A stretch of 64,000 nucleotides of DNA. Origin: Desulfobacterium sp. (GTDB lineage: Bacteria; Desulfobacterota; Desulfobacteria; Desulfobacterales; Desulfobacteraceae). Location: contig JAQYWC010000056.1 in NCBI GenBank assembly GCA_030145245.1, forward strand, positions 1 to 64,000, in the 5' to 3' direction. Below the pieces are notes generated by a model, which did not search any database, was not told the origin of the DNA, and saw only the letters and a list, made by a program, of their open reading frames with translations. The position numbers and the translations under genes are program-made. Every line of letters begins with the position of its first letter. Position 1 is the stretch's first letter. Shown one piece after another: positions 1 through 64,000 of the stretch.

Positions 1-571
1 CCGCCCCCCTTTAGTTTCCATTTACAGGTTCGTTTCAAGGTTCCATTTTGAGCTGCATCCTTCATAAATAAAGGGCTTCTGCAAATGAAAGCAATATAAT
101 GGAAACTACTTTTTAGGGGCTGTAATTACAGAATGGACAGGTAACTGTCTGGCCTGTCAAGGGATCCTGCTCCAGGGTGTCCATGGGCTTTAATCTCTAC
201 CTTTCAAAGTTGATGAACCTTGGGGTTTTCATGGTATCTGGTAGGTGAAATTCAATCGGAGTTAAAACCGCGATTTCCCGTGACTCCTCATGGGGCCCGT
301 TTAAATCCATTCAAAGCTGACCGAACTTTACCTTTCCGGTGTCCGTGGTCCCGTGGACAATCCCCCCCCTTGTCCCTAACTGTCCCTACTGATTATTAAG
401 TTTAATAGAGAAAGGGATAGTAACCTGTATCCCCTGGCACACTGTCTCCGGCGCCCATAGTTTTTTGGCGTGCAAATAGGTTGGACCAGGTGGGACAGTA
501 GGGACAAACCTTTATTGACTGTTTTGTCAGTAGGGACAGGGGAAAATAACAGGGTGGCCAGGGGGGACATT
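1..571. other. End of mobile island, no intact gene
   Basis: I see no convincing gene here. The stretch contains a small cluster of an 11-bp word in both orientations: TGTCCCTACTG at 381-391, its complement CAGTAGGGACA at 496-506 and 528-538, and a near copy at 371-382. Short minus-strand frames across 376-599 are open, but they look like low-information sequence running on behind the decayed gene at 572-724. Together with the tRNA scar at 1210-1259, the region reads as the eroded end of an integrated element. Confidence 0.5.
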
Positions 572-724
572 TTAGATATCCTCCTGATCGGCATCCCAAG
601 GGATTTCCATTTTAACTAATCTACAAAATTCAGCCCGGCACTCTTCAAGCGTGGGAAATACACGGAAATAAGCCCGTTCTCCATTGCGTCGACACCGGAC
701 TTTTCTTGCATCTTGAGTGTGACC
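572..724 (-). pseudogene. C-terminal remnant of a mobile-element replication-type protein
   Basis: A minus-strand frame without a usable start ends at a TAA at 572-574 and encodes about 50 residues with a protein-like composition, including RVFPTLEECR and the terminal IPWDADQEDI. The pattern of a basic stretch, then FP-x-LEECR, then a closing acidic W-D segment resembles the C-termini of phage or plasmid primase/helicase proteins (VapE-like). This is recollection of a family pattern, not a search. The frame runs open only to a TGA near 790 and no larger domain survives upstream, so it is called a truncated remnant. It lies inside the island bounded by the tRNA-Pro scar. It could instead be the tail of an unrelated phage gene. 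Confidence 0.35.
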
Positions 725-1209
725 ACAAAAAATGAGGGAAAAATGGTTCAAAATGGTCCAGAACAGTGAGGGAAGATTAGAGGAGCCCCCTCACGTACTT
801 TGGCCAGCGCGTCGATGGGGGCTCCTGCCACAACACCCTTAAATGGCAGGAAAAATGATGTTACTGGAGCCCTTTCTGCAACTTCGTCCAACCGGAGAAC
901 TATGTCACGGGTTTTGATAGTGGACACCTTGCGGTTTCCCAGGTTCAGCCTTCATTTTTTTGATAACTGGATCTGTCAACATCCTTAGAACTCCCTAATT
1001 GGGTGAAAACATTCACCGTTAAAACCCTCAAAAGCCCTGTAATAAGCCTACTAAGGCTTTAAAACTGGGTCCCTTTTGGGGTCCCTTTTAGCTCTGTGTA
1101 GAGGCGAGATTCAATGAAACACGCTGAAACGGACATTATGCCTATAAGCTCAGTCAGTGCTTTTCTGATTCTTTTGGAAAGGTATGAAACAGGGTGAAAA
1201 AGGTAGGAA
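725..1209. other. Island end, no supported gene
   Basis: No gene can be supported. One GTG-initiated minus frame (748-927, 59 codons) has a plausible composition (IVLRLDEVAERAP) but has no good ribosome binding site and no recognisable family. It may be another broken piece of the island. The sequence immediately left of 1210 does not match the expected 5' half of a proline tRNA. Confidence 0.4.
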
Positions 1210-1259
1210 TTTGTCTGGGGGACAAGTGGTCGCAAGTTCAAATTTTGCCGTCCCGACCA
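1210..1259 (+). other. tRNA-Pro(GGG) 3' half, probable attachment-site scar
   Basis: The sequence folds as the 3' part of a tRNA. The anticodon stem TTTGT (1210-1214) and ACAAG (1222-1226) encloses loop CTGGGGG with anticodon GGG at 1217-1219. The T arm is GCAAG / TTCAAAT / TTTGC at 1232-1248, followed by acceptor strand CGTCCCG, discriminator A and encoded CCA (1257-1259). The matching 5' half (acceptor CGGGACG and D arm) is absent upstream. A duplicated 3' tRNA end is the classic product of integrase-mediated insertion, here with the repeat starting at the anticodon stem. The intact tRNA-Pro should lie at the other end of the island, beyond this window. Confidence 0.8.
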
Positions 1260-1270
1260 TCAAAACATCA

Positions 1271-1305
1271 AAAGGGGTTACGACTTATCGTAACCCCTTT
1301 TTTTT
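1271..1305 (+). terminator. Intrinsic terminator, probably bidirectional
   Basis: A 13-bp perfect stem, AAAGGGGTTACGA (1271-1283) with TCGTAACCCCTTT (1288-1300), has loop CTTA and a T tract to 1305. It sits 12 bases after the CCA of the tRNA fragment, where the original tRNA-Pro terminator would be. Read on the minus strand it also ends in a T-rich run and can serve the operon ending at 1340. Confidence 0.85.
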
Positions 1306-1339
1306 ATGCAAAAACACCCGAGTTTTGAAACCTATCCCA

Positions 1340-1822
1340 TCAACACTCCTCAAGCGCAGTAATGTCCGGGTGGCTCTTGACCGACTTCAGGAACTGGGTC
1401 GTCCGCTGGTCCAGCCGCCTTTTCAATACCGTTGCAAGCTGCTTCATCATCATGTATCCGATGGAGTTATCCTCGTCCATGAGATTACGCACCACTTCCC
1501 GGTTGATCACGTAGATTTCCGAATCCTCACAGCAGGTGGCGGTAAGGGCGTTGGCGCCCCTGTCAAGGAGAAAGGCCCAGCCAAAGGACTCGCCCGGATC
1601 GATGGAGTTGACCGTCACTGCGATGGTGTTTGATATCTTCTGCTCAAGCAAAATCTTCCCCGATTTCAACATATAGACGTTCTGGGCCTGATCCCCCTCC
1701 TTATAGATCACCTTACCCTTTTCAGCCTTAATGACAATGGTGATGGCCGAAAGCTCATCCAGCATGTCGTCGGTCAAATACTCGAGGATTATATTCTTTT
1801 TCAACTCATCCCTTGTTACCAT
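1340..1822 (-). CDS. Cyclic-nucleotide-binding-domain protein
   Basis: A 160-residue protein consisting essentially of one cNMP-binding beta-barrel of the Crp/EPAC type. Features seen are the early glycine turn with KGKVIYKEGDQA (about residues 35-46), MLKSGKILL, and a phosphate-cassette-like GESFGWAFLLDRGANALTA (about 77-95). There is no helix-turn-helix after the barrel, so it is a sensor or regulatory subunit rather than a transcription factor. The start is supported by a GGGGGA ribosome site. It lies 24 bases behind the last antiporter gene on the same strand, so it is probably the distal gene of that operon and may tune antiporter activity. Ligand binding is not assured because the usual R-A pair of cAMP binders is not clear. 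Confidence 0.8.
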   Translation of the reverse strand: MVTRDELKKNIILEYLTDDMLDELSAITIVIKAEKGKVIYKEGDQAQNVYMLKSGKILLEQKISNTIAVTVNSIDPGESFGWAFLLDRGANALTATCCEDSEIYVINREVVRNLMDEDNSIGYMMMKQLATVLKRRLDQRTTQFLKSVKSHPDITALEEC

Positions 1823-1846
1823 GGAGATCCCCCACTCGTTAGAACG

Positions 1847-3619
1847 TTATATAAACACAAAGAGCATCACGATAAAGAGACCTGCACAGGCTGCAAACAA
1901 TCCCACGGGCGAGGTCCCGGTTGCAAATGCCGCATCCAGCTTCTTTTTAAAAATTTCCCGCCTCGGGTGTGGATTGTCCTTATTTTTAATAAAAGGCACT
2001 ATGGCCACCCAGGCAAGCCTTGCAGTCGCATCAATGGCAGCCTCGTTCACGGCACCTGTAAATTCCTTGACCAACAACCGGTCCATGACCCTGTTAAGCC
2101 CGTTCAAAAGGGTTGCGAGCCCGTTGGAAAGCCCCACCAGCGGCTTTCTGTAAAACCAGTCAAAATCAAGGTTAATGGCCCGTATCTCGGCAGGATAGAT
2201 GCCGGACAATAGCAACAGGGTGAAGGCCAGGGCCGAATAGAAGAGCAGTTCCGTCTGTGTCACCACATGGGAAAGGGTATAGGGTTCGTAGAGCGCCGGA
2301 TAGGGCAGAATGGAGTAAAGCGGCTTGTAAAAGGTGCCGTTGAAGATGCAGAGAAAGGCGGTGATACCCATGGCAACCAACATGTGTTTCGGTGCCTCCT
2401 TAACCCTGTGACCGGCATCGTGGCCAAAAAAGGCAAAGAACGGGATCTTGATTCCGGCATGGTGGAACACACCGGCCGAAGCAAAGAGCAGGACCAGCCA
2501 AACACCGACCATGTGATCTTTACCGGCCGCCGACATGACCATAGACTTGCTCACAAATCCGCTGAAGAATGGGAAAGCCGAGATGGATGCAGCCCCGACG
2601 ATACAGAAGCCAGCCGTCCAGGGCATGGACTTGTAGAGCCCCCCGAGATCGGTGGCATTAATCTTCCCGGTTCGATGGATCACGGCCCCCATGGACATAA
2701 ACAGGAGGCTCTTAAAAAGGATATCGTTACAGGCATGGGCCACGGCCCCGTTTATGGCAAGCTCGGTGCCGATGCCGATCCCCACCACCATGAACCCCAC
2801 CTGATTCACGAGACTGTAGGCCAGCACCCGCCTCAAATCGTTCTCGATCACGGCAAAGAAAATGGGAAAGGCGGCCATGGCAACCCCAATCCAGATAAGC
2901 AGCTCAGTTCCCGGAAAGGCCCTGGCCAGGGCGTACACGGCAGTCTTGGTGGTAAAGGCACTCAGAAAAACCGTACCGCCGATGGTGGCTTCGGGATAGG
3001 CATCGGTGAGCCAGGTGTGGAGAAACGGCCAGGCACAGTTGACCCCGATCCCCATGAAGATGAGCCAGGAGGAAAGCCCCGTGAGCCCAATGTGGCCAAA
3101 ATGGATGGAACCGGTCTCCACCACCATCATGACGATGCCGGCAAGCAGAGTCAGCCCCCCGGTCACATGAACCAGCAGATACCTGAATCCTGCTGCGGAC
3201 GAGGACTTGGAGCGCCGGGCCCAGATCAGCATGACCGACCCTACGGTCAGGGTTTCCCAAAAGGCAAAAAAGGTGAAAAGATCGCCTGCGAATACGGCAC
3301 CCAGGGCGGCCCCGGAATAAACAAACCCGGCCACATACTCAAGACTCTTCTTGACATGGAGAATGTAGATCACCGTCACAAAAGCGGCAATATGAAAAAT
3401 ATAGCCAAAGGCCAGACTCAACCGGTCGATCCGGACCAAAGTAAGCTCATAGTCCAGGAAACCTGCGGTCATAACCGTGTCCGCGGGAATGAGAAGCAGG
3501 TTGATCATACCGATCACAGGCAGGGAAACCACGTAGACCGAGCGGACCCGCCCCCGTAGAAACGGTATCACAAAGGCACCGAGAATAAAAATCATGAATG
3601 GAGGAAGCACATTAGTCAT
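1847..3619 (-). CDS. Third MrpD/NuoL-type antiporter subunit (divergent)
   Basis: A 590-residue polytopic membrane protein of the proton-conducting NuoL/M/N-MrpD family. The TM5-type glutamate is present in FWETLTVGSVM (Glu122) and the late SGFVSKSMVM lysine is kept. The segment that normally reads V-K-x-A-x-x-P-x-H-x-W-L-P instead reads VNCAWPFLHTWLT, so the central pumping lysine is replaced by Asn194. After the conserved core there is a long C-terminal extension with a final hydrophobic helix. The start follows GGGAGG and overlaps the preceding 82-residue gene by 8 bases. It is part of the Mrp/Mbh operon at 1340-9626. By homology it conducts or gates ions, but the lost lysine makes its own pumping uncertain. 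Confidence 0.85.
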   Translation of the reverse strand: MTNVLPPFMIFILGAFVIPFLRGRVRSVYVVSLPVIGMINLLLIPADTVMTAGFLDYELTLVRIDRLSLAFGYIFHIAAFVTVIYILHVKKSLEYVAGFVYSGAALGAVFAGDLFTFFAFWETLTVGSVMLIWARRSKSSSAAGFRYLLVHVTGGLTLLAGIVMMVVETGSIHFGHIGLTGLSSWLIFMGIGVNCAWPFLHTWLTDAYPEATIGGTVFLSAFTTKTAVYALARAFPGTELLIWIGVAMAAFPIFFAVIENDLRRVLAYSLVNQVGFMVVGIGIGTELAINGAVAHACNDILFKSLLFMSMGAVIHRTGKINATDLGGLYKSMPWTAGFCIVGAASISAFPFFSGFVSKSMVMSAAGKDHMVGVWLVLLFASAGVFHHAGIKIPFFAFFGHDAGHRVKEAPKHMLVAMGITAFLCIFNGTFYKPLYSILPYPALYEPYTLSHVVTQTELLFYSALAFTLLLLSGIYPAEIRAINLDFDWFYRKPLVGLSNGLATLLNGLNRVMDRLLVKEFTGAVNEAAIDATARLAWVAIVPFIKNKDNPHPRREIFKKKLDAAFATGTSPVGLFAACAGLFIVMLFVFI

Positions 3620-3860
3620 AATAATCCTCCCTTCTCTTTACCAGGGGACGCAGCACAAACCGTGACACAAGCACCAGGATCACGCAGGCGACAAACCCGA
3701 AGATCGCATAGAACACCGGCCAGTTCTCCCAGGGGAAGTGGGCGTGCTTGTGCACAAAAAAATCAAGGACAAACAGCAGGATTACCGAGCTGAAAAAGAT
3801 GATGAGCAACCGCTTCACATTTTCAGGCTTGTCAAACAGATGGTTTTTTTCTCTTTCCAT
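3612..3860 (-). CDS. Small two-helix membrane protein of the antiporter operon
   Basis: An 82-residue protein with two predicted membrane helices: LLIIFFSSVILLFVLDFFV (about 18-36) and FYAIFGFVACVILVLVSRFV (about 50-69). The ends are charged, with a basic/acidic tail RREDYYD. I do not recognise a named family. Its position between D-type antiporter subunits, overlapping the next gene by 8 bases, indicates co-translation and a structural role in the complex, comparable to the small accessory subunits of complex I-like machines. That role is inference from context. Confidence 0.75.
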   Translation of the reverse strand: MEREKNHLFDKPENVKRLLIIFFSSVILLFVLDFFVHKHAHFPWENWPVFYAIFGFVACVILVLVSRFVLRPLVKRREDYYD

Positions 3861-3884
3861 GACCTCAGACCTTTTTTTCCTTGT

Positions 3885-4010
3885 CTATAATGAGCTTAAG
3901 AATATCACGGCAAGGTAGAGAACGCTTGCCGCAAACACCACCAGAAACACGGGCTTATACCCCGGGACAGGATCGTGGGACAACTCTTGTTTATCCTCAT
4001 TCATGGTCAT
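3885..4010 (-). CDS. 41-residue single-helix membrane protein
   Basis: A very small gene whose ATG overlaps the stop of the upstream D-type subunit (TAATG at 4008-4012 read on the minus strand). That is a strong sign of translational coupling. The protein has a polar N-terminus, the motif PVPGYKPVF, and one hydrophobic helix (LVVFAASVLYLAVIFLSSL). A longer frame to 4121 exists but would run into the upstream gene in another frame and is rejected. No family is recognised. It is probably a single-span accessory subunit of the antiporter. Confidence 0.6.
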   Translation of the reverse strand: MTMNEDKQELSHDPVPGYKPVFLVVFAASVLYLAVIFLSSL

Positions 4011-5494
4011 TAGCCTCCATTGATTGATTGAACCGCAAGCTTTGCAAGATTCAAGAACGGCTGGGGATAGAAAAAGAGAACCATGGAGATACCGGCGGTG
4101 ATGGTCAGGGGAACCACGCACCAGATAGGCGCCTCCTCCACCCGGTTCTCAAAGGTCATCTCCGGCTCGCTCAGAAAGAATGCATTGTAAAATACGGGAA
4201 AGAAGTAGGCGGCATTGAGAAAGGAACTTCCAAGCAGCACCAGGAGCAAGAGCATCTGCCCGGATTCAATGGTGCCCACCACAAGGTACCACTTGCTGAT
4301 AAAGCCCCCGCAGGGAGGCAGGCCCACCACGGAAAGGGAGCCGATCAGGAAAGCGGTCATGGTGATGGGCATCTGCCGGCCGATCCCCTTCATCTGGCTG
4401 ATGTTCTTGATTCCGGTGGCGCAAAAGATGGCGCCGGCACAGAAAAAAAGGGTGATCTTGCCAAAGGCGTGCATGGCGATGTGGAGCATGCCGCCGGTCA
4501 TGCCCGAGGCAGACAACAGCCCCACCCCCAGGATGATATAGGAGAGCTGGCCGATGGTTGAAAAGGCCAGGCGTCGCTTGAGTTCATCCTGGGATAGCGC
4601 AATGAGGGAGGCGACCACCACGGTAATTGCGGCGATGGTACAGATGATCTCGTTGATGTGGAACGTGGCGAGGGTATCCACCCCCACGATGCCGGTAAAG
4701 ACCCGGACCACGCTGAAGGCCCCGACCTTGACCACGGCAACGGCATGGAGCAGCGCACTCACAGGCGTAGGTGCCACCATGGCTGCGGGCAGCCAGGAGT
4801 GCATGGGCATGATGCCCACCTTGGCAAACCCGAACAGAAACATGAGGGAGAGCACAAGGGCAAGGCCGGAATTCACATGGCCTGCCATGACCCCGTGGGC
4901 GGCAAAATCAAGGGTGCCGGTAAAATGATAGGTGATCAGCATGGCCGGAAGGGCAAGACCAATGGAGCCGCCCAGGATATAAAAAAGGTATTTCCGGCCG
5001 CTGGTTCTGGCGCTGCGGTCCTGGTGATGGGTGACCAGGGGATAGGTGGCAAGGGAGAGCATCTCGTAAAAGAGGTAGAGGGTCAGCAGATTCGCGGAAA
5101 AGGCAACCCCGATGGTTGCAGACAAAGCCACGGCAAAAAAGGAGTAGTACCGGGTCTGGCTGTGCTCGTCAAGGCCGCGCATATACCCCAGGGAGTAGAT
5201 GGAGGTGACGATCCAGAGGGAGGATGCCACAAGGGCGAAGAGCATGCCAAAGGCATCCACCCGGAAAGCGATCCCAAGGTCCGGAAAAATCTGAACCACG
5301 GTGTAGACCACGCTCTTGCCCTTTAAAACCAAGGGAAGCATGGAAAGCACCAGGAGGAACTTGATCGTTCCGGCAATGAAAGTCCAGGACTCCCGCATGT
5401 TCTGGGTCCGGGAGACAACAATGAACGGAATGACGACCAGGGATACGAGAACTGCAAGAAACGGTTTGACTGAGAGCACGGTTTCCATTGTCAT
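4010..5494 (-). CDS. Second MrpD/NuoM-type antiporter subunit
   Basis: A 494-residue polytopic proton-translocating subunit. It keeps both hallmark residues of the family: the TM5 glutamate in LFYEMLSLAT (Glu144) and the TM7 lysine in FAKVGIMPMHSWLP (Lys225), followed by the typical APTPVSALLHAVAVVKVG segment. A later lysine lies in GGFISKWYLV. It begins one base after the preceding D-type gene ends and its stop overlaps the 41-residue gene. It forms one of three antiporter-like channels of this membrane complex, exchanging Na+ or another cation for protons. The exact ion is not shown by the sequence. Confidence 0.9.
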   Translation of the reverse strand: MTMETVLSVKPFLAVLVSLVVIPFIVVSRTQNMRESWTFIAGTIKFLLVLSMLPLVLKGKSVVYTVVQIFPDLGIAFRVDAFGMLFALVASSLWIVTSIYSLGYMRGLDEHSQTRYYSFFAVALSATIGVAFSANLLTLYLFYEMLSLATYPLVTHHQDRSARTSGRKYLFYILGGSIGLALPAMLITYHFTGTLDFAAHGVMAGHVNSGLALVLSLMFLFGFAKVGIMPMHSWLPAAMVAPTPVSALLHAVAVVKVGAFSVVRVFTGIVGVDTLATFHINEIICTIAAITVVVASLIALSQDELKRRLAFSTIGQLSYIILGVGLLSASGMTGGMLHIAMHAFGKITLFFCAGAIFCATGIKNISQMKGIGRQMPITMTAFLIGSLSVVGLPPCGGFISKWYLVVGTIESGQMLLLLVLLGSSFLNAAYFFPVFYNAFFLSEPEMTFENRVEEAPIWCVVPLTITAGISMVLFFYPQPFLNLAKLAVQSINGG

Positions 5495-5495
5495 G

Positions 5496-7010
5496 TTAGA
5501 TCACCCCTGCAGGTATGGCAAAGTGAATGATGTTCGTGACGATCCTACCCGAATAGATCCCCAGCACCAGAAGCATGATTGACACAAAAAGAAACGGAAC
5601 CAGCATGGCCATGGGCGCCTCCCGGATAACAGCGCCTGCCCCCCCGTGGCCAGCACTTTTATCGGAACCGTGGTGGTGGTCGGCAAAGGGCTCAAAATAG
5701 GAGATCTCGAACAACCTGAAAAAGAGCACTGCATTGATCAGCGAAGAGAAGATCAAGGCCGCGACAAAGGCATATTGGCCTGCAGCAATTCCCCCTGACA
5801 CAAGATACCACTTGCTGAAGAAACCGCAGGTGGGCGGCACCCCTATAATAGAGAGACCGGCCAGCACAAACCCTGCCATGGTAAACGGCATGGAGCCAAA
5901 GAGCCCCTTGAGGTCCCCCCTCTCCTCGGTACCTGTTTTCCAGAGGAAAATCCCCGCTGCCATGAACAGGCAGAGGGTCATCACGGCGTCGTTGACGATG
6001 TGGAGAATGGCACCGGACATACCCATGCGGTTGCCAAGGAAGAAACCGCCCACCATGTACCCCACCTCTGCGATGATAATGTAGGTGAGCATTTTCTTGT
6101 AATCGGTCTGGGCAAGGGCAGACAGGGAACCGAACACAATGGTTGCGATGGCGACCCACACCAGGATATCTCCGGCGTTGAGATGATGGAAGGTGTAGTC
6201 CACAGAAAAGAGGTTGAGACAGATCCTGACCATTATATAGACGGTCACCTTGGTGGTCAAAGGAGCGATGAGCCCTGCCGCCGCAGAAGAGGACTGTGAG
6301 TACGCCCCTGGCAGCCATCCGTGAACCGGAAAGAGCGCCATCTTCACAAACAGGCCGGAAAGCATGATGATAAAGGCAAAGAGCACAATGCCGGAGTTCT
6401 GCATCCCCGGAAGGATTGCGGCAAGATCCGCCATGTTCAGGGAACCTGTGGCGATGTAGAGATACCCCACCCCAAGGAGGTAGAAGGTTGCGCCGATGGT
6501 GCCGAGAAAGAGATAGTTGAGGGTCGCAAGGGGCGCCCTCGTCTTTCCAAGCCCGATCAGGGCGTAGCCGGACAGGGATGCGATCTCCAGCAGCACATAA
6601 AGATTGAATGCATCCCCTGTGGCCGTCATTCCGATGAGCCCTGCGGTGAACAGTACATAAAGGGAGAGAAACGCCCCCTCCTTATCCTTGAACTCCCGGT
6701 CGATTGTCTGCTTGCTTGAGACAAGGTTGACCAGAGCCACTGCGGTGATCACCACCAGCACAAGGGCACTCAGGTGATCGATCACATAGACGATCCCCAT
6801 GGGAGCGGCCCAGCCGGCAAACCGGTACTCAATGGCAACCCCGGTGTTGACCACCCGAACCAGGAGGGCTGCGGCCCCAAGAAACGATACAGACAATGCC
6901 CCGACCGCAATGGGAAAGCAGGCCCGCTTGTTGATGAAACCTGCTGCCGCAACCACCAGGGCCGCAAGAAGGGGAACGATAATGACCAGTGCAGGAAGTG
7001 TATTGACCAT
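5496..7010 (-). CDS. mnhD: MrpD/MnhD cation:proton antiporter subunit
   Basis: A 504-residue polytopic protein and the closest of the three paralogues to canonical MrpD. Signature elements are LLEIASLSGYAL with Glu142 and GLFVKMALFPVHGWLPGAY with Lys223, then CGFFSKWYLVSGG. Its place directly after the MnhC gene (4 bases apart) matches the usual C-D order. A GGAGGGG ribosome site precedes the start. It is predicted to carry one half of the proton path in an Na+/H+ (or K+/H+) antiporter of the inner membrane. Confidence 0.9.
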   Translation of the reverse strand: MVNTLPALVIIVPLLAALVVAAAGFINKRACFPIAVGALSVSFLGAAALLVRVVNTGVAIEYRFAGWAAPMGIVYVIDHLSALVLVVITAVALVNLVSSKQTIDREFKDKEGAFLSLYVLFTAGLIGMTATGDAFNLYVLLEIASLSGYALIGLGKTRAPLATLNYLFLGTIGATFYLLGVGYLYIATGSLNMADLAAILPGMQNSGIVLFAFIIMLSGLFVKMALFPVHGWLPGAYSQSSSAAAGLIAPLTTKVTVYIMVRICLNLFSVDYTFHHLNAGDILVWVAIATIVFGSLSALAQTDYKKMLTYIIIAEVGYMVGGFFLGNRMGMSGAILHIVNDAVMTLCLFMAAGIFLWKTGTEERGDLKGLFGSMPFTMAGFVLAGLSIIGVPPTCGFFSKWYLVSGGIAAGQYAFVAALIFSSLINAVLFFRLFEISYFEPFADHHHGSDKSAGHGGAGAVIREAPMAMLVPFLFVSIMLLVLGIYSGRIVTNIIHFAIPAGVI

Positions 7011-7014
7011 GGGT

Positions 7015-7446
7015 CTATCCCCTCCGTAAACGTTGGTTTATCTCATTTTCCTCAAGGGTGCCGTACTCCTTGTAGACCTTTATCGCCAGGGCAAGGGCAA
7101 CCCCGAGGGTTGCGACGCCAACGACGATGGCGGTGAGCATGAGCACATGGGGAAGCGGATTGATATAATTGACGGCCTGGACGGCAGCGGTGCCGTGGCC
7201 CGTTGCCGCATGGGCAAGGTTGCCGCCGGTTTCAGGGGCATGGCCATGGAGAAGAATCGGAATGGTCGCCCCCTGTTTCGCTCCGATTGAGACGTAAAAG
7301 AGGATCACGGCGGTCTGGAAGATGCTCATACCGACGATCTTCTTTACCAGATTGTTCTTGGCAATCATGGCATAGAGACCGATCATCATCAAAATGATGT
7401 AGGCCCAGTAGTTAGCCCGGGAGATCAATACGGTTAAAAAGTCCAT
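7015..7446 (-). CDS. mnhC: MnhC/MrpC (NuoK-like) antiporter subunit
   Basis: A 143-residue membrane protein with three hydrophobic helices and a NuoK/MrpC core. The first helix is IILMMIGLYAMI, followed by KIVGMSIFQTAVILFYVS, and the last reads LMLTAIVVGVATLGVALALAI, the characteristic TAIVIG-type segment. A Gly/His-rich loop between helices 2 and 3 (about 70-95) is longer than usual. It is flanked by MnhB and MnhD, as in all Mrp operons. Confidence 0.9.
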   Translation of the reverse strand: MDFLTVLISRANYWAYIILMMIGLYAMIAKNNLVKKIVGMSIFQTAVILFYVSIGAKQGATIPILLHGHAPETGGNLAHAATGHGTAAVQAVNYINPLPHVLMLTAIVVGVATLGVALALAIKVYKEYGTLEENEINQRLRRG

Positions 7447-8274
7447 TTAAAGCCCCTCATCCTGTTTGCCTGCCGAAGACAGGTTGTAGTAGATCCAGAT
7501 CATCACCGACATGACGGCAAGGGCAACCCCGATCTCCACGATGAGAATCCCGTGGGAACGGGCCATCACCCTGTCCGTTCCCAGGATCGGCGCAAGCGCC
7601 CCGTAGTTGAGAAAACTTTCGCCAAGCACGAGGCAGAGGGCGCCGGTACCGGCATAGATGAAGACACCGGCAGCGCTCATGATGGCGGCACTCTTCTCCC
7701 CGATCTTCGCCACCGTGGTCCTCAGGTTATGGGAGATGGCAAAGAGAATCACCGCAGCCCCCAGGACCACCCCGCCCTGGAATCCGCCCCCGGGGCTGTG
7801 GTGGCCGTGGGCCACCACATAGAGGGCAAAGATCTGGATAAAGGGAATCAGCAGCCGGCTGGTGCTTCGTATGATGATATCGCAGGGAACCCACTGGGAG
7901 TCGATGCGCTGGAACACCTCGGAATCCTCGGGAGCGGCCCCGCACTCTTCGATCCGGATGGTCACGCCGGTGGGAACATGGCGAAAATAGATCTCCTTTT
8001 CCTCCTCCTCGGGCAGGCGAAGAAGGAAAAAGCAGGCCAGGCCTGCCGCGAGAATCACCGTTGTCTCGAACATGGTGTCATACCCCCTGTAGTCCGCCAA
8101 CACGGAGGTCACGATGTTGGGCACAGAGGTGTCAGCCATGGTGTGTTCGATAAAATAGGGAGAAAGATGGGTAGCCGCGGGAGAGTGCGGATCCCCGAAA
8201 TCGGGAAACTTGTTCGCAAACACGATGAGAAGCGTCCCGCACAGGAAGATGGTCAATTTTCCGATGAGTTTCAA
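7447..8274 (-). CDS. MbhE-MnhB fusion subunit of the antiporter
   Basis: A 275-residue protein that joins two subunits separate in Mbh-type complexes. The N-terminal half has an early helix and the MbhE signature (FGDPHSP near 25, then NIVTSVLADYRGYDTMFETT and a helix). The C-terminal half is a standard MnhB domain with RLLIPFIQIFALYVVAHGH, then HSPGGGFQGGVVLGAA and four helices. In Mrp systems the first half corresponds to the extreme C-terminal end of MrpA. The start overlaps the MbhD-like gene by 4 bases. The fusion keeps the order D-E-F of archaeal membrane-bound hydrogenase operons, although no hydrogenase genes lie nearby. Confidence 0.85.
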   Translation of the reverse strand: MKLIGKLTIFLCGTLLIVFANKFPDFGDPHSPAATHLSPYFIEHTMADTSVPNIVTSVLADYRGYDTMFETTVILAAGLACFFLLRLPEEEEKEIYFRHVPTGVTIRIEECGAAPEDSEVFQRIDSQWVPCDIIIRSTSRLLIPFIQIFALYVVAHGHHSPGGGFQGGVVLGAAVILFAISHNLRTTVAKIGEKSAAIMSAAGVFIYAGTGALCLVLGESFLNYGALAPILGTDRVMARSHGILIVEIGVALAVMSVMIWIYYNLSSAGKQDEGL

Positions 8275-8516
8275 TCCGTTGTCCTCCTTGTCGTATGAAA
8301 TACCGCTGCCACACAGAACACCGTGCTCACCCCCGCCCCAACGGTTGCTTCCGTAAAGGCAACATCCACCGCCCCCATGATGGCCCAGAGAAGGCAGAGG
8401 AGAAAGCTGTAGGCACCCAGCAGAATCGCGGCACTCAGGAGATCCTTTACATTGATTGCCGCGATGGCGCAGACGATAACCAGAACGAGAATGATCAGAT
8501 CAAGCTGCCAGATCAT
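8271..8516 (-). CDS. MbhD-like (DUF4040) antiporter subunit
   Basis: An 81-residue protein with three hydrophobic segments: LDLIILVLVIVCAIAAI, then KDLLSAAILLGAYSFLLCLLWAIMG, then the region EATVGAGVSTVFCVAAVFHT. The A-x-T-E-A-x-V-G-A-G signature is typical of MbhD and of the NuoJ-like part of MrpA. It overlaps the MnhG gene and the MbhE-MnhB gene by 4 bases each. It replaces part of the large MrpA subunit, which is absent from this operon. Confidence 0.85.
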   Translation of the reverse strand: MIWQLDLIILVLVIVCAIAAINVKDLLSAAILLGAYSFLLCLLWAIMGAVDVAFTEATVGAGVSTVFCVAAVFHTTRRTTD

Positions 8517-8845
8517 ATGGGGTTCCCTCCCTTCTTATCTTTGGTCCACGGCTCCCGGACCGCCCTGACACCTGCGTCCACGATGGCATGGGTGGCCGTA
8601 GGACTGGTTATGAACACAAACACGACGATCAACATGATCTTGATGGCCACCAGAACATTGGCAAAGGAGAAATCGGTAAGAACGTACAGGGCAAGCCCGG
8701 CCATGGAGAGAAACAACCCCATGGTGTCGAGCATTCCTGCCGCATGGAGCCGGGAGTAAAAATCAGGCAGCCGGATGATGCCGATGGAGCCGCCCAGAAA
8801 GAAGAATAAACCAATTGCGATCAACAGGGCTGAGATAAGGTTCAT
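8513..8845 (-). CDS. mnhG: MnhG/MrpG antiporter subunit
   Basis: A 110-residue protein of the MrpG family. It has a first helix, then the signature GSIGIIRLPDFYSRLHAAGMLDTMG (given in part: LPDFYSRLHAAG at about 25-36), then two more helices and a polar tail. It overlaps MnhF by 4 bases upstream and the MbhD-like gene by 4 bases downstream. It is a small structural subunit of the antiporter membrane arm. Confidence 0.92.
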   Translation of the reverse strand: MNLISALLIAIGLFFFLGGSIGIIRLPDFYSRLHAAGMLDTMGLFLSMAGLALYVLTDFSFANVLVAIKIMLIVVFVFITSPTATHAIVDAGVRAVREPWTKDKKGGNPI

Positions 8846-9126
8846 CGATTCATCTCCTGATAGAGGCCTTTGCGTTTATGAAAATACCTGGATGCCGCGA
8901 GAACCGCGATAAAATTCAACAAGGCATAGGCAAGGGCGATATCGATGAACATGTCCACCCGTCCAAAGATAAAGCCGATCATGATCAACAGAACCGTTGT
9001 CTTGCTGCCGATGGCGTTGACTCCCATGATCCGGTCCTTTACCGTGGGACCTACCACGGATCGGTAAAGGGGAATTGCCATGAAAACTGAGAGAACCATC
9101 GCCGAATAGAGAATATAAGTATCCAT
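8842..9126 (-). CDS. mnhF: MnhF/MrpF antiporter subunit
   Basis: A 94-residue protein with three helices and the MrpF pattern. VGPTVKDRIMGVNAIGS (about 26-42) carries the conserved P-x-x-x-D-R-x-x-x-x-N-x-x-G, followed by a helix with an Asp pair (GRVDMFIDIALAYALL) typical of the family. It shares one base with the MnhE stop and overlaps MnhG by 4. Confidence 0.92.
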   Translation of the reverse strand: MDTYILYSAMVLSVFMAIPLYRSVVGPTVKDRIMGVNAIGSKTTVLLIMIGFIFGRVDMFIDIALAYALLNFIAVLAASRYFHKRKGLYQEMNR

Positions 9127-9626
9127 TATTCACCAAATATCCTTGCGACCCGCGCCTCCATTTCGCCAGGGAGAGCGGCCGCCGAGTCCTTGTCAATGGC
9201 GTGCACCGAAAGATCGCCGTATGCTGAGATGTGAACCGTGATGGTTCCCGGAGTGAGCGTGATGGAGTTGGCAAAGGTCACCAGCCCCAGTTCGTCCCGG
9301 ATCCTGCTCCTGAACCGCAGAATATGGGGATCGATACGCTCCATCATGTTGGGACTCAACACAAGGGCCATCACATGGAAGTTGGCAAGAAGAATCTGCC
9401 AGATGAGCCAGGGGAAGTAGAGAAAGAAGTTGAACCAGAGGCGGAGAATCCCCATGGGCCGTGGATTCGGGATGGACAGATCAGAGACAAACCAGGCGAC
9501 AATGGCACAGGATATCATGCCAAGGCTGAGATGAAACAGATCAAACCGTCCGGAAAAGACGACCCAGAAGAGAAGCAGGATAAAAAAACTAATAACGAAT
9601 GACGATTTGCGTTGTTGTAGTTTCAC
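9126..9626 (-). CDS. mnhE: MnhE/MrpE antiporter subunit, first gene of operon
   Basis: A 166-residue MrpE protein. Two N-terminal helices end in the GLxxxxxxW-type LSLGMISCAIVAWFVSD. Then come the amphipathic WLIWQILLANFHVM and a soluble C-terminal part with the signature TFANSITLTPGTITV. The start is GTG at 9624-9626 with a GAGG ribosome site 8 bases upstream. It opens the operon. MrpE is known in other bacteria to affect complex stability more than activity. Confidence 0.9.
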   Translation of the reverse strand: MKLQQRKSSFVISFFILLLFWVVFSGRFDLFHLSLGMISCAIVAWFVSDLSIPNPRPMGILRLWFNFFLYFPWLIWQILLANFHVMALVLSPNMMERIDPHILRFRSRIRDELGLVTFANSITLTPGTITVHISAYGDLSVHAIDKDSAAALPGEMEARVARIFGE

Positions 9627-9689
9627 GACCGGAACCTCATATTATAAAAATATTAAGTGCACCGACTGCTAAGACTAAATCACAGAGAA

Positions 9690-9719
9690 TGAATACAGTT
9701 TAATAACTGACTTAGTCAA
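9690..9719 (-). promoter_or_regulatory. Candidate sigma-70 promoter of antiporter operon
   Basis: On the minus strand a TTGACT (-35, plus 9714-9719) is followed after 18 bases by TATTCA (-10, plus 9690-9695), about 65 bases before the mnhE GTG. The -35 sits in a small palindrome, TGACT-T-AGTCA (9708-9718). The match is only fair. Confidence 0.3.
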
Positions 9720-9756
9720 TTTTTCGCAAAAGGTCAATCGTTATTTCACAATTTAA

Positions 9757-11739
9757 TCATAAAAGATTGTGATTCCAATTCCAGAGCCCCGGCCGCTGTT
9801 TCAGGGTCATCCCCTTGGGCACAGGCTCCTCCATTGTTGCAAACAGGGCGTATCCGGCCCGTTGGAGATCCCTGACCTTGGACGTCAGGTCCAGTCGCCA
9901 ACCGGGATAAACCCAGAAGTTACCGTCCCGTCGCGACACCCATCCCTGTTCGCGCATGGGGCTTTCAAAGGGGGTATCCAGGAGGATATCGTCAGAAACG
10001 ATCCTGGAGATCGCAAGGGGCCAGTTACCAGCCACCACCGCCCCAAGGGAAATGGGGGATGTCGCTGCCAGATCCAGAAATCCCTCCTCCCCCAGTTCCG
10101 GAGAAGCAAACGCCCCGGAAAATCCCTGGGTGCGCAAGCTCTCCAGGGCATGGACGTTGGCAATGTTGCAAAAGGGACCAGCCCAGAGCTCAAGATGGCT
10201 GGCATCATCGAAAAATGAGCGCTGCCACGGCACGTTCAGGACAAAGCGTTTCGCTCCCTTTGCCAGGGCATGGTTAACAGCGGAGATGTGGGCCGCTTCA
10301 TCACCGGGCCACATCACAGGAGAAAGCCACCACCAGGTATCCCGGATCATGCGGTTGGGAAGCTTTTGAAGAATCCCTTCCGAGAGCCACAGGGCTTTTT
10401 CCCCTTCAGACCGGCCCCTGCCTGAGGTCCGGGTCAGGGTCATCTGAGTGCTTTTTTGGCCCCTGCTGCCCCCCCGCTTCCTACTGGTTTTCGGTTTCAC
10501 AGAAAGGGTTTTTCCCTTCAGCGGCCTGACAACCGGGGACTCCAGCTGCTCGAATTCGGTGTTGAGTTCCCGTATCAGGGCATATACTTCACGCTCCCTG
10601 CGGTCCACGATAAAGACAGGATCTCCCTTTTGATACCGGGTGCCGCGATCTGCCCGCAGAACCAGCTTTCCCCGCTTGGGAACGGACCGGGTCACCCGCT
10701 GGATGGAGTGGCCCTTGCCGTCCTCATACCCGATTCTCAAGAGGTCTCCCTTGCACAGGGCCTCCCGGGTCACGAAAAAGGGTTGTTTTTCAACCTTAAC
10801 CCGTCCGGCAAACAGACCCGAGCCCGTTTCCACATCAGACTTCAAGGGATTCTGGGGACGCTGGGGAAGCAGATTGTAGTGGGTCGACGGCCGTCCCATG
10901 GCATACTCGAGGAATGCAAGGGCGGTCCGTTTCTTTTCGGGGTCCTGGCCGTGATCCCGGAGCATGCGGTAGGCCTTGACCGTATAGAAGACGTAGTGGG
11001 GGCTCTTTTTCCGTCCCTCGATCTTCCAGGTGGTGACCTCGGGGATTGTCTTGAGCACCTTGGCAAGCACATCCGCTGAAAAATCAAGACATGAAAAGAA
11101 TCGCTGTTTATTCCCCTTTTGGGAGTAAACCCGCCTGCAGGGCTGGACACACCTGCCCCGGAGGCTGCCCTTTCCACCAAACCAGCTGCTCCAGTAGCAT
11201 CGGCCGGACACGCCGTAGCAGAGGGCACCGTGGACAAACACCTCCAGATCAAGCCCCTCGGGCGTCTTCTCTGCCATGGTCTTGATCTCATCCACATTCA
11301 GCTCCCTTGGCAGCACCACCCGGTCAAACCCGGCCTGTTTCACCGCTTCAAGTCCTGCAGGAAATGAGCTGTTGGCAAGGGTTGACAGATGGATCTCGCC
11401 CTTGAAGCCCAGATGGCGGGCAAGGCGAACCACGGCCAGATCCTGTACGATCAGGGCGTGGGGCCGGACATAGGCGACCAGCTTGGCAAGGATATTTTCG
11501 GTTTTTTCGATCTCGTTGGGCTTAATCAGGGTATTCAGGGCCACATGGACGGCTATTCCCCTGGATTGGGCCAGGGAGGTGAGCCGTGAAAGCTCTTCAA
11601 TGCTGAAGTTAGACGCCTCCATCCGGGCCGAGAAAATTTTAAGTCCGCAATAAACAGCATCGGCCTTGGCAGCGATGGCCGCAAGAAATGAATCAACATC
11701 CCCTGCAGGCGCAAGTATGAGTGGTTTTGTGGTAGTCAT
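9757..11739 (-). CDS. U32 peptidase-family protein (RNA-modification type)
   Basis: A 660-residue protein with the peptidase U32 domain. The N-terminus reads LAPAGDVDSFLAAIAAKADAVY, and the U32 signature is EVFVHGALCYGVSGRCYWSS (about 168-187), followed by cysteines in RGRCVQPCRR. These four cysteines suggest an Fe-S cluster site. Characterised relatives (TrhP, RlhA, UbiU/V) work in tRNA or rRNA hydroxylation or ubiquinone hydroxylation rather than proteolysis, so the peptidase name is historical. A C-terminal half of about 300 residues contains a beta-rich region and a basic linker (about 410-450). The gene stands alone, between the antiporter operon and the small Arg-rich gene. The precise substrate cannot be read from the sequence. 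Confidence 0.85.
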   Translation of the reverse strand: MTTTKPLILAPAGDVDSFLAAIAAKADAVYCGLKIFSARMEASNFSIEELSRLTSLAQSRGIAVHVALNTLIKPNEIEKTENILAKLVAYVRPHALIVQDLAVVRLARHLGFKGEIHLSTLANSSFPAGLEAVKQAGFDRVVLPRELNVDEIKTMAEKTPEGLDLEVFVHGALCYGVSGRCYWSSWFGGKGSLRGRCVQPCRRVYSQKGNKQRFFSCLDFSADVLAKVLKTIPEVTTWKIEGRKKSPHYVFYTVKAYRMLRDHGQDPEKKRTALAFLEYAMGRPSTHYNLLPQRPQNPLKSDVETGSGLFAGRVKVEKQPFFVTREALCKGDLLRIGYEDGKGHSIQRVTRSVPKRGKLVLRADRGTRYQKGDPVFIVDRREREVYALIRELNTEFEQLESPVVRPLKGKTLSVKPKTSRKRGGSRGQKSTQMTLTRTSGRGRSEGEKALWLSEGILQKLPNRMIRDTWWWLSPVMWPGDEAAHISAVNHALAKGAKRFVLNVPWQRSFFDDASHLELWAGPFCNIANVHALESLRTQGFSGAFASPELGEEGFLDLAATSPISLGAVVAGNWPLAISRIVSDDILLDTPFESPMREQGWVSRRDGNFWVYPGWRLDLTSKVRDLQRAGYALFATMEEPVPKGMTLKQRPGLWNWNHNLL

Positions 11740-11770
11740 GATTTATACGGAGGTCCCAGGGCAGGAAAAC

Positions 11771-12037
11771 TTAATAAAACAACGCTTTTGATTTAACATA
11801 AACACTGCTCCAGCGAGTCACTCTAACCCAATTTATTCTTTTCTCTTCAAGATCTTTCCGTCGGCCATCGACATTAAGTCGCCGCTCAATGCCAACCGCC
11901 TGGAAACAATCCATATTATAGACCTGACGACGATCGTCCCCCGACCTTCGATCGATAGCCGACCGCTTCCTCAGGCCCTGCAAGGAATCTTTGTCTGCGC
12001 CTGCCCCGGTTTTTTTTCTATTATCCAAATTCCCCAT
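11771..12037 (-). CDS. Small Arg-rich RRSGxDRR protein
   Basis: An 88-residue basic protein with a strong GGAGG ribosome site 7 bases before its ATG. It contains IDRRSGDDRRQ and later VGIERRLNVDGRRKD, and ends in an aromatic segment (INWVRVTRWSSVYV). The gene at 14195-14371 encodes a relative with the same RRSGxDRR core and GIEKR in the matching place, so the two are paralogues on either side of the DEAD-box helicase. The composition suggests nucleic-acid or phosphate binding, but no function is known to me. It lies 31 bases upstream of the U32 gene on the same strand and may be co-transcribed with it. Confidence 0.7.
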   Translation of the reverse strand: MGNLDNRKKTGAGADKDSLQGLRKRSAIDRRSGDDRRQVYNMDCFQAVGIERRLNVDGRRKDLEEKRINWVRVTRWSSVYVKSKALFY

Positions 12038-12145
12038 GGGATACCTCCAAGGTTATGGACACAGCACGGTTCATCCAAAGATGATAACCTATTACACATA
12101 TATAATATCCGTCCACCCGGGTGTCAAACAGAAACCAGAAACACC

Positions 12146-12216
12146 GGGGTCAGGCTTAGCTTATTGGCAATGCTTACTCACTTCCTTGAGTTTGATCACA
12201 ATAAGCTCCTGACCCC
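12146..12216. repeat. REP-like imperfect palindrome downstream of the helicase
   Basis: GGGGTCAGG (12146-12154) pairs with CCTGACCCC (12208-12216), and AGCTTATT (12158-12165) pairs with AATAAGCT (12200-12207). The two segments are separated on the left arm by a 3-base bulge, giving a 17-bp stem around a 34-base interior. It lies just after the stop of the minus-strand helicase. The form resembles the hairpins mobilised by REP-associated (IS200-like) transposases, and it may also act as a transcript end. There is no T run. Confidence 0.55.
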
Positions 12217-12223
12217 AACAAAC

Positions 12224-13999
12224 TTACGACCGGGTGCTCCTGGAGATTTTCATGGGCTGGCCCGCCACCCACACCTTTTTCAAGAGGCTGAGAATGGTGG
12301 AAGGCATACCAAGGGGAAGGTCCACAAGGGAATGATCCTCTTCAATGGTGATGGTACCGATGAATTTACTGTCAAGTTCAGCCTCATTGGCAATGGCTCC
12401 CACAATATCCTTGGGCCTGACTCCGTGGATACGGCCCACCTCAATGCGAAAGCGCTCCATTCCCTTAGGCGGAGGAGAGGATGGCCGTTTTTTAACCACA
12501 TCCTTATCCGTTTGGGGTGCCGGTTGGGAAGCTGTTTTGGATGCCGTTGGCTTCACAGGTTTGGCATCGGGCCGAAATGACTCTTTGGCACGGGCCGGGG
12601 CTTTTCCATAATCCTTTTTTCCCTGGTATGCCGGCTTTTCCTGGTATGCCGGCTTTTTCCGCGCAGGCTTCGGGTCCGAGAGCAGCAAGGGCTTGTTTCC
12701 CTGCACCATCATGGCCAGGGCTGCGGCAATATCCAGGGCCGGGACATCCTGCTCCTGGCGATACTGATCCATCAGTTCGAAATAGGGCTCAAGATCCGTT
12801 GAGGCGAGGGTATCGGTGATGCTCTGCTTGAAATCCGCGATTCTCTTGTCATTGATCGCCTCGGTGGTGGGAAGCCGCATCATCTCGATCTTCTGACGGG
12901 TGGTTTTCTCGATCACCCGGAGCATCCACCTCTCCCTGGGAGAGACAAAGAGGATGGCATCCCCTTTTCTTCCGGCCCGGCCGGTTCGGCCGATGCGGTG
13001 GACATAGGATTCTGCCTCATTGGGGATATCGTAGTTGATCACGTGGCTCACCCGCTCCACATCCAGCCCCCTGGCCGCTACGTCCGTTGCAACCAGAATG
13101 TCGATCTTCCCGGCTTTAAACCGGTTGATGGTCCGTTCCCTGGCTTTCTGGGCAATATCTCCGTTCAAAGCCTCGGCCGCATATCCCCTGGCCTCGAGTT
13201 TTTCTGCAATCTCCACGGTTGCCGTCTTGGTCCGGACAAAAACGATGATGGCGTCAAAGACCTCGGCCTCCAGGATCCGGGTCAGGGCGTCCAATTTATG
13301 GGTTCCCTTGACCATCCAGAAACGCTGATGAATGGTAGAGGCCGTGGTGGTTCGCAGCTTGATGGTGACCTGTTCGGGATCGGTCAGATACTTGATGGCG
13401 ATCTTCTTGATGGGAGCCGGCATGGTTGCCGAGAACAGGGCGATCTGACGCCCGGCAGGGGTCTGTTCCAGGATCCATTCAACATCATCTATGAATCCCA
13501 TTCGAAGCATCTCATCGGCCTCGTCAATAACAAGGGAGGAGATATTATCCAGGTTGATGGCGCCCCGCTTCATGAGATCCATGAGCCGGCCCGGGGTGCC
13601 TACGATCACATGGACCCCACGCTTGAGCTGGTTGAGCTGGCCCCCATAGGCCTGCCCCCCGTAGATGGGCAGCACGTTAAAGCCCTTCATGCGGGCAGCG
13701 TACCCTTTAAACGATTCGGCCACCTGGATGGCCAACTCCCGGGTGGGTGCCAACACCAGCACCTGGGGTTTCTTGAGTTTGATATCGATGCGGGAAAGAA
13801 GCGGCAAAGCAAAAGCAGCTGTCTTACCGGTACCGGTCTGGGCCTGCCCCAGTACATCACGGCCTTGGTGCACATGGGGGATTATTTGGGCCTGGATCGC
13901 CGTTGGACTTTCATAGCCGAGATCATCCAGGGCCTTTAGGACAGGCTTGATCAGTCCCATTTCGCTAAAACCGGGGTGGGGCAAACTTTCAGAGGACAT
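12224..13999 (-). CDS. deaD: DEAD-box ATP-dependent RNA helicase
   Basis: A 591-residue helicase with all motifs in order: GQAQTGTGKT (I), PTRELAIQV (Ia), TPGRLMD (Ib), VIDEADEM (II), FSATMP (III), ATDVAARGLDVERV (V) and HRIGRTGRAG (VI). After the two RecA domains comes a linker rich in Lys, Pro and Ala with short repeats (YQEKPAYQGK, about 470-520). The C-terminal DbpA-type RNA-binding fold follows (RFRIEVGRIHGVRPKDI). This architecture is that of CsdA/DeaD, which remodels structured RNA in ribosome assembly, mRNA decay and cold adaptation. It is divergent from the small gene at 14195 across a 195-base gap. Confidence 0.93.
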   Translation of the reverse strand: MSSESLPHPGFSEMGLIKPVLKALDDLGYESPTAIQAQIIPHVHQGRDVLGQAQTGTGKTAAFALPLLSRIDIKLKKPQVLVLAPTRELAIQVAESFKGYAARMKGFNVLPIYGGQAYGGQLNQLKRGVHVIVGTPGRLMDLMKRGAINLDNISSLVIDEADEMLRMGFIDDVEWILEQTPAGRQIALFSATMPAPIKKIAIKYLTDPEQVTIKLRTTTASTIHQRFWMVKGTHKLDALTRILEAEVFDAIIVFVRTKTATVEIAEKLEARGYAAEALNGDIAQKARERTINRFKAGKIDILVATDVAARGLDVERVSHVINYDIPNEAESYVHRIGRTGRAGRKGDAILFVSPRERWMLRVIEKTTRQKIEMMRLPTTEAINDKRIADFKQSITDTLASTDLEPYFELMDQYRQEQDVPALDIAAALAMMVQGNKPLLLSDPKPARKKPAYQEKPAYQGKKDYGKAPARAKESFRPDAKPVKPTASKTASQPAPQTDKDVVKKRPSSPPPKGMERFRIEVGRIHGVRPKDIVGAIANEAELDSKFIGTITIEEDHSLVDLPLGMPSTILSLLKKVWVAGQPMKISRSTRS

Positions 14000-14019
14000 A
14001 ATTTATTTACCTTGAGAAC

Positions 14020-14041
14020 AAAAATAGCCGACAGAATCGGC
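14020..14041 (-). terminator. Terminator-like hairpin in helicase leader
   Basis: On the minus strand GCCGA / TCGGC (plus 14027-14041, loop of 5) is followed by TATTTTTG, about 20 bases before the helicase start. It is small, but its position within the 5' leader could allow attenuation or autoregulation, which is known for DEAD-box helicase mRNAs in other bacteria. Confidence 0.3.
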
Positions 14042-14123
14042 ATGGAAAATTTACAATGTAGACTATTGAGACAACTTTTGCAAACAAAAAAAATATCTAA
14101 TAAATTTGTTCCCCACTCACTGT

Positions 14124-14152
14124 TTGACACACCCGGTTTTGCTTTTTATTTT
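14124..14152 (+). promoter_or_regulatory. Sigma-70 promoter of the small Arg-rich gene
   Basis: TTGACA (14124-14129), a 17-base spacer and TATTTT (14147-14152) lie about 43 bases upstream of the ATG at 14195. The -35 is a perfect consensus. Confidence 0.65.
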
Positions 14153-14194
14153 AAGGATGAGGAGAATCGGTCACCGTCCACCATGGAGGTCCTA

Positions 14195-14371
14195 ATGAAC
14201 ACCCAAAAGTATTGCAGAAGAAAACAGGAAAGACGATCCGGAAAGGACAGAAGACGCATCAGCCAAGCCCGCTATTCAGGCATTGAAAAACGGTTGCTGA
14301 CAGAATCCAGGGACCTTTTTGACAGAAGAGAGGCCCACGAAACCTGGCTGGAGTACCAGTCTCCTGGTTAG
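14195..14371 (+). CDS. Small Arg-rich RRSGxDRR protein, paralogue
   Basis: A 58-residue basic protein. The ATG at 14195 is chosen over the longer frame from 13976 because of the GGAGG site at 14185-14189 and a good promoter at 14124. The longer version would also begin inside the divergent helicase gene. It contains QERRSGKDRRR, then GIEKRLL and DRREAH, matching the order of the 88-residue protein at 11771-12037. Charged and lacking hydrophobic segments, it is probably soluble. No function is known to me. The shared ribosome-site context and the flanking helicase suggest a link to RNA or stress biology, as inference only. Confidence 0.65.
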   Translation: MNTQKYCRRKQERRSGKDRRRISQARYSGIEKRLLTESRDLFDRREAHETWLEYQSPG

Positions 14372-14489
14372 GAGGCGGCCAACCGCCAGAATCAGCTATC
14401 CGGAACACGTTAGCTTCTCAGCTCTGATTTTCGTGTTATTTTGGCAAGAGAATCAGATTGTTTTTGGTGCTATCTTGTCCAGATTAGGT

Positions 14490-14518
14490 TTGACTTATCC
14501 AGGCAATGATCCTACTCT
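14490..14518 (+). promoter_or_regulatory. Candidate sigma-70 promoter of binding-protein operon
   Basis: TTGACT (14490-14495) and TACTCT (14513-14518) are separated by 17 bases, about 35 bases before the ATG at 14553. Confidence 0.45.
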
Positions 14519-14552
14519 TTTGATTTTTTTGACCTAAACCAGGCAGGTTGAC

Positions 14553-15692
14553 ATGGAATCGTTGCCAGGAAGCAACAGGCGCACCAAATTTATATTTGCC
14601 CTGATCATACTTGTGGGCGCGTTCCTTTTTTCTCCGGACGTCAGGGCCCATGCAACGGGAATCACCCTGCGGCTGCTTGTGTGGGACGGCTATGTCTCCC
14701 CCATAACCCGGGAGCGCTTTTCAGCCGCGATCAAATCAAAATACAACATCGACCTGAACTTTGAAATCACCAACGCATCCGATCCCGATGATTTTTTCGA
14801 CACCCTCCGCATGGGAGAGGCGGACATTATTTCACCGGCCCACAATCTTGCCAAGGATTCCCGGTACAACCTCACCACCAACGGGCTGACCCTCCCCATC
14901 GACCTGTCTGCCGTTCCCAACTACCATAAGCTCCTTCCCCACCTCCACAAACAATCCTGGGCCATGGAAAAGGGAAAGGTCTACGGGGTTCCTGTTGCCC
15001 ACGGCATCTACGGCCTTGCTTATAACACCGAGCTGATCAAAACGGAGCCGACCAGCTGGGAGATCCTGTGGGACCCCCGGTACAGGGGCAGGTACACAGT
15101 CCACCACGATTACTATGAATTGAACATCTACATCTCCGCCCTTGCCCTTGGCTACGACAAAGACCAGATTTTCCACTATGACCGGATCAAGGGCCCTGCC
15201 CTTGAACAGAAGATAGACCAGCTGGCCGCCAATGCCGGTGTCTTCTGGAAGGGGTTTGACAGGCCGGAGCACTACCGGGAGATGGCCCTGGCAACCACCT
15301 GGAGGATTTCGTTTCCCCAAAACAACGACAGCTTCAAAAAATGGCGCATTGCCGTGCCCAAAGAGGGAACCACCTGGTGGATCGACACCATCATGATCAG
15401 CCGCACCCTTGAGAACCGCCCATTGGCCCTGAAAATAGCCCACGAGTTCATCAACTACCTTCTTACGCCCGAGGTGCAGCTTCTCTCCATCTCCAGGACA
15501 TTGGGGACATGCCCGGTCACGGTATCGGCCCTTGACACCTACATGAAAACCCTGCTGCCCCCAGGAGATGCACCAAAGTTTGCAAGGCTCTTCAAGGGTC
15601 TCATCCCCTGGGAGACCCTTGCCACAAGGGACCGCAACGCCTTTAAACTATTGTGGAACGAAGCCCTTGCAAAGACAGAAAAAGGAAAATAA
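14553..15692 (+). CDS. Periplasmic PotD-like substrate-binding protein
   Basis: A 379-residue extracellular solute-binding protein of the polyamine (PotD/PotF) class. It has an N-terminal signal peptide (basic RRTK, then FIFALIILVGAFLF, with cleavage after a VRAHA-type site). The mature start, ITLRLLVWDGYVSP, matches the L-x-V-x-x-W-x-x-Y opening of polyamine binders. Later segments such as VPVAHGIYGLAYNTELI are typical of the two-lobed fold. No ABC permease or ATPase genes accompany it. Its stop overlaps the start of the histidine kinase (TAATG), so it probably serves as the ligand-sensing partner of that kinase rather than for transport. Confidence 0.82.
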   Translation: MESLPGSNRRTKFIFALIILVGAFLFSPDVRAHATGITLRLLVWDGYVSPITRERFSAAIKSKYNIDLNFEITNASDPDDFFDTLRMGEADIISPAHNLAKDSRYNLTTNGLTLPIDLSAVPNYHKLLPHLHKQSWAMEKGKVYGVPVAHGIYGLAYNTELIKTEPTSWEILWDPRYRGRYTVHHDYYELNIYISALALGYDKDQIFHYDRIKGPALEQKIDQLAANAGVFWKGFDRPEHYREMALATTWRISFPQNNDSFKKWRIAVPKEGTTWWIDTIMISRTLENRPLALKIAHEFINYLLTPEVQLLSISRTLGTCPVTVSALDTYMKTLLPPGDAPKFARLFKGLIPWETLATRDRNAFKLLWNEALAKTEKGK

Positions 15693-17884
15693 TGCCACAG
15701 CGCCTGAACATGAAAAAAGGCAGGTCCCTCAGAACCGATTTCATCCTGGCCCTCTGCCTGACCACCGTGGTCGCCCTGGCCATCACCCTGTTCGTCAACT
15801 ATTTCTTTGTCTACTCCAAAAACATGGCAGCGCTTGAAAAAAGCTCGGAGACAAAGGTGGCCAAGGCCGTGGAGACCCTGAAACAACCCTTGTGGCTCTA
15901 TGACGTAAGCTTTGTAAACATCTACGCGGAGATACTTGCCACCGACTCGAGCCTGGTCCATGTTTCCATCTATGACGAGCGGGGCAGGCCGCTTGCCGCC
16001 ATAACCAACCAGGAACGCCCCGAGCCTGGCCGCGACATAAAGTGGAGCCTGGAGCGCTCCATCCAACTGAAGAACCGGGAAGTCGGCCGCCTGGTCATGG
16101 AGTTCACCAACGCTGACATACGAACCCTGACCCGGGAGATGATGTTCTCCAACACCGTCATCATGCTGATCATCCTTTTCTCCGTACTTGCCATCACCTG
16201 GATACTGATGACCCGGCAGATCCTCTCCCCCCTGAAGATCATGGAAAAAAACTTCCACAGGATCTCGGCCGGAGACTACTCAAAACGGGCGCCCCTTGAA
16301 AAGAACAACGAGCTGACCCGCATCTCCGAGGAGTTCAACACCATGGTCCGGCAGGTTCAGCTGAGGGAGGAGAAGATAAGGGAAAGCGAGGTCAAATACC
16401 GCAACCTGGTGGAGAGCTCCTCGGATATCATCTTCAAGACGGACACAGGAGGCGATCTCGTTTTCATCAACAGAAACTTCAGCCAGTGGACCGGTTTTAA
16501 CCCAGATGGATTCATTGGCAAACCCTTTTCCATCCTCTTTTCCAAAGAGTCCCCGTCCATGGACATCACCACCTTCAGGCAGAACCTGGTGCCGGGCAAT
16601 CCAATCCTATGGGAACTTGCCCTTGTCAAAAACAACGGGGGGACCATCCCCATTGAGCTGAGCATCTCCGTCCAGCTCGACCTGAACAACCGTCCCGTGG
16701 GCACCACCGGCATCGCCCGGGACATCACCGAACGCAAGACCCTTGAATCCAAACTCCAGCAGAGCCAGAAAATGGAAGCCATCGGCACCTTTGCAGGGGG
16801 CATCGCCCACGACTTCAACAACATCATCGGCGGCATTCTCGGCTATGCCGAGATGATCGAAATGTTTGACGCCAAGGAGGATAACAAGCTCAAATCAAGG
16901 ATCGACCATGTGCTGAAAGGGACCCACCGGGCCAGGGATCTCATCGAACAGATCCTGACCTTCAGCCGGCATTCGGATCAGAAGCAGCGCCCCCTGAGCC
17001 TCGGCCCCCTCATCAGGGACGGGCTGAAGTTCCTGCGGGCATCCATCCCCTCCACCATCGAGATCAGGGAGACCATCTCCGGCCGGCCATGTGCGGTGTG
17101 GGCAAACGAAACAGCCATCCACCAAATTCTGATGAACCTTTGCAGCAACGCCGCCGATGCCATGAAGGCATCCGGGGGAACCCTCACCGTGACCCTTGGG
17201 GAAGAACGGCCGGCAACGGAACCCACCCTGTCAGACATGGGCCCTGACCATGTGGTCACCCTAACCGTGTCAGACACGGGCGAGGGAATCGATACCAACA
17301 TCCGGGAGAGAATCTTTGACCCCTTTTTCACCACCAAGGGAACCGGCGACGGTACCGGCATGGGACTCTCCGTGGTGCACGGCATTGTCAAGGAGCTCAA
17401 CGGAACCATCACGGTCAAAAGCAACCCGGGCAAGGGCAGCAGCTTCAAGGTAAGCCTACCCGGATCCGACCATGGCCTGGAGGATGAAAACAAGAGCGAG
17501 CCCCCTGCCCTGGTTCCCGCCGGGAAAGGGAGAATTCTCTTCATCGACGACGAAAAGGAGCTGGTCAGCTTCAGCATGGAGATCCTTGAGCAGACAGGAT
17601 ATAAGGTGGTGGGAACCACGAGCAGCGTCCATGCCCGCAACCTCTTTTTAAAAGATCCCATGCAGTTCGACCTGGTGGTCACCGACCAGACCATGCCGAA
17701 CATCACGGGATTTGATCTGGCAATGGAATTCTTAAGAAAACGCCCGGATCTCCCCATTATCCTGTGCACCGGCTTCAGCATGCCGGACCTTGAAAAACAG
17801 GCCCTGGCATCGGGAATCCGCGCCTTTGCAAAAAAGCCCCTGGGAGCCCGCCAGCTGGTTGATCTTGTGGGGCAGATGGTGTAA
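15692..17884 (+). CDS. Hybrid sensor histidine kinase (HAMP-PAS-HisKA-HATPase-REC)
   Basis: A 730-residue membrane kinase. TM1 is at about 16-40, followed by a periplasmic stretch of about 110 residues, TM2 at about 152-173, and HAMP at about 174-225. The PAS domain starts at VKYRNLVESSSDIIF (about 234). The phosphoacceptor His373 lies in GGIAHDFNNIIG, with N box NLCSNAADAM, G1 DTGEGID and G2 GTGMGLSVV. A C-terminal receiver (ILFIDDE to about 728) has its aspartate in VVTDQTMP. The ATG at 15692 overlaps the binding-protein stop and is preferred to an upstream in-frame ATG at 15653 inside that gene. Together with the binding protein and the regulator at 17943 it forms a probable three-component signalling set. 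Confidence 0.92.
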   Translation: MPQRLNMKKGRSLRTDFILALCLTTVVALAITLFVNYFFVYSKNMAALEKSSETKVAKAVETLKQPLWLYDVSFVNIYAEILATDSSLVHVSIYDERGRPLAAITNQERPEPGRDIKWSLERSIQLKNREVGRLVMEFTNADIRTLTREMMFSNTVIMLIILFSVLAITWILMTRQILSPLKIMEKNFHRISAGDYSKRAPLEKNNELTRISEEFNTMVRQVQLREEKIRESEVKYRNLVESSSDIIFKTDTGGDLVFINRNFSQWTGFNPDGFIGKPFSILFSKESPSMDITTFRQNLVPGNPILWELALVKNNGGTIPIELSISVQLDLNNRPVGTTGIARDITERKTLESKLQQSQKMEAIGTFAGGIAHDFNNIIGGILGYAEMIEMFDAKEDNKLKSRIDHVLKGTHRARDLIEQILTFSRHSDQKQRPLSLGPLIRDGLKFLRASIPSTIEIRETISGRPCAVWANETAIHQILMNLCSNAADAMKASGGTLTVTLGEERPATEPTLSDMGPDHVVTLTVSDTGEGIDTNIRERIFDPFFTTKGTGDGTGMGLSVVHGIVKELNGTITVKSNPGKGSSFKVSLPGSDHGLEDENKSEPPALVPAGKGRILFIDDEKELVSFSMEILEQTGYKVVGTTSSVHARNLFLKDPMQFDLVVTDQTMPNITGFDLAMEFLRKRPDLPIILCTGFSMPDLEKQALASGIRAFAKKPLGARQLVDLVGQMV

Positions 17885-17942
17885 ACCATGGCGTTAAAAA
17901 CAGTCAACGACAACTGTTAACAAAAAAAGCCGGGAGAATTGA

Positions 17943-19376
17943 ATGGCAAAGGTATTGATAATAGATGACGACAGGGAGATGTGCGCCATGCTCATGGATC
18001 TGGTCTCCTGCCTCGAGCACACGGCCGACCACGCCCTGACTCTGGAACAAGGGCTTTCCAAGGCGGTGTCCGGGGAGTTTGACGTGGTCTTCCTGGATGT
18101 CAGAATGCCGGACGGAAGCGGCCTTGACATCATCGCCTCCATCCTTGCCATCGAGTTCCCTCCTGAAATCATCGTGATCACCGGCCAGGGAGACTCAAAG
18201 GGCGCAACCCAGGCCATCAAAAACGGTGCCTGGGACTACATCCAGAAGCCCCTCTCCCCAAAAGCGATTCTCCAGCCCCTGAACCGGATCCTCAAGTACA
18301 GGGATGGGATACGCTCCATTTCAAGGCAATCGGCGCCGCTCAAGCGGGAAAAGATCATCGGATCCAGCCCCCGGATAAAAGAGTGCCTGGACACAATCGC
18401 CAAGGCCGCCAGGATCAACACCAACGTCCTTATTACAGGGGAGACAGGCACGGGCAAAGAGCTGTTTGCAAGGGCCATCCACGACAACAGCCCCAGGGCA
18501 GGCAAGCGGTTTGTGGTGGTCGACTGTGCCGCCCTGCCGGAATCCCTTGTGGAGAGCTCTTTGTTCGGCCACGAAAAGGGATCGTTCACCGGTGCAGACC
18601 GCTCCACCCGGGGACTTGTCGGCCTTTCCGACGGTGGCACACTGTTTCTGGACGAGGTGGGTGAGATGAACCTCAACCTCCAGAAGGCCTTCCTGCGGGT
18701 GCTCCAGGAGCGAAAATACAGACCCGTGGGCAGCAAGCACGAGCTCTCAAGCGACTTCAGGGTCATTGCCGCCACCAACCGCGACCTGGGAGCCATGGTC
18801 CGGGAAAAACGGTTCAGGGAAGATCTTTTTTACCGTTTAAAAGCCGTTCACCTGGAACTTCCGCCCCTGCGGGAACGACTGGACGATATCCAGGAACTGG
18901 TACGCCACTTTACATCCACCATCTACTCGGCCCAGTCAATGACCCCCAAGGAACTCTCCCCAAATTTCATTGCCACCCTGGAGAGCTATGACTGGCCGGG
19001 CAATGTCCGGGAACTTGTCAACACCCTTGAGGCGGCCGTGAGCGAAGCTTTTTACGAGCCAGCCCTTTTTTCAAAGCACCTGCCCTCCCAGATCAGGATC
19101 AAACGGATCCAGTCCTCCATTGCACCCAAGAGATCCCACGAAAAGGAGAGCCCGGTGGAGGCGTTGCCGGAACCCCATTCCGACCACCTTCCCTACAAGA
19201 CGTTCAGGGAACAGGTGCTTGCCCGGGCTGAAACCGCCTATTTCCAGGATCTCATGAAAAAGACCCGGGGAGACATAAAACAGGCATGCGACCTGTCCGG
19301 GCTGGGAAGAACCCGCCTCTACGCCCTGTTAAAAAAGCACAGCATCAGCCGCATGGGATGGGACAAAAACGATTGA
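17943..19376 (+). CDS. Sigma-54-dependent response regulator (NtrC family)
   Basis: A 477-residue regulator. The receiver domain (1-120) has acidic pocket IIDDD and phosphoacceptor Asp52 in VVFLDVRMPDGSG. The AAA+ sigma-54 activation domain (about 140-370) has Walker A GETGTGKELF, the sigma-54 contact loop as GSFTGA, a permitted variant of GAFTGA, and Walker B GGTLFLDEVGEM. The C-terminal Fis-type helix-turn-helix is at about 440-475 (GDIKQACDLSGLGRTRLYAL). GGGAGA precedes the start. It lies just after the kinase and just before a palindromic site and a -24/-12-like promoter in front of eutH, which is its probable target. Confidence 0.93.
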   Translation: MAKVLIIDDDREMCAMLMDLVSCLEHTADHALTLEQGLSKAVSGEFDVVFLDVRMPDGSGLDIIASILAIEFPPEIIVITGQGDSKGATQAIKNGAWDYIQKPLSPKAILQPLNRILKYRDGIRSISRQSAPLKREKIIGSSPRIKECLDTIAKAARINTNVLITGETGTGKELFARAIHDNSPRAGKRFVVVDCAALPESLVESSLFGHEKGSFTGADRSTRGLVGLSDGGTLFLDEVGEMNLNLQKAFLRVLQERKYRPVGSKHELSSDFRVIAATNRDLGAMVREKRFREDLFYRLKAVHLELPPLRERLDDIQELVRHFTSTIYSAQSMTPKELSPNFIATLESYDWPGNVRELVNTLEAAVSEAFYEPALFSKHLPSQIRIKRIQSSIAPKRSHEKESPVEALPEPHSDHLPYKTFREQVLARAETAYFQDLMKKTRGDIKQACDLSGLGRTRLYALLKKHSISRMGWDKND

Positions 19377-19405
19377 CAGGCAAGTATTTAAACCCTTGAT
19401 AAAAA

Positions 19406-19453
19406 CGGACATATGTCCGGGAATCACGGATTTCCGGACAAAATAACCGGACA
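19406..19453 (+). promoter_or_regulatory. Candidate enhancer (activator-binding) sites upstream of eutH
   Basis: A perfect 14-bp palindrome, CGGACATATGTCCG (19406-19419), is followed by CGGATTTCCG (19428-19437) and two direct copies of CCGGACA (19434-19440, 19447-19453). The cluster centres about 120 bases upstream of the -24/-12-like element at 19551, a usual distance for NtrC-type activators. Confidence 0.55.
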
Positions 19454-19550
19454 CCTCTCCCGCCCCGGCCCGTCTTTTTCCGGGCAACCTGCCCCCGCCA
19501 TCACCGTTTCAACATCATTCCGGTGCACATTCCCCCCAACAGCGCCTTCC

Positions 19551-19566
19551 TGGTACATATCTTGTA
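19551..19566 (+). promoter_or_regulatory. Candidate sigma-54 promoter of eutH
   Basis: TGGTACATATCTTGTA aligns with TGGCACG-N4-TTGCA with correct spacing. It departs from consensus at the C of the -24 box (T) and at the GC of the -12 box (GT). It lies 61 bases before the ATG at 19627, directly downstream of a sigma-54 activator gene. Confidence 0.5.
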
Positions 19567-19626
19567 AACCGACCATGGTTAAACGGATCTATATTTCTTT
19601 TAATGCGACACCATGGGAGGAAACGT

Positions 19627-20841
19627 ATGGCCAACATCGGAACGATCATCATCTACATCATCATGGCATGTGCCGTGGCAGGCGCCTTTGCCTACCTCAG
19701 GGACGAAGAGCACGGGCTGGGCAAGGAATTCATCGAAGGACTTTACAGCATCGGCCCCATATTTGTCCCGGTGGCAGGAATCATGGCGGCAAGCCCCTAT
19801 TTATCGGCCTTTATCAAGGCCGTGTTCGGGCCGGTCTTCTCTGCCGTGGGAGCCGATCCTGCCATTGCGGCAACCACCTTCATCGCCGTTGACATGGGCG
19901 GATATCAGCTGGCCGACGCCCTTGCCCTGTCAAAGGAAAGCTGGATCATGGCCATGGTGGTGGGCTACATGTCCGGAGCCACCATCGTATTCTCCATTCC
20001 GGTGGGCCTGACCATGCTTGCCAAAAAAGATCACCAATACATGGCCCTGGGGGTCATGGCCGGCATCCTGAGCATCCCCATCGGAGTGTTCACCACCTGT
20101 TCCATCATCTCCCTGTCCGACCTTGCAGTCCGGGGAATGATCTCAGCCAATGCCGAGTCTGCCTATGTGACGGCCCTGTCTTTTTCCACGATTTTTATCA
20201 ACCTGCTTCCCTTGACCCTCTTCTGCGTGGCCCTGGCCATAGGGTTGAAACTCTCCCCAAACACCATGATCAAAGGATTCCTCGCCTTTGGCAGGGGCAT
20301 GAACATGGGGCTGACCCTGGTCCTTGTCTTCTCAATCGTAGAGTACTTTACCGGCATCTTCACCACCCTTTTTGGCGGCTGGGGATTTGACCCCATCATC
20401 GCCGACGAGGCAGACCAGTTCCGCGCCCTTGAGGTGGCGGGCTACATCGGAACCATGCTCTGCGGCGCCTTCCCCATGGTTTACCTGATCAAGCGCTACC
20501 TGTCCGGCCCCATGGAACTTGCAGGCAAAAAGTTAGGGCTCGAAAGCGTTGGTGCCGCCGGCATCCTGGCTGCAGCAGCCAATATTCTTGCCATGTTCCG
20601 CCTCATTGCCGACATGAGACCCAAGGACAAGGTGCTCTGCATCGCCTTTTCCGTATGCGCGGCCTTCATGTTCGGGGACCACCTGGCCTTTACTGCCAAC
20701 TTCCAGCCCAACCTGATCTTCCCCATTCTTTCAGGAAAACTCGTGGGCGGGCTTTCAGGGTTTGCCATTGCCTGCGTTCTCTCGGTTCCCGCAGCCCTTG
20801 CCCTTGAACAAAAGGAGATGGAGACCCGGGAAACCCTTTAG
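19627..20841 (+). CDS. eutH: EutH-type ethanolamine transporter
   Basis: A 404-residue polytopic membrane protein of the EutH family. Typical stretches are GPIFVPVAGIMAASPYLS, AATTFIAVDMGGYQLA and, near the end, MFGDHLAFTANFQPNL. The start at 19627 follows GGGAGG at 19615-19620. EutH brings ethanolamine across the inner membrane and is needed when the external concentration or pH is low. No other eut genes (ammonia-lyase, microcompartment shell) are in the window. Its neighbours are a binding protein, sensor kinase and sigma-54 activator, so the transporter is probably induced by a small amine. The identity of the inducer is inference. Confidence 0.85.
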   Translation: MANIGTIIIYIIMACAVAGAFAYLRDEEHGLGKEFIEGLYSIGPIFVPVAGIMAASPYLSAFIKAVFGPVFSAVGADPAIAATTFIAVDMGGYQLADALALSKESWIMAMVVGYMSGATIVFSIPVGLTMLAKKDHQYMALGVMAGILSIPIGVFTTCSIISLSDLAVRGMISANAESAYVTALSFSTIFINLLPLTLFCVALAIGLKLSPNTMIKGFLAFGRGMNMGLTLVLVFSIVEYFTGIFTTLFGGWGFDPIIADEADQFRALEVAGYIGTMLCGAFPMVYLIKRYLSGPMELAGKKLGLESVGAAGILAAAANILAMFRLIADMRPKDKVLCIAFSVCAAFMFGDHLAFTANFQPNLIFPILSGKLVGGLSGFAIACVLSVPAALALEQKEMETRETL

Positions 20842-20856
20842 CGCCTGACCGCACCA

Positions 20857-20901
20857 GGGGTGGGGGCAGCCGGCATAAAAAAGACCGGCTGCCCCCACCC
20901 C
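20857..20901. terminator. Shared bidirectional terminator of eutH and sstT
   Basis: A 17-bp perfect stem (20857-20873 with 20885-20901, arms of GGGGTGGGGGCAGCCGG type) has an A-rich loop of 11. It lies between two converging genes. No long T run follows, so it depends on stem strength. Confidence 0.7.
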
Positions 20902-20920
20902 CACCCATCCGGGTGCAGGG

Positions 20921-22159
20921 TTAAACCGATATATTTTCAGCCCTGGCACCCCCCTGGGAGGCGATGTCGGCAGCTGCGGTGAACAGAACATCCGTGGAAC
21001 TGTTCAATGCGGTTTCGGCCGAATCCTGAATCACACCGATCATGAAGCCGGCGGCAACAACCTCCATTGAAATATCGCTGGATACGCCGAAAAGGCTGCA
21101 GGCCAGGGGAATAAGAAGCAAAGAGCCGCCGGCCACACCGGAAGCACCGCAGGCAGACACCGCAGCCACCAGGCTGAGCAGGAGCGCTGTCGCAATATCG
21201 ACCGGGATTCCCAGGGTATGCACCGCAGACAGGGTCAAGACCGTAATGGTAATTGCCGCCCCACCCATATTGATGGTGGCACCCAGTGGGATGGATACCG
21301 AGTAGGTATCGGCATTTAAGTTCAGGCGTTTACAAAGATCCATATTCACGGGAATATTGGCGGCTGAACTCCGGGTAAAAAACGCGGTGACCCCGCTTTC
21401 ACGCAGGCAGGTTAACACAAGGGGATAGGGGTTACGCCGGGTTTTGAGAAACACGATCAACGGATTGACAACCAAAGCGATGATCAGCATGGACCCCAGC
21501 AGCACCTGAAGCAGATGGGCATATCCGGCCAGGGCGGAAAATCCCGTTGTAGAGATCGTTTTTGCAACCAGTCCGAAAATCCCCAGGGGAGCAAACCGGA
21601 TCACCAGCTTTACCACACTCGACACGCCGTCGGAGATATCGTTAAGGATTGTTTTCATCCCATCCGAAGCGTGCTGGAAAGAGAAACCAAGGGCAATTGC
21701 CCAGGCGAGAATCCCCAGAAAGTTACCCTCAACCAGTGCATGTACCGGATTATCAACAACCTTGAACAGCAAGGTATGGAGCACCTGACCAATACCCTCC
21801 GGCGGCGTTGCTGTTGGGTTGGGTACCGCAAAGGTCAGATTGGTCGGGAATAGATAACTCATTGAAACGGCCACCAGGGCCGCCATAAACGTGCCTGCCA
21901 GATATAAAGAAACAATGGACCGCATGTTGGTGTGGGCGTTTTTCTTTTGATTTGCAATTGACCCGGCAACAATGACAAACACCAGTATCGGTGCAACGGC
22001 TTTAAGCCCCCCCACAAACAAACTTCCCAGTAAACCGGCTGATGTTGCTGCCGCTGGTGCAACTTGAGCGATGATGATACCGGCCAGAATGCCGACCATG
22101 ATCTGTACGACTAAACTGCCGGATGTAATTTTCTTAAAAAAACCTGCTGTTTTGTTCAC
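20921..22159 (-). CDS. sstT: Sodium:serine/threonine symporter SstT
   Basis: A 412-residue member of the dicarboxylate/amino acid:cation symporter family, the same length as E. coli SstT (about 414). It starts [16 protein letters not shown] and has the re-entrant-loop serines in [13 protein letters not shown] (about 263-275). The substrate/Na+ motif [14 protein letters not shown] is at about 295-308. It imports Ser or Thr with Na+. It stands alone and is convergent with eutH. Confidence 0.92.
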
Positions 22160-22441
22160 TTTCCCATTCCTTGGTGTTTGGTTTTATGTTTTTGACGCAG
22201 CAGGCGCTACTTTTGTTCAAAACAGCGTTTCTGTCAATAAGATATTTATTTTTTTACCTATAATCACATTATATCCGCCGTTCATTTTTTAAATTCCCAA
22301 AATCACCTGTTCAGTCATTCCGGCCGCGGACCTTACCTTTTCATTCCCTCTTCTTTTTCATCCCTCAAAAAACCGGTTTCAAACAGGGCATTTTCAATAT
22401 AACGTTGCAAGATTCCTTGTTTTATGCTTTTATCATGACCC

Positions 22442-24574
22442 ATGAAAAAACGATGTAATCCAGACTCTCAAAAGAGACTCCCCAACAAAAAAAAAACAAT
22501 GTCAATGGAACCCGGAGCAGACAGGGATCTGAAAAAAATTTTTAAGAAGATCGGCGTCCCCGAACCTGCCCCCTTTGTGCCGGACCCATTCCAGGTGGAG
22601 GCAGTGGAAGCGATCAGCACTTCAGACTGCCTTGTGACAGCACCCACCGGTGCCGGAAAAACCTGGATCGCCGAGACCGCAACCAAAACCTTTATCGACA
22701 GGGGAGAGAAGGTGTGGTACGCCACCCCCCTCAAGGCCCTGACCAACTCCATCTATGCCCAGTTTGTCAAGCTCTTTGGCAAAGACAAGGTGGGGATACT
22801 CACCGGGGACATCAAGGAGAACTCGGACGCCCCCCTGATCATCGGGACAACTGAAATCCTCAGGAACCAGCTCTACGATTCCATGCACACGGGCGAAGAC
22901 CTGGGGGCTGATTTCATCATCCTGGACGAGGCCCACTTCCTGGGCGACCCGGAACGGGGTGTGGTGTGGGAGGAGATCATGATCTACCTGCCCGTGCGGA
23001 TCCCCCTGCTCATGCTGTCTGCCACCATCGGCAACCCCGGCCACATCTCCGAGTGGCTCTCGGAGATCCGGAATAAACCCTGCCGTGTGGTGCAAACCCA
23101 TGACCGGCCGGTCCCCCTGTTTCCCATGTTTCTCCACCCTTCCGGTACCCTGTGCCCCCTGCTCAGGTCAGAGCCCGGCAAGAAAAAGAGCGTTCTCCAT
23201 AGACGGGTGACCGAATTTCTCAAGGCAAAGCCAAGACCCCAGATATCCCTGCCCGGACGGCTGCCCGATTTTTCCGAGATCCTCAAGGTCCTGGATAAAT
23301 TTGACCTGCTGCCGGCCATCTTCTTTCTCAAATCCAGGGCCGACTGCGACCAGGCCGTCAAGCTATGCACCGGGGAGATCCTTGCCCGGGATCCCGAAAA
23401 AAAGGCAGAGCTGTCCCACAGGATCGACCAGCTTCTGTCCACCAGCAAACATCTGGCCCACCACGGCCAGCGGCAGATCCTCGAACATACGGCAACGGCC
23501 TCCCATCACTCAGGCCAGCTTCCCGGCTGGAAAGTGGTGGTGGAGACCCTGATGGCCGAAGGGCTGCTGGACGCCATGTTTGCCACATCAACCGTGGCGG
23601 CAGGGGTGAACTTTCCGGCAAGGAGCGTGGTGATCCTCAATTCAGACCGGTTCAACGGCACGGATTTCCAGTCGTTGACGGCCAGCGAATTCCAGCAGAT
23701 GACCGGCCGGGCCGGCAGAAGGGGAATGGACAAAATCGGGTTTGCCGTGGCCATCCCCGGCAGATTCATGGATCTCAACCACACGGCCAGGATGGTCTCA
23801 GCTCCCCCCCTTGACGTTCGCAGCCAGATCAAGATCAACTTCTCCATGGTACTCAACCTCCTGCTCTCCCACTCCCCTGACAAGATCCATATGCTGCTGG
23901 AAAACTCCTTTGCCTCCCATATGATCACCCAGGGAAAAAGGGGCAAGTATGCCCGACAAACCTTTGGCCTGGGCCTCGAGTTTTTGTGGGACGATTTTCT
24001 TATCCACCTGGATTTCCTGAAGGAACAGGGGTTTGTCTCCGAAGATGACACCCTTACCGAGGATGGCATCTGGGCGGCCAACCTTCGAATGGACGCCCCC
24101 CTGATGGTGGCCCAGAGCCTGAGGCTCGGCCTGCTTCCGGAACGCGATCCCGTCATGCTTGCCGCGGTCATGGCCTCCTTTGTCAGCGAAAAAGAGTTTG
24201 ACGACGAGAGCCTGGTCAGAAGAATGCTTCCCAAACGGCTGACCAAGCAGTTTCTCACCCTCAGAAGAGGGCTGAAACCCTTTGCCTCAGAACTGCTGCA
24301 GCAGGGGTTTGACGCTCCATTTCTATACCTTCAGCCGGCAGCGGTCATGGCATCCTGGGCAGCAGACGAACCCTGGACCGCCGTGGTGGGCCGCACCGCC
24401 TATGCAGAGGGCGACCTTGCCCGGCTGATCCTGAGAACCGGGGAGAACTTAAGACAGCTGGCAGGGGTAAAAGAGACCTTTCCTGTCATCGCAAAGACCG
24501 CCCGGGAGGCCATGGACCTTATACTTAAGGAACCCGTGGTAAACGGCCAGTTTGTAACGGCTGAATCCGAATAA
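22442..24574 (+). CDS. Ski2-like DEAH-type superfamily II helicase
   Basis: A 710-residue helicase with Walker A APTGAGKTWIAE (about 65-76), DEAH box ILDEAHFLGD, LSATIGN, the Ski2-type motif AAGVNFPARSVVI, and QMTGRAGRRGMD. A C-terminal region of about 250 residues carries helical repeats as in Ski2/Mtr4 relatives. Such enzymes unwind RNA or DNA. The bacterial role is not well known. No strong ribosome site supports the first ATG, so an internal start at 22499 (MSMEP) is possible. It lies 45 bases upstream of ettA in the same direction, which suggests a link to RNA or translation. Confidence 0.85.
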   Translation: MKKRCNPDSQKRLPNKKKTMSMEPGADRDLKKIFKKIGVPEPAPFVPDPFQVEAVEAISTSDCLVTAPTGAGKTWIAETATKTFIDRGEKVWYATPLKALTNSIYAQFVKLFGKDKVGILTGDIKENSDAPLIIGTTEILRNQLYDSMHTGEDLGADFIILDEAHFLGDPERGVVWEEIMIYLPVRIPLLMLSATIGNPGHISEWLSEIRNKPCRVVQTHDRPVPLFPMFLHPSGTLCPLLRSEPGKKKSVLHRRVTEFLKAKPRPQISLPGRLPDFSEILKVLDKFDLLPAIFFLKSRADCDQAVKLCTGEILARDPEKKAELSHRIDQLLSTSKHLAHHGQRQILEHTATASHHSGQLPGWKVVVETLMAEGLLDAMFATSTVAAGVNFPARSVVILNSDRFNGTDFQSLTASEFQQMTGRAGRRGMDKIGFAVAIPGRFMDLNHTARMVSAPPLDVRSQIKINFSMVLNLLLSHSPDKIHMLLENSFASHMITQGKRGKYARQTFGLGLEFLWDDFLIHLDFLKEQGFVSEDDTLTEDGIWAANLRMDAPLMVAQSLRLGLLPERDPVMLAAVMASFVSEKEFDDESLVRRMLPKRLTKQFLTLRRGLKPFASELLQQGFDAPFLYLQPAAVMASWAADEPWTAVVGRTAYAEGDLARLILRTGENLRQLAGVKETFPVIAKTAREAMDLILKEPVVNGQFVTAESE

Positions 24575-24619
24575 CAGAAAATGAAACAAAAACATACAGT
24601 ACAGGAGTAAGAACATACA

Positions 24620-26302
24620 ATGTCAGAAGATACCAAAAAAGTGATCTATTCCATGATGCGGGTGAGCAAATTCCATGGCAAGAAGCAGGTGCTTAAGGAT
24701 ATTTCCCTCTCCTATTTCTACGGTGCCAAGATCGGCGTCCTGGGCCTCAACGGATCGGGTAAATCAAGTCTGCTCAAGATCCTTGCAGGCGTTGATCAGG
24801 AGTATAACGGCGAGACCATCCTCTCCAAAGGCTTTACCGTGGGATACCTTGAGCAGGAGCCATTGGTAGACAGCGACAAGACCGTCCGTGAGATCGTGGA
24901 GCAGGGGGTCCAGGAGACCGTGGATCTCATCAACGAGTATGAAGGCATCAGCGAAAAATTTGCCGAGCCCATGTCCGACGAGGAGATGGACAAGCTGATC
25001 CAGCGCCAGGGAGACCTCCAGGAGAAGCTGGACCACCTGGACGCATGGGACCTGGATTCCCGTTTGAACATGGCCATGGATGCCCTTCGCTGTCCTGACG
25101 GCAACACAAAGGTATCAGTGATCTCCGGTGGTGAGAAACGCCGGGTGGCCCTGTGCCGGCTCCTGTTGAAACAACCGGACATCCTGCTCCTGGATGAGCC
25201 CACCAACCATCTGGACGCCGCCTCCGTGTCCTGGCTTGAGCAGCACCTGAGCCGGTATCCCGGCACCGTCATCGCCGTTACCCATGACCGGTACTTCCTG
25301 GACAACGTGGCCGGCTGGATACTGGAACTGGACCGGGGAGAAGGCATTCCCTGGAAGGGCAACTACTCCTCCTGGCTTTCCCAGAAGCAGAACCGGCTCA
25401 AGAGCCAGGAGAAGCAGGAGAGCAAACGCCAGAAGACCCTGGAAAGGGAGCTGGAATGGATCAAGATGTCCCCCAAGGGAAGAAGAAGCAAGTCCAAGGC
25501 CCGAATCAACTCCTATGACGAGCTGTTGAAGCAGGACGCCCTGGACCGGGACAAAGCGCTTGAGATCTTTATTCCGGCCGGCCCCCGGCTCGGTGGCAAG
25601 GTGATCGTGGCAACCGAGGTGAACAAGGCCTTTGAGTCCAAGCTCCTGGTGGACAAGATGAGCTTCATCATCCCCCCGGGCGGCATCATCGGCGTGGTCG
25701 GCCCCAATGGCGCGGGAAAGTCCACCCTGTTCAACATGATCACCAACAAGGAGCAGCCCGACGCCGGTACCATCGAAGTTGGGGAGACGGTCAAGATCGC
25801 CTATGTGGACCAGGAGCGGCACGTGCTTGATCCTGAGAAGACCATCTGGGAAAGCATCAGCGAAGGCAACGACAACATTCTCATTGGCGGCCGGGAGATC
25901 AACTCCAGGGCCTATGTCTCCAAGTTCAACTTTTCAGGCTCAGACCAGCAGAAAAAACTGGGCACCCTGTCCGGCGGTGAGCGCAACCGGGTCCATCTGG
26001 CACGGATGCTCAAGGAGGAGGCCAACCTGCTCCTTCTGGATGAGCCCACCAACGATCTGGATGTCAACACCATGCGGGCCCTGGAAGAAGCGCTTGAGAG
26101 CTTTGCCGGCTGCGCCATCGTGATCAGCCATGACAGGTGGTTCCTGGACAGGATCGCCACCCACATCCTGGCATTTGAAGGCGACAGCCAGACCGTGTTC
26201 TTCGAGGGCAGCTACACGGATTACGAGGCGGACAGAAAAAAACGCCTGGGCATCAAGGCCGACCAGCCCGAACGCATCAAGTACCGGCAGCTGACCCGGT
26301 AA
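24620..26302 (+). CDS. ettA: Energy-dependent translational throttle protein EttA
   Basis: A 560-residue ABC-F protein with two ATPase domains and no membrane segment. NBD1 has GLNGSGKSS and VISGGEKRR. The arm insert lies between Walker A and signature (about 95-145). NBD2 has GPNGAGKST and LSGGERNRVH. The linker contains the charged PtIM region (about 250-300). Length and the opening YSMMRVSKFHGKK match EttA (555 residues in E. coli), which binds the ribosomal E site and controls the first elongation step according to ATP/ADP. A GGAG ribosome site precedes the start. Confidence 0.93.
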   Translation: MSEDTKKVIYSMMRVSKFHGKKQVLKDISLSYFYGAKIGVLGLNGSGKSSLLKILAGVDQEYNGETILSKGFTVGYLEQEPLVDSDKTVREIVEQGVQETVDLINEYEGISEKFAEPMSDEEMDKLIQRQGDLQEKLDHLDAWDLDSRLNMAMDALRCPDGNTKVSVISGGEKRRVALCRLLLKQPDILLLDEPTNHLDAASVSWLEQHLSRYPGTVIAVTHDRYFLDNVAGWILELDRGEGIPWKGNYSSWLSQKQNRLKSQEKQESKRQKTLERELEWIKMSPKGRRSKSKARINSYDELLKQDALDRDKALEIFIPAGPRLGGKVIVATEVNKAFESKLLVDKMSFIIPPGGIIGVVGPNGAGKSTLFNMITNKEQPDAGTIEVGETVKIAYVDQERHVLDPEKTIWESISEGNDNILIGGREINSRAYVSKFNFSGSDQQKKLGTLSGGERNRVHLARMLKEEANLLLLDEPTNDLDVNTMRALEEALESFAGCAIVISHDRWFLDRIATHILAFEGDSQTVFFEGSYTDYEADRKKRLGIKADQPERIKYRQLTR

Positions 26303-26323
26303 CCCATTGTTCCTGAATAAACA

Positions 26324-26366
26324 GATGGCTGCAGGGGAGCCTAAGCTGGGCTCCCTTGCAGCCATC
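26324..26366 (+). promoter_or_regulatory. 18-bp hairpin that sequesters the start of the EamA gene
   Basis: GATGGCTGCAGGGGAGCC (26324-26341) pairs with 26349-26366 over 18 bp with one G-T pair and a 7-base loop. The ATG at 26325 lies at the foot of the stem. It could end ettA transcripts or limit translation of the EamA gene. No T tract follows. Confidence 0.5.
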
Positions 26367-27197
26367 CATGCGGCTGTGCTGCTGTTCGGCATTTCCGGGC
26401 TGTTCGGTAAATTTCTCACCGTCAGCCCCCTGGTCATCGTGTTCGGCAGAACCGTTTTTGCCGCCCTGGCCCTTGCGCCTGTGCTCCTGAAGTCCGGGAT
26501 CATCCCCTTCAGGACAGACAGAGACCGCCTGGTGATCTATATGCTCCAGGGCGCGCTCCTCGCCCTCCACTGGTGCACATTCTTCCTCTCCATCCAGATC
26601 TCCACCGTTGCCCTCGGCCTGCTCACCTTTTCCAGCTTCCCCCTCTTTGTCACCCTGCTTGAGCCCCTGTTTTTCAAGGAGCGGCTCAGACCCTTTGATA
26701 TGGGGATCGCCCTTCTGGTGTTTGCCGGCCTCGTCCTGGTGCTGCCCTCGTTTGATTTTTCGCAAAAACCTGTCCAGGGCGCTCTCTGGGGAACCTTTTC
26801 AGGATTCACCTTTGCCCTGTTGGCCATCTTCAACAAAAAGAACCTGGCCTTTGACTCCCCCATGGGCGTGGCCTTTCACCAGAACGCATTTGCCGCCCTC
26901 TCCCTTGTGCCCATCCTCCTGGTCGTCACCCCCGGGATTCCGACACCGGAAGAGATCCTGCTCCTTGCAGGGCTTGGCATCATCTGCACCGCCCTTTCCC
27001 ACACTTTGTTCATCTCATCCCTGAAACAGCTCAGGGCCACCACCGTCAGCATTATCACCGCCCTGGAGCCCCTCTACGGCATCCTTCTGGCCGCCCTCCT
27101 CCTCAACGAAATGCCCACCCCAAGAACCCTGGCAGGCGGTGCCATCATCATCACGGCAACCACCCTGGCCACCCGGTCCCACAAAAAAAAACGTTGA
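26325..27197 (+). CDS. EamA/DMT-family transporter
   Basis: A 290-residue inner-membrane protein with ten predicted helices in two EamA repeats. The first begins AAIHAAVLLFGISGLFGKF and the second runs from about 145 (GALWGTFSGFTFALLAIF) to a final ALEPLYGILLAALLLNE and a basic tail. The family exports or imports small metabolites such as amino acids. The substrate is unknown here. The ATG at 26325 is used, although a TTG at 26307 is in frame. No good ribosome site is seen for either and the ATG is inside a hairpin. It follows ettA by about 20 bases. Confidence 0.82.
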   Translation: MAAGEPKLGSLAAIHAAVLLFGISGLFGKFLTVSPLVIVFGRTVFAALALAPVLLKSGIIPFRTDRDRLVIYMLQGALLALHWCTFFLSIQISTVALGLLTFSSFPLFVTLLEPLFFKERLRPFDMGIALLVFAGLVLVLPSFDFSQKPVQGALWGTFSGFTFALLAIFNKKNLAFDSPMGVAFHQNAFAALSLVPILLVVTPGIPTPEEILLLAGLGIICTALSHTLFISSLKQLRATTVSIITALEPLYGILLAALLLNEMPTPRTLAGGAIIITATTLATRSHKKKR

Positions 27198-27295
27198 AAT
27201 TTTAACGGTTTTCTGATTGTCTGCATGATAAATAAATGAGAATTGCGTAGAAAAACATTGTTCACACACAATAACGGGCTCTCAGGATTATTTCA

Positions 27296-28336
27296 ATGAA
27301 AAAGCTTTCAGAGTGCAGGATCCTTCTGGTTGACGACACAAAGATTAACATTGACATCCTTGTCCAGACCCTGAGAAGCCACTACCGCCTCGGGGTGGCC
27401 CTGAGCGGGCAAAAAGCCATTGAGTTCGCCCTGAACAACCGGGTCGACCTGATTCTCCTGGACATTCTCATGCCTGAGATGGACGGGTTTGAGGTGTGCA
27501 AACGGCTGAAAAACAACCCCAACACCCGGGATATCCCCGTGATCTTCATCTCAGCCATGGATGCCGTCTCCCACAAGACCGAAGGTTTTAAGACCGGCGC
27601 CGTGGACTATATTACAAAGCCCTTTGACATCGAAGAGGTCCAGGCCAGGGTAAAGACCCACCTCTCCCTCAAGATCGCAAGGGAGGCCCTGAAGAACCAG
27701 AACGCCATACTCGAAGAGATGGTGCAGGAAAGAACCCGGGAGCTGGAACAGACCCAGATCGAAATTGTTGACCGCCTCTGCCTTGCGGCAGAACACAGGG
27801 ACGAAGACACAGGCAACCATGTCAGAAGAATGGGCCAATACTGCTATCTTCTCGCCAGAAAAGCCGGCATCCCCCTGACAGAGAGCAACAACCTTGCCAC
27901 TGCCGCAACCCTCCACGATGTGGGCAAGATCGGTGTGTCCGACACCATCATGCTCAAACCGGCCCGGCTCACCCCGGAAGAGATGGAGATCATGCGGACC
28001 CACTCTGAGATCGGAAAAAACCTGCTGTCCGGCAGCCGGTGCAAGCTTCTCCAGACAGCTGAGACCATTGCCCTCACCCACCATGAGCGGTGGGACGGCA
28101 CAGGCTACCCCCTGGGCCTCCAAAAATTTGAAATCCCCATTGAGGGCAGGATCGCAGGAATCTGCGATGTGTTTGACGCCCTTGTTTCAAACAGGCCTTA
28201 TAAAAAAGCGTGGCCCATGGACCGGGCCCTGGAGGAGATCCGCTCCCAATCGGGGCTCCATTTTGATCCGGAACTTGCAGAGCTCTTCCTCACCCTTGAG
28301 CCCGATCTTGAGAACATTCTCCAGGAGCTTGGCTGA
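27296..28336 (+). CDS. Response regulator with HD-GYP phosphodiesterase domain
   Basis: A 346-residue protein. The N-terminal receiver (about 5-125) has acidic pocket VDDT and Asp in DLILLDILMPEMDGF. A short coiled linker (about 135-155) follows. The HD-GYP domain (about 160-340) has HRDEDTGNHVRRMG, the metal HD pair in ATLHDVGKIGV, and THHERWDGTGYPLGL. HD-GYP enzymes hydrolyse cyclic di-GMP, so it probably couples an unknown kinase to c-di-GMP level. It has no kinase neighbour. An AGGA site precedes the start. Confidence 0.92.
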   Translation: MKKLSECRILLVDDTKINIDILVQTLRSHYRLGVALSGQKAIEFALNNRVDLILLDILMPEMDGFEVCKRLKNNPNTRDIPVIFISAMDAVSHKTEGFKTGAVDYITKPFDIEEVQARVKTHLSLKIAREALKNQNAILEEMVQERTRELEQTQIEIVDRLCLAAEHRDEDTGNHVRRMGQYCYLLARKAGIPLTESNNLATAATLHDVGKIGVSDTIMLKPARLTPEEMEIMRTHSEIGKNLLSGSRCKLLQTAETIALTHHERWDGTGYPLGLQKFEIPIEGRIAGICDVFDALVSNRPYKKAWPMDRALEEIRSQSGLHFDPELAELFLTLEPDLENILQELG

Positions 28337-28340
28337 CCCT

Positions 28341-28384
28341 TTTCCCTTTGGAGATTATCCGCTTTCCCTTTGGAGATTATCCGC
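28341..28384. repeat. Perfect 22-bp tandem duplication
   Basis: The 22-base unit beginning TTTCCCTTTGGAGATT occurs at 28341-28362 and again at 28363-28384 with no spacer, just after the HD-GYP stop. It looks like a recent slippage or duplication and carries no gene. Confidence 0.9.
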
Positions 28385-28496
28385 ATTTTTAGGCGGTTGT
28401 GTTTTTGGACCCGTCAAACAATCTGTTGATTAATTATTCCATCTGTTTTATAAATCTAAGTTTCACTGACATTATATGAGGAAAACAACAGGTTAC

Positions 28497-30098
28497 ATGA
28501 CACCCAAAAATATAGACCGGCGAACGGTAAAAGAGATCGCAAAACGCCGTACATTTGCAATCATCAGTCACCCGGATGCGGGAAAAACCACACTCACGGA
28601 AAAACTTCTCCTGTTCGGCGGGGCCATACAGCAGGCAGGGGCCGTTAAATCTAAAAAGGTGGCAAAGGCCGCCACCAGCGATTTTCTCTCCATTGAACAG
28701 GAGAGGGGCATCTCCGTCTCCTCCTCGGTGATGAAGTTCAACTACCGGGATTTCGAGATCAATCTTCTGGACACCCCCGGCCATAAAGACTTTTCAGAAG
28801 ACACCTACCGGGTATTGACGGCCGTTGACTGCGCCGTGATGATCATCGACTCCGCCAAGGGCGTCGAGCCCCAGACAAAGAAGCTCATGGAGGTGTGCCG
28901 CATGCGCAACACCCCCATCATCACCTTTATCAATAAGCTGGACCGGGAAGGCATGGAACCCCTTGAGCTGTTCGAGGATATCGAGAACAAGCTCCAGGTG
29001 GAATGCACCCCCCTGACCTGGCCCATTGGCATGGGCAGGCGCTTCAAAGGGGTCTACAACATGGAGAAAAAGGAGATCGGTCTCTTTTCCCCGGGCTACA
29101 CCCCAACGGACGGAGACGGCATCGTCATCCAGGACTTAGATGATCCCGCCCTTGACGAAGCCTTAGGCACCCAGGCCGACGAGCTCAGGGATGACATCGA
29201 GCTGATCCAGGGAGCGGCCGACCCCTTTGACATGGATTACTATTTAAAGGGAAGCCAGACCCCGGTATTTTTCGGTTCCGCCATCAACAACTTCGGAGTC
29301 AGGGAGATGCTGGACGCCTTTGTTGAGATGGCACCGCCTCCGGGCAAACGAAAAACCGCCACCCGGGAAGTTTCCCCTGACGAAGAGGCCTTCTCAGGCT
29401 TTACCTTCAAGATCCAGGCAAACATGGATCCTGCCCACAGGGACCGGATCGCCTTTTTCAGGATCTGCTCGGGCAAATTCACCAAGGGCATGAAGGTGAG
29501 GCACCACAGGATCGGCAAGGAGATCACCCTTTCCAACGCCACCATCTTCATGGCCCAGGAGCGAAACAACGTGGAGGAGGCCTATCCCGGAGACATTATC
29601 GGCATCCACAACCACGGCACCATCAAGATAGGGGATACCTTCACCACCAAGGAGCCCCTGAAGTTTATGGGCATCCCAAGCTTTGCCCCAGAGCACTTCA
29701 GGCGGGTCATCCTGAAGAATCCATTAAAGACAAAGTCCCTTCAAAAGGGTCTTCTCCAGCTGGCAGAAGAGGGAACCATCCAGGTGTTCCGGCCCTACAT
29801 CAACAACGACTATGTCCTGGGCGCCGTGGGTGTGCTCCAGTTTGACGTCACCATGGCACGGCTCAAGGCCGAGTACAGCGTGGATGCAACCTACGAAGCC
29901 GTGGATCTGTCCGTGGCCCGCTGGGTCACCTGCGATGACACCGAATTGCTCAAGCGCTTTAAAAACGAAAACCAGTCAAGCACGGCAACGGATTCGGAAG
30001 GGTGGCTCACCTTCCTCACCACCAGCGAGTACCAGCTCGGCTTTGCCATGGAGGCATGGCCCGGCGTCGAGTTTCATAAGACCAGGGAGTACAACTAA
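28497..30098 (+). CDS. prfC: Peptide chain release factor 3
   Basis: A 533-residue translational GTPase (E. coli RF3 has 529). G motifs are [13 protein letters not shown] (P loop), DTPGHKDF and NKLDRE. The RF3-specific [14 protein letters not shown] opening and the terminal [13 protein letters not shown] region are present. RF3 removes RF1/RF2 from the ribosome after termination. An ATG at 28476 is also in frame. The ATG at 28497 gives the usual family N-terminus and has an AGG just upstream. Confidence 0.94.
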
Positions 30099-30140
30099 CG
30101 ACCATCTTTAACCACAGCAGCAGCAGCAAAGGAGAACACC

Positions 30141-31226
30141 ATGGCGGAAAAGCGAATCTTCAACTTCAATGCAGGACCTGCAGCCCTGCCTCTTCCGGTT
30201 CTTGAAGAGATACAGTCCTCGTTCCTCAACTTCAACGGCTCAGGCATGTCCATCACCGAGATCAGTCACCGCTCCCCCTGGTTTGACCAGGTGATCAACG
30301 ATGCTATTGAAAGAACAAAAAGACTGCTGAACCTGGACGACCGTTACCATGTCCTCTTTGTTCAGGGCGGGGCGAGCATGCAGTTTGCCATGGCGCCCAT
30401 GAACTTTCTCGGGGACGGCAAATCAGCTGATTTTGTCAACACCGGCACCTGGTCCACCAAGGCCATCAACGAGGCAAAGATCCTGAACAAGCAGTATTCC
30501 GTGGTGGCCTCCTCCGAGGACAGGAACTTCTGCTACATCCCCAAGGATATCAGCTTCAACCCGGATGCGGCCTATGCCCACATCACCAGCAACAACACCA
30601 TCAAGGGCACCCAGTGGCATACCTTCCCCGACACCAACGGGGTGCCCATCATGGCGGACATGTCCTCAGACTTCATGAGCCGTCCCCTTGACATGGACAA
30701 GTTCGGCATGATCTATGCCGGTGCCCAGAAGAACATCGGCCCATCCGGCGTGTGCATGGTGATCGTCAGGGAAGATATGCTGGAGACGGCAAACAACGAG
30801 ATCCCCTCCATGCTCCGGTACTCCACCTATGCATCGAAGAACTCCATGTACAACACCCCGCCCTGCTTTGGCATCTACACCATCCAGCTGGTACTCAAAT
30901 GGCTGGAGGAGACCGTAGGGGGGCTCGAAAAAATGGAAGCCCACAACCAGGCCAAGGGCAAGTTGCTCTACGATCTCATCGACAACAGCGATTTCTACCG
31001 GGCAACGGCAGACAAAGACAGCCGGTCACTGATGAACGTCACCTTCCGCCTGCCCACGGAAGAGCTGGAGAAACGTTTTGTGGAAGAGGCAACGGCAAAG
31101 GGTCTTGGCGGCCTCAAGGGCCACAGGTCCGTTGGCGGATGCCGGGCATCCATTTATAATGCAGCCACCATGGAAGCGGTTCAGGCACTTGTTGAGTTTA
31201 TGGAATCCTTTAAAAAGGAGAGCTAA
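30141..31226 (+). CDS. serC: Phosphoserine aminotransferase
   Basis: A 361-residue class V aminotransferase. It opens FNFNAGPAALPLPVL, has the PLP lysine in IYAGAQKNIGPSG (about 195-207), and ends GGCRASIYNA. It converts 3-phosphohydroxypyruvate and glutamate into phosphoserine. The start follows AAAGGAG. It lies 3 bases upstream of serA, so the two first steps of serine synthesis are in one operon (stop TAA, then AGAGATG). PLP enzymes of this family also serve vitamin B6 synthesis. Confidence 0.95.
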   Translation: MAEKRIFNFNAGPAALPLPVLEEIQSSFLNFNGSGMSITEISHRSPWFDQVINDAIERTKRLLNLDDRYHVLFVQGGASMQFAMAPMNFLGDGKSADFVNTGTWSTKAINEAKILNKQYSVVASSEDRNFCYIPKDISFNPDAAYAHITSNNTIKGTQWHTFPDTNGVPIMADMSSDFMSRPLDMDKFGMIYAGAQKNIGPSGVCMVIVREDMLETANNEIPSMLRYSTYASKNSMYNTPPCFGIYTIQLVLKWLEETVGGLEKMEAHNQAKGKLLYDLIDNSDFYRATADKDSRSLMNVTFRLPTEELEKRFVEEATAKGLGGLKGHRSVGGCRASIYNAATMEAVQALVEFMESFKKES

Positions 31227-31229
31227 GAG

Positions 31230-32810
31230 ATGAAAGTCCTTGTAAGCGACAAGATGGATGAAGCAGGTATTGAGATTTTCAAGAATGAAGATGGAATCGA
31301 CGTCGACGTAATTACGGGTCTTTCACCCGAAGAGCTGAAGCAAATCATCGGGGACTACCATGCCCTGGCCATCAGAAGTTCCACCCAGGTGACCAAGGAG
31401 ATCCTCGATGCCGCACCCAACCTGAAGGTCATTGGCAGGGCAGGCATCGGACTCGACAACGTGGACATCCCGGAAGCCACGGAACACGGCATTGCCGTAA
31501 TGAACACCCCCGGGGGCAACACCGTTACCACGGCGGAGCACGCCGTCTCCATGATGATGGCCCTGACCCGGAATATTCCCAGGGGCACCGCCACCCTCAA
31601 ACAGGGACTGTGGGAAAAGAAGAACCTCCAGGGCCGGGAGCTGTTCAACAAAACCCTGGGCGTCATCGGTTTCGGCAACATCGGTTCCATCGTGGCCACC
31701 CTTGCCCAGGGGCTCAAGATGCAGGTGATCATCTTTGACCCCAACATCTCATCCGAGCACATCGAAAAGGCGGGATTTGAGAGCGTCACCCTGGAGGAGC
31801 TCTACAAGCGAAGCGACTACATCACCATCCATGTGCCCAAGATCGAAAGCACCACCCACCTTCTGAATAAAGAAACATTTGCCATGATGAAGACAGGGGT
31901 GATGGTGATCAACTGCGCCAGGGGCGGCATCATCCAGGAGCAGGATCTCTATGACGCCATCCTCTCAGGAAAGGTTGCAGGAGCGGCCCTGGACGTGTTT
32001 GAAACCGAACCTCCGGGAAACCATCCCCTCCTGGAACTCGACCAGGTCATTGCCACCCCCCACCTGGGCGCATCCACCCAGGAGGCCCAGACCAATGTGG
32101 CCGTGGCCGTGGCCAACCAGATCATCGCCTATCTCAAGAACGACACCATCATCAACGCGGTGAACGTTCCGTCGGTCACAGGCGAGCTGTTGAAAAAACT
32201 CAAGCCCTACCTCCACCTGGGAGAAAAGATGGGACTCATGCAGTCCCAGCTGGTAAAGGGTCCGTTCAAGGAGATCGCCATCGAGTATGCGGGCAATTTC
32301 TATGACCTTGACCTCAAGCCCGTGACCCTGGCGGCCCTCAGGGGCATCCTCACCCCGCTGGTCAGTTACGAGGTCAACTCGGTCAATGCCGCCTCCCTTG
32401 CAAAGAATATGGGCATCAAGGTGACCGAGACCACGAGCCATGAGACCGAGAATTACCTCAACCTCATCCGGATCACCGTCACCACCGAGACCGGGATCAA
32501 CCTGGTGGCCGGCACCATCTTCGGCAAGGACGACCCCAGGATCATCCGCATCAACAAGTTCCGCCTGGAGGTGATCCCGAAAGGTCATCTGGCCCTGATC
32601 CACAACATCGACAAGCCGGGCTCCATCGGCAGCATCGGTACCGCCCTTGGCCAGCACGACATCAACATCGCAAGGATGATGGTCGGAAAGGAGGATGACG
32701 GGGACAGGAACATCATCTTTCTGCGGACCGACACCCCCATCCCGGATGAGGTGGCAACCGAGATCAGCGACCTGGGACTGGTTAACTCGGTGATCACATT
32801 TGAACTGTAA
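31230..32810 (+). CDS. serA: D-3-phosphoglycerate dehydrogenase
   Basis: A 526-residue long-form SerA. The substrate domain and Rossmann fold contain GRAGIGLDNVDIPEA and GVIGFGNIGSIVA. The catalytic region has INCARGGIIQE and TPHLGAST. An intervening allosteric (ASB) domain at about 320-440 is followed by a C-terminal ACT domain (HNIDKPGSIGSIGTALG). The ACT domain is normally where serine inhibits the enzyme. It oxidises 3-phosphoglycerate, the first step of serine biosynthesis, and follows serC by 3 bases. Confidence 0.96.
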   Translation: MKVLVSDKMDEAGIEIFKNEDGIDVDVITGLSPEELKQIIGDYHALAIRSSTQVTKEILDAAPNLKVIGRAGIGLDNVDIPEATEHGIAVMNTPGGNTVTTAEHAVSMMMALTRNIPRGTATLKQGLWEKKNLQGRELFNKTLGVIGFGNIGSIVATLAQGLKMQVIIFDPNISSEHIEKAGFESVTLEELYKRSDYITIHVPKIESTTHLLNKETFAMMKTGVMVINCARGGIIQEQDLYDAILSGKVAGAALDVFETEPPGNHPLLELDQVIATPHLGASTQEAQTNVAVAVANQIIAYLKNDTIINAVNVPSVTGELLKKLKPYLHLGEKMGLMQSQLVKGPFKEIAIEYAGNFYDLDLKPVTLAALRGILTPLVSYEVNSVNAASLAKNMGIKVTETTSHETENYLNLIRITVTTETGINLVAGTIFGKDDPRIIRINKFRLEVIPKGHLALIHNIDKPGSIGSIGTALGQHDINIARMMVGKEDDGDRNIIFLRTDTPIPDEVATEISDLGLVNSVITFEL

Positions 32811-32827
32811 CCCCAAATATTAGCCAC

Positions 32828-33067
32828 GGGGACGGATCTAAATCCGGCCCCGTCATAGCAATGGGGACAGATTTCAAATCTGTCCCCAAACACCTCCGGG
32901 GGACCGGCAGTTCCAGCCCCCGGCATAGCACCGTTGAAACGACACAAAGCTGCGTTTGCAGCTTTTTTTTATTAGCCATGGGGACTATCCATGGGGACAG
33001 ATTTCAAATCAGCCCCCGGAGACTTGTCCCCGATATTAGAATGGGGACAGATTTCAAATCTGTCCCC
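32828..33067. repeat. Cluster of palindromes of the GGGGACAGATTT type
   Basis: A 25-bp near-perfect palindrome (arms GGGGACAGATTT and AAATCTGTCCCC around one base) occurs at 32863-32887 and 33043-33067. Variants lie at 32993-33017 and, more degenerate, at 32828-32851. A further GC-rich palindrome (CCGGGGG...CCCCCGG) lies near 32896-32923. Translated, they give the peptide GTDFKSVP, a common source of false small proteins. They are dispersed intergenic repeats between serA and the FAD gene and may form RNA hairpins or protein sites. Confidence 0.85.
32946..32970 (+). terminator. Terminator of serC-serA operon
   Basis: AAAGCTGC (32946-32953), loop GTTT, GCAGCTTT (32958-32965) and a T run to 32970 make a standard intrinsic terminator about 135 bases after serA. 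Confidence 0.8.
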
Positions 33068-33080
33068 GAAGATTAGGACA

Positions 33081-36000
33081 ATGAAACGAAGAGAAAGAGA
33101 GATACCCTACAACTATACATCGGCCGATGACGACCAGGTCATCAGCCATCTGTTTGGCAAGGAGATGCTCCAGGATCTTGAGGTGCTCAGAAGCAAACGG
33201 AGAACCGGACGATCGGCAAGGCTCCTGTTCCGCTTCATGGGCGACATGTTCATGATCGAAAGAAACCCCTTCATCTTCCAGGAACTCCTTGACCACCCCC
33301 AACGGAGAAACAGCTTTTTCAAGAGCGTCAAGAAGGATTTGACCACCATAGAACAAGGCACAACAGACCCCAAGGTCTTCCAGGTGATCAAGGAGTGCAG
33401 AACCCATCTCTCCTCTCTTTCAAAACGTATCAAACAAGTGGCCAAAGACCGGAAAAAGGCGGTCAAGGCCCTGGAGGCAGTTACCGGACCGGACAGTGTC
33501 TATGTGGACCCCTTCACCCTCACGGCCCACACCACCGACGCCACGGACTGGCGCCTCTATCCCCCCTTTGCCGTTGTAAGACCCTCGGACGAATCCCAGA
33601 TGGGACCGCTGGTTAAAGCCATCAAGGAGCTGGGTCTCAACATTATCCCCAGGGGCGGCGGCACGGGACTTACCGGCGGCAGCGTCCCCCTGACCCGGAC
33701 CTGCGTGATGATCAACACGGAAAAGCTCGACACCATCCAGGGCATCCGCCATGAACGGGATTCATCCGGCAACGCCTTTGCCTGCATGGACCTTGACGCC
33801 GGTGTCATCACCGAGGATGCCATGGCCTTTGCCAAGAAGGATAACCTTGTGTTTGCAACCGATCCCACAAGCTCCTGGGCTTCGACCATCGGCGGCAACC
33901 TTGCGGAAAACGCAGGTGGCAAGACAGCCGTGCTATGGGGCACCGCCCTTGACAACATCCTCGCCTACCGGATCGTCATGCCCAGCGGCAAGCTCCTCAC
34001 CGTGGCGCGCCAGAACCATCCCCTGCGGAAGATCCTCCCGGACGACGAGGTGATCTTCGACGTCAGGGACGAAAAAGGTGCCCAGGTCGACCGGGTGATC
34101 CTCAAGGGAGACGAGATCCGGAAACGGGGGCTTGGAAAGGATGTCACCAACAAGACCCTCAACGGCCTGCCCGGCATCCAGAAGGAAGGATGCGACGGCA
34201 TCATCACCTCGGCCACCTTTATTCTCCACCCCCAGTATCCCCTGAAAAAAACCTTCTGCCTGGAATTCTTCGGCCAGGACATGACCGAGGCCGGCAAGGT
34301 GATCACCGACATCTCCAAGATCTTCAGGAACCGGGGCAACGAAGCCTGCCTCATCGCCCTTGAGCACTTTGACGAAGAGTATATCAAGGCCATCGACTAC
34401 AAGGCCAAGGCCGCAGGCACCGGCCGGCTCAAGGCGGTGCTTCTCATCGACATGGTGGCAAATACCGACCAGGAGCTCATGAAGGGTGAAGAAAAGCTTG
34501 AAAAGATCCTCAACCGCTACCAGAGGACCGAGCTCACCCCGGCCCGGGACGAGGAGGAGGCGGAACGGTTCTGGCGGGACAGAAAGCGCCTCGGGGCCAT
34601 TGCCAAGCGCACCAACGCCTTTAAGCTCAACGAGGACATCGTCCTTCCCATCGCCTCCCTGGCCGACTTTGCCAGCTATGTGGACGAGTACAATCTGGAG
34701 GAGAAGCGGTTCACCCAGCAGAGCCTGGTTGCGAACCTCATGGCCTACCTTGAAACGGCAGAGCCCCTGGAGGATCCCGACTGGCTCGTGGCCAAGGTCA
34801 GCCACGCAAAAACCCTTTCGGAAAAGGCCAGGATAAAAATCGCAAAGGCCTCCCGGGACAGCCTGGAGCGGGGCACCTATGCCGAGGAGTTCTATCTTGA
34901 GCTCCTGGAGATGTTAAGGGGATATACCCTTGTTTCCGAAACCCTCAAAAAGATCTATGAAGAGACCCTGGCACGGCTCATCGTCATTGCCACCCACATG
35001 CATGCCGGAGACGGCAACGTCCATGTGAACATCCCGGTGCTCTCCAACGACAGGGAGATGATGAAACGGGCCAGCCAGACCGCCGACGACATCATGGCCA
35101 AGGCCGTTATGCTGGAAGGGGCGGTGAGCGGCGAGCACGGCATCGGCGTGACCAAGTTTGCCCACCTTGACCCGGCCATCGTGGAGGAGCTCTCCCAATA
35201 CCGGCTCAAGATCGATCCCGAAGGCACCATGAACCCGGACAAGCTTTCGGAACCATCGGTGATGGAGCGGATCTTCACCCCGTCCTTCAACCTGTTGGGG
35301 CTTGAGGCCAGCATCCTCCGCTACGGAAGCCTGGGCACCCTGGCCGCCAACATCGCCAACTGCGTCCGCTGCGGACGGTGCAAGGCCACCTGCCCGGTCT
35401 TCTTTCCCCAGAAGAACCTCTTCTTCCATCCCAGGAACAAGAACCTTGCCGTGGGCGCCCTGATCGAAGCGTTGCTCTACGTCACCCAGCGCACCCGGTC
35501 CACCCAGTTCAGGCCCCTCCAGCAACTGGAACAGCTGGCAGACCACTGCACCATCTGCCATAAATGCCATACCCAGTGCCCGGTGAACATCGACACGGGG
35601 GAGGTGTCCGTGCTGGAAAGGGAGATCCTTGCGGAACAGAACTTCAAGCACACCCCGCTGCCCACACGGCTCAGCCTCAACTACCTTGCCACCCGGAACG
35701 AGCTCAAAAACGCAGGTCTGCGAAAGCTCCTGGTGGGCATGGGCGGCACCCTCCAGCGAACCGCATCACAACTGGTGGACGCCCTGCCCGACATCAAGCA
35801 GGCCAAAGAGCTGAGAACCGTTCAGATGCTCAAGGCGCCCATGCCGAAGGTACCCGGCAGCACCATGCGCAGCGCCCTTCCCTCCTGCGGCCCCAACCAG
35901 GTGATCCTGGCCGAACCGGAAGCACCCGCCCTTCACACGGTGTTCTACTTCCCCGGCTGCGGGTCCGAGCGTCTGTTTTCCGACATTGGCAAGGCTGCGG

Positions 36001-36683
36001 TCTACCTTCTCCTGAAAAACAGGGTAAGGGTGATCCTGCCGCCCCCCTATCTCTGCTGCGGATTTCCCGCCAGGGTCAACGCCAAGACCGAGCAGTTCAA
36101 CCGGCTGACCCTCAGGGACACCATCATCTTCAGCCAGATCCGGGACATGTTCAACGACCTTGACTTTGACGCCTGCATCATCAGCTGCGGCACCTGTAAA
36201 GAGTCGTTGGAGAATCTCGACATAAACACCATATTTGACTGCCGGGTGACGGACATTGCACGGTTTATCCTGACCATCAACCAGACCCTGGGACTGAAAG
36301 AGAACTACCTCTACCACGCCCCCTGCCACGACTCCCTCGAGGCCAAGGGCGCAGAGCTGCTCCTCTCCCGCTCCAAGGGCACCATGGACACGGTTCCCCA
36401 CTGCTGTTCCGAGGCCGGCACCATGGCCATGTCCCGGCCCGACATCTCCAACGCCATGCTGGACAGGAAAAAGGAGCTGATCCAAAGTGCCAGAAACGGA
36501 CAGACCGAGCAAATTAAGATGCTGACCAACTGTCCCTCCTGCCTCCAGGGCCTGGGCCGGAACCAGGATACCGGCATCGCTCCGGTCCACATCGCCTGCG
36601 AGCTTGCAGAGCGTTCCGGCGGACCCGCCTGGGAGAAGGAGCTCAAAAAGCTGATGAAGAACTCCGAGGTGATCACCTTTTAA
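33081..36683 (+). CDS. FAD-linked oxidoreductase with Fe-S and CCG domains
   Basis: A 1200-residue soluble fusion enzyme. An N-terminal region of about 130 residues (DUF3683-like) precedes an FAD-binding type 4 domain with VVRPSDESQMG and RGGGTGLTGGSVPLT. The FAD-oxidase C-terminal domain follows (ATHMHAGDGNVHVN and GAVSGEHGIGVTK). Two 4Fe-4S motifs are CVRCGRCKATCP and CTICHKCHTQCP. Two CCG-type repeats come last, one starting FYFPGCGS with LCCGFP, the other with APCHDS and CCSEAGTM. Relatives are D-lactate or glycolate dehydrogenases feeding electrons to a quinone or heterodisulfide-type partner. The ATG at 33081 is taken because an upstream in-frame ATG lies in the palindrome repeat. The stop overlaps the rsmE start. 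Confidence 0.88.
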   Translation: MKRREREIPYNYTSADDDQVISHLFGKEMLQDLEVLRSKRRTGRSARLLFRFMGDMFMIERNPFIFQELLDHPQRRNSFFKSVKKDLTTIEQGTTDPKVFQVIKECRTHLSSLSKRIKQVAKDRKKAVKALEAVTGPDSVYVDPFTLTAHTTDATDWRLYPPFAVVRPSDESQMGPLVKAIKELGLNIIPRGGGTGLTGGSVPLTRTCVMINTEKLDTIQGIRHERDSSGNAFACMDLDAGVITEDAMAFAKKDNLVFATDPTSSWASTIGGNLAENAGGKTAVLWGTALDNILAYRIVMPSGKLLTVARQNHPLRKILPDDEVIFDVRDEKGAQVDRVILKGDEIRKRGLGKDVTNKTLNGLPGIQKEGCDGIITSATFILHPQYPLKKTFCLEFFGQDMTEAGKVITDISKIFRNRGNEACLIALEHFDEEYIKAIDYKAKAAGTGRLKAVLLIDMVANTDQELMKGEEKLEKILNRYQRTELTPARDEEEAERFWRDRKRLGAIAKRTNAFKLNEDIVLPIASLADFASYVDEYNLEEKRFTQQSLVANLMAYLETAEPLEDPDWLVAKVSHAKTLSEKARIKIAKASRDSLERGTYAEEFYLELLEMLRGYTLVSETLKKIYEETLARLIVIATHMHAGDGNVHVNIPVLSNDREMMKRASQTADDIMAKAVMLEGAVSGEHGIGVTKFAHLDPAIVEELSQYRLKIDPEGTMNPDKLSEPSVMERIFTPSFNLLGLEASILRYGSLGTLAANIANCVRCGRCKATCPVFFPQKNLFFHPRNKNLAVGALIEALLYVTQRTRSTQFRPLQQLEQLADHCTICHKCHTQCPVNIDTGEVSVLEREILAEQNFKHTPLPTRLSLNYLATRNELKNAGLRKLLVGMGGTLQRTASQLVDALPDIKQAKELRTVQMLKAPMPKVPGSTMRSALPSCGPNQVILAEPEAPALHTVFYFPGCGSERLFSDIGKAAVYLLLKNRVRVILPPPYLCCGFPARVNAKTEQFNRLTLRDTIIFSQIRDMFNDLDFDACIISCGTCKESLENLDINTIFDCRVTDIARFILTINQTLGLKENYLYHAPCHDSLEAKGAELLLSRSKGTMDTVPHCCSEAGTMAMSRPDISNAMLDRKKELIQSARNGQTEQIKMLTNCPSCLQGLGRNQDTGIAPVHIACELAERSGGPAWEKELKKLMKNSEVITF

Positions 36684-37393
36684 TGAATCTAATACTACTG
36701 AAAGAGGACGACTTTACCTCGGCCGGCAGGGTGACCATCCGCGGCAGGCGGTTCACCCACATCCAGACCGTGCACCGGGCCGCGGTGGGGGATCAACTGA
36801 CGGCCGGACTCATCAACAACAAGATGGGTTCGGCCATGGTGACCCACCTCACCCCCTCATCCATTGAGATGGAGGTGACCCTTGACCAAACGCCCCCCCC
36901 TGCCCTGGATCTTACCTTAGTCATGGCCCTGCCCCGGCCCAAGATGCTCAAGCGGATCCTTCAGACCGTGACAAGCCTTGGGGTGAAGCGGCTCTACCTG
37001 ATCAACACCTGGCGGGTGGAAAAGGGGTTCTGGTCAAGCCCGGTCCTGGAGCCGGAAAGCCTTGGGGAACACCTGATCCTGGGCCTTGAACAGGCCAAGG
37101 ACACCATCATGCCAGAGGTGTTCCTCCGCCGGCTGTTCATGCCCTTTATAAAGGAGGAGCTTGAAACCCTCTCCCGGGACACCCTGAAACTTGTGGCCCA
37201 CCCCAAGGGCGGACGGGTCTGCCCCTGCCATCCCGGGCAACCCGTCACCCTTGCCATGGGACCCGAGGGAGGATTCATAGACAGGGAGGTTGAAACCTTT
37301 GAAAGGTTTGGTTTCGAAAACGTCAGCCTGGGCGAGAGAATCCTCAGGCTTGAAACCGCGGTCCCGGTTCTCATCTCCCGGCTCTTTACCTGA
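36683..37393 (+). CDS. rsmE: 16S rRNA m3U1498 methyltransferase RsmE
   Basis: A 236-residue SPOUT methyltransferase. An N-terminal PUA-like barrel (about 1-70) is followed by the knotted domain with ALPRPKMLKRILQTVTSLGV, AMGPEGGFIDREVE and the final LGERILRLETAVPV. It methylates U1498 of 16S rRNA using S-adenosylmethionine. Its ATG overlaps the stop of the FAD enzyme (TAATG), so it is translationally coupled although the functions are unrelated. Confidence 0.93.
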   Translation: MNLILLKEDDFTSAGRVTIRGRRFTHIQTVHRAAVGDQLTAGLINNKMGSAMVTHLTPSSIEMEVTLDQTPPPALDLTLVMALPRPKMLKRILQTVTSLGVKRLYLINTWRVEKGFWSSPVLEPESLGEHLILGLEQAKDTIMPEVFLRRLFMPFIKEELETLSRDTLKLVAHPKGGRVCPCHPGQPVTLAMGPEGGFIDREVETFERFGFENVSLGERILRLETAVPVLISRLFT

Positions 37394-37462
37394 AGGAAAT
37401 TCCTGTTAATCTTAAGCAAATACCTTGACAGGGAACCGGGAATATCATAGGAAACAAACGTT

Positions 37463-37558
37463 ATGAAAAACACAAACAGGACAATCACAGCAGCGGGCAG
37501 AGCATATTATTATTATTATCGGTATTATATCCGACTGCCCGAGGTGCGCTTATCCTGA
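37463..37558 (+). CDS. Tyr-rich leader peptide of tyrS
   Basis: A 31-codon reading frame (ATG 37463, TGA 37556-37558) that was not in the standard gene list because it is short. Codons 15-22 are five TAT (Tyr), one CGG (Arg) and two TAT (Tyr), giving YYYYYRYY. The rest is a short basic peptide starting MKNTNRT. An AGGA lies 10 bases before the ATG. It sits in a leader with alternative hairpins directly in front of tyrosyl-tRNA synthetase, exactly the layout of a ribosome-mediated attenuator: ribosome progress over the Tyr codons reports charged tRNA-Tyr level. The peptide itself is probably discarded. Confidence 0.85.
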   Translation: MKNTNRTITAAGRAYYYYYRYYIRLPEVRLS

Positions 37559-37614
37559 CATAATGTAACAAGATGAGATATAAGCCGCGGGCAGAGATGC
37601 TTCGCGGCTTTTTT
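37494..37614 (+). promoter_or_regulatory. Transcription attenuator of tyrS (alternative stems 1:2, 2:3, 3:4)
   Basis: Four segments can be marked. Region 1 is CGGGCAG (37494-37500), just before the Tyr codons. Region 2 is CTGCCCG (37535-37541), just after them. Region 3 is CGGGCAG (37588-37594). Region 4 is CGCGGCTT (37603-37610). 1:2 and 2:3 are each 7 perfect base pairs and exclude one another. The terminator AAGCCGCG (37582-37589) with region 4, followed by TTTTTT, overlaps region 3. Stalling on Tyr codons should cover region 1 and allow 2:3, which blocks the terminator. A ribosome that finishes the peptide covers region 2 and allows termination. The stems are read directly and the mechanism follows the trp/his/phe attenuator model. 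Confidence 0.85.
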
Positions 37615-37620
37615 GTTTTT

Positions 37621-37661
37621 AAGGGCCGCAGAAGAAGTTTTTCCTGCGGCCCTTTTTTTTT
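37621..37661 (+). terminator. Second strong terminator between leader and tyrS
   Basis: AAGGGCCGCAG (37621-37631) pairs perfectly with CTGCGGCCCTT (37644-37654) over 11 bp with a 12-base loop and a 9-T run. It lies 24 bases before the tyrS ATG. GCCGC in its left arm (37625-37629) is complementary to GCGGC in the right arm of the first terminator (37604-37608), so freeing that arm by antitermination may also open this hairpin. Confidence 0.75.
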
Positions 37662-37684
37662 CAAAAATCATGAAAGGAGCTATT

Positions 37685-38971
37685 ATGAGTGTACTGACTA
37701 TTCTGAAAGAGCGCGGTTTTATCGAAAACACCACCCATGACAAGGAACTGGCCGAATACCTGGAAAACGAAGGGGCCACCTGTTACATCGGTTTCGACCC
37801 CACGGCCGAGAGCCTCCATGTGGGACACCTGATCCCCATCATGTCCCTGGCCCATATGCAGAAAAACGGCCACCGGCCCATCGCCATGGTGGGGGGCGGC
37901 ACCGGCAGGATCGGGGACCCATCGGGAAGAACCGAGATGCGGCAGATGATGACCCTCGATACCATTGAGAAGAACATGCAGGGCATCAGAAAGCAGCTCT
38001 CCTCCTTTATGGATTTCGACCAGGACGGGGCGATACTGGCAAACAACGCAGACTGGCTGGCAACCCTCGAATATATCCCCTTCCTCAGGGATGTGGGACG
38101 GCATTTCAGCGTGAACCGGATGATAAAGACCGAAGGCTACAGGACGCGCATCGAGTCCGAAGAAGGCCTGAGCTTTATCGAGTTCAACTACATGCTTCTC
38201 CAGGCCTATGATTTCTGCAAACTCTTCGACAACCACGGCTGCCGTCTCCAGATGGGGGGAAGCGACCAGTGGGGAAATATTGTGGCAGGAGTGGAGCTGG
38301 TCCGCAAGATGCGCAGGGAGACGGTGTTCGGCATCACCTTCCAGCTGATCACCAAGAGCGACGGCACCAAGATGGGCAAAACCGCAGGAGGTGCTGTGTG
38401 GCTGGATCCGGAAAAAACCTCCCCCTACGAGTACTTCCAGTTCTGGGTAAACACCGACGACAGGGATGTGGCCCGTTTCCTGGCCCTCTTCACATTCCTT
38501 CCCCTGGAGGAGATCGAGGAGGTGAAAACCCTGGAAGGTGCAGCACTCAACAGCGCCAAGTCCATCCTCGCCTTTGAAGCCACCAGCCTTGCCCACGGCA
38601 GACAGGAGGCGGTAAAGGCCCTCACCGCCGCGGCGAGCATGTTCGGGGCAAGAAAAATCGGGGCCGATATTCTTCCGTCCAGCACCATCAACAGGGTCAA
38701 TTCCGAAGGGGCGAACCAGTTCCTGCCCTCCACCGCCATAGAAAAGGCCGAGCTTTCTGCCGGGATTCCTGTCTACCAACTATTTCACAGGGTGGGTCTG
38801 GTAAAATCAGCCGGAGAGGCAAGGCGTTTGATCACCCAGGGGGGCGCTTACATGAACGAAAATCACGTAACAGCCTTTGACCTGACCGTAGATACCTCCC
38901 ACTTGGAAAACGGGGAGATCGTACTCAGGGCGGGCAAGAAACGGTATCACAGAATAACGGTCAACCTGTAA
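37685..38971 (+). CDS. tyrS: Tyrosyl-tRNA synthetase
   Basis: A 428-residue class I synthetase. The HIGH-type motif is HVGHL in DPTAESLHVGHL and the KMSKS-type loop is KMGKT in SDGTKMGKTAGG. The tyrosine site region is QMGGSDQWGN. The C-terminal S4 RNA-binding domain is at about 360-428 (AGEARRLITQGGAYMNE). The ATG at 37685 follows AAAGGAG. An in-frame ATG at 37613 lies inside the leader terminators and is rejected. Expression is predicted to be controlled by the Tyr-codon attenuator upstream. Confidence 0.96.
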   Translation: MSVLTILKERGFIENTTHDKELAEYLENEGATCYIGFDPTAESLHVGHLIPIMSLAHMQKNGHRPIAMVGGGTGRIGDPSGRTEMRQMMTLDTIEKNMQGIRKQLSSFMDFDQDGAILANNADWLATLEYIPFLRDVGRHFSVNRMIKTEGYRTRIESEEGLSFIEFNYMLLQAYDFCKLFDNHGCRLQMGGSDQWGNIVAGVELVRKMRRETVFGITFQLITKSDGTKMGKTAGGAVWLDPEKTSPYEYFQFWVNTDDRDVARFLALFTFLPLEEIEEVKTLEGAALNSAKSILAFEATSLAHGRQEAVKALTAAASMFGARKIGADILPSSTINRVNSEGANQFLPSTAIEKAELSAGIPVYQLFHRVGLVKSAGEARRLITQGGAYMNENHVTAFDLTVDTSHLENGEIVLRAGKKRYHRITVNL

Positions 38972-38982
38972 AGCGCAAGAGT

Positions 38983-39047
38983 AATCCGGGGACACCGTAC
39001 TTATCGTTCAGGATACCTGACGAAATCAAGTAAAGTGTCCCCGGATT
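38983..39047. repeat. REP-like palindromic element
   Basis: AATCCGGGGACAC (38983-38995) pairs perfectly with GTGTCCCCGGATT (39035-39047) over 13 bp. Inside are nested arms TACTT / AAGTA (38998-39002, 39028-39032) and TCAGG / CCTGA (39009-39020). It fills the gap between the convergent tyrS and SDR genes. The GGGGACAC...GTGTCCCC form resembles hairpins mobilised by REP-associated tyrosine transposases. It may also terminate both genes. Confidence 0.65.
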
Positions 39048-39053
39048 TCAGAT

Positions 39054-39935
39054 TTACTTACCCGTTTTCACAGCTGATAAAACCAGAGTATCTAACAATC
39101 TTGCGGGAATAAGACGTTTCATTAAAGCCGCAATCTTTGCATCCCTGCCGACCACATAACGATGTTTTGGTTTTTTAGTGGTCAGCGCATGTTCTACCGT
39201 TTTTGCTACTTCACCCGGCTCCACGCCTTTTCTTTGACTGATTTTCTTCTTTGCCAATTCAAGAAGCGGAGAATATAGCTCTAAAATATCCTTGTCTTTG
39301 AAATTACACCTGTCTTCATAGGTATCAGTCGCTTTGTCCCAGATCTCTGTTTCAACGACTCCGGGTTCAACAATCGAAACCGGAACATTAAATGGGCTGA
39401 ATTCCAACCTCAGCGAATCCGTGAGTCCCTCTGCTGCATGTTTGGAAGCAACATAACTGCTCTGGCCGGGTACGGCAAAATAACCATAGGCCGAGCCAAT
39501 ATTTACAACTCTTCCACCGGCCTTCCGGATAAGAGGAATAAATTGTCTCGTAACCGCCATCATACCAACCACATTTACGTCAAAGACTTTTCTGATATCG
39601 CTTACCGGAACAAGTTCCAGAGGTCCGCCAAGCGAGATTCCCGCATTATTGACAAGTCCGTACAGACCATCCCGGCTTAGTTCTTCTACTAGTTTAAAAG
39701 CAGCTGAAATTGAAGCTCCATCAGTTACGTCCAACAAAACAGGAGTCATTCTGTCTGATGATTCCGATTGCAAAAATTCTGCATCTTCTTTTCTTCTTAC
39801 ACCCGCAAACACTTTAAACCCAAGCCGGTCAAGGTGGATTGCACAAGCCCTGCCAATACCGGATGAGGAACCTGTTATAACTACACTTTTGTCGTTATCG
39901 ATACTATTTATGGCTACTGATGCAGGTTTACTCAT
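39054..39935 (-). CDS. Short-chain dehydrogenase/reductase
   Basis: A 293-residue SDR. The NAD(P)-binding TGSSSGIGRACA is at about 22-33, VNNAGISLGG at about 95-104, and the catalytic YVASKHAAEG at about 161-170. Many relatives act on retinol, sterol or other hydrophobic alcohols. The substrate cannot be told from sequence. Lower G+C and looser codon use than its neighbours suggest that it and the acyltransferase upstream may be acquired. GGAG precedes the start, and the gene follows the acyltransferase by 34 bases on the same strand. Confidence 0.88.
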   Translation of the reverse strand: MSKPASVAINSIDNDKSVVITGSSSGIGRACAIHLDRLGFKVFAGVRRKEDAEFLQSESSDRMTPVLLDVTDGASISAAFKLVEELSRDGLYGLVNNAGISLGGPLELVPVSDIRKVFDVNVVGMMAVTRQFIPLIRKAGGRVVNIGSAYGYFAVPGQSSYVASKHAAEGLTDSLRLEFSPFNVPVSIVEPGVVETEIWDKATDTYEDRCNFKDKDILELYSPLLELAKKKISQRKGVEPGEVAKTVEHALTTKKPKHRYVVGRDAKIAALMKRLIPARLLDTLVLSAVKTGK

Positions 39936-39969
39936 ATCTGTTTTCTCCTTTCAGGTTGATTTTACCAAA

Positions 39970-41232
39970 TTACCCGATAAACAGGGTTGCAAGCATAAAA
40001 CCGGTAACCAGTCCTGCGGCGGACCATCTGGGAAAAGGGGTTACAACCAGCTTTGTCAATGTAATGGTGATACCCAATGACAGGGTTGCGACCATGCCGA
40101 ATTTAACCAACGCTGACCCATTGACCGACAAAACCGCATACTGCAGCAGGATGACAATGGGCATGTGTATGAGGTAAATGTCATAGGAGCACCGGGTCAG
40201 CAGCTTTCCCATGGCCCCTTGTGTGTTCCATCGTGTTATGCCGATGTTCATAAAGGCACAGATCCAGAACAGCACTATAAACGCCCGGATGCCCGCTATG
40301 GCAATGGACAATTTCGGTTGAATTGTGGTGGGGTCCACCCCAATAAGGATCATGGCCACCAGCAAGGCAAAGCTGAAAAGGCTTGCCAGAATAAGCCAGA
40401 TCCAGAATTTTCCCGGTAACGGTTTCAAAAGCCACCCACGTTCATGGGCATAGATCCCCATGATAAACACCCCTGCATACACTGGAAGCCGTGTGGGCTG
40501 GAAGGAGAGCACACACCCGAAACGCGCCCATTCCCAGTCAAAAAAATAGAGATTGCTTACAGCCGTCGGGCAAAAGATAGCCACGGCGAAAACTCCAAGC
40601 ATTGCCAGAATCTTTCCACGACCCTGGGGAATTACAGCCGGCTGATCTCCCGGACGGATTTCCGGTCCGGGGGGAAACAGGACCTGCTTAATCTGGTAGC
40701 CAACGGCGGCAATGAGAAAGAAAACAAGCAACATGGAAATAAACCATAAATGCCACTGGGTAAGGCTATCAACATAAGGCTTTCCAGACGCCCTGTCCGG
40801 AAAGTGAACAATACTGAAATCCGACAGGCTTTTCATCTGGAGAAGCCAGTATGAAAAGTAGCTGCGAGGTTCCGGTGTATTCACAACATGGCGGATGTAA
40901 GACATAACGGGATTATAAAAAAGTCCCAGCAGTATCAGCGGGATACCCAGTCTCTTAAGTTTTAATCTGACAAAGACACCGGTGCCTTGTTTTCTCAGGC
41001 CCGGCAAAACAAAATAACCGGAAATAAAGAAAAGCACCGGAAGCTGAAAACTATTAAGAATCACGATCAAGACATTTATCAGTTCGTTCTGGCTGGAATC
41101 GACAACGCTCCACCAGGGAACAATCGTGCTGTAGGACATGGATGCATGAAAAATCACGACAAAAACAACCATGAGGTATCTGATGTTATCCAGAAACAGG
41201 TATCTTTCAGGATAGGTATGGGCCTTCTCCAT
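39970..41232 (-). CDS. Acyltransferase 3 family membrane protein
   Basis: A 420-residue protein with about ten membrane helices and the acyltransferase-3 opening (YLFLDNIRYLMVVFVVIFHA, about 9-28). The family uses an N-terminal helix histidine to transfer acyl groups to sugars or lipids at the cell surface. The ATG at 41232 follows GGAGAAAA and is preferred to an upstream in-frame ATG at 41304 without a site. It precedes the SDR gene by 34 bases. Specificity is unknown. Confidence 0.85.
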   Translation of the reverse strand: MEKAHTYPERYLFLDNIRYLMVVFVVIFHASMSYSTIVPWWSVVDSSQNELINVLIVILNSFQLPVLFFISGYFVLPGLRKQGTGVFVRLKLKRLGIPLILLGLFYNPVMSYIRHVVNTPEPRSYFSYWLLQMKSLSDFSIVHFPDRASGKPYVDSLTQWHLWFISMLLVFFLIAAVGYQIKQVLFPPGPEIRPGDQPAVIPQGRGKILAMLGVFAVAIFCPTAVSNLYFFDWEWARFGCVLSFQPTRLPVYAGVFIMGIYAHERGWLLKPLPGKFWIWLILASLFSFALLVAMILIGVDPTTIQPKLSIAIAGIRAFIVLFWICAFMNIGITRWNTQGAMGKLLTRCSYDIYLIHMPIVILLQYAVLSVNGSALVKFGMVATLSLGITITLTKLVVTPFPRWSAAGLVTGFMLATLFIG

Positions 41233-41455
41233 TTGATTTTTTCTCCATAGTTTGACTGAACGGTTTCTTGTTGACGGTACTGGCGAATACAACGGGCGGA
41301 GCACTGGCTGTCCGGAAAAACACGTATCAGATAAAAACTAATTTTAAACTAAGCCAATGGAGTGTATGCAGCCGGGATGCCGGATGGGGGGATTTTTTTA
41401 TGAGCAGATCGGATGGGGACAGGCCGGCCACGGATGGCCGGCCCAACAAACGACA

Positions 41456-42397
41456 TCAAGTAAGATCAGGTCCTTTGCCCAGGCCCAGATCCAGCTCCGC
41501 GATGGTTTTGCGAAGCCACCGGTTGGCAGGATCCCCGTTCATGCGTTCGTGCCAGTAGAGCATGATGGAAAGGGCGGGCAGATCAATGGGCGGGGCAAAC
41601 AGCCGGAATGCGGAAATATTCTCAAAGGCGTAGGCCAACCGCCTGGGCAGGGTCACGATCATGCCGGTGGTCTCCAGGATTTTGGGAATGATCAGGATAT
41701 GGGGCACACGCAGGGCCACATTCCTCTGATATCCCATCCGGGACAAGGTCTTTTCAATGATCACGTCCCCCTTGGCCCGGGGGGAGAAGATGGCATGGGG
41801 CTGGGCCAGGTAGTCATCCAGGGAAAGGGTCCCAGTGATGACAGGATGGCTGTTGTGAACCATGCACTGAAAATCGTCGTCAAAAAGGTGTCTCCTGAAT
41901 ATTCCCGGCCCCACTTCCCGGTGGCCCACGGCAAGTTCGAACTCCCCGGTTTCCAGGCCCACCTGGGTCTTATCCGAGGGCATGGGGGATATCTCGATCC
42001 GGATCCCCGGTGCCTCCCGGCTCAAGTGGTGCATGAGGGGCGGCAGAATCACCATTTCGCAGTAATCGGACATGGAGAGCCGGATGTTTTTCTTTGCGGT
42101 GGCCGGATCAAAGGGGGCCGGCTCCTCTAAAAGGGTGCGTATCCCTGCCAGGGAGGGTTCCAGGGAAGCGTAAATCGCAACGGAACGGGGCGTGGGGGCC
42201 ATCTCTCCCCCGGTGCGCACGAACAAAGAATCCCCCAAAAGCTTCCTGAGACGGCCCAGGGCATGGCTTACCGCGGATTGCGTCAATCCCAGATGTTCAC
42301 CGGCCCGGGTGAGGTTTCGTTCCCGGTATACCGCTTCAAACACCGGCAGCAGGTTCAGGTCAATGCCTCCCAAATGAATCACATTCATCTCCTTCAT
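41456..42397 (-). CDS. LysR-family transcriptional regulator
   Basis: A 313-residue LysR-type regulator. The N-terminal winged helix-turn-helix is [20 protein letters not shown] with [14 protein letters not shown] (about 40-53). An effector-binding domain occupies 95-300. It is transcribed away from leuCD with 85 bases between, the usual layout for a regulator of the adjacent operon. The start is uncertain: ATG at 42397 and 42388 and GTG at 42382 are all in frame, and AAGGAG at 42389-42394 fits the GTG best. Confidence 0.88.
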
Positions 42398-42421
42398 GAT
42401 AGATATTAATTGGACTCACTA

Positions 42422-42437
42422 TATACCATCCCGTATA
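42422..42437. promoter_or_regulatory. Candidate LysR box between the regulator and leuC
   Basis: TATAC-N6-GTATA (42422-42426 and 42433-42437) is an A+T-rich inverted repeat of 16 bp in the divergent intergenic region, of the T-N11-A class typical for LysR proteins. Confidence 0.45.
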
Positions 42438-42482
42438 GTTGTCAAAATTAATGATAACATGACAAGTCTATATGGGGGGTTT

Positions 42483-43874
42483 ATGGGACAGAATATGTAT
42501 GAGAAAATTTGGGATGCCCATGTGATTCATGAAAACACCGGGCAAACGCCCATTGTTTATGTGGATCGGCATCTGATGCATGAGGTGACCAGTCCCCAGG
42601 CCTTTTCAGGACTGCGGGAAAAGAGCCGAAAAATAAGACGACCGGATTTCTGCCTGGCCACCATGGATCATGTGGTTCCCACAAAGGATCGGGACAAGCC
42701 TTTGGCCGATGCCGTGGCCAGGAACCAGCTGGAGACCCTGGCATCCAACTGCAAGGAGTTCGGGGTGAGATGCTTTGATATGACCTCGGAAAAACAGGGG
42801 GTAATCCATGTGATCGCACCGGAACAGGGGTTTGTGCACCCGGGGATGATCGTGGTGTGCGGGGACAGTCATACCGCCACCCACGGGGCTTTCGGCAGCC
42901 TGGCCTTTGGCATCGGCACCTCTGAAGTGGAGCATGTGATGGCCACCCAGTCTCTGCAGCAGAAGCGATCGAAAACCATGCGGGTCACCTTCGAAGGCAG
43001 GCTGACCGATGGTGTGTCTGCCAAGGATCTGGCCCTGGCCCTTATCGGACGCATCGGCACCGCAGGCGGGACCGGCTACGTCATGGAGTTTGCCGGCGAC
43101 ACGGTGGGGGATCTTTCCATGGAAGGGCGCATGACACTTTGCAACATGGCCATTGAGGCGGGAGCCCGTGCCGGCATGGTGGCCCCGGACGAGAAAACAG
43201 TGGCCTATTTGAAGGGCCGGGAGTTTGCCCCCCGGGACCGGGAGTTTGATCAGGCCGCTGCCTACTGGAACACCTTTACCAGTGATGAAGACGCCGTGTT
43301 CGATACGGAGCTTATCATTCGTGCAGATGAGATCGCCCCCCAGGTGACCTGGGGAACGTCTCCCGAGCAGGTGACGGATGTGACGGGATGCGTGCCCCAC
43401 CCTGATAGGCAAAAGAGTGACGATGCCAGAAAGGCCTGTGAGAATGCCCTGGAATACATGGGACTTGAGCCGGGAACCCCGGTGACGGATATTACCATCG
43501 ATTACGTGTTTATCGGTTCCTGTACCAACGGCCGCATTGAGGATTTCCGGGAAGCCGCAGCAATGATTCACGGCGGAAAAGTTCATCCAAATGTGACCGC
43601 CATCGTGGTGCCAGGTTCCGGCCTGGTGAAAAAACAGGCGGAGGAAGAGGGGCTTCACAAGCTCTTTCTGGAAGCGGGTTTCGAATGGCGGGAGCCCGGT
43701 TGTTCCATGTGTCTGGCCATGAATGACGATGTGCTCCAGCCGGGACAGCGGTGTGCGTCCACGTCCAACCGGAACTTTGAGGGGCGCCAGGGCCAGGGGG
43801 GACGAACCCACCTGGTGTCTCCTGCCATGGCCGCTGCCGCCGCCATAGCCGGCAAATTTACCGATATAAGATAA
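42483..43874 (+). CDS. leuC: 3-isopropylmalate dehydratase large subunit
   Basis: A 463-residue aconitase-family large subunit (E. coli LeuC has 466). Signatures are [27 protein letters not shown] and [17 protein letters not shown], with the cluster cysteines in SCTNG and in [12 protein letters not shown]. The ATG at 42483 follows a G6 run. Upstream in-frame ATGs are not supported. It needs the small subunit encoded at 43931 to isomerise 2- to 3-isopropylmalate in leucine synthesis. A LysR gene lies divergent. leuA and leuB are not in the window, and the large subunits of related isomerases (citramalate) look very similar. Confidence 0.9.
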
Positions 43875-43930
43875 CAATCTTTGTGGCATTACATAACAAA
43901 CGGGTCTTTGGGACCGGGAGAGTTGGGAAT

Positions 43931-44548
43931 ATGGAACCTTTGGTGAAACACAGGGGAATTGCGGCCCTGATGCCGCGCATCAATGTGGATACGGATCAGA
44001 TCATCCCCAAGCAGTTTATGAAGCGTACGGAAAAGTGCGGGTACGGCAAATATCTGTTCAGCAACTGGAAATACCGGGAAGACGGCACCCTGAACCTTGA
44101 TTTCGAGCTGAACCGGGAAGAGTTCAAAGGCGCTTCCATCCTGGTGGCCGGAGACAATTTCGGCTGCGGTTCATCCCGGGAGCACGCCCCCTGGGCCATC
44201 AGCGACTATGGTTTCAGGGTGATCGTTTCCACAAGCTTTGCGGATATCTTTTTCAGCAACTGTTTCAAAAACGGAATCCTGCCGGTCACGGTGACGGCCG
44301 AAGCCCTTAAAAGCCTGTCGGATGAGATAGAGGCAACCCCCGGCGTCTCCTTTGACGTGGATGTGGAAAAACAGGAGCTTGTCACCCCCGGCGGAACCGT
44401 AATCCCCTATGAGCTGGATGGGTTTCGAAAAGAGAGCCTCATGAAGGGGATGGACGATATCGACCGGACCCTGAAGCATACGGACAAGATTTACATTTTT
44501 GAAGAAAAGCAAAACCTGAAAACACCCTGGCTCTGGAAAGCGATGTAA
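43931..44548 (+). CDS. leuD: 3-isopropylmalate dehydratase small subunit
   Basis: A 205-residue swivel-domain subunit (E. coli LeuD has 201). It has VDTDQIIPKQFMKR, the conserved GDNFGCGSSREHAPWA and FADIFFSNCFKNGILP. The ATG at 43931 follows a GGGA site. It lies 56 bases after leuC and completes the enzyme. Confidence 0.92.
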   Translation: MEPLVKHRGIAALMPRINVDTDQIIPKQFMKRTEKCGYGKYLFSNWKYREDGTLNLDFELNREEFKGASILVAGDNFGCGSSREHAPWAISDYGFRVIVSTSFADIFFSNCFKNGILPVTVTAEALKSLSDEIEATPGVSFDVDVEKQELVTPGGTVIPYELDGFRKESLMKGMDDIDRTLKHTDKIYIFEEKQNLKTPWLWKAM

Positions 44549-44602
44549 TTTCTTTCCCGGCTTCAACAGTTGTTTTCACCCGGGATCACACATGGTCTGC
44601 AG

Positions 44603-44794
44603 TCAAATGCCATCCATGTGCTGATCCCGGTAGGATTTCACACTTTCCTCATCCACCAGCTCTCTTATTTTCCGGACACAGATATCGTCCGTACATGCCT
44701 TGGGCATGATTGCCGGCATGACTTCCATTATCAAACGCTTTTGATCTTCATCGCTTAACTTCAGCACAGCGGCTTTTATTTCCTCAAAAGTCAT
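44603..44794 (-). CDS. Small protein of unknown function
   Basis: A 63-residue acidic-basic protein with a very strong ribosome site (AAGGAGGGGG before ATG). The N-terminal half is predicted helical (FEEIKAAVLKLSDEDQKRLI). The middle has two cysteines (CTDDIC), and the end reads SVKSYRDQHMDGI. No membrane segment is seen and I do not recognise a family. It is convergent with leuD and about 85 bases after the membrane protein gene at 44879 on the same strand, with which it may share a transcript. Confidence 0.6.
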   Translation of the reverse strand: MTFEEIKAAVLKLSDEDQKRLIMEVMPAIMPKACTDDICVRKIRELVDEESVKSYRDQHMDGI

Positions 44795-44878
44795 ACCCCC
44801 TCCTTTGACTTCCCTAATATCATAGAACCATTACCCCGATCGCGGGAAAAAAGTATCCGCGCGCCCATATCGCCTTAC

Positions 44879-46111
44879 TCACTGTTTGTTCGGCACATAG
44901 AAAGGCCATTTATGAAAGAACCACTCATTCCAGAGAAGAGGAATAATCCACCAGAAATTCCATACAAGGGATTCTCCATGGGTGAACTTGTGTGCCCAGT
45001 GGGGATTACCAAGAGCCCAGCCCCCGAAGTTGGAGTAATAGTAAATTATATAATTGATGATGCAGAAGAAAAGAACTCCACCTGTTCTGAACCAGAATGA
45101 CCCCCATGAATCAACATCGGAAAAAGGAACCAGATCGTCAAAATAATGATGCCAGATGAGGAAAGGTATCAGCGTAAAACCGGCGATTTCAGCAGCGTGG
45201 TACCAGAGGAAACGAATCCGCTCCGAATCCTTGTCAATATGATGAAGCATGTCGCCAAGCCAGGCAGGAGCAATTTTAACACAGATGAGAGCAATGATGT
45301 AGCCGAGGATAACGTTGATGACAAAAGAGATTCCCCCCTTCCACGGCTGGGGCAGCGGAATCAGGGTCCAGGGTTTCATGCGCCATATATTGGGGGTCAA
45401 AAAAAGAATGATGATCATCCATTCCCACCATCCAAACACCCAGTGAACATGGCTGATGCCGGAAATGCCGTCCCACCAGGGGAAATTAAGCCCAAAGGAA
45501 TTTCCAATGCTTTTGCCAAAGACAAGTCCCCAGAAGGGAACAATGAGAACGGAGTAGAAAACCAGTGTCAGCATGGAGCACCAGCCGATTTCGGCAAGCC
45601 CGGCCTGGGGCTGGGGAAGATCGCTGGGCCGGACAGGCCATTTCCCAAAGAGTATGGTAACAAAAGGATAGCTGTAGAATCCAATGAGAACAAAGCAGAC
45701 CACGGCACTCTGGGCAAAATGCTTTGTGAGGGCAACTTCATTGAGTGTCCCCGCATAAACCAGTTCGTTAAGGTTGCTTTGACTCAGAAAATTAAACCCA
45801 AGCCCAAGAATTCTGTAAAAGAAAACATGGATCACAAGCCATACGATAATCAGATTCACAATGGTAAGAATGATCCCCCTTCCAGGCTGTGGGATATCCT
45901 GAAAGGGCCAGTCCCCGCAGAACATATGCTGCCAGATTCCCACCAGAATCATCATGGCAAGGTACATGACAAATGGGTAAGGAAAAGAGCCCACAGGCCC
46001 CCGTGGATCGCTGAAAATGAACCATGTGATCCATGCAATCAAAAAAAATACAATAAATGAGATAATTCCGGTGAGGGGTTGCCCCCATCGGGCTCTGAGT
46101 TCTCCTGACAT
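44879..46111 (-). CDS. Trp-rich polytopic membrane protein with internal repeats, unknown
   Basis: A 410-residue protein with about ten hydrophobic segments and an unusually high share of Trp, Phe, Ile and Tyr. A loop motif of the form K/D-W-P-x-x-x-P-Q-P-x-x-G recurs: GDWPFQDIPQPGRG (66-79), GKWPVRPSDLPQPQAG (156-171) and KPWTLIPLPQPWKGG (246-260), with a last partial HKWPFYVPN (400-408). The period of about 90 residues points to ancestral triplication of a two-to-three-helix unit. Many histidines occur in the C-terminal half (HH at 290-291 and 321-322). I do not recognise the family. GGAGG precedes the start. It could be a transporter or a heme/quinone-linked protein, but neither can be supported. 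Confidence 0.8.
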   Translation of the reverse strand: MSGELRARWGQPLTGIISFIVFFLIAWITWFIFSDPRGPVGSFPYPFVMYLAMMILVGIWQHMFCGDWPFQDIPQPGRGIILTIVNLIIVWLVIHVFFYRILGLGFNFLSQSNLNELVYAGTLNEVALTKHFAQSAVVCFVLIGFYSYPFVTILFGKWPVRPSDLPQPQAGLAEIGWCSMLTLVFYSVLIVPFWGLVFGKSIGNSFGLNFPWWDGISGISHVHWVFGWWEWMIIILFLTPNIWRMKPWTLIPLPQPWKGGISFVINVILGYIIALICVKIAPAWLGDMLHHIDKDSERIRFLWYHAAEIAGFTLIPFLIWHHYFDDLVPFSDVDSWGSFWFRTGGVLFFCIINYIIYYYSNFGGWALGNPHWAHKFTHGESLVWNFWWIIPLLWNEWFFHKWPFYVPNKQ

Positions 46112-46523
46112 ATCAGCCTCCTTGAAACTAATTTTGCCAACCGTTCATATTTGGTGAAGTCCCTTCCTGAATCAAAACTTCAGAACAGGCTTCCATCAGA
46201 CCGAAGTATGAAGCGTATCCATCACGACATGGAAGATTGGTTTTCAAGCTGAGGAAGCTGAGGCGATGCGGAAAGACTGATTTTTTTTGCAGGCTACTCA
46301 ATGGCACACTTTGTTTATTGTGTCTTCCATATAGAGAAAGGATAATACTACGGATAAGAATGTCAACTTGTAATTCGCACCAATTCATTTCCCGCCTTAG
46401 CCTGTCCCGGTACGGGGTCGTGAACGCAGATAAAAACGGACTAAATGATGTTCCTTTTTTGTTGACAGAGACGCTTTTCAAATGCTACTCCAGACCATCT
46501 ACACAGCGATTGGAGGACAATCC
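46112..46523. other. Divergent intergenic region, no gene
   Basis: A 412-base gap between the divergent membrane protein and MBL genes. Two open frames overlap on opposite strands (46128-46481 minus, 46237-46527 plus), but neither has a ribosome site or protein-like composition. Candidate AT-rich -10 elements exist (GATAATAC near 46343), but no clear promoter can be assigned. Confidence 0.5.
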
Positions 46524-47426
46524 ATGAAAGCACATTATATCCCGGAAGACAGATTTCCCATACGGATCACCCCCCATGTAACCCTGGTGGGCAATTACTT
46601 CTTTAATCTTTTTTTAGTCACGGGCAGGAACAGGTCCGCGCTTTTTGAGACAGGAATCTCAGGGTGTGTTGATGAAGTGATCAGGCAATTGGAACGCCTG
46701 GACGTATCAGTGGACTATCTGATCCCCAGCCATCCCCATACGGACCATATCACCGGGCTGCCCGGACTGATGAAACGCTTTCCCAAAGCTGAGGTATTAG
46801 CGGCTGCAGGAGCAAAAAAATTTATCACCCACCCCAAGGCCGGACCGCTGCTGATAAAAGAAGACACGTTCATGTCCAAAGGCCTGGCCAGAATGGGCAT
46901 TTCCCCGGGCCGCCCTGCCCTTGAAACCATCCCGGATCTTCATCATGCCCGTGTCATCGAAACGGCATACAGCCTTGACCTGGGCCACGTCACCCTGGAA
47001 CTGATCACCGTCAAAGGCCATTCTCCTGGCAATCTCATGGGCTTTATCAAAAAAGAAAAAACCCTGTTCTGTTCCGACAGCCTGGGATTCCATTTTCCAG
47101 GCAGGGGATTCTGGCCCCTTTTCTTCACCGGGGCGAATGACTATCTGTCCACCCTTGAATTCATCCAAGGCTTTGATCCTGAAATCGTGTGCCCGGGCCA
47201 CCAGGGCCCCCTGGAAAAAACAGCGGCAAAACAAGGCATCATAACTGCCATCAACAGCACTGTTGAAACCATCAGACGAGTAAAGGAAACCCGGTTATCC
47301 GATCAGGAACTCGCCAAAAGAATGTTTGATCAGAGCTATAAAGATGAATTTACCCTTTATACCCAACGAAATATCCAAAACTGCACCGGCCTTTTGATCA
47401 AACGGGCCAGGCAAGCCTCAATATAA
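46524..47426 (+). CDS. MBL-fold metallohydrolase
   Basis: A 300-residue metallo-beta-lactamase-fold protein. The zinc motif SHPHTDHITG (H-x-H-x-D-H) is at about 73-82, a second metal histidine lies in VKGHSPGNLMG, and the acidic bridge is in LFCSDSLGFHF. Late CPGHQGPLE supplies the last histidine. The ATG at 46524 follows GGAGGA. Substrates in this fold range from thioesters to RNA. The layout is of the single-domain glyoxalase-II-like type and no partner gene fixes its role. Confidence 0.88.
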   Translation: MKAHYIPEDRFPIRITPHVTLVGNYFFNLFLVTGRNRSALFETGISGCVDEVIRQLERLDVSVDYLIPSHPHTDHITGLPGLMKRFPKAEVLAAAGAKKFITHPKAGPLLIKEDTFMSKGLARMGISPGRPALETIPDLHHARVIETAYSLDLGHVTLELITVKGHSPGNLMGFIKKEKTLFCSDSLGFHFPGRGFWPLFFTGANDYLSTLEFIQGFDPEIVCPGHQGPLEKTAAKQGIITAINSTVETIRRVKETRLSDQELAKRMFDQSYKDEFTLYTQRNIQNCTGLLIKRARQASI

Positions 47427-47546
47427 GAGGAGATCGTACTTACCCTGCCGCCTTGTCTTATCATATTGTCTTTTTTTTCATCTATGGTATTCTGTTCCGG
47501 TCAATTCTAAAAACAGGTCTTTGGGGAAAACAATCCGTCTGCCAAA

Positions 47547-47589
47547 GATAAATTATCTTAATCCAAGATAATTTATCTTGATCCAAGAT
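47547..47589. promoter_or_regulatory. Iterated palindromic operator upstream of sdhA
   Basis: GATAAATTATCTT (47547-47559) and AAGATAATTTATC (47565-47577) form a perfect 13-bp inverted repeat. Superimposed on it, ATCTTAATCCAAGAT (47555-47569) recurs as ATCTTGATCCAAGAT (47575-47589) at a 20-bp period, close to two DNA turns. It lies about 155 bases before the sdhA TTG in an otherwise gene-free 316-base gap (47427-47742). It looks like a double operator for a dimeric regulator. Confidence 0.6.
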
Positions 47590-47742
47590 TCTGCCGTATA
47601 CAATTCATTCCCAGAACAAAGACCGGACAAACATCCTGATGAATCCTTTGTATCCGCTTTTATCATTGAAGCAAGATATCAGAGGATAGCAACTTTCGCG
47701 AACGTAAAAGAGACACCGAGCCCCCAAAAAAGGAGGTCTGCC

Positions 47743-49479
47743 TTGAAACATGAATTCGAATGCGTAATCGTTGGTTCAGGCGGTGCCGGGTTGTATTCCG
47801 CACTGGAGACAAGTGCCGGCGCAAAAACAGCTGTGCTGTCAAAACTATACCCTGTCAGGAGTCATACCGGCGCCGCCCAGGGCGGAATCAGTGCGGCATT
47901 GGGAAACAGGGAAGAAGACAAGCCGGAATGGCACGCCTTTGACACGGTCAAGGGCGGCGACTACCTGGTGGACCAGCAGGCAGCCATGATCCTGGCCCAG
48001 GATGCGATACAAGCGATCTACGACCTGGAAAACCGGGGACTTCCCTTCAGCAGAACAACGGATGGCAAAATTGATCAGCGCCGTTTTGGCGGGCATACCA
48101 AGGCGTTTGGCCAGGGCCCGGTTCGCAGGGCCTGCTATGCCGCCGACAGAACCGGTCACATGATTCTGCAGACCCTCTACCAGCAATGCATTAAAAATAA
48201 GGTGGTCTTTTTCGATGAGTTTCAGGTGATTGACGTGATCCTGGAGGCAAAGACCTGCAAAGGAGTCATCGCCATTGAACTGGCCACAGGAGAACTCCAC
48301 ACCTTTGCCGCCAAGAGTGTTCTCTTTGCCACCGGCGGCTTTGGCAGAATATTTAAAATCACCTCAAATGCCTTTGCCAACACAGGGGATGGTCCGGCCG
48401 TGCTTGCCAGAAAGGGGATTCCCCTCCAGGACATGGAATTTTTTCAATTTCATCCCACCGGTATTAAAGGACTGGGAATATTGATCACCGAAGCGGTCAG
48501 GGGAGAAGGCGGAATCCTGCGTAACAACGCAGGAGAACGTTTCATGGAGCAATACGCCCCGACCCTGCTGGATCTTGCGCCACGGGACATGGTTTCCCGT
48601 GCCATCATGACGGAAATCGCAGCCGGCAGAGGCATGCGCGGCGATAAAAAAATTGATGATTACGTGAACCTCGATGCCACCCATCTGGCCAAAGGGGTTC
48701 TGGAAGCAAAGTTGCCGGATATCACGGATTTCTGCAAAACCTATCTTGGGATCGACCCGAACAATACCCCCATCCCCGTGCTTCCCACAGCCCACTATGC
48801 CATGGGCGGTATCCCCACGGATTTACATGGCAGGGTGGTGGTGGATGAAAAAGGCAGCATCATTGAAGGGCTCTATGCCGCAGGGGAATGTGCCTGTGTG
48901 TCGGTCCACGGCGCCAACCGTCTGGGTACCAACAGCCTGCTGGATCTGGTGGTGTTTGGCAGACGTGCCGGCATCCACATTGGCGAGTATGTAAAGACCA
49001 TTGATTTTCCCGCAATCCCTTCCGATGCCGCAGCAGATGCCCAAACCTGGATCGACCGGCTGACCGACGGGAAGACAGGTCCCCACGGCGGTCACATGGC
49101 TGAGGAGATGCAGACGGTTATGATGGAAAACATCGGTGTCTACCGCAATGAAACAGGCATGGCCCTGGCCGTGAAAACCATACAGAATCTACGGGACCGC
49201 TATGGGGACGTCCGGGTGCAGGATTTCAGCAAGCCCTTTAACACCGACCTGCTTGAGCTCATCGAGCTGAAGAACATGCTGGATCTGGCACTGATCACCG
49301 GGGTCTCTTCCCTGTACAGAAAAGAGAGCAGAGGCGCACATTCCAGACAGGATTTTCCGGACCGGGATGATGACAACTGGCTCAAACATACCCTGGCGAC
49401 CCTTAAAGGCGATCATGTCAACCTGGCATATAAACCGGTGGATACCTCCATTTGGGAACCCAAACCCAGGGCATACTAA
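47743..49479 (+). CDS. sdhA: Succinate dehydrogenase/fumarate reductase flavoprotein subunit
   Basis: A 578-residue flavoprotein. The FAD motif IVGSGGAGLYSA starts right after the N-terminus. The covalent-FAD histidine lies in RSHTGAAQGGISA. Catalytic elements are FHPTGIKGLGILITEAVRGEGG and TAHYAMGGIPTD. The start is TTG at 47743 with AAGGAGG 5 bases upstream. An ATG at 47578 in the same frame would add 55 residues that overlap the operator and do not resemble the family. Length and form follow the E. coli-type SdhA (588). It is coupled to sdhB but no membrane subunit follows. Confidence 0.92.
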   Translation: MKHEFECVIVGSGGAGLYSALETSAGAKTAVLSKLYPVRSHTGAAQGGISAALGNREEDKPEWHAFDTVKGGDYLVDQQAAMILAQDAIQAIYDLENRGLPFSRTTDGKIDQRRFGGHTKAFGQGPVRRACYAADRTGHMILQTLYQQCIKNKVVFFDEFQVIDVILEAKTCKGVIAIELATGELHTFAAKSVLFATGGFGRIFKITSNAFANTGDGPAVLARKGIPLQDMEFFQFHPTGIKGLGILITEAVRGEGGILRNNAGERFMEQYAPTLLDLAPRDMVSRAIMTEIAAGRGMRGDKKIDDYVNLDATHLAKGVLEAKLPDITDFCKTYLGIDPNNTPIPVLPTAHYAMGGIPTDLHGRVVVDEKGSIIEGLYAAGECACVSVHGANRLGTNSLLDLVVFGRRAGIHIGEYVKTIDFPAIPSDAAADAQTWIDRLTDGKTGPHGGHMAEEMQTVMMENIGVYRNETGMALAVKTIQNLRDRYGDVRVQDFSKPFNTDLLELIELKNMLDLALITGVSSLYRKESRGAHSRQDFPDRDDDNWLKHTLATLKGDHVNLAYKPVDTSIWEPKPRAY

Positions 49480-49497
49480 AAATTTAAGGAGCAGGGA

Positions 49498-50244
49498 ATG
49501 AAGATCATTCTGAAAATAGAACGATTTAATCCGGAAACCGATACAGAATCAAGGTTTCAGGAGTACACGGTTGAGGTTGCCCCCACAGACAGGCTGTTGG
49601 ATGCGTTGATCACAATCAAGCAATTCCAGGACGGCACCCTGGGATTTCGAAAAAGCTGTGCCCATGGCGTGTGCGGTTCAGATGCCATGCGGATCAATGG
49701 CAAGGACCGCCTGGCCTGCAAAACCCTGGTTAAGGAGGTGGCGGATGCAGATGGCGATGTCGTGGAAATAAAACCCCTGCGGCATTTACCGGTTCAAAGG
49801 GATCTGATCGTGGACCAGACCGTTTTTTTTGATAAATATAAATCGATTCAACCTTTTTTAATCAACGACGAGCCTGTGCCGGCAAAAGAGCGGATTCAGT
49901 CCCAGGAAGAGCGGATGAAATTTGATGATACAACCAATTGTATTTTGTGCGCATCCTGCTATTCCGCCTGCCCCATCTTTGACAAAAACAAGAACTTTCT
50001 CGGACCTGCCGCCTTGTCACAGGGCTATCGGTTTATCGCCGACTCCCGGGATAAGGGGTTTGAAAACCGGCTCCCTGAATTGGACAGGCCCGACGGGGTC
50101 TGGGCATGCCAGAACCATTTCAAATGCACCGAGGCCTGCCCAAGATGGATAAAAATCACCAAAAGAATCAATCAAACAAAAAAAATGATCCAGAATCATC
50201 GCAAGCGCAAGGGGGAATCCATCAATGATGGTACCACCGATTAA
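49498..50244 (+). CDS. sdhB: Succinate dehydrogenase/fumarate reductase iron-sulfur subunit
   Basis: A 248-residue Fe-S subunit. The plant-type 2Fe-2S site is KSCAHGVCGSDAMRING followed by RLACKT. The 4Fe-4S site is CILCASCYSACP, and the third motif is CQNHFKCTEACPRW. It carries electrons from SdhA to a membrane quinone site. GGAG precedes the start. The usual cytochrome b or hydrophobic anchor genes (sdhC/D) are not present on either side: the next gene is convergent and unrelated, and upstream is the regulatory gap. Confidence 0.93.
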   Translation: MKIILKIERFNPETDTESRFQEYTVEVAPTDRLLDALITIKQFQDGTLGFRKSCAHGVCGSDAMRINGKDRLACKTLVKEVADADGDVVEIKPLRHLPVQRDLIVDQTVFFDKYKSIQPFLINDEPVPAKERIQSQEERMKFDDTTNCILCASCYSACPIFDKNKNFLGPAALSQGYRFIADSRDKGFENRLPELDRPDGVWACQNHFKCTEACPRWIKITKRINQTKKMIQNHRKRKGESINDGTTD

Positions 50245-50274
50245 ATCACGGAATTAGGTGACATTTTTACCGGA

Positions 50275-51750
50275 TCAGAAACTGTACTTTATATCCATAA
50301 AGAGTCTGTCATTTTCTCCAATGGATTGAAACGCCGGCAGATCTCCGGAGTCATACAGCATGTAACCGGTTCTTACGGTCAGGTTATCGGTAACATCATA
50401 CAGGGCTGAAAACCTATGTATACCGCCGTCCTGGGATTTTTCCCCGTAGATGATGGAAAGGAGCTCAAGGGTTAACCGGTCATTGAGAAAATCCCGTTGA
50501 ATGCGCAGGGAGGTGACCAGACGATCTTCATCAACACCGGATTTTTCCACAGAATGATCATACCCGTTGATGTGGGTGTTCATGGCTTCCACGGTTATCA
50601 GGGTATCCGTAAAGCCGGAATACTCAATTCCTGCCAGGACAGCGGTTTTGGAATAGGAATCCGGCACGGTATGAATCCCGAACGGAAACGTTTTCATATC
50701 AACACTGTCTGAGAACCGAACACCCTTAAAGAACGCAGCTTCAGCCTTGAATACAAACTCACCCCTGGCAACGTTGAAATCTGCCCCGATCATCTGTTGA
50801 TGGGCGTGGCGCAATATAAATGGATCTGGGGAGCCAGGCAGGAATTTCAGGTAAGGCGTGTCCTCGTAAAAGTCAGCATAATATAAGGAGAAATCCCACC
50901 CGGTGAAAACACCTTTTAGTGACACGGCATATTCCGTGTTTTCAAGGTTTTCGGCCGGCGTATCTTCATGGGGCAGTGGTGTGTCGAATGAATAAAAGTC
51001 ATTGCCGTATTCCGGCAGCTTGTTCCATCTGCGTTCATGCACGGCAATGGCGGTGATACTCCATTTGCCCTCATAATAGTCAAGTTTTGTCATCCATACC
51101 GGCAATCTCAAATCCTCCAGATCGGTTTTTCCGGGTTCCCTGTGATTTACCGGGTTCAGTATGTCTGTCAGGCGAAAGGTGTCTGATTTTCCCCAGACAA
51201 CGATCTGTCTTCCTTCTTTTAAATCCAGTTTTTCGGTGAGTCGGCCCTGGATATAGGCGTTTTCCAGTTCAATCCCATGTTCGTAGTGATCCAGCACCTC
51301 ATCTGTATAGTCGTCCCTGCCGTTGACAGCATATGCCCCATCCATGAATCCCAAACCGGACACCTTTATTTTCCAAGCCCCGGGCAATCTTGCATCCAGC
51401 TCCAGAAACAGCTCTGACCTGAGTGAAGATAAACCTCTCCAGTCCGTATCACCGGGTTCAGGGTGATGGTGGGCGGTATTGTATGAAGAGGAAAACTTCA
51501 AATAACCGGCCGGAGTAAAGAGAGGCTGTTTTTGCTTATTTCCAGAATCTGTCCCAGGGATATCCGGGGCATCATCCTCAAACAGATCATTCTCAAACCC
51601 GTCGCCGGAGAAGTCATCTTCAAAGCCCATGTCTGACGGTTCGTTTTCAGCGGGTAAAGCTGTGGAGGAAGTCAAAGCAAAAGCATCTGAAAACAGGAGC
51701 GTATGTGCCGCAAGTATCAATGCAGTAATAAAAACAGATTTCAAGTTCAT
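50275..51750 (-). CDS. DUF1302-type outer-membrane beta-barrel protein
   Basis: A 491-residue protein with a signal peptide (FITALILAAHTLLFSDAFA) and an acidic disordered stretch (about 38-72). A long beta-rich part follows with the DUF1302 signature GRQIVVWGKSDTFRLTDILN (about 180-199). It ends in a terminal phenylalanine (LFMDIKYSF), the usual outer-membrane insertion signal. Such barrels accompany RND/MMPL pumps in many proteobacteria and may conduct hydrophobic substrates. It is the last gene of a four-gene minus-strand operon and starts 2 bases after the LolA-like gene. Confidence 0.85.
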   Translation of the reverse strand: MNLKSVFITALILAAHTLLFSDAFALTSSTALPAENEPSDMGFEDDFSGDGFENDLFEDDAPDIPGTDSGNKQKQPLFTPAGYLKFSSSYNTAHHHPEPGDTDWRGLSSLRSELFLELDARLPGAWKIKVSGLGFMDGAYAVNGRDDYTDEVLDHYEHGIELENAYIQGRLTEKLDLKEGRQIVVWGKSDTFRLTDILNPVNHREPGKTDLEDLRLPVWMTKLDYYEGKWSITAIAVHERRWNKLPEYGNDFYSFDTPLPHEDTPAENLENTEYAVSLKGVFTGWDFSLYYADFYEDTPYLKFLPGSPDPFILRHAHQQMIGADFNVARGEFVFKAEAAFFKGVRFSDSVDMKTFPFGIHTVPDSYSKTAVLAGIEYSGFTDTLITVEAMNTHINGYDHSVEKSGVDEDRLVTSLRIQRDFLNDRLTLELLSIIYGEKSQDGGIHRFSALYDVTDNLTVRTGYMLYDSGDLPAFQSIGENDRLFMDIKYSF

Positions 51751-51752
51751 CC

Positions 51753-52562
51753 CTACAACCCCTTTTCAAGTCTCCTGAGTGTGAAAAGGTCATCCGCCAG
51801 GTTCCGGTTAAACTGTATGTCGCTTAACAGCAATTGGGTTTTATGCTTGATGGTTTTGCCGGACTTTTTGATCACCCTGACATCCGTGTGCACAAGAATT
51901 CCATTGATTGTTTCAAGATTGTTAAAGTCGGTAATTTTGACATAACTGCCTTTTGCAGGCCATGCCTTTATCCTTGAGACCATGTAAATGTCCTGCCTTA
52001 CGGCAAGAATCGATTTTTTGTAACCGGTCCTGTCAATCACCTCCTCCGAACGGGGCATAGACTCGATAAGCCAGACCTTTTCATTCTTGAGCATCATCTC
52101 TTTCAGGATTCTGTAGTCATAATCGTCCAAATCCCTTGAGGTCATGTCGGAATAGTTAAGGTCCGACCCCATAAAACTCCCGTCTTTGTCGCCTGAAGCG
52201 ATTCTCTTGCTCCGTCCAAGGGAGGGCAGATAAAGCCACTGATCGTCGTCCTTGTCAGAATTGTCATAATCAAATGTGAGGAATCCGGAATTTCGGATGT
52301 TAGCCGGCCGGTCAATGATCATGAGCTGTTTGGAATCCTCTCCGTACTCTTTGGAGAATGTCTTAAAATACTTCTTTCGTTTAGCGCCTTTTTTATCCGT
52401 GAGAATCATGAGCATATCAGCGGTTCGATTATCACCATCATCCACTTCCTCGACTTTTTCCATGATTCGTCTGGCTTCGGGTTGATCGGCAATAACGACT
52501 CCCGGTATGAGTAAAAGACAAACGGTTACCATGGATTTCAGGAGAAACTGTTTTTTTTTCAT
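51753..52562 (-). CDS. LolA-like outer-membrane lipoprotein-sorting protein
   Basis: A 269-residue secreted protein. The signal peptide (SMVTVCLLLIPGVVIA) is followed by an unclosed-barrel LolA-like domain (PF17131 type). Key parts are LMILTDKKGAKRKKYFKTF, WLYLPSLGRSKRIASGDK and SFMGSDLNYSDM. This subgroup regularly lies with RND/MMPL exporters and DUF1302 barrels and is thought to carry a lipid across the periplasm. GGAG precedes the start. Confidence 0.88.
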   Translation of the reverse strand: MKKKQFLLKSMVTVCLLLIPGVVIADQPEARRIMEKVEEVDDGDNRTADMLMILTDKKGAKRKKYFKTFSKEYGEDSKQLMIIDRPANIRNSGFLTFDYDNSDKDDDQWLYLPSLGRSKRIASGDKDGSFMGSDLNYSDMTSRDLDDYDYRILKEMMLKNEKVWLIESMPRSEEVIDRTGYKKSILAVRQDIYMVSRIKAWPAKGSYVKITDFNNLETINGILVHTDVRVIKKSGKTIKHKTQLLLSDIQFNRNLADDLFTLRRLEKGL

Positions 52563-52617
52563 AATGACTCCGCATTGATGGTTTCAAGTAAGAGAGGCTA
52601 TTCATGCAGGGGGGGGG

Positions 52618-52677
52618 CCTCTCCAGTCCAGCCAAGGCATCAGGTTTAAGTCCTGTTGCCCCGGCCGACTGGAGAGG
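52618..52677. promoter_or_regulatory. Intercistronic hairpin within the exporter operon
   Basis: CCTCTCCAGTC (52618-52628) pairs perfectly with GACTGGAGAGG (52667-52677) over 11 bp, in the 136-base gap between the LysM/DUF1571 and LolA-like genes, next to a run of nine G. It lacks a T tract and may stabilise or process the mRNA, setting different levels for upstream and downstream genes. Confidence 0.5.
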
Positions 52678-52698
52678 TGGAGGAAAAGCGTTCAACCA

Positions 52699-53619
52699 TC
52701 AGAACTCATATTTGGTATTTTTCGTGTCAAAATCGATATCCGTGAGACCTACATTCAGCTTGATATCCTTATAATGATACATTTCATAAAGCTCTCCATA
52801 CCGGTCATAGCTTTCGATCTTAACGATCATCATTGTTTCTTTCCCAATATATATATTTGATTTTGTGCAATAATACTCAGGGACCACCACCTTGGTTCCC
52901 TCATCTAATTCCTCTGAAGGTTCAATCTCCTTGTTCAGCATATGAATTGAGTACATGGCAATATCATACCGATCGGCCAGATCCCACAAGGTCTCCCCCT
53001 CTTTTGCCGTATGGGTGAAAGAAGCGCCCTCAACCGGATTTGGAAAAAGCGTTTCAAATTGATAGGCCTCTTCTCCACCAAGATCAACCACCCCCATGTA
53101 ACGCGGGGAGATATCCTTATTTTCCACTCCCTTTTTCAGGTCCTTGAGAACTATTTTGGCTGTTGAGCCAAGGCCTGCCGCCATAATGGGGTGATGCTGA
53201 TTTTTCATGGCCATATTGCTCAGGGGCGCCATCTTTCCGGTTAAGAAGCTCCAGAATCCGCCTCTGTGAGCGATTATTTTGTTTCCGTTCTTCCCCGGCC
53301 GGTAGATAATTTCCTGGCCGTTATTGATTTCCCCCAACCATTTCATGTAAATGTCACCGGGTTTTCTGAATTTGAACTCAATGGTTTCAACATCACTTAA
53401 TTTTCCATCGATGCGCTCCTGCTTGACCATGACAGCCGTGTAGTCCCTGATGGTTCCATATTGCTCCAGAAGCGTGCGGCTGAGACTCTCCGGATCAGAC
53501 AGGTTCCGGGGCAATTCAGATGCAACACAACACAGGGCAGAGATCACAGTAAAACAAAATACCGTTATCAGATGAATGCCCACGAGAGTAAAAAAATTCC
53601 TTGATTTTTCCATTGTCAT
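52699..53619 (-). CDS. DUF1571 protein with LysM domain
   Basis: A 306-residue secreted protein with an N-terminal hydrophobic signal (IHLITVFCFTVISALCCVA). The front part (about 45-190) matches the DUF1571/LolA-like pattern (AVMVKQERIDGKLSDVETIE, FKFRKPGDIYMKWLG). A LysM domain follows (HTAKEGETLWDLADRYDIAM, about 208-227), then a final beta-rich segment. LysM binds peptidoglycan, so it may anchor a periplasmic lipid-handling protein to the wall. It lies 9 bases after the RND gene and AAGGAGG precedes its start. Confidence 0.82.
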   Translation of the reverse strand: MTMEKSRNFFTLVGIHLITVFCFTVISALCCVASELPRNLSDPESLSRTLLEQYGTIRDYTAVMVKQERIDGKLSDVETIEFKFRKPGDIYMKWLGEINNGQEIIYRPGKNGNKIIAHRGGFWSFLTGKMAPLSNMAMKNQHHPIMAAGLGSTAKIVLKDLKKGVENKDISPRYMGVVDLGGEEAYQFETLFPNPVEGASFTHTAKEGETLWDLADRYDIAMYSIHMLNKEIEPSEELDEGTKVVVPEYYCTKSNIYIGKETMMIVKIESYDRYGELYEMYHYKDIKLNVGLTDIDFDTKNTKYEF

Positions 53620-53628
53620 TTTCCTCCT

Positions 53629-56109
53629 TTATTCAATTGTTTTAATGGCGGGTACCTGTATTTGTGAAAGGCTCTTTGCCTCCCCTTTTACGGTTGCAAG
53701 AACCATCAGGGCCGGCGCAAGAACAAAGTCTGCAAGCAGAGCCAAAAGGACAACAATACCTGTAAACAGTCCGAATCGAATACTGTGGTTTAACGTTGCC
53801 GTGGTGATGACAAAGAAATTAGCGGCAAGCACCACAGATGTTATGAACAGCGCCCGGCCGGTGCCAAGCAGGGTTTTTTCCACTGAAAGCACCGGATTTC
53901 CGGTCATGTCGTAATATTTCTTGAAATTGTACATAAAGTGAATCGTATCATCCACGACGAGTCCGATGGCAATACTCCCGATAAACAATGTGTTGATGTC
54001 AAGATTGAAACCAATGGCGCTGATGAGCCCCATGACCATGATGATCGGCAAAAGATTGGGAGCCATACTGAGAATGCCAAGCTTTATATCGCCAACCAGG
54101 ACCAGCATCAGAATGGTTATGATACAGAAAGCGATATAGTAACTTTGGGTCATACTGTGCAGTGCTGCCGGAATTGTCCGGGCAAGAAGTGCGGAAAGGC
54201 CAGTTACGGTGACTTCAGCACGACCTTGAAACTCCCTTTCAAATACCATCTCAAGGTACTCGACAAACTCTTCGTAAATGACGGAATCCGCCCATTTGGT
54301 ATTTATGGTGACCCTGGCTTTGCTTAATCTGCTGTCTGTTATTTTTTCAAGATCTTCAGGCTTACTGTTTTGAAACAACAGGAGCTCCTGGGCAACCTGA
54401 TCCCTGTCCCGGGGAATGGAGTAGTAGTCTGGGTTATTGCCGTGAAGGGCCTGGTTTGTCTCTTTTACGACATCAACGATGGAGAAGACTTTGCCCACAT
54501 GGATATCATCGTTTTTTATGTCAGCTATTTCATGGGAGAGTCGTTCAAGGCTGTTGAGGATTTCAGGTTCCTGCAACCCATCCTCTGTTTTTGTATCAAC
54601 AATTACCTCCACGGTGATGGACCCTTCAAATTTATCCTCCACATGGTTCAGGTCTTGCCTGACTTCATGGTTTTTTGGAAAATAGGTCAGGAGGTTACTT
54701 GAAAATTCAAGCTGGTAGATAAACACCATGGAAACGACAAAACAGATCAGTGAAAAAATGACTATTTTTATGGGATTGCTGGTCGAAAACCGTGCAAAAC
54801 CAAGGAGGATTCTGTCCATGAATGGGGTTTTGCCTGTTCCGGCCTTTGTCTTTTTCTTTTTCACAGGAACGACTGCGACCAGTGCCGGCAAAAGTATTAT
54901 GGAGTACAGCAATGCAAGGACAACGCCTGCGGCAGCATAAATCCCCATGTCGGCGATGGTGGTTATTTCCGCAAACGAAAAGGAGAGAAGTCCGGCCGAG
55001 GTGGTCAGGCTTGTCATGGCTATGGCAAAGCCGGAGTGCCCCATGGCATAGGAGATGGCATCTTCTTTGCTCTCCCCCTCCTGGTACTTTCTGTAAAAAA
55101 TGGCAAGCACATGCACGGAATCGGCAATGCCAACCGCCACAAGGAATGAGGGGATAACCGTTGTCATCATAGAGATTGGCGTGCCCGTAAGGGCCATCAG
55201 GCCAAGGGTGGAAAACATGGACATGTTAACAACAATCAACGGTAAAATAACACCGGTGAACCGTCTGAAAAGAATCACCAGAAAAAGAACAATCACAAAG
55301 GTTGTCAGGCCTGAAAACCGTTTCATATCCTTGTCTGTAGTACGGTTGAACACATCTACCACCACCGGTCCGCCTGTGAAGGATATTTGAAAATCGTCGT
55401 TTTCATACCTTCTGATCAATCTGTTTACAGCATCAAACACCAGGGCGTTTTCATCCGGAGAGAGCGCTTCAGGTACCTCTACCGGCACCGTTTCCGAAGA
55501 GATGTCGTCATCTCCGCCGATTGAATCATCCATCATATCATCTTCATTTTTATTATTGCGGGTGGGTTCGTCTGCAGAAGCGTCGGTTCTGAGTATGATT
55601 GCAGTGCTTTTATGATCCCTTGATAAAATATGGTTTGCATAGAGGGGGATGTTTTCCGCTATTGTTTTTATTTCTTCAAGGTCATAGGCTTTTTCCGGCC
55701 ACTCTTCAAGGAGTCCGTCCACATGGATCGTGTCCCCTTTCCCCCTTGTACTCCTGATGTTCATAAGGCTTGTCACTTCATCGATGTAAGGGACTTCAGC
55801 CTCAAGCTCTTTATGGAAGCGGTTTAATTTATCAAGGAAAGAGGGCTCAAAAAGATCCGGGGGTGTGATCATGATAAGAATAAGGGATGTGTTGCCAAAC
55901 TGACTTTTGAATTCGTCGTATTTAATACGGGCGGGATCCTCCTTATGAAGCATCTCTTCGGTTGACGTATCAATGGATAACTCCGCCACCATGGATGCCA
56001 GCGCGGCAAATACCATAAACATGACAAAGAGTGTTTTCAGCCTGTTTCTGTAAAAAAACCTTGCAGAATTCTCAAACGCTTTTTCAATGCGGTTTCTCAT
56101 TGTTGACAT
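53629..56109 (-). CDS. RND/MMPL-family exporter
   Basis: An 826-residue inner-membrane transporter with two repeats, each a large periplasmic loop and a six-helix bundle. TM1 is near 25-45 and the first loop contains a long acidic insert (NKNEDDMMDDSIGGDDD). The sterol-sensing/MMPL core motifs are FLVAVGIADSVHVLAIFY and, in the second half, LFIGSIAIGLVVDDTIHF. This eukaryotic-Patched-like or HpnN-like class moves lipids or hydrophobic molecules. The ATG at 56109 with AAAGG upstream is preferred to one at 56166. It is the first gene of the operon continuing to 50275. Confidence 0.88.
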   Translation of the reverse strand: MSTMRNRIEKAFENSARFFYRNRLKTLFVMFMVFAALASMVAELSIDTSTEEMLHKEDPARIKYDEFKSQFGNTSLILIMITPPDLFEPSFLDKLNRFHKELEAEVPYIDEVTSLMNIRSTRGKGDTIHVDGLLEEWPEKAYDLEEIKTIAENIPLYANHILSRDHKSTAIILRTDASADEPTRNNKNEDDMMDDSIGGDDDISSETVPVEVPEALSPDENALVFDAVNRLIRRYENDDFQISFTGGPVVVDVFNRTTDKDMKRFSGLTTFVIVLFLVILFRRFTGVILPLIVVNMSMFSTLGLMALTGTPISMMTTVIPSFLVAVGIADSVHVLAIFYRKYQEGESKEDAISYAMGHSGFAIAMTSLTTSAGLLSFSFAEITTIADMGIYAAAGVVLALLYSIILLPALVAVVPVKKKKTKAGTGKTPFMDRILLGFARFSTSNPIKIVIFSLICFVVSMVFIYQLEFSSNLLTYFPKNHEVRQDLNHVEDKFEGSITVEVIVDTKTEDGLQEPEILNSLERLSHEIADIKNDDIHVGKVFSIVDVVKETNQALHGNNPDYYSIPRDRDQVAQELLLFQNSKPEDLEKITDSRLSKARVTINTKWADSVIYEEFVEYLEMVFEREFQGRAEVTVTGLSALLARTIPAALHSMTQSYYIAFCIITILMLVLVGDIKLGILSMAPNLLPIIMVMGLISAIGFNLDINTLFIGSIAIGLVVDDTIHFMYNFKKYYDMTGNPVLSVEKTLLGTGRALFITSVVLAANFFVITTATLNHSIRFGLFTGIVVLLALLADFVLAPALMVLATVKGEAKSLSQIQVPAIKTIE

Positions 56110-56241
56110 GGCGCGGCCTTTCAATTTGGTTAAAGTTTTCAACCCATACAGCATCTGCTGCTGCATGCCTCATGGGTTGATTCTCATAGGTGGCGGCGAT
56201 TTGTGACCCAGGGTCATTATGTAGTGCTCTGTTTTCAACGT

Positions 56242-56296
56242 AGAACATGTGTGACTTCACAGAACATATATATGAGAAGAACTAATTTAGAACTAA
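56242..56296. promoter_or_regulatory. Array of AGAAC boxes, candidate SARP operator
   Basis: Read on the plus strand, AGAACAT occurs at 56242-56248 and 56261-56267, then AGAACTAA at 56278-56285 and 56289-56296. The last two are exactly 11 bases apart, the spacing of direct repeats recognised by SARP/BTAD regulators. The array lies 130-190 bases upstream of the RND start and next to the gene for a BTAD-domain regulator. Confidence 0.55.
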
Positions 56297-56326
56297 AAGG
56301 GGGGATTTTTTTATGGAAGGCCGGAA

Positions 56327-59300
56327 TTATGAAAAACTAACCATTCGGTGATACAGCTCTACGGTATTTTTATTTAAAGGACAGTTCAGATTGGAAACGA
56401 TATGATGCCGGCATCGGTCATAGGTTTTTATAACCATGGGGTTGTTTCCCGCTTTTGAGTAAAAGAACATCAGTTTTCGATACACTTCCTCAGAAAAGGG
56501 ATCAGATTCAAGATATTTTTCTGAATATAGAATACACTTTTCAAATTTCATTTGGTTTTCATAGATTTCAATGATCTTTATTATGGCCGCAAGATATGCC
56601 CTTTCCAGTCTCTCTTTTTCATCAAAACACCATTCCGCATAGGGATCTTCTTCAAACAGCTTCCCCTTATACAGGGAGACTGCAGCGTGCAGATGCCCAA
56701 GTGTCGTATGGGTATCATTGCATGACCCGGCAGATTTCAGATCAGACATAAACTGATCAATATCAACAAAACCGTTTTGGGTGATATCGATTTTATAGGC
56801 GTTTTTTTCTCTCAAGAGGTAGGAGGAGCCTCTTTTCAGATGCGGTTCAAGGGTCTTTCTAAATGCCGGCAGGGCCACATGAAGGCGTTTACCTGTTTTT
56901 TCAGGACTCTCCTCCGGCCATAGGAGTTCCATGAGCACCTCTTTGGGGGTATACCCCCTGCTCCGTGACAGAATCAGATACTTGAAGATCTCAAGCGCCT
57001 TTTTGCTTTTCCACTGTTTTGTCGTGATTTCATTTTCACCGACAAAAATCCTTAACCGCCCAAGGCAGTATACCCTTAGAGGCTCAAGGGTATGGGAGCA
57101 TGTGGCAGGGACCGGATCTATCTGTTTGTCTATCTTGCCCGGGGGGGATACCGCTGCAAGAAGATCAGGCACCCATTTCAACTTTGAGGAGAACCAGTTT
57201 TCAGATCCGTTGCTGCGTGACATTTTCAGCGCAGTCCGGGTCATGGCCAGGGATCTCTCCGGCTTCCCGGTTTTAAGGTAAAGATATGCGTAGATATATT
57301 TTATAAAACACGACTCAAAGATAGAATGGGAGAGCAGTTCTTCAGCCCGGTGAAGCAAGGCTGCTGCATTTTCATACGCTCCCATTTCAATCAGGGGCAT
57401 TGCTGTAAAATAGAGGAGTTTTCCCTCTTCCATTGGAAAATTGTGGTTGTTCACCAGCTCCATTCCAATGTGAATCGCCTCTTCGGCTTTCTCTTTCATC
57501 TCCTCCCCAAGGTATATTGCGGTGAAAACAATCCAGCAAACGGCTTCTCCCCATTTGCCGCCGCCCTGTTGGAAGATATGATATGCATTTTCTGTGTCCA
57601 GTATGGATTCTTCGATCCGTTTCAGGCTGAGATTGTACAACGCCGAGCTGATAAGCAGCCATGCCTTTTGTGTATCCTGAAAACCGTTATCACAGACCAG
57701 TTGCAGGCCTTGCTTTACCCGTTCCATTCCAAGCTGGGTTTCTCCCGTTAAATAGTATGCCGACGATACGAGATGATAATAGAACGCAAGGACCTGGGTC
57801 GAGGAATAGCAATCCAGATTCATCCTGGCCTGTTCGGCAATTTCCACGGCCTTTTGATTATCACCTGAAAAGTAGTAGCGAAAGCCTTTATTGAGATCGA
57901 TCCAGGCTTCCCACTCTCTGTTTTTCCTTGTTTCGATCCAGGCATCCAGAAGTTTTTTTGCTTCTGAATAATGCATATCAGCAATCTCCATCTTCCCGAG
58001 GTAGGCGGAGATGAAAATCAGGTGGCCGTGGGCCTCGACCTGCAACTTTTCCGGGATGACCGAATGATTCAACAGTTCATAAAGGGCGCTTTCGGCACTT
58101 GAAAAATTGCCCTGCAGATAATAGGAGCGGGCAAGATCATTCAGTGCGATAAAGGCGCTTTCGATCATTTCCGTTTTACGAAAAAAAGTATACGCTTTTT
58201 TTCCAAGCCGGACAGCTTTGTTGAGCTTGCCCGTGGTAGTGCAGATATTGGATTGCAGGGAAAGCAGCAAAGGATCACGTTCCCGAAGGTGCTCCGGAAA
58301 TTGGTTCAACAATGAAACCAACCTGCTGAATTGTGCTTCCAGGCACATGCCCCTGCCAACAGTACTCAGAACGGTTATGGCTTCCCCATAATTTCCTGCA
58401 TGAAGATAATGGATAAGCGCATCTTCATCTTTTTCTGTCTGTTTGTAACAGGAAGCAATCTGGTTATGGAGCTTGGCTATGGCGTCACTGCCATGATTCT
58501 GCCTGAGTTTGCTTTTGAGAAATTCCCTGAACAGATCATGGTAGGCATAGCAGGAACGGTCATCTGTCAGGGAGGAGGTAAAAAGGTGTTTTTTGTTGAG
58601 AAGATCCAGTATGGCTGCCGAATTTTCTATTCCAAGATAGATGTCGCAGAGCTCAACATCCAGACGGGAAAGAAGGGAGGTTTTCAGAAGGAACGCCTTT
58701 ATTTCATCGGATTGCAGCAGATAGACATTCTCGCTCATGTATTCATAAAAGATCATCTGATTTCTTGACAGATCATTCAATGCGGATTCTATCTCACGGG
58801 CATTCCGGTTTATGGATGAGTGATAGAAAAGCATCAGGCCTGAAATCCAGCCCCCGGTCTTTTTCTGCAGGGTATCCAGTTTTTCCCTGGAGATTTTAAA
58901 GCCGAACAGCTGAAAGAACAGGTTGGAGATTTCAGCGGTTGTAAAGGAGAGGTCATCCTGTTTTACATGGAGGACTTCGCCCCGTACACGATACTTTGAC
59001 AGCGGCAGATCAGGCAATGTGCGACTTGCCAGCACAATGTGAAGTTCAGGAGGCCCGTGGTTGATCAGAAACGCTACGGCGTTTTTAATATCAGTGCTTG
59101 AATCTGCATGATGAAAATCATCGAGCACAAGAAGTGAACTTCCGATTCCCGCCATGGCCATCTCATTGACAAGGCATGACAGCGCCCTGCGGCGCCCTGC
59201 TTCAGAAAGGGGCGTTTGGTGAAGAATGTCAAAGGTTTTTTCCCCGAAATCGCGATCATATTTTTTAAATCCGGCAATGATGTAATTTACAAACGTGGCA

Positions 59301-59524
59301 AAATCGTTGTCGTTCTCTTCAATTCTGTACCAGATGGTCTGGTTTGCCATCAGGCAAGCCTGGGTCACAAAGGTACTTTTACCATACCCTGCCCCGGCCG
59401 TAACCAAGGTAAGTTTGTAGTTTGACATCTTTTTCAGGACAGGATTCAACCGCTTGCGCGCAATGATCCCGGATAACAGTGGCACGGAAATTTTTGACGC
59501 CAGGATCTCAAAGCTCTGAGCCAT
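56327..59524 (-). CDS. MalT-like ATPase regulator with SARP/BTAD domain
   Basis: A 1065-residue regulator. The N-terminal STAND ATPase has P loop GAGYGKST (about 42-49) and Walker B SSLLVLDDFHH (about 133-143). The long middle (about 370-800) is made of TPR-like helical repeats. The C-terminal part (about 830-1060) begins CLGRLRIFVGENEITTKQWK and continues as an OmpR-like winged helix plus bacterial transcriptional activation domain (SRGYTPKEVLMELLWPEES). No LuxR helix-turn-helix is present, so DNA binding is by the SARP fold. It lies just upstream of the exporter operon on the same strand and is its probable activator. Confidence 0.85.
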   Translation of the reverse strand: MAQSFEILASKISVPLLSGIIARKRLNPVLKKMSNYKLTLVTAGAGYGKSTFVTQACLMANQTIWYRIEENDNDFATFVNYIIAGFKKYDRDFGEKTFDILHQTPLSEAGRRRALSCLVNEMAMAGIGSSLLVLDDFHHADSSTDIKNAVAFLINHGPPELHIVLASRTLPDLPLSKYRVRGEVLHVKQDDLSFTTAEISNLFFQLFGFKISREKLDTLQKKTGGWISGLMLFYHSSINRNAREIESALNDLSRNQMIFYEYMSENVYLLQSDEIKAFLLKTSLLSRLDVELCDIYLGIENSAAILDLLNKKHLFTSSLTDDRSCYAYHDLFREFLKSKLRQNHGSDAIAKLHNQIASCYKQTEKDEDALIHYLHAGNYGEAITVLSTVGRGMCLEAQFSRLVSLLNQFPEHLRERDPLLLSLQSNICTTTGKLNKAVRLGKKAYTFFRKTEMIESAFIALNDLARSYYLQGNFSSAESALYELLNHSVIPEKLQVEAHGHLIFISAYLGKMEIADMHYSEAKKLLDAWIETRKNREWEAWIDLNKGFRYYFSGDNQKAVEIAEQARMNLDCYSSTQVLAFYYHLVSSAYYLTGETQLGMERVKQGLQLVCDNGFQDTQKAWLLISSALYNLSLKRIEESILDTENAYHIFQQGGGKWGEAVCWIVFTAIYLGEEMKEKAEEAIHIGMELVNNHNFPMEEGKLLYFTAMPLIEMGAYENAAALLHRAEELLSHSIFESCFIKYIYAYLYLKTGKPERSLAMTRTALKMSRSNGSENWFSSKLKWVPDLLAAVSPPGKIDKQIDPVPATCSHTLEPLRVYCLGRLRIFVGENEITTKQWKSKKALEIFKYLILSRSRGYTPKEVLMELLWPEESPEKTGKRLHVALPAFRKTLEPHLKRGSSYLLREKNAYKIDITQNGFVDIDQFMSDLKSAGSCNDTHTTLGHLHAAVSLYKGKLFEEDPYAEWCFDEKERLERAYLAAIIKIIEIYENQMKFEKCILYSEKYLESDPFSEEVYRKLMFFYSKAGNNPMVIKTYDRCRHHIVSNLNCPLNKNTVELYHRMVSFS

Positions 59525-59686
59525 ATCAGGTTCTTTTCCATAGTTAAAAACGATGTTTTATAGATTAAACGTATTTAAATACTTCAGAGAAGTTAAATCA
59601 AGCTGAATATGACCGTATCGTTTATAACGATGGGTTACCAACGATACGTGTTAAGGTTGAGAACCGCGTATGGAGCAGGTTTCCAT

Positions 59687-59881
59687 CTAAATAGGCAATT
59701 TATCCGTAATGTCTGCTGCCGTATCGATGGTTCCGTCAATCGAGTTGCCAACCACCGGAACCACTGAGATGACAGCACCTGTAACCCGCATGGGTACGGT
59801 GACCACCTTGGTTAAAACACAGCCGGTAAGATTCAGGCCCGTCACAAGAACAATTAAAAGCAAAGCTGTTTTTTTCATCAT
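59687..59881 (-). CDS. Small lipoprotein (DUF6726-like)
   Basis: A 64-residue protein with a lipoprotein signal ending in GLNLTGC (lipobox LTGC, about 17-20). A short mature part follows, with a hydrophobic TVPMRVTGAVISVVPVVGN stretch and an acidic DGTIDTAADITD end. The pattern LTGC-V-x-x-K-V-V-T-V-P-M matches what I recall of the DUF6726 family. The function is unknown. It stands alone. Confidence 0.7.
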   Translation of the reverse strand: MMKKTALLLIVLVTGLNLTGCVLTKVVTVPMRVTGAVISVVPVVGNSIDGTIDTAADITDKLPI

Positions 59882-60009
59882 CCGAAATTTCCCATTTCTG
59901 CCAAAGGATCAAAAGAACTCCCAGGCAATATAGCAGACTTCATATGAAAATAAAACGTTCCATACAGGCCCTGTTTGTGCAGACATCCGGATCAACCTTC
60001 AGGGATTGT

Positions 60010-60777
60010 TCAAAGCAAAGCGCTTGAGAAATCATGAATTGCCACGTTAACGTCATCAGGTTTCTCAACCGGAGACATGTGGCCGGCATCACCGATGTGA
60101 ACATGAAGGGCACCGTTGATATGATCGGCCAGGAATTCACCATATTTGGGAGGGGTCAGATTGTCATCGGCCGCGGTCATCACCAGAACCGGTACGGAGA
60201 TTTCCGCCAGCCGCCCAATAACATCAAAACAATTACATGCTTTAAAATCATTATTGATTACTTCCGGGGATGTTTTCGACAAACCATCAATTACAAATTC
60301 AATTTTCTGTTTATCCGTCTTTTCCGACACAGCGAATAATCCGATGGAGTTGACATATCCGGGAAAATCATTCTCTATCATATCAAAAATCATCGGCATG
60401 ACTTTCAACTTTGCTCCGGAATTAATAACGATTCCCGCCTTACAATCTGATTTTCCGTCAAGGAGAAGTTGAAGGGTGATGCCTCCCCCCATACTCATGC
60501 CACAGGGTATCGGGGACGGTATTTCTGCATCCTTTATAAACCCGTCCAGGATGCCTGCATATTCGGTAATGGAAGTCATTCCCGGGGACGTGCTTCTGCC
60601 ATGTCCCGGCAGATCGATTCCAATAACATTGATCCGATCTGACAAGCCTTTAATCTGGTGTTTCCAGAAGACGGAAGAATCACCCGCACCATGGATAAAA
60701 ATAATTGTCGGTCTGTCGGGCGAAAGCGGCCACGCACCGGTTAAAAAAGTGATGCCGTTAATACTTTTTTCAATCAT
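60010..60777 (-). CDS. Alpha/beta hydrolase
   Basis: A 255-residue alpha/beta hydrolase. The oxyanion HG motif is IFIHGAGDSSVFW (about 27-39), followed by GIDLPGHGRS. The nucleophile serine lies in CGMSMGGG (about 91-98) and the histidine in GDAGHMSPVEKP near the end, with Asp in MTAADDNLTPP. A lipase or esterase role is most likely, with unknown substrate. AAAGGAG precedes the start. Confidence 0.9.
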   Translation of the reverse strand: MIEKSINGITFLTGAWPLSPDRPTIIFIHGAGDSSVFWKHQIKGLSDRINVIGIDLPGHGRSTSPGMTSITEYAGILDGFIKDAEIPSPIPCGMSMGGGITLQLLLDGKSDCKAGIVINSGAKLKVMPMIFDMIENDFPGYVNSIGLFAVSEKTDKQKIEFVIDGLSKTSPEVINNDFKACNCFDVIGRLAEISVPVLVMTAADDNLTPPKYGEFLADHINGALHVHIGDAGHMSPVEKPDDVNVAIHDFSSALL

Positions 60778-60964
60778 CTTTTGGCTCCTTTATACTTAAT
60801 TTAGATACAATCAAGATAAATCCCACACTCCTTATGCCATGGCAAGATCAAACCTGCAACCATAACAATGGCTGACCTTATCCGGAAAAAGGCTTTGCAG
60901 GAAACAGGAGATATGACTTTCAAGAAAGGGATCAGGAATGACGCCGGGAGACGATCGCAGTCAG

Positions 60965-61007
60965 CATTGAGCTTGAAGAATTTCGACTAAATTCTTCAAG
61001 CTCAATG
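60965..61007. repeat. 19-bp perfect palindrome
   Basis: CATTGAGCTTGAAGAATTT (60965-60983) is perfectly inverted at 60989-61007 around a 5-base loop. It lies in a 276-base gap between two minus-strand genes. Neither strand has a T run, so it is either an RNA-stabilising hairpin or a dispersed repeat. Confidence 0.85.
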
Positions 61008-61053
61008 GAGGTTCCGGAAAGACCGGCTTAAAGGAGGGATGGGGCTGCCTTAC

Positions 61054-63225
61054 TTAACTGCTCTGGCGGAGGGCATACACCACGGCTGCCCGCAGGGCCC
61101 GCTCCCTTATGCAGTTGCACTGGGGCAGGTCCAGCTTCATCCTCCGTAGCAGGGGAAGTATGGCTGTTGGCGGCTTGGTGAAAAATTGCCTGACAATACC
61201 GGCCACGGTCCGGTAACGGCACGAGGCCACATTGTCCTTCAACCCCTTTAAAGCCCTTGCCAGGGTGATCTCTTCATGGGTGAAATCCGTACCAAAGGGA
61301 AAATCCTTGAAATAGCCCTCAGCTTTCAGCGGGGCCATGAGCTTCTGTAACCGTTCCGGCGTATTCTGTCGAAAAGCTTCGGGGATTTCGTAATCCGCAG
61401 GAAGCTTGCCGGAGTTTTTGGCCTGGTCCAGCAACTGGTCCTGGAACCGGGAGTCTGCGACATTCAACAGTGCCGCAATCACATCCTTGTCGCACTTTCC
61501 CCGAAGATCCGCGATCCCGTATTCCGTGACCACAAAATCCCTTAAATGCCTGGGGATGGTGGTATGGCCGTAGTTGAAAACAATATTGGAAGAAAGCTTG
61601 CCACCGCTTTTCTTGGTGCTTCTCACCATCATGATCAGCCGGCCGTCCTCCAGGGCATGGGCCATGGAGACAAAATTATACTGCCCCCCGACACCGGAGA
61701 CGATATTGCCGTTCTCAAGCCCGTCAGAGACCACCGCCCCAAGGAGGGTGACCATCATTCCGGCATTGACGAACCGGCCATGGCGCCGCTGGAGGGACTT
61801 GAGCTTCTCATCCCCGTACAGCTGGTTCACATAGTCCACACCGGTCATGGAAAATAATTTTCTTTCGCTTTCAGGCATGTTGTTGAGGGAATCGTAAAAA
61901 TCCTTGGGACCGATGAAAAAAGATCCGTGGCACACCACCCCTTCCTGAAGATGATCCCCGAGATGGTTATTAAGGAGTTCCCGGGTCTTTTCATCCCTTA
62001 AGTCAGGGGAAAAGCTGTCCCCGTTCCAGGAGATCCGGCCATCCCTGAACCCAAGGGGCCCGGTAATGACGCCGAATTTCATGAGTGTACCGAAATCCGC
62101 CTGGGTCAGCCGCTCATGGATGATGTGGTGATCCACAAAAAGATCCAGCATTTCCGGGGTAATGGTTTCGGTGATCACCCGGTTATTGAGCAACTCCTGA
62201 ATGCCGGCATGGTCGTAGACCTTCCGCTTGAGTATCCCGTTTTTGTACAGCTGGATAAACACATCCACCAGCATTTCCGTGGCACCGTACAGTCCTTTTT
62301 TAAAGGGGCCTGTCCCCCCGATCTTTTGGATCAGGCCATTGTACCGGCCTGAAATATTGCAGGCGGCCAGGGCTTTCTGATAGGCCTCGTTATTTTTATG
62401 GCGCATGACCATGCTTGCGGCAATGGCATCCCCAAGGGAACCGATGCCGATCTGCAGGGACCCATTGTCCCGGATCAGGGAGGAAACACTGAGGCCGATC
62501 ATATGGTCGGCCGGTGCCACCGAGGCCTTGGGCACGGAGAACAGGGGAAAGTCATACTTAGGGTCGTCCAGAATCATGTCGTAGATATCGGTTTTCATGA
62601 CCGCATCCCCGTACATATAGGGCAAATTACTGTTCATCTGGCCGATGATCATGCATTTTCGCCCCTTTTTCCGTTCCGCCATCACCTTTTCGAACCCTTC
62701 CACGGTCAGGTCCGGGTTGCAACTCATGGAGACCAGGCGTGTATCGCCACCGGGATGGGGGGCGATGAGATTGGCGATAACATTCAGGCCGTTGTCAATA
62801 AGGTCCCGGACCGCATGGGTGTAATTGCTGCTGATGTAGTTTTGCTGGGCATGGGGAGAGTTCATGTACCCCCCGGCCTTGGTGAAAAACTCAGACACCG
62901 TAACATTTGGCGGCAGCTGGTTCTTCCGCAGGTCCTTCATGTATTCAAATTCCACAAACCCGTCCCAGATCCGTTTGACAATGGGCCCCAGGAGCCGGGC
63001 TTCCAGGTTCGAAGAGGGAGCGGGTTTTTCAAGGGACAGGGCCGTGATAATGGTCAGGTCAATATCCGGATCCTGCTTGGCCCTCAGATAAAGGGCATTG
63101 GCGATATGGTTGGGCTTGCCAAGTGCCAGGGGAATGCCGAAAACGATTTTTTTCCCCACGGTTTCAAAGATACGATCTATGCATGCTTCAACGTCATTTA
63201 CGAATTTCGTTTGTGTTGCTGCCAT
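61054..63225 (-). CDS. Acetyl-CoA hydrolase/transferase family protein
   Basis: A 723-residue protein of the acetyl-CoA hydrolase/CoA-transferase family. The N-terminal half has VFGIPLALGKPNHIANAL. The C-terminal domain includes GVVCHGSFFIGPKDFYDSL and SGVGGQYNFVSMAHA, plus the ending VVTEYGIADLRGKCD. It is longer than the common 430-550-residue members through an N-terminal and middle extension. It moves CoA between short-chain acids or hydrolyses acyl-CoA, a useful step in anaerobic acid oxidation. The ATG at 63225 follows AAAAGGGGA. An ATG at 63264 is not supported. Confidence 0.85.
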   Translation of the reverse strand: MAATQTKFVNDVEACIDRIFETVGKKIVFGIPLALGKPNHIANALYLRAKQDPDIDLTIITALSLEKPAPSSNLEARLLGPIVKRIWDGFVEFEYMKDLRKNQLPPNVTVSEFFTKAGGYMNSPHAQQNYISSNYTHAVRDLIDNGLNVIANLIAPHPGGDTRLVSMSCNPDLTVEGFEKVMAERKKGRKCMIIGQMNSNLPYMYGDAVMKTDIYDMILDDPKYDFPLFSVPKASVAPADHMIGLSVSSLIRDNGSLQIGIGSLGDAIAASMVMRHKNNEAYQKALAACNISGRYNGLIQKIGGTGPFKKGLYGATEMLVDVFIQLYKNGILKRKVYDHAGIQELLNNRVITETITPEMLDLFVDHHIIHERLTQADFGTLMKFGVITGPLGFRDGRISWNGDSFSPDLRDEKTRELLNNHLGDHLQEGVVCHGSFFIGPKDFYDSLNNMPESERKLFSMTGVDYVNQLYGDEKLKSLQRRHGRFVNAGMMVTLLGAVVSDGLENGNIVSGVGGQYNFVSMAHALEDGRLIMMVRSTKKSGGKLSSNIVFNYGHTTIPRHLRDFVVTEYGIADLRGKCDKDVIAALLNVADSRFQDQLLDQAKNSGKLPADYEIPEAFRQNTPERLQKLMAPLKAEGYFKDFPFGTDFTHEEITLARALKGLKDNVASCRYRTVAGIVRQFFTKPPTAILPLLRRMKLDLPQCNCIRERALRAAVVYALRQSS

Positions 63226-63415
63226 CACTGTTCCCCTTTTCCAGGCTGTCGTGACCCGATGCATCGTTTAATCATCTTTTAACACACACTGGGATACTCT
63301 TGTACACGGGCTGGGGAAAAAAAAGAATCCATGGAGCACTGTATTTTAAACCGGTGGGACACCGATTCTGCTATCGGTAAAACACCTATCCGGGGTTTAC
63401 CATGGCATGCTGTCA

Positions 63416-63459
63416 GGGGAAAATTGATCCGGGAGATCTCCGGGTAAGACCGGGATCAA
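63416..63459 (-). terminator. Terminator of the NarL-type regulator gene
   Basis: TTGATCC (63424-63430) pairs with GGATCAA (63453-63459), enclosing a GGAGATCTCC palindrome. On the minus strand it is followed by TTTTCCCC, directly after the regulator stop at 63461. Confidence 0.65.
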
Positions 63460-63460
63460 C

Positions 63461-64000
63461 TCATTGGTGGGTCTGCACCCAGGTGACCGCATACTTCATC
63501 AGCTCGGTGGCGGATTTCAGGTGCAGCTTTTTTTTGATGCTTTCATGGTAGGTGCCAATGGTTTTAACGCTCAGGCTCAGCATGTTGGCGATCTCACTGC
63601 GCTTGATCCCCTGGCCGATGAGCTGGAACACTTCCAGTTCGCGATTGGACAGGACATCCATGCAATCATCACCGTCTCCCCCGGCACCAAGCGTCATCTT
63701 GCCCAGCAGGGCATCGATCATTTTGGCACTGAGATAGCGTTTGCCCATGAGCACCTGGCGGACGGCCGAGACCACATCCGAGGTGAGCTCCTGTTTGGTG
63801 ATATAGCCCAGGGCCCCGGCCCTGAGGACCCGTTCCGCATAAAGGGATTCATCATGCATGGAAATAACCAGAATGGGCAGCCCGGGGTGGTGTTCCCTGA
63901 GGAACTCTATGAGATCCATGCCGGACCGGTCTTTGAGGGTGATGTCCACGATCATCAGGTCCGGCTGGGAATGATGGAGCAGATCAATGGCATCAGCCAC
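63461..64000 (-). CDS. NarL/LuxR-family response regulator, 5' end outside window
   Basis: A fragment of 179 residues running off the window edge. It lacks about the first 40 residues, including the acidic pocket. The receiver remainder has phosphoacceptor LMIVDITLKDRSGMD and the K in YITKQEL. The C-terminal LuxR helix-turn-helix reads LSNRELEVFQLIGQG, then IANMLSLSVKTIGTY. It is a two-component transcription regulator. Its kinase is presumably beyond the window. Confidence 0.9.
   Translation of the reverse strand: MADAIDLLHHSQPDLMIVDITLKDRSGMDLIEFLREHHPGLPILVISMHDESLYAERVLRAGALGYITKQELTSDVVSAVRQVLMGKRYLSAKMIDALLGKMTLGAGGDGDDCMDVLSNRELEVFQLIGQGIKRSEIANMLSLSVKTIGTYHESIKKKLHLKSATELMKYAVTWVQTHQ

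Follow-up and report, generated by a model that had tools for sequence, protein, structure and literature searches.

Why should a tyrosyl-tRNA synthetase gene of a sulfate reducer be preceded by a short open reading frame (ORF) in which seven of eight codons specify tyrosine? The question arises in the window analyzed here, a 64,000-nucleotide stretch of a Desulfobacterium sp. contig, where a leader peptide ORF (MKNTNRTITAAGRAYYYYYRYYIRLPEVRLS; 37463-37558, plus strand; 31 codons followed by TGA) lies ahead of tyrS (37685-38971, plus strand), which encodes a tyrosine--tRNA ligase of 428 aa. The candidate regulatory codons (37505-37528, plus strand) are five TAT (37505-37519), one CGG for arginine and two further TAT (37523-37528), and a possible ribosome-binding site, AGGA, stands at 37449-37452 on the same strand. 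A first-pass annotation had proposed a ribosome-mediated, Tyr-codon attenuator of tyrS with a complete trp-like switch of four segments. As detailed below, the attenuator itself is well supported, since a Tyr-run leader and a terminator-like hairpin accompany tyrS in all 13 members of its clade and the first terminator helix covaries. The four-segment switch has to be given up: a second terminator lies between the first and tyrS, and a further pairing is conserved.

Along the plus strand we distinguish six segments, whose pairings are written 1:2, 2:3 and so on. Segment 1 (CGGGCAG, 37494-37500) pairs with segment 2 (CTGCCCGAGG, 37535-37544, including CTGCCCG at 37535-37541) in a helix that has no covariation support. 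The alternative partner of segment 2 is segment 3 (37582-37593), the 5' arm of terminator 1; the 2:3 pairing extends to 37594, the end of another CGGGCAG (37588-37594), and is 10 nt long at 90% when extended. Segment 4 (37598-37610) forms the 3' arm of terminator 1 and is followed by a T-rich stretch up to 37620. Up to this point the first-pass annotation had described the DNA accurately: the ORF with its codon run, the three heptamers, the 2:3 complementarity and the hairpin at 37582-37610 with a T run behind it are all as it had them. It overlooked a second, stronger terminator hairpin (37621-37654) and the pairing of this hairpin with the 3' arm of hairpin 1. Segment 5 (37621-37635), the 5' arm of terminator 2, can form 11 pairs and one bulge with segment 4 in the window, and segment 6 (37640-37661) comprises the 3' arm (to 37654) and nine T (37653-37661). 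Between the end of hairpin 2 and the tyrS ATG at 37685 lie 30 nt, with the tyrS Shine-Dalgarno sequence, AAGGAG, at 37674-37679. Since terminator 2 still stands ahead of the gene after 3:4, formation of 2:3 would not by itself open tyrS to transcription, and any model must account for RNA polymerase passing two terminators in series.

The 245-nt leader of the window is unusually stable when folded (z = -6.5, with 0 of 200 shuffles equally stable), and its 1:2 duplex reaches -16.6 kcal/mol (shuffle p 0.016). The minimum-energy fold of these 245 nt has base pairs between the T-rich tract of terminator 2 and the tyrS Shine-Dalgarno region (37653-37679). A simple terminator scan of the window listed no hairpins, neither terminator among them, against 3.4 expected in shuffles; the probable reason is its rule, which excludes bulges and loops longer than 8. 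The best sigma-70-like promoter ahead of the window leader is an 8/12 match that 45.5% of shuffles equal, which is not convincing, and a 10/12 match precedes the leader in 3 of 13 relatives.

The gene behind this leader is a tyrosine--tRNA ligase by profile (TIGR00234, 394.2 bits for a cut-off of 113.8), and its best solved-structure matches are TyrRS. It is a second, patchily distributed copy and not the housekeeping tyrS. The other tyrS of the same genome (C83:20072-21349), 63% identical to the window copy, lies about 50 nt behind the RNase Y gene rny and has no Tyr leader. In a quick tree of 59 rows, a branch of SH-aLRT 99 separates the window TyrRS and 12 others from the remainder, which includes the C83 copy. 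The same clade is separated by score in a sample of the order (389 genomes), where 12 places reach at least 789 bits and the next has 750; as at most four candidates per genome were scored in this sample and in that of the phylum, a second copy could be missed. A scan of the family found clade TyrRS in 11 of 86 genomes, namely 10 of 19 in genus g8 and one of three in the window's genus, and a second family had it in 2 of 30. None was found in 394 other genomes of the phylum, evenly sampled, among the up to four candidates scored per genome. Three clade members belong to a Desulfobacter, a Desulfosarcina and a Desulfobacterales assembly.

Two further ideas about this distribution were discarded. 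Carriage of clade TyrRS on plasmids was one: of 99 plasmid records with matches at E <=1e-50, none attains 60% identity. The other was loss of the housekeeping copy in the genomes G361, G002 or G335, which we dropped as evidence because G002 and G335 have one lower-scoring PF00579 match only, hence no TyrRS at all, and also because the sequence next to the G017 housekeeping copy consists of N. In that genome an N stretch (L141, positions 2704-5001) truncates the housekeeping tyrS, and the same probably explains why some complete genomes (G002, G335) show no TyrRS. Two more class I synthetase places with lower PF00579 scores were seen in the window's own genome (C57:26564-27418 and C13:8566-9411); they are probably TrpRS, and tryptophanyl-tRNA synthetase may be duplicated there too.

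We then compared the leaders. An ORF with at least 4 Tyr in 8 codons precedes tyrS in 13 of 13 clade members versus 0 of 123 other fetched tyrS loci; the latter represent 117 distinct upstreams (120 of the loci with at least 420 nt, three with less), and many more housekeeping tyrS genes appeared in the searches than the 123 compared. The 13 members are distinct, the duplicates L112, L113, L114, L118 and L143 having been removed, of which L143 was equated with L032 via contig coordinates and not letter by letter. Clade leaders hold 4-7 Tyr per 8 codons, as in YYYCGYYPYP and YYYGYYISGC, and the distance from the first Tyr codon to the stop codon is 45-54 nt in all 13. Among 2600 dinucleotide shuffles of the 13 upstreams, at least 4 Tyr in 8 codons arose in 8 and at least 5 in none. 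When the first 111 loci were scanned with looser settings, a few had Tyr clusters that lacked a usable start codon, such as 4 Tyr in L102. The L119 leader is without a clear ribosome-binding site. A lack of Tyr runs in relatives, which the first-pass annotation had named as speaking against an attenuator, is thus true of the relatives' housekeeping tyrS and untrue of the orthologues of the window copy.

Within the window's genome, a search with the pattern TAYTAYTAYTAY turned up no further leader with four Tyr codons in tandem, a pattern that would miss leaders with only three, the usual state in relatives. It matched 17 times, including two matches in the window itself. The 15 others were rejected: nine lie in open frames of at least 151 codons, four have no in-frame start, and the remaining two are one site on C20, opposite another ORF. 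The start-less site on C15 lies within another ORF in a different frame.

The surroundings of the unit are variable. Among 47 neighboring ORFs of at least 80 codons in the 13 loci, a common neighbor occurs only in L117 and L120, which are close relatives; one further short match, between L115 and L119, runs against the leader strand. Upstream flanks are short (about 400-530 nt) in L032, L033 and L115. As neighbors differ among loci, leader and tyrS stay together while their surroundings change. Several observations were made in passing. L117 (478-1059) and L003 (2-823, minus strand) carry phage-integrase genes close to the unit, and L116 (3668-4009) an integrase-core gene. In L115 and L116, about 100-160 extra bases separate terminator 2 from tyrS, with ends that are similar and inverted by eye; they look like a small inserted repeat element. 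In the window, rsmE lies upstream of the leader in the same direction and ends at 37393. It overlaps by one base a 1230-aa ORF (32991-36683) in which a FAD oxidase part resembles GlcD and an iron-sulfur part LdhH/GlpC; all of these matches fall below curated cut-offs.

If the leader works through alternative RNA structures, which helices are kept? Conservation was counted on a plain MAFFT alignment of the 13 members, and because these sequences are related, the shuffle counts given here are not probabilities. Two tandem hairpins follow the leader in 13 of 13 members. A T-rich tail (at least 5 T in 9) follows hairpin 2 in all 13 and hairpin 1 in 12; in L032 the tail of hairpin 1 has only 3 T in 9, and hairpin 2 is the sole terminator-like hairpin. 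The distance from the end of hairpin 2 to the ATG is 30-50 nt in 10 of 13. The 3:4 helix is paired in 90.0% of cells, compared with at most 48.1% for slid versions, and both sides have changed in 10 cells, a count that 0 of 500 shuffles reached. The core of 4:5 is paired in 76 of 78 cells (97.4%) in the same columns, with slid versions at 66.7% or less.

Covariation in 4:5 gives a mixed signal. Five cells have both sides changed, and neither that count nor the covariation score was reached in any of 500 shuffles; only two pairs have changed on both sides, which 193 of 500 shuffles equalled, and the number of pair types was equalled in 426 of 500. Base permutation of segment 5 gives p <=0.05 in 10 of 13 members, and cognate 4:5 duplexes come to -12.9 versus -10.8 kcal/mol for cross-species pairs. 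The 4:5 columns of the alignment are also engaged in 3:4 and 5:6, and hairpin 2 may have arisen by duplication of hairpin 1, in which case 4:5 would come for free. The 2:3 helix is paired in 83.9% of cells (slid versions <=51.9%) with covariation not above shuffles, its score being equalled in 56 of 500. For 1:2 the register is not conserved; 70% of cells are paired, and 143 of 500 shuffles equal the covariation score. The covarying stems that the first-pass annotation expected in relatives are therefore found for 3:4 and not for 1:2 or 2:3. Single-sequence dinucleotide shuffles are beaten by 1:2 in 8 of 13 members and by 2:3 in 4, and the window passes these controls for 1:2, 2:3 and 4:5. What sequence and comparison bear out is the leader ORF, its Tyr run, both hairpins and the conserved 4:5 and 2:3 complementarity, together with the restriction of the Tyr-run leader to one clade among the loci fetched.

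We next asked of the folding models what a ribosome on the leader would do to these helices. With assumed ribosome footprint sizes, we folded whatever RNA remains unoccupied in three situations: ribosome on the first Tyr codon, ribosome on the stop codon, and no ribosome. With the window transcribed through segment 5, a ribosome at the first Tyr codon gives 9.0 expected pairs in 2:3, 0.0 in 3:4 and 10.9 in 4:5. A ribosome at the stop codon gives 0.0, 11.6 and 0.2 for the same helices, and no ribosome 0.7, 10.7 and 0.8. Before segment 5 exists the switch is weaker: through segment 4, with the ribosome stalled, 3:4 still exceeds 2:3 at equilibrium (6.7 vs 3.7 expected pairs), so terminator 1 would be blocked only partly at equilibrium in the window. 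Once segment 6 is present, 5:6 wins in all ribosome states (13.1, 13.1 and 13.0 expected pairs), and any on-state must therefore be kinetic. The folding comparison suggested with the first-pass annotation thus turns out both ways: given segment 5 the window flips to 2:3 with 4:5, and with segment 6 terminator 2 wins. Since 5:6 prevails in the window with or without a stalled ribosome, we discarded equilibrium folding as proof of an on-state.

Relatives differ in the same calculation. L032, L116 and L033 switch like the window, as does L034, except that its 4:5 forms in every state; the equilibrium shift from 3:4 to 2:3 plus 4:5 is partial in L117, L120, L121 and L115, and there is none in L123, L003, L119 and L122. 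When the structure present before segment 4 is held, 4:5 forms in 13 of 13 (the structure held in L003 being a partial 2:3). Barriers were estimated with Findpath, a heuristic. Reaching terminator 2 from there takes an estimated 9.6 kcal/mol in the window, at least 7.4 in 9 of 13 members and 2.1-3.2 in 4 of 13; the barrier from 2:3 to 3:4 is 3.2 kcal/mol in the window, 0.9 in L032, 1.5 in L034 and 7.4-15.1 in the other ten. These models make a kinetic relay on the time scale of transcription plausible. Our confidence in the relay is lowered, and that in a four-segment switch slightly raised, because the segment-4 fold of the window and its low barrier from 2:3 to 3:4 oppose a full block of terminator 1.

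We consider it likely that this locus is a Tyr-specific, ribosome-mediated transcription attenuator of six RNA segments, which controls an auxiliary tyrS as an on-demand backup TyrRS. With ample charged tRNA-Tyr, the ribosome translating the leader would pass the Tyr codons to the stop codon and cover part of segment 2; 3:4 and then 5:6 would form, and RNA polymerase would stop before tyrS. With charged tRNA-Tyr scarce, the ribosome would stall at the first Tyr codons and leave segment 2 free to pair with segment 3, releasing segment 4, which would pair with segment 5. As 2:3 would form before segment 4 exists and 4:5 before segment 6 exists, neither terminator would form in time, and polymerase would read through into tyrS. 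An untranslated leader would form 3:4 and 5:6, a default off state. The enzyme induced in this way would be a backup TyrRS made on demand.

Other readings of the locus have to be weighed against this one. A trp-like attenuator of four segments, in which the work is done by 1:2, 2:3 and 3:4 alone, with terminator 2 as a leaky backup that lowers basal expression, would suit the perfect or near-perfect 1:2, 2:3 and 3:4 of the window, as well as equilibrium folding, by which terminator 2 is not stopped in either state. We nevertheless find it rather unlikely. All 13 members have a T-rich tail behind terminator 2, in L032 no other hairpin is terminator-like, 4:5 complementarity is kept in 76 of 78 cells, and in the window 2:3 cannot outcompete 3:4 before segment 5 exists. 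It is far less probable still that the tandem terminators just end the rsmE transcript, with the tyrS promoter beyond them and the Tyr run incidental. The co-directional rsmE ending at 37393 and one weak promoter-like match at 37658-37686 could be read in this sense, but that match would place the transcription start within tyrS. Moreover, the gap from hairpin 2 to the ATG is 30 nt in the window and falls between 30 and 50 nt in 10 of 13 members, and flanking ORFs vary, yet Tyr run, hairpins and spacing are kept in all 13.

Two other readings concern how the signal would be sensed or where it would act. The pairing of the terminator 2 T-rich tract with the A/G-rich Shine-Dalgarno region of tyrS, predicted in the 245-nt fold, raises the idea that the leader acts partly at translation. 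We see very little chance of this, as that pairing is A-U rich and predicted for the window alone, and it would leave the Tyr codons and the first hairpin unexplained. That the leader is a T-box sensing uncharged tRNA-Tyr directly appears highly improbable at the sensitivity of the searches: tyrosine genes are T-box targets elsewhere, according to passages of PMC1262725, and a terminator does stand ahead of the gene, but the whole window is without any Rfam family at gathering score, and no T-box is among the 17 matches at E <=5 in 37380-37700.

Among known attenuators, that of the his operon of enterobacteria has six segments, A-F, and stalling there forms B:C and D:E, preventing terminator E:F. 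The tyrS leader resembles it in its run of regulatory codons within a leader peptide and its chain of overlapping hairpins, and a D:E-like conserved helix (4:5) is present. In the place of the A:B protector helix stands 1:2, which is strong in the window and paired in 70% of alignment cells, with no covariation. It differs in its Tyr codons, in preceding a synthetase gene and in the T-rich tail on the middle hairpin, 3:4, in 12 of 13 members. Because the additional 4:5 pairing is conserved, a his-like layout working as a two-terminator relay is most likely. The T-box of Firmicutes tyrS senses tRNA directly, without translation; gene and, in effect, signal are the same as here, where no T-box match was found.

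Passages of PMC1262725 name pheST, trpS and leuS as classical attenuators and place tyrosine genes under T-box control. Like the pheST attenuator of gamma-proteobacteria and those of Streptomyces trpS and leuS, as treated there, the present leader would attenuate a synthetase gene by its own amino acid, unlike them with another amino acid and in another lineage. The uORFC-8-2 motif upstream of cysS in Rhodobacterales, described in PMC8632094, which also treats an aroF uORF motif, likewise combines an upstream ORF bearing tandem codons for the synthetase's amino acid with a terminator; it differs in its Cys codons and single terminator, and the section describing it has no relay. His leader peptides precede the hisS paralogues hisZ and hisS* of bacilli, in passages of PMC2965389 that do not mention tyrS. 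These too are duplicated synthetase genes, some with a leader-peptide attenuator, a likeness by description and not by sequence, and they differ in being His leaders of Firmicutes.

The full-text literature searched, with subscription papers mostly outside its scope, gave no identifiable description of a Tyr-codon attenuator on tyrS, nor any case of leader-peptide attenuation in Desulfobacter or Deltaproteobacteria; the relevant passages of PMC9413887, PMC4833913, PMC3937554 and PMC8262941 have nothing on a tyrS leader. With about even confidence, we propose this locus as the first Tyr-codon ribosome-mediated attenuator, a two-terminator relay on a patchy auxiliary tyrS that would form a portable, self-contained backup with its own sensor of tRNA-Tyr charging. 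If true, the amino acids and synthetases controlled by leader-peptide attenuation would come to include tyrosine and tyrS, and there would be a natural relay in which two serial terminators are disarmed by one stalled ribosome. A possible reason also emerges for the presence of two TyrRS in some sulfate reducers, one beside rny and one on demand, and kinetic folding studies can draw on the 13 leaders as a ready set for comparison. Set beside the systems above, the class of mechanism is known, while the amino acid and gene, the tandem-terminator form and the link to a duplicated synthetase appear new as far as we have checked.
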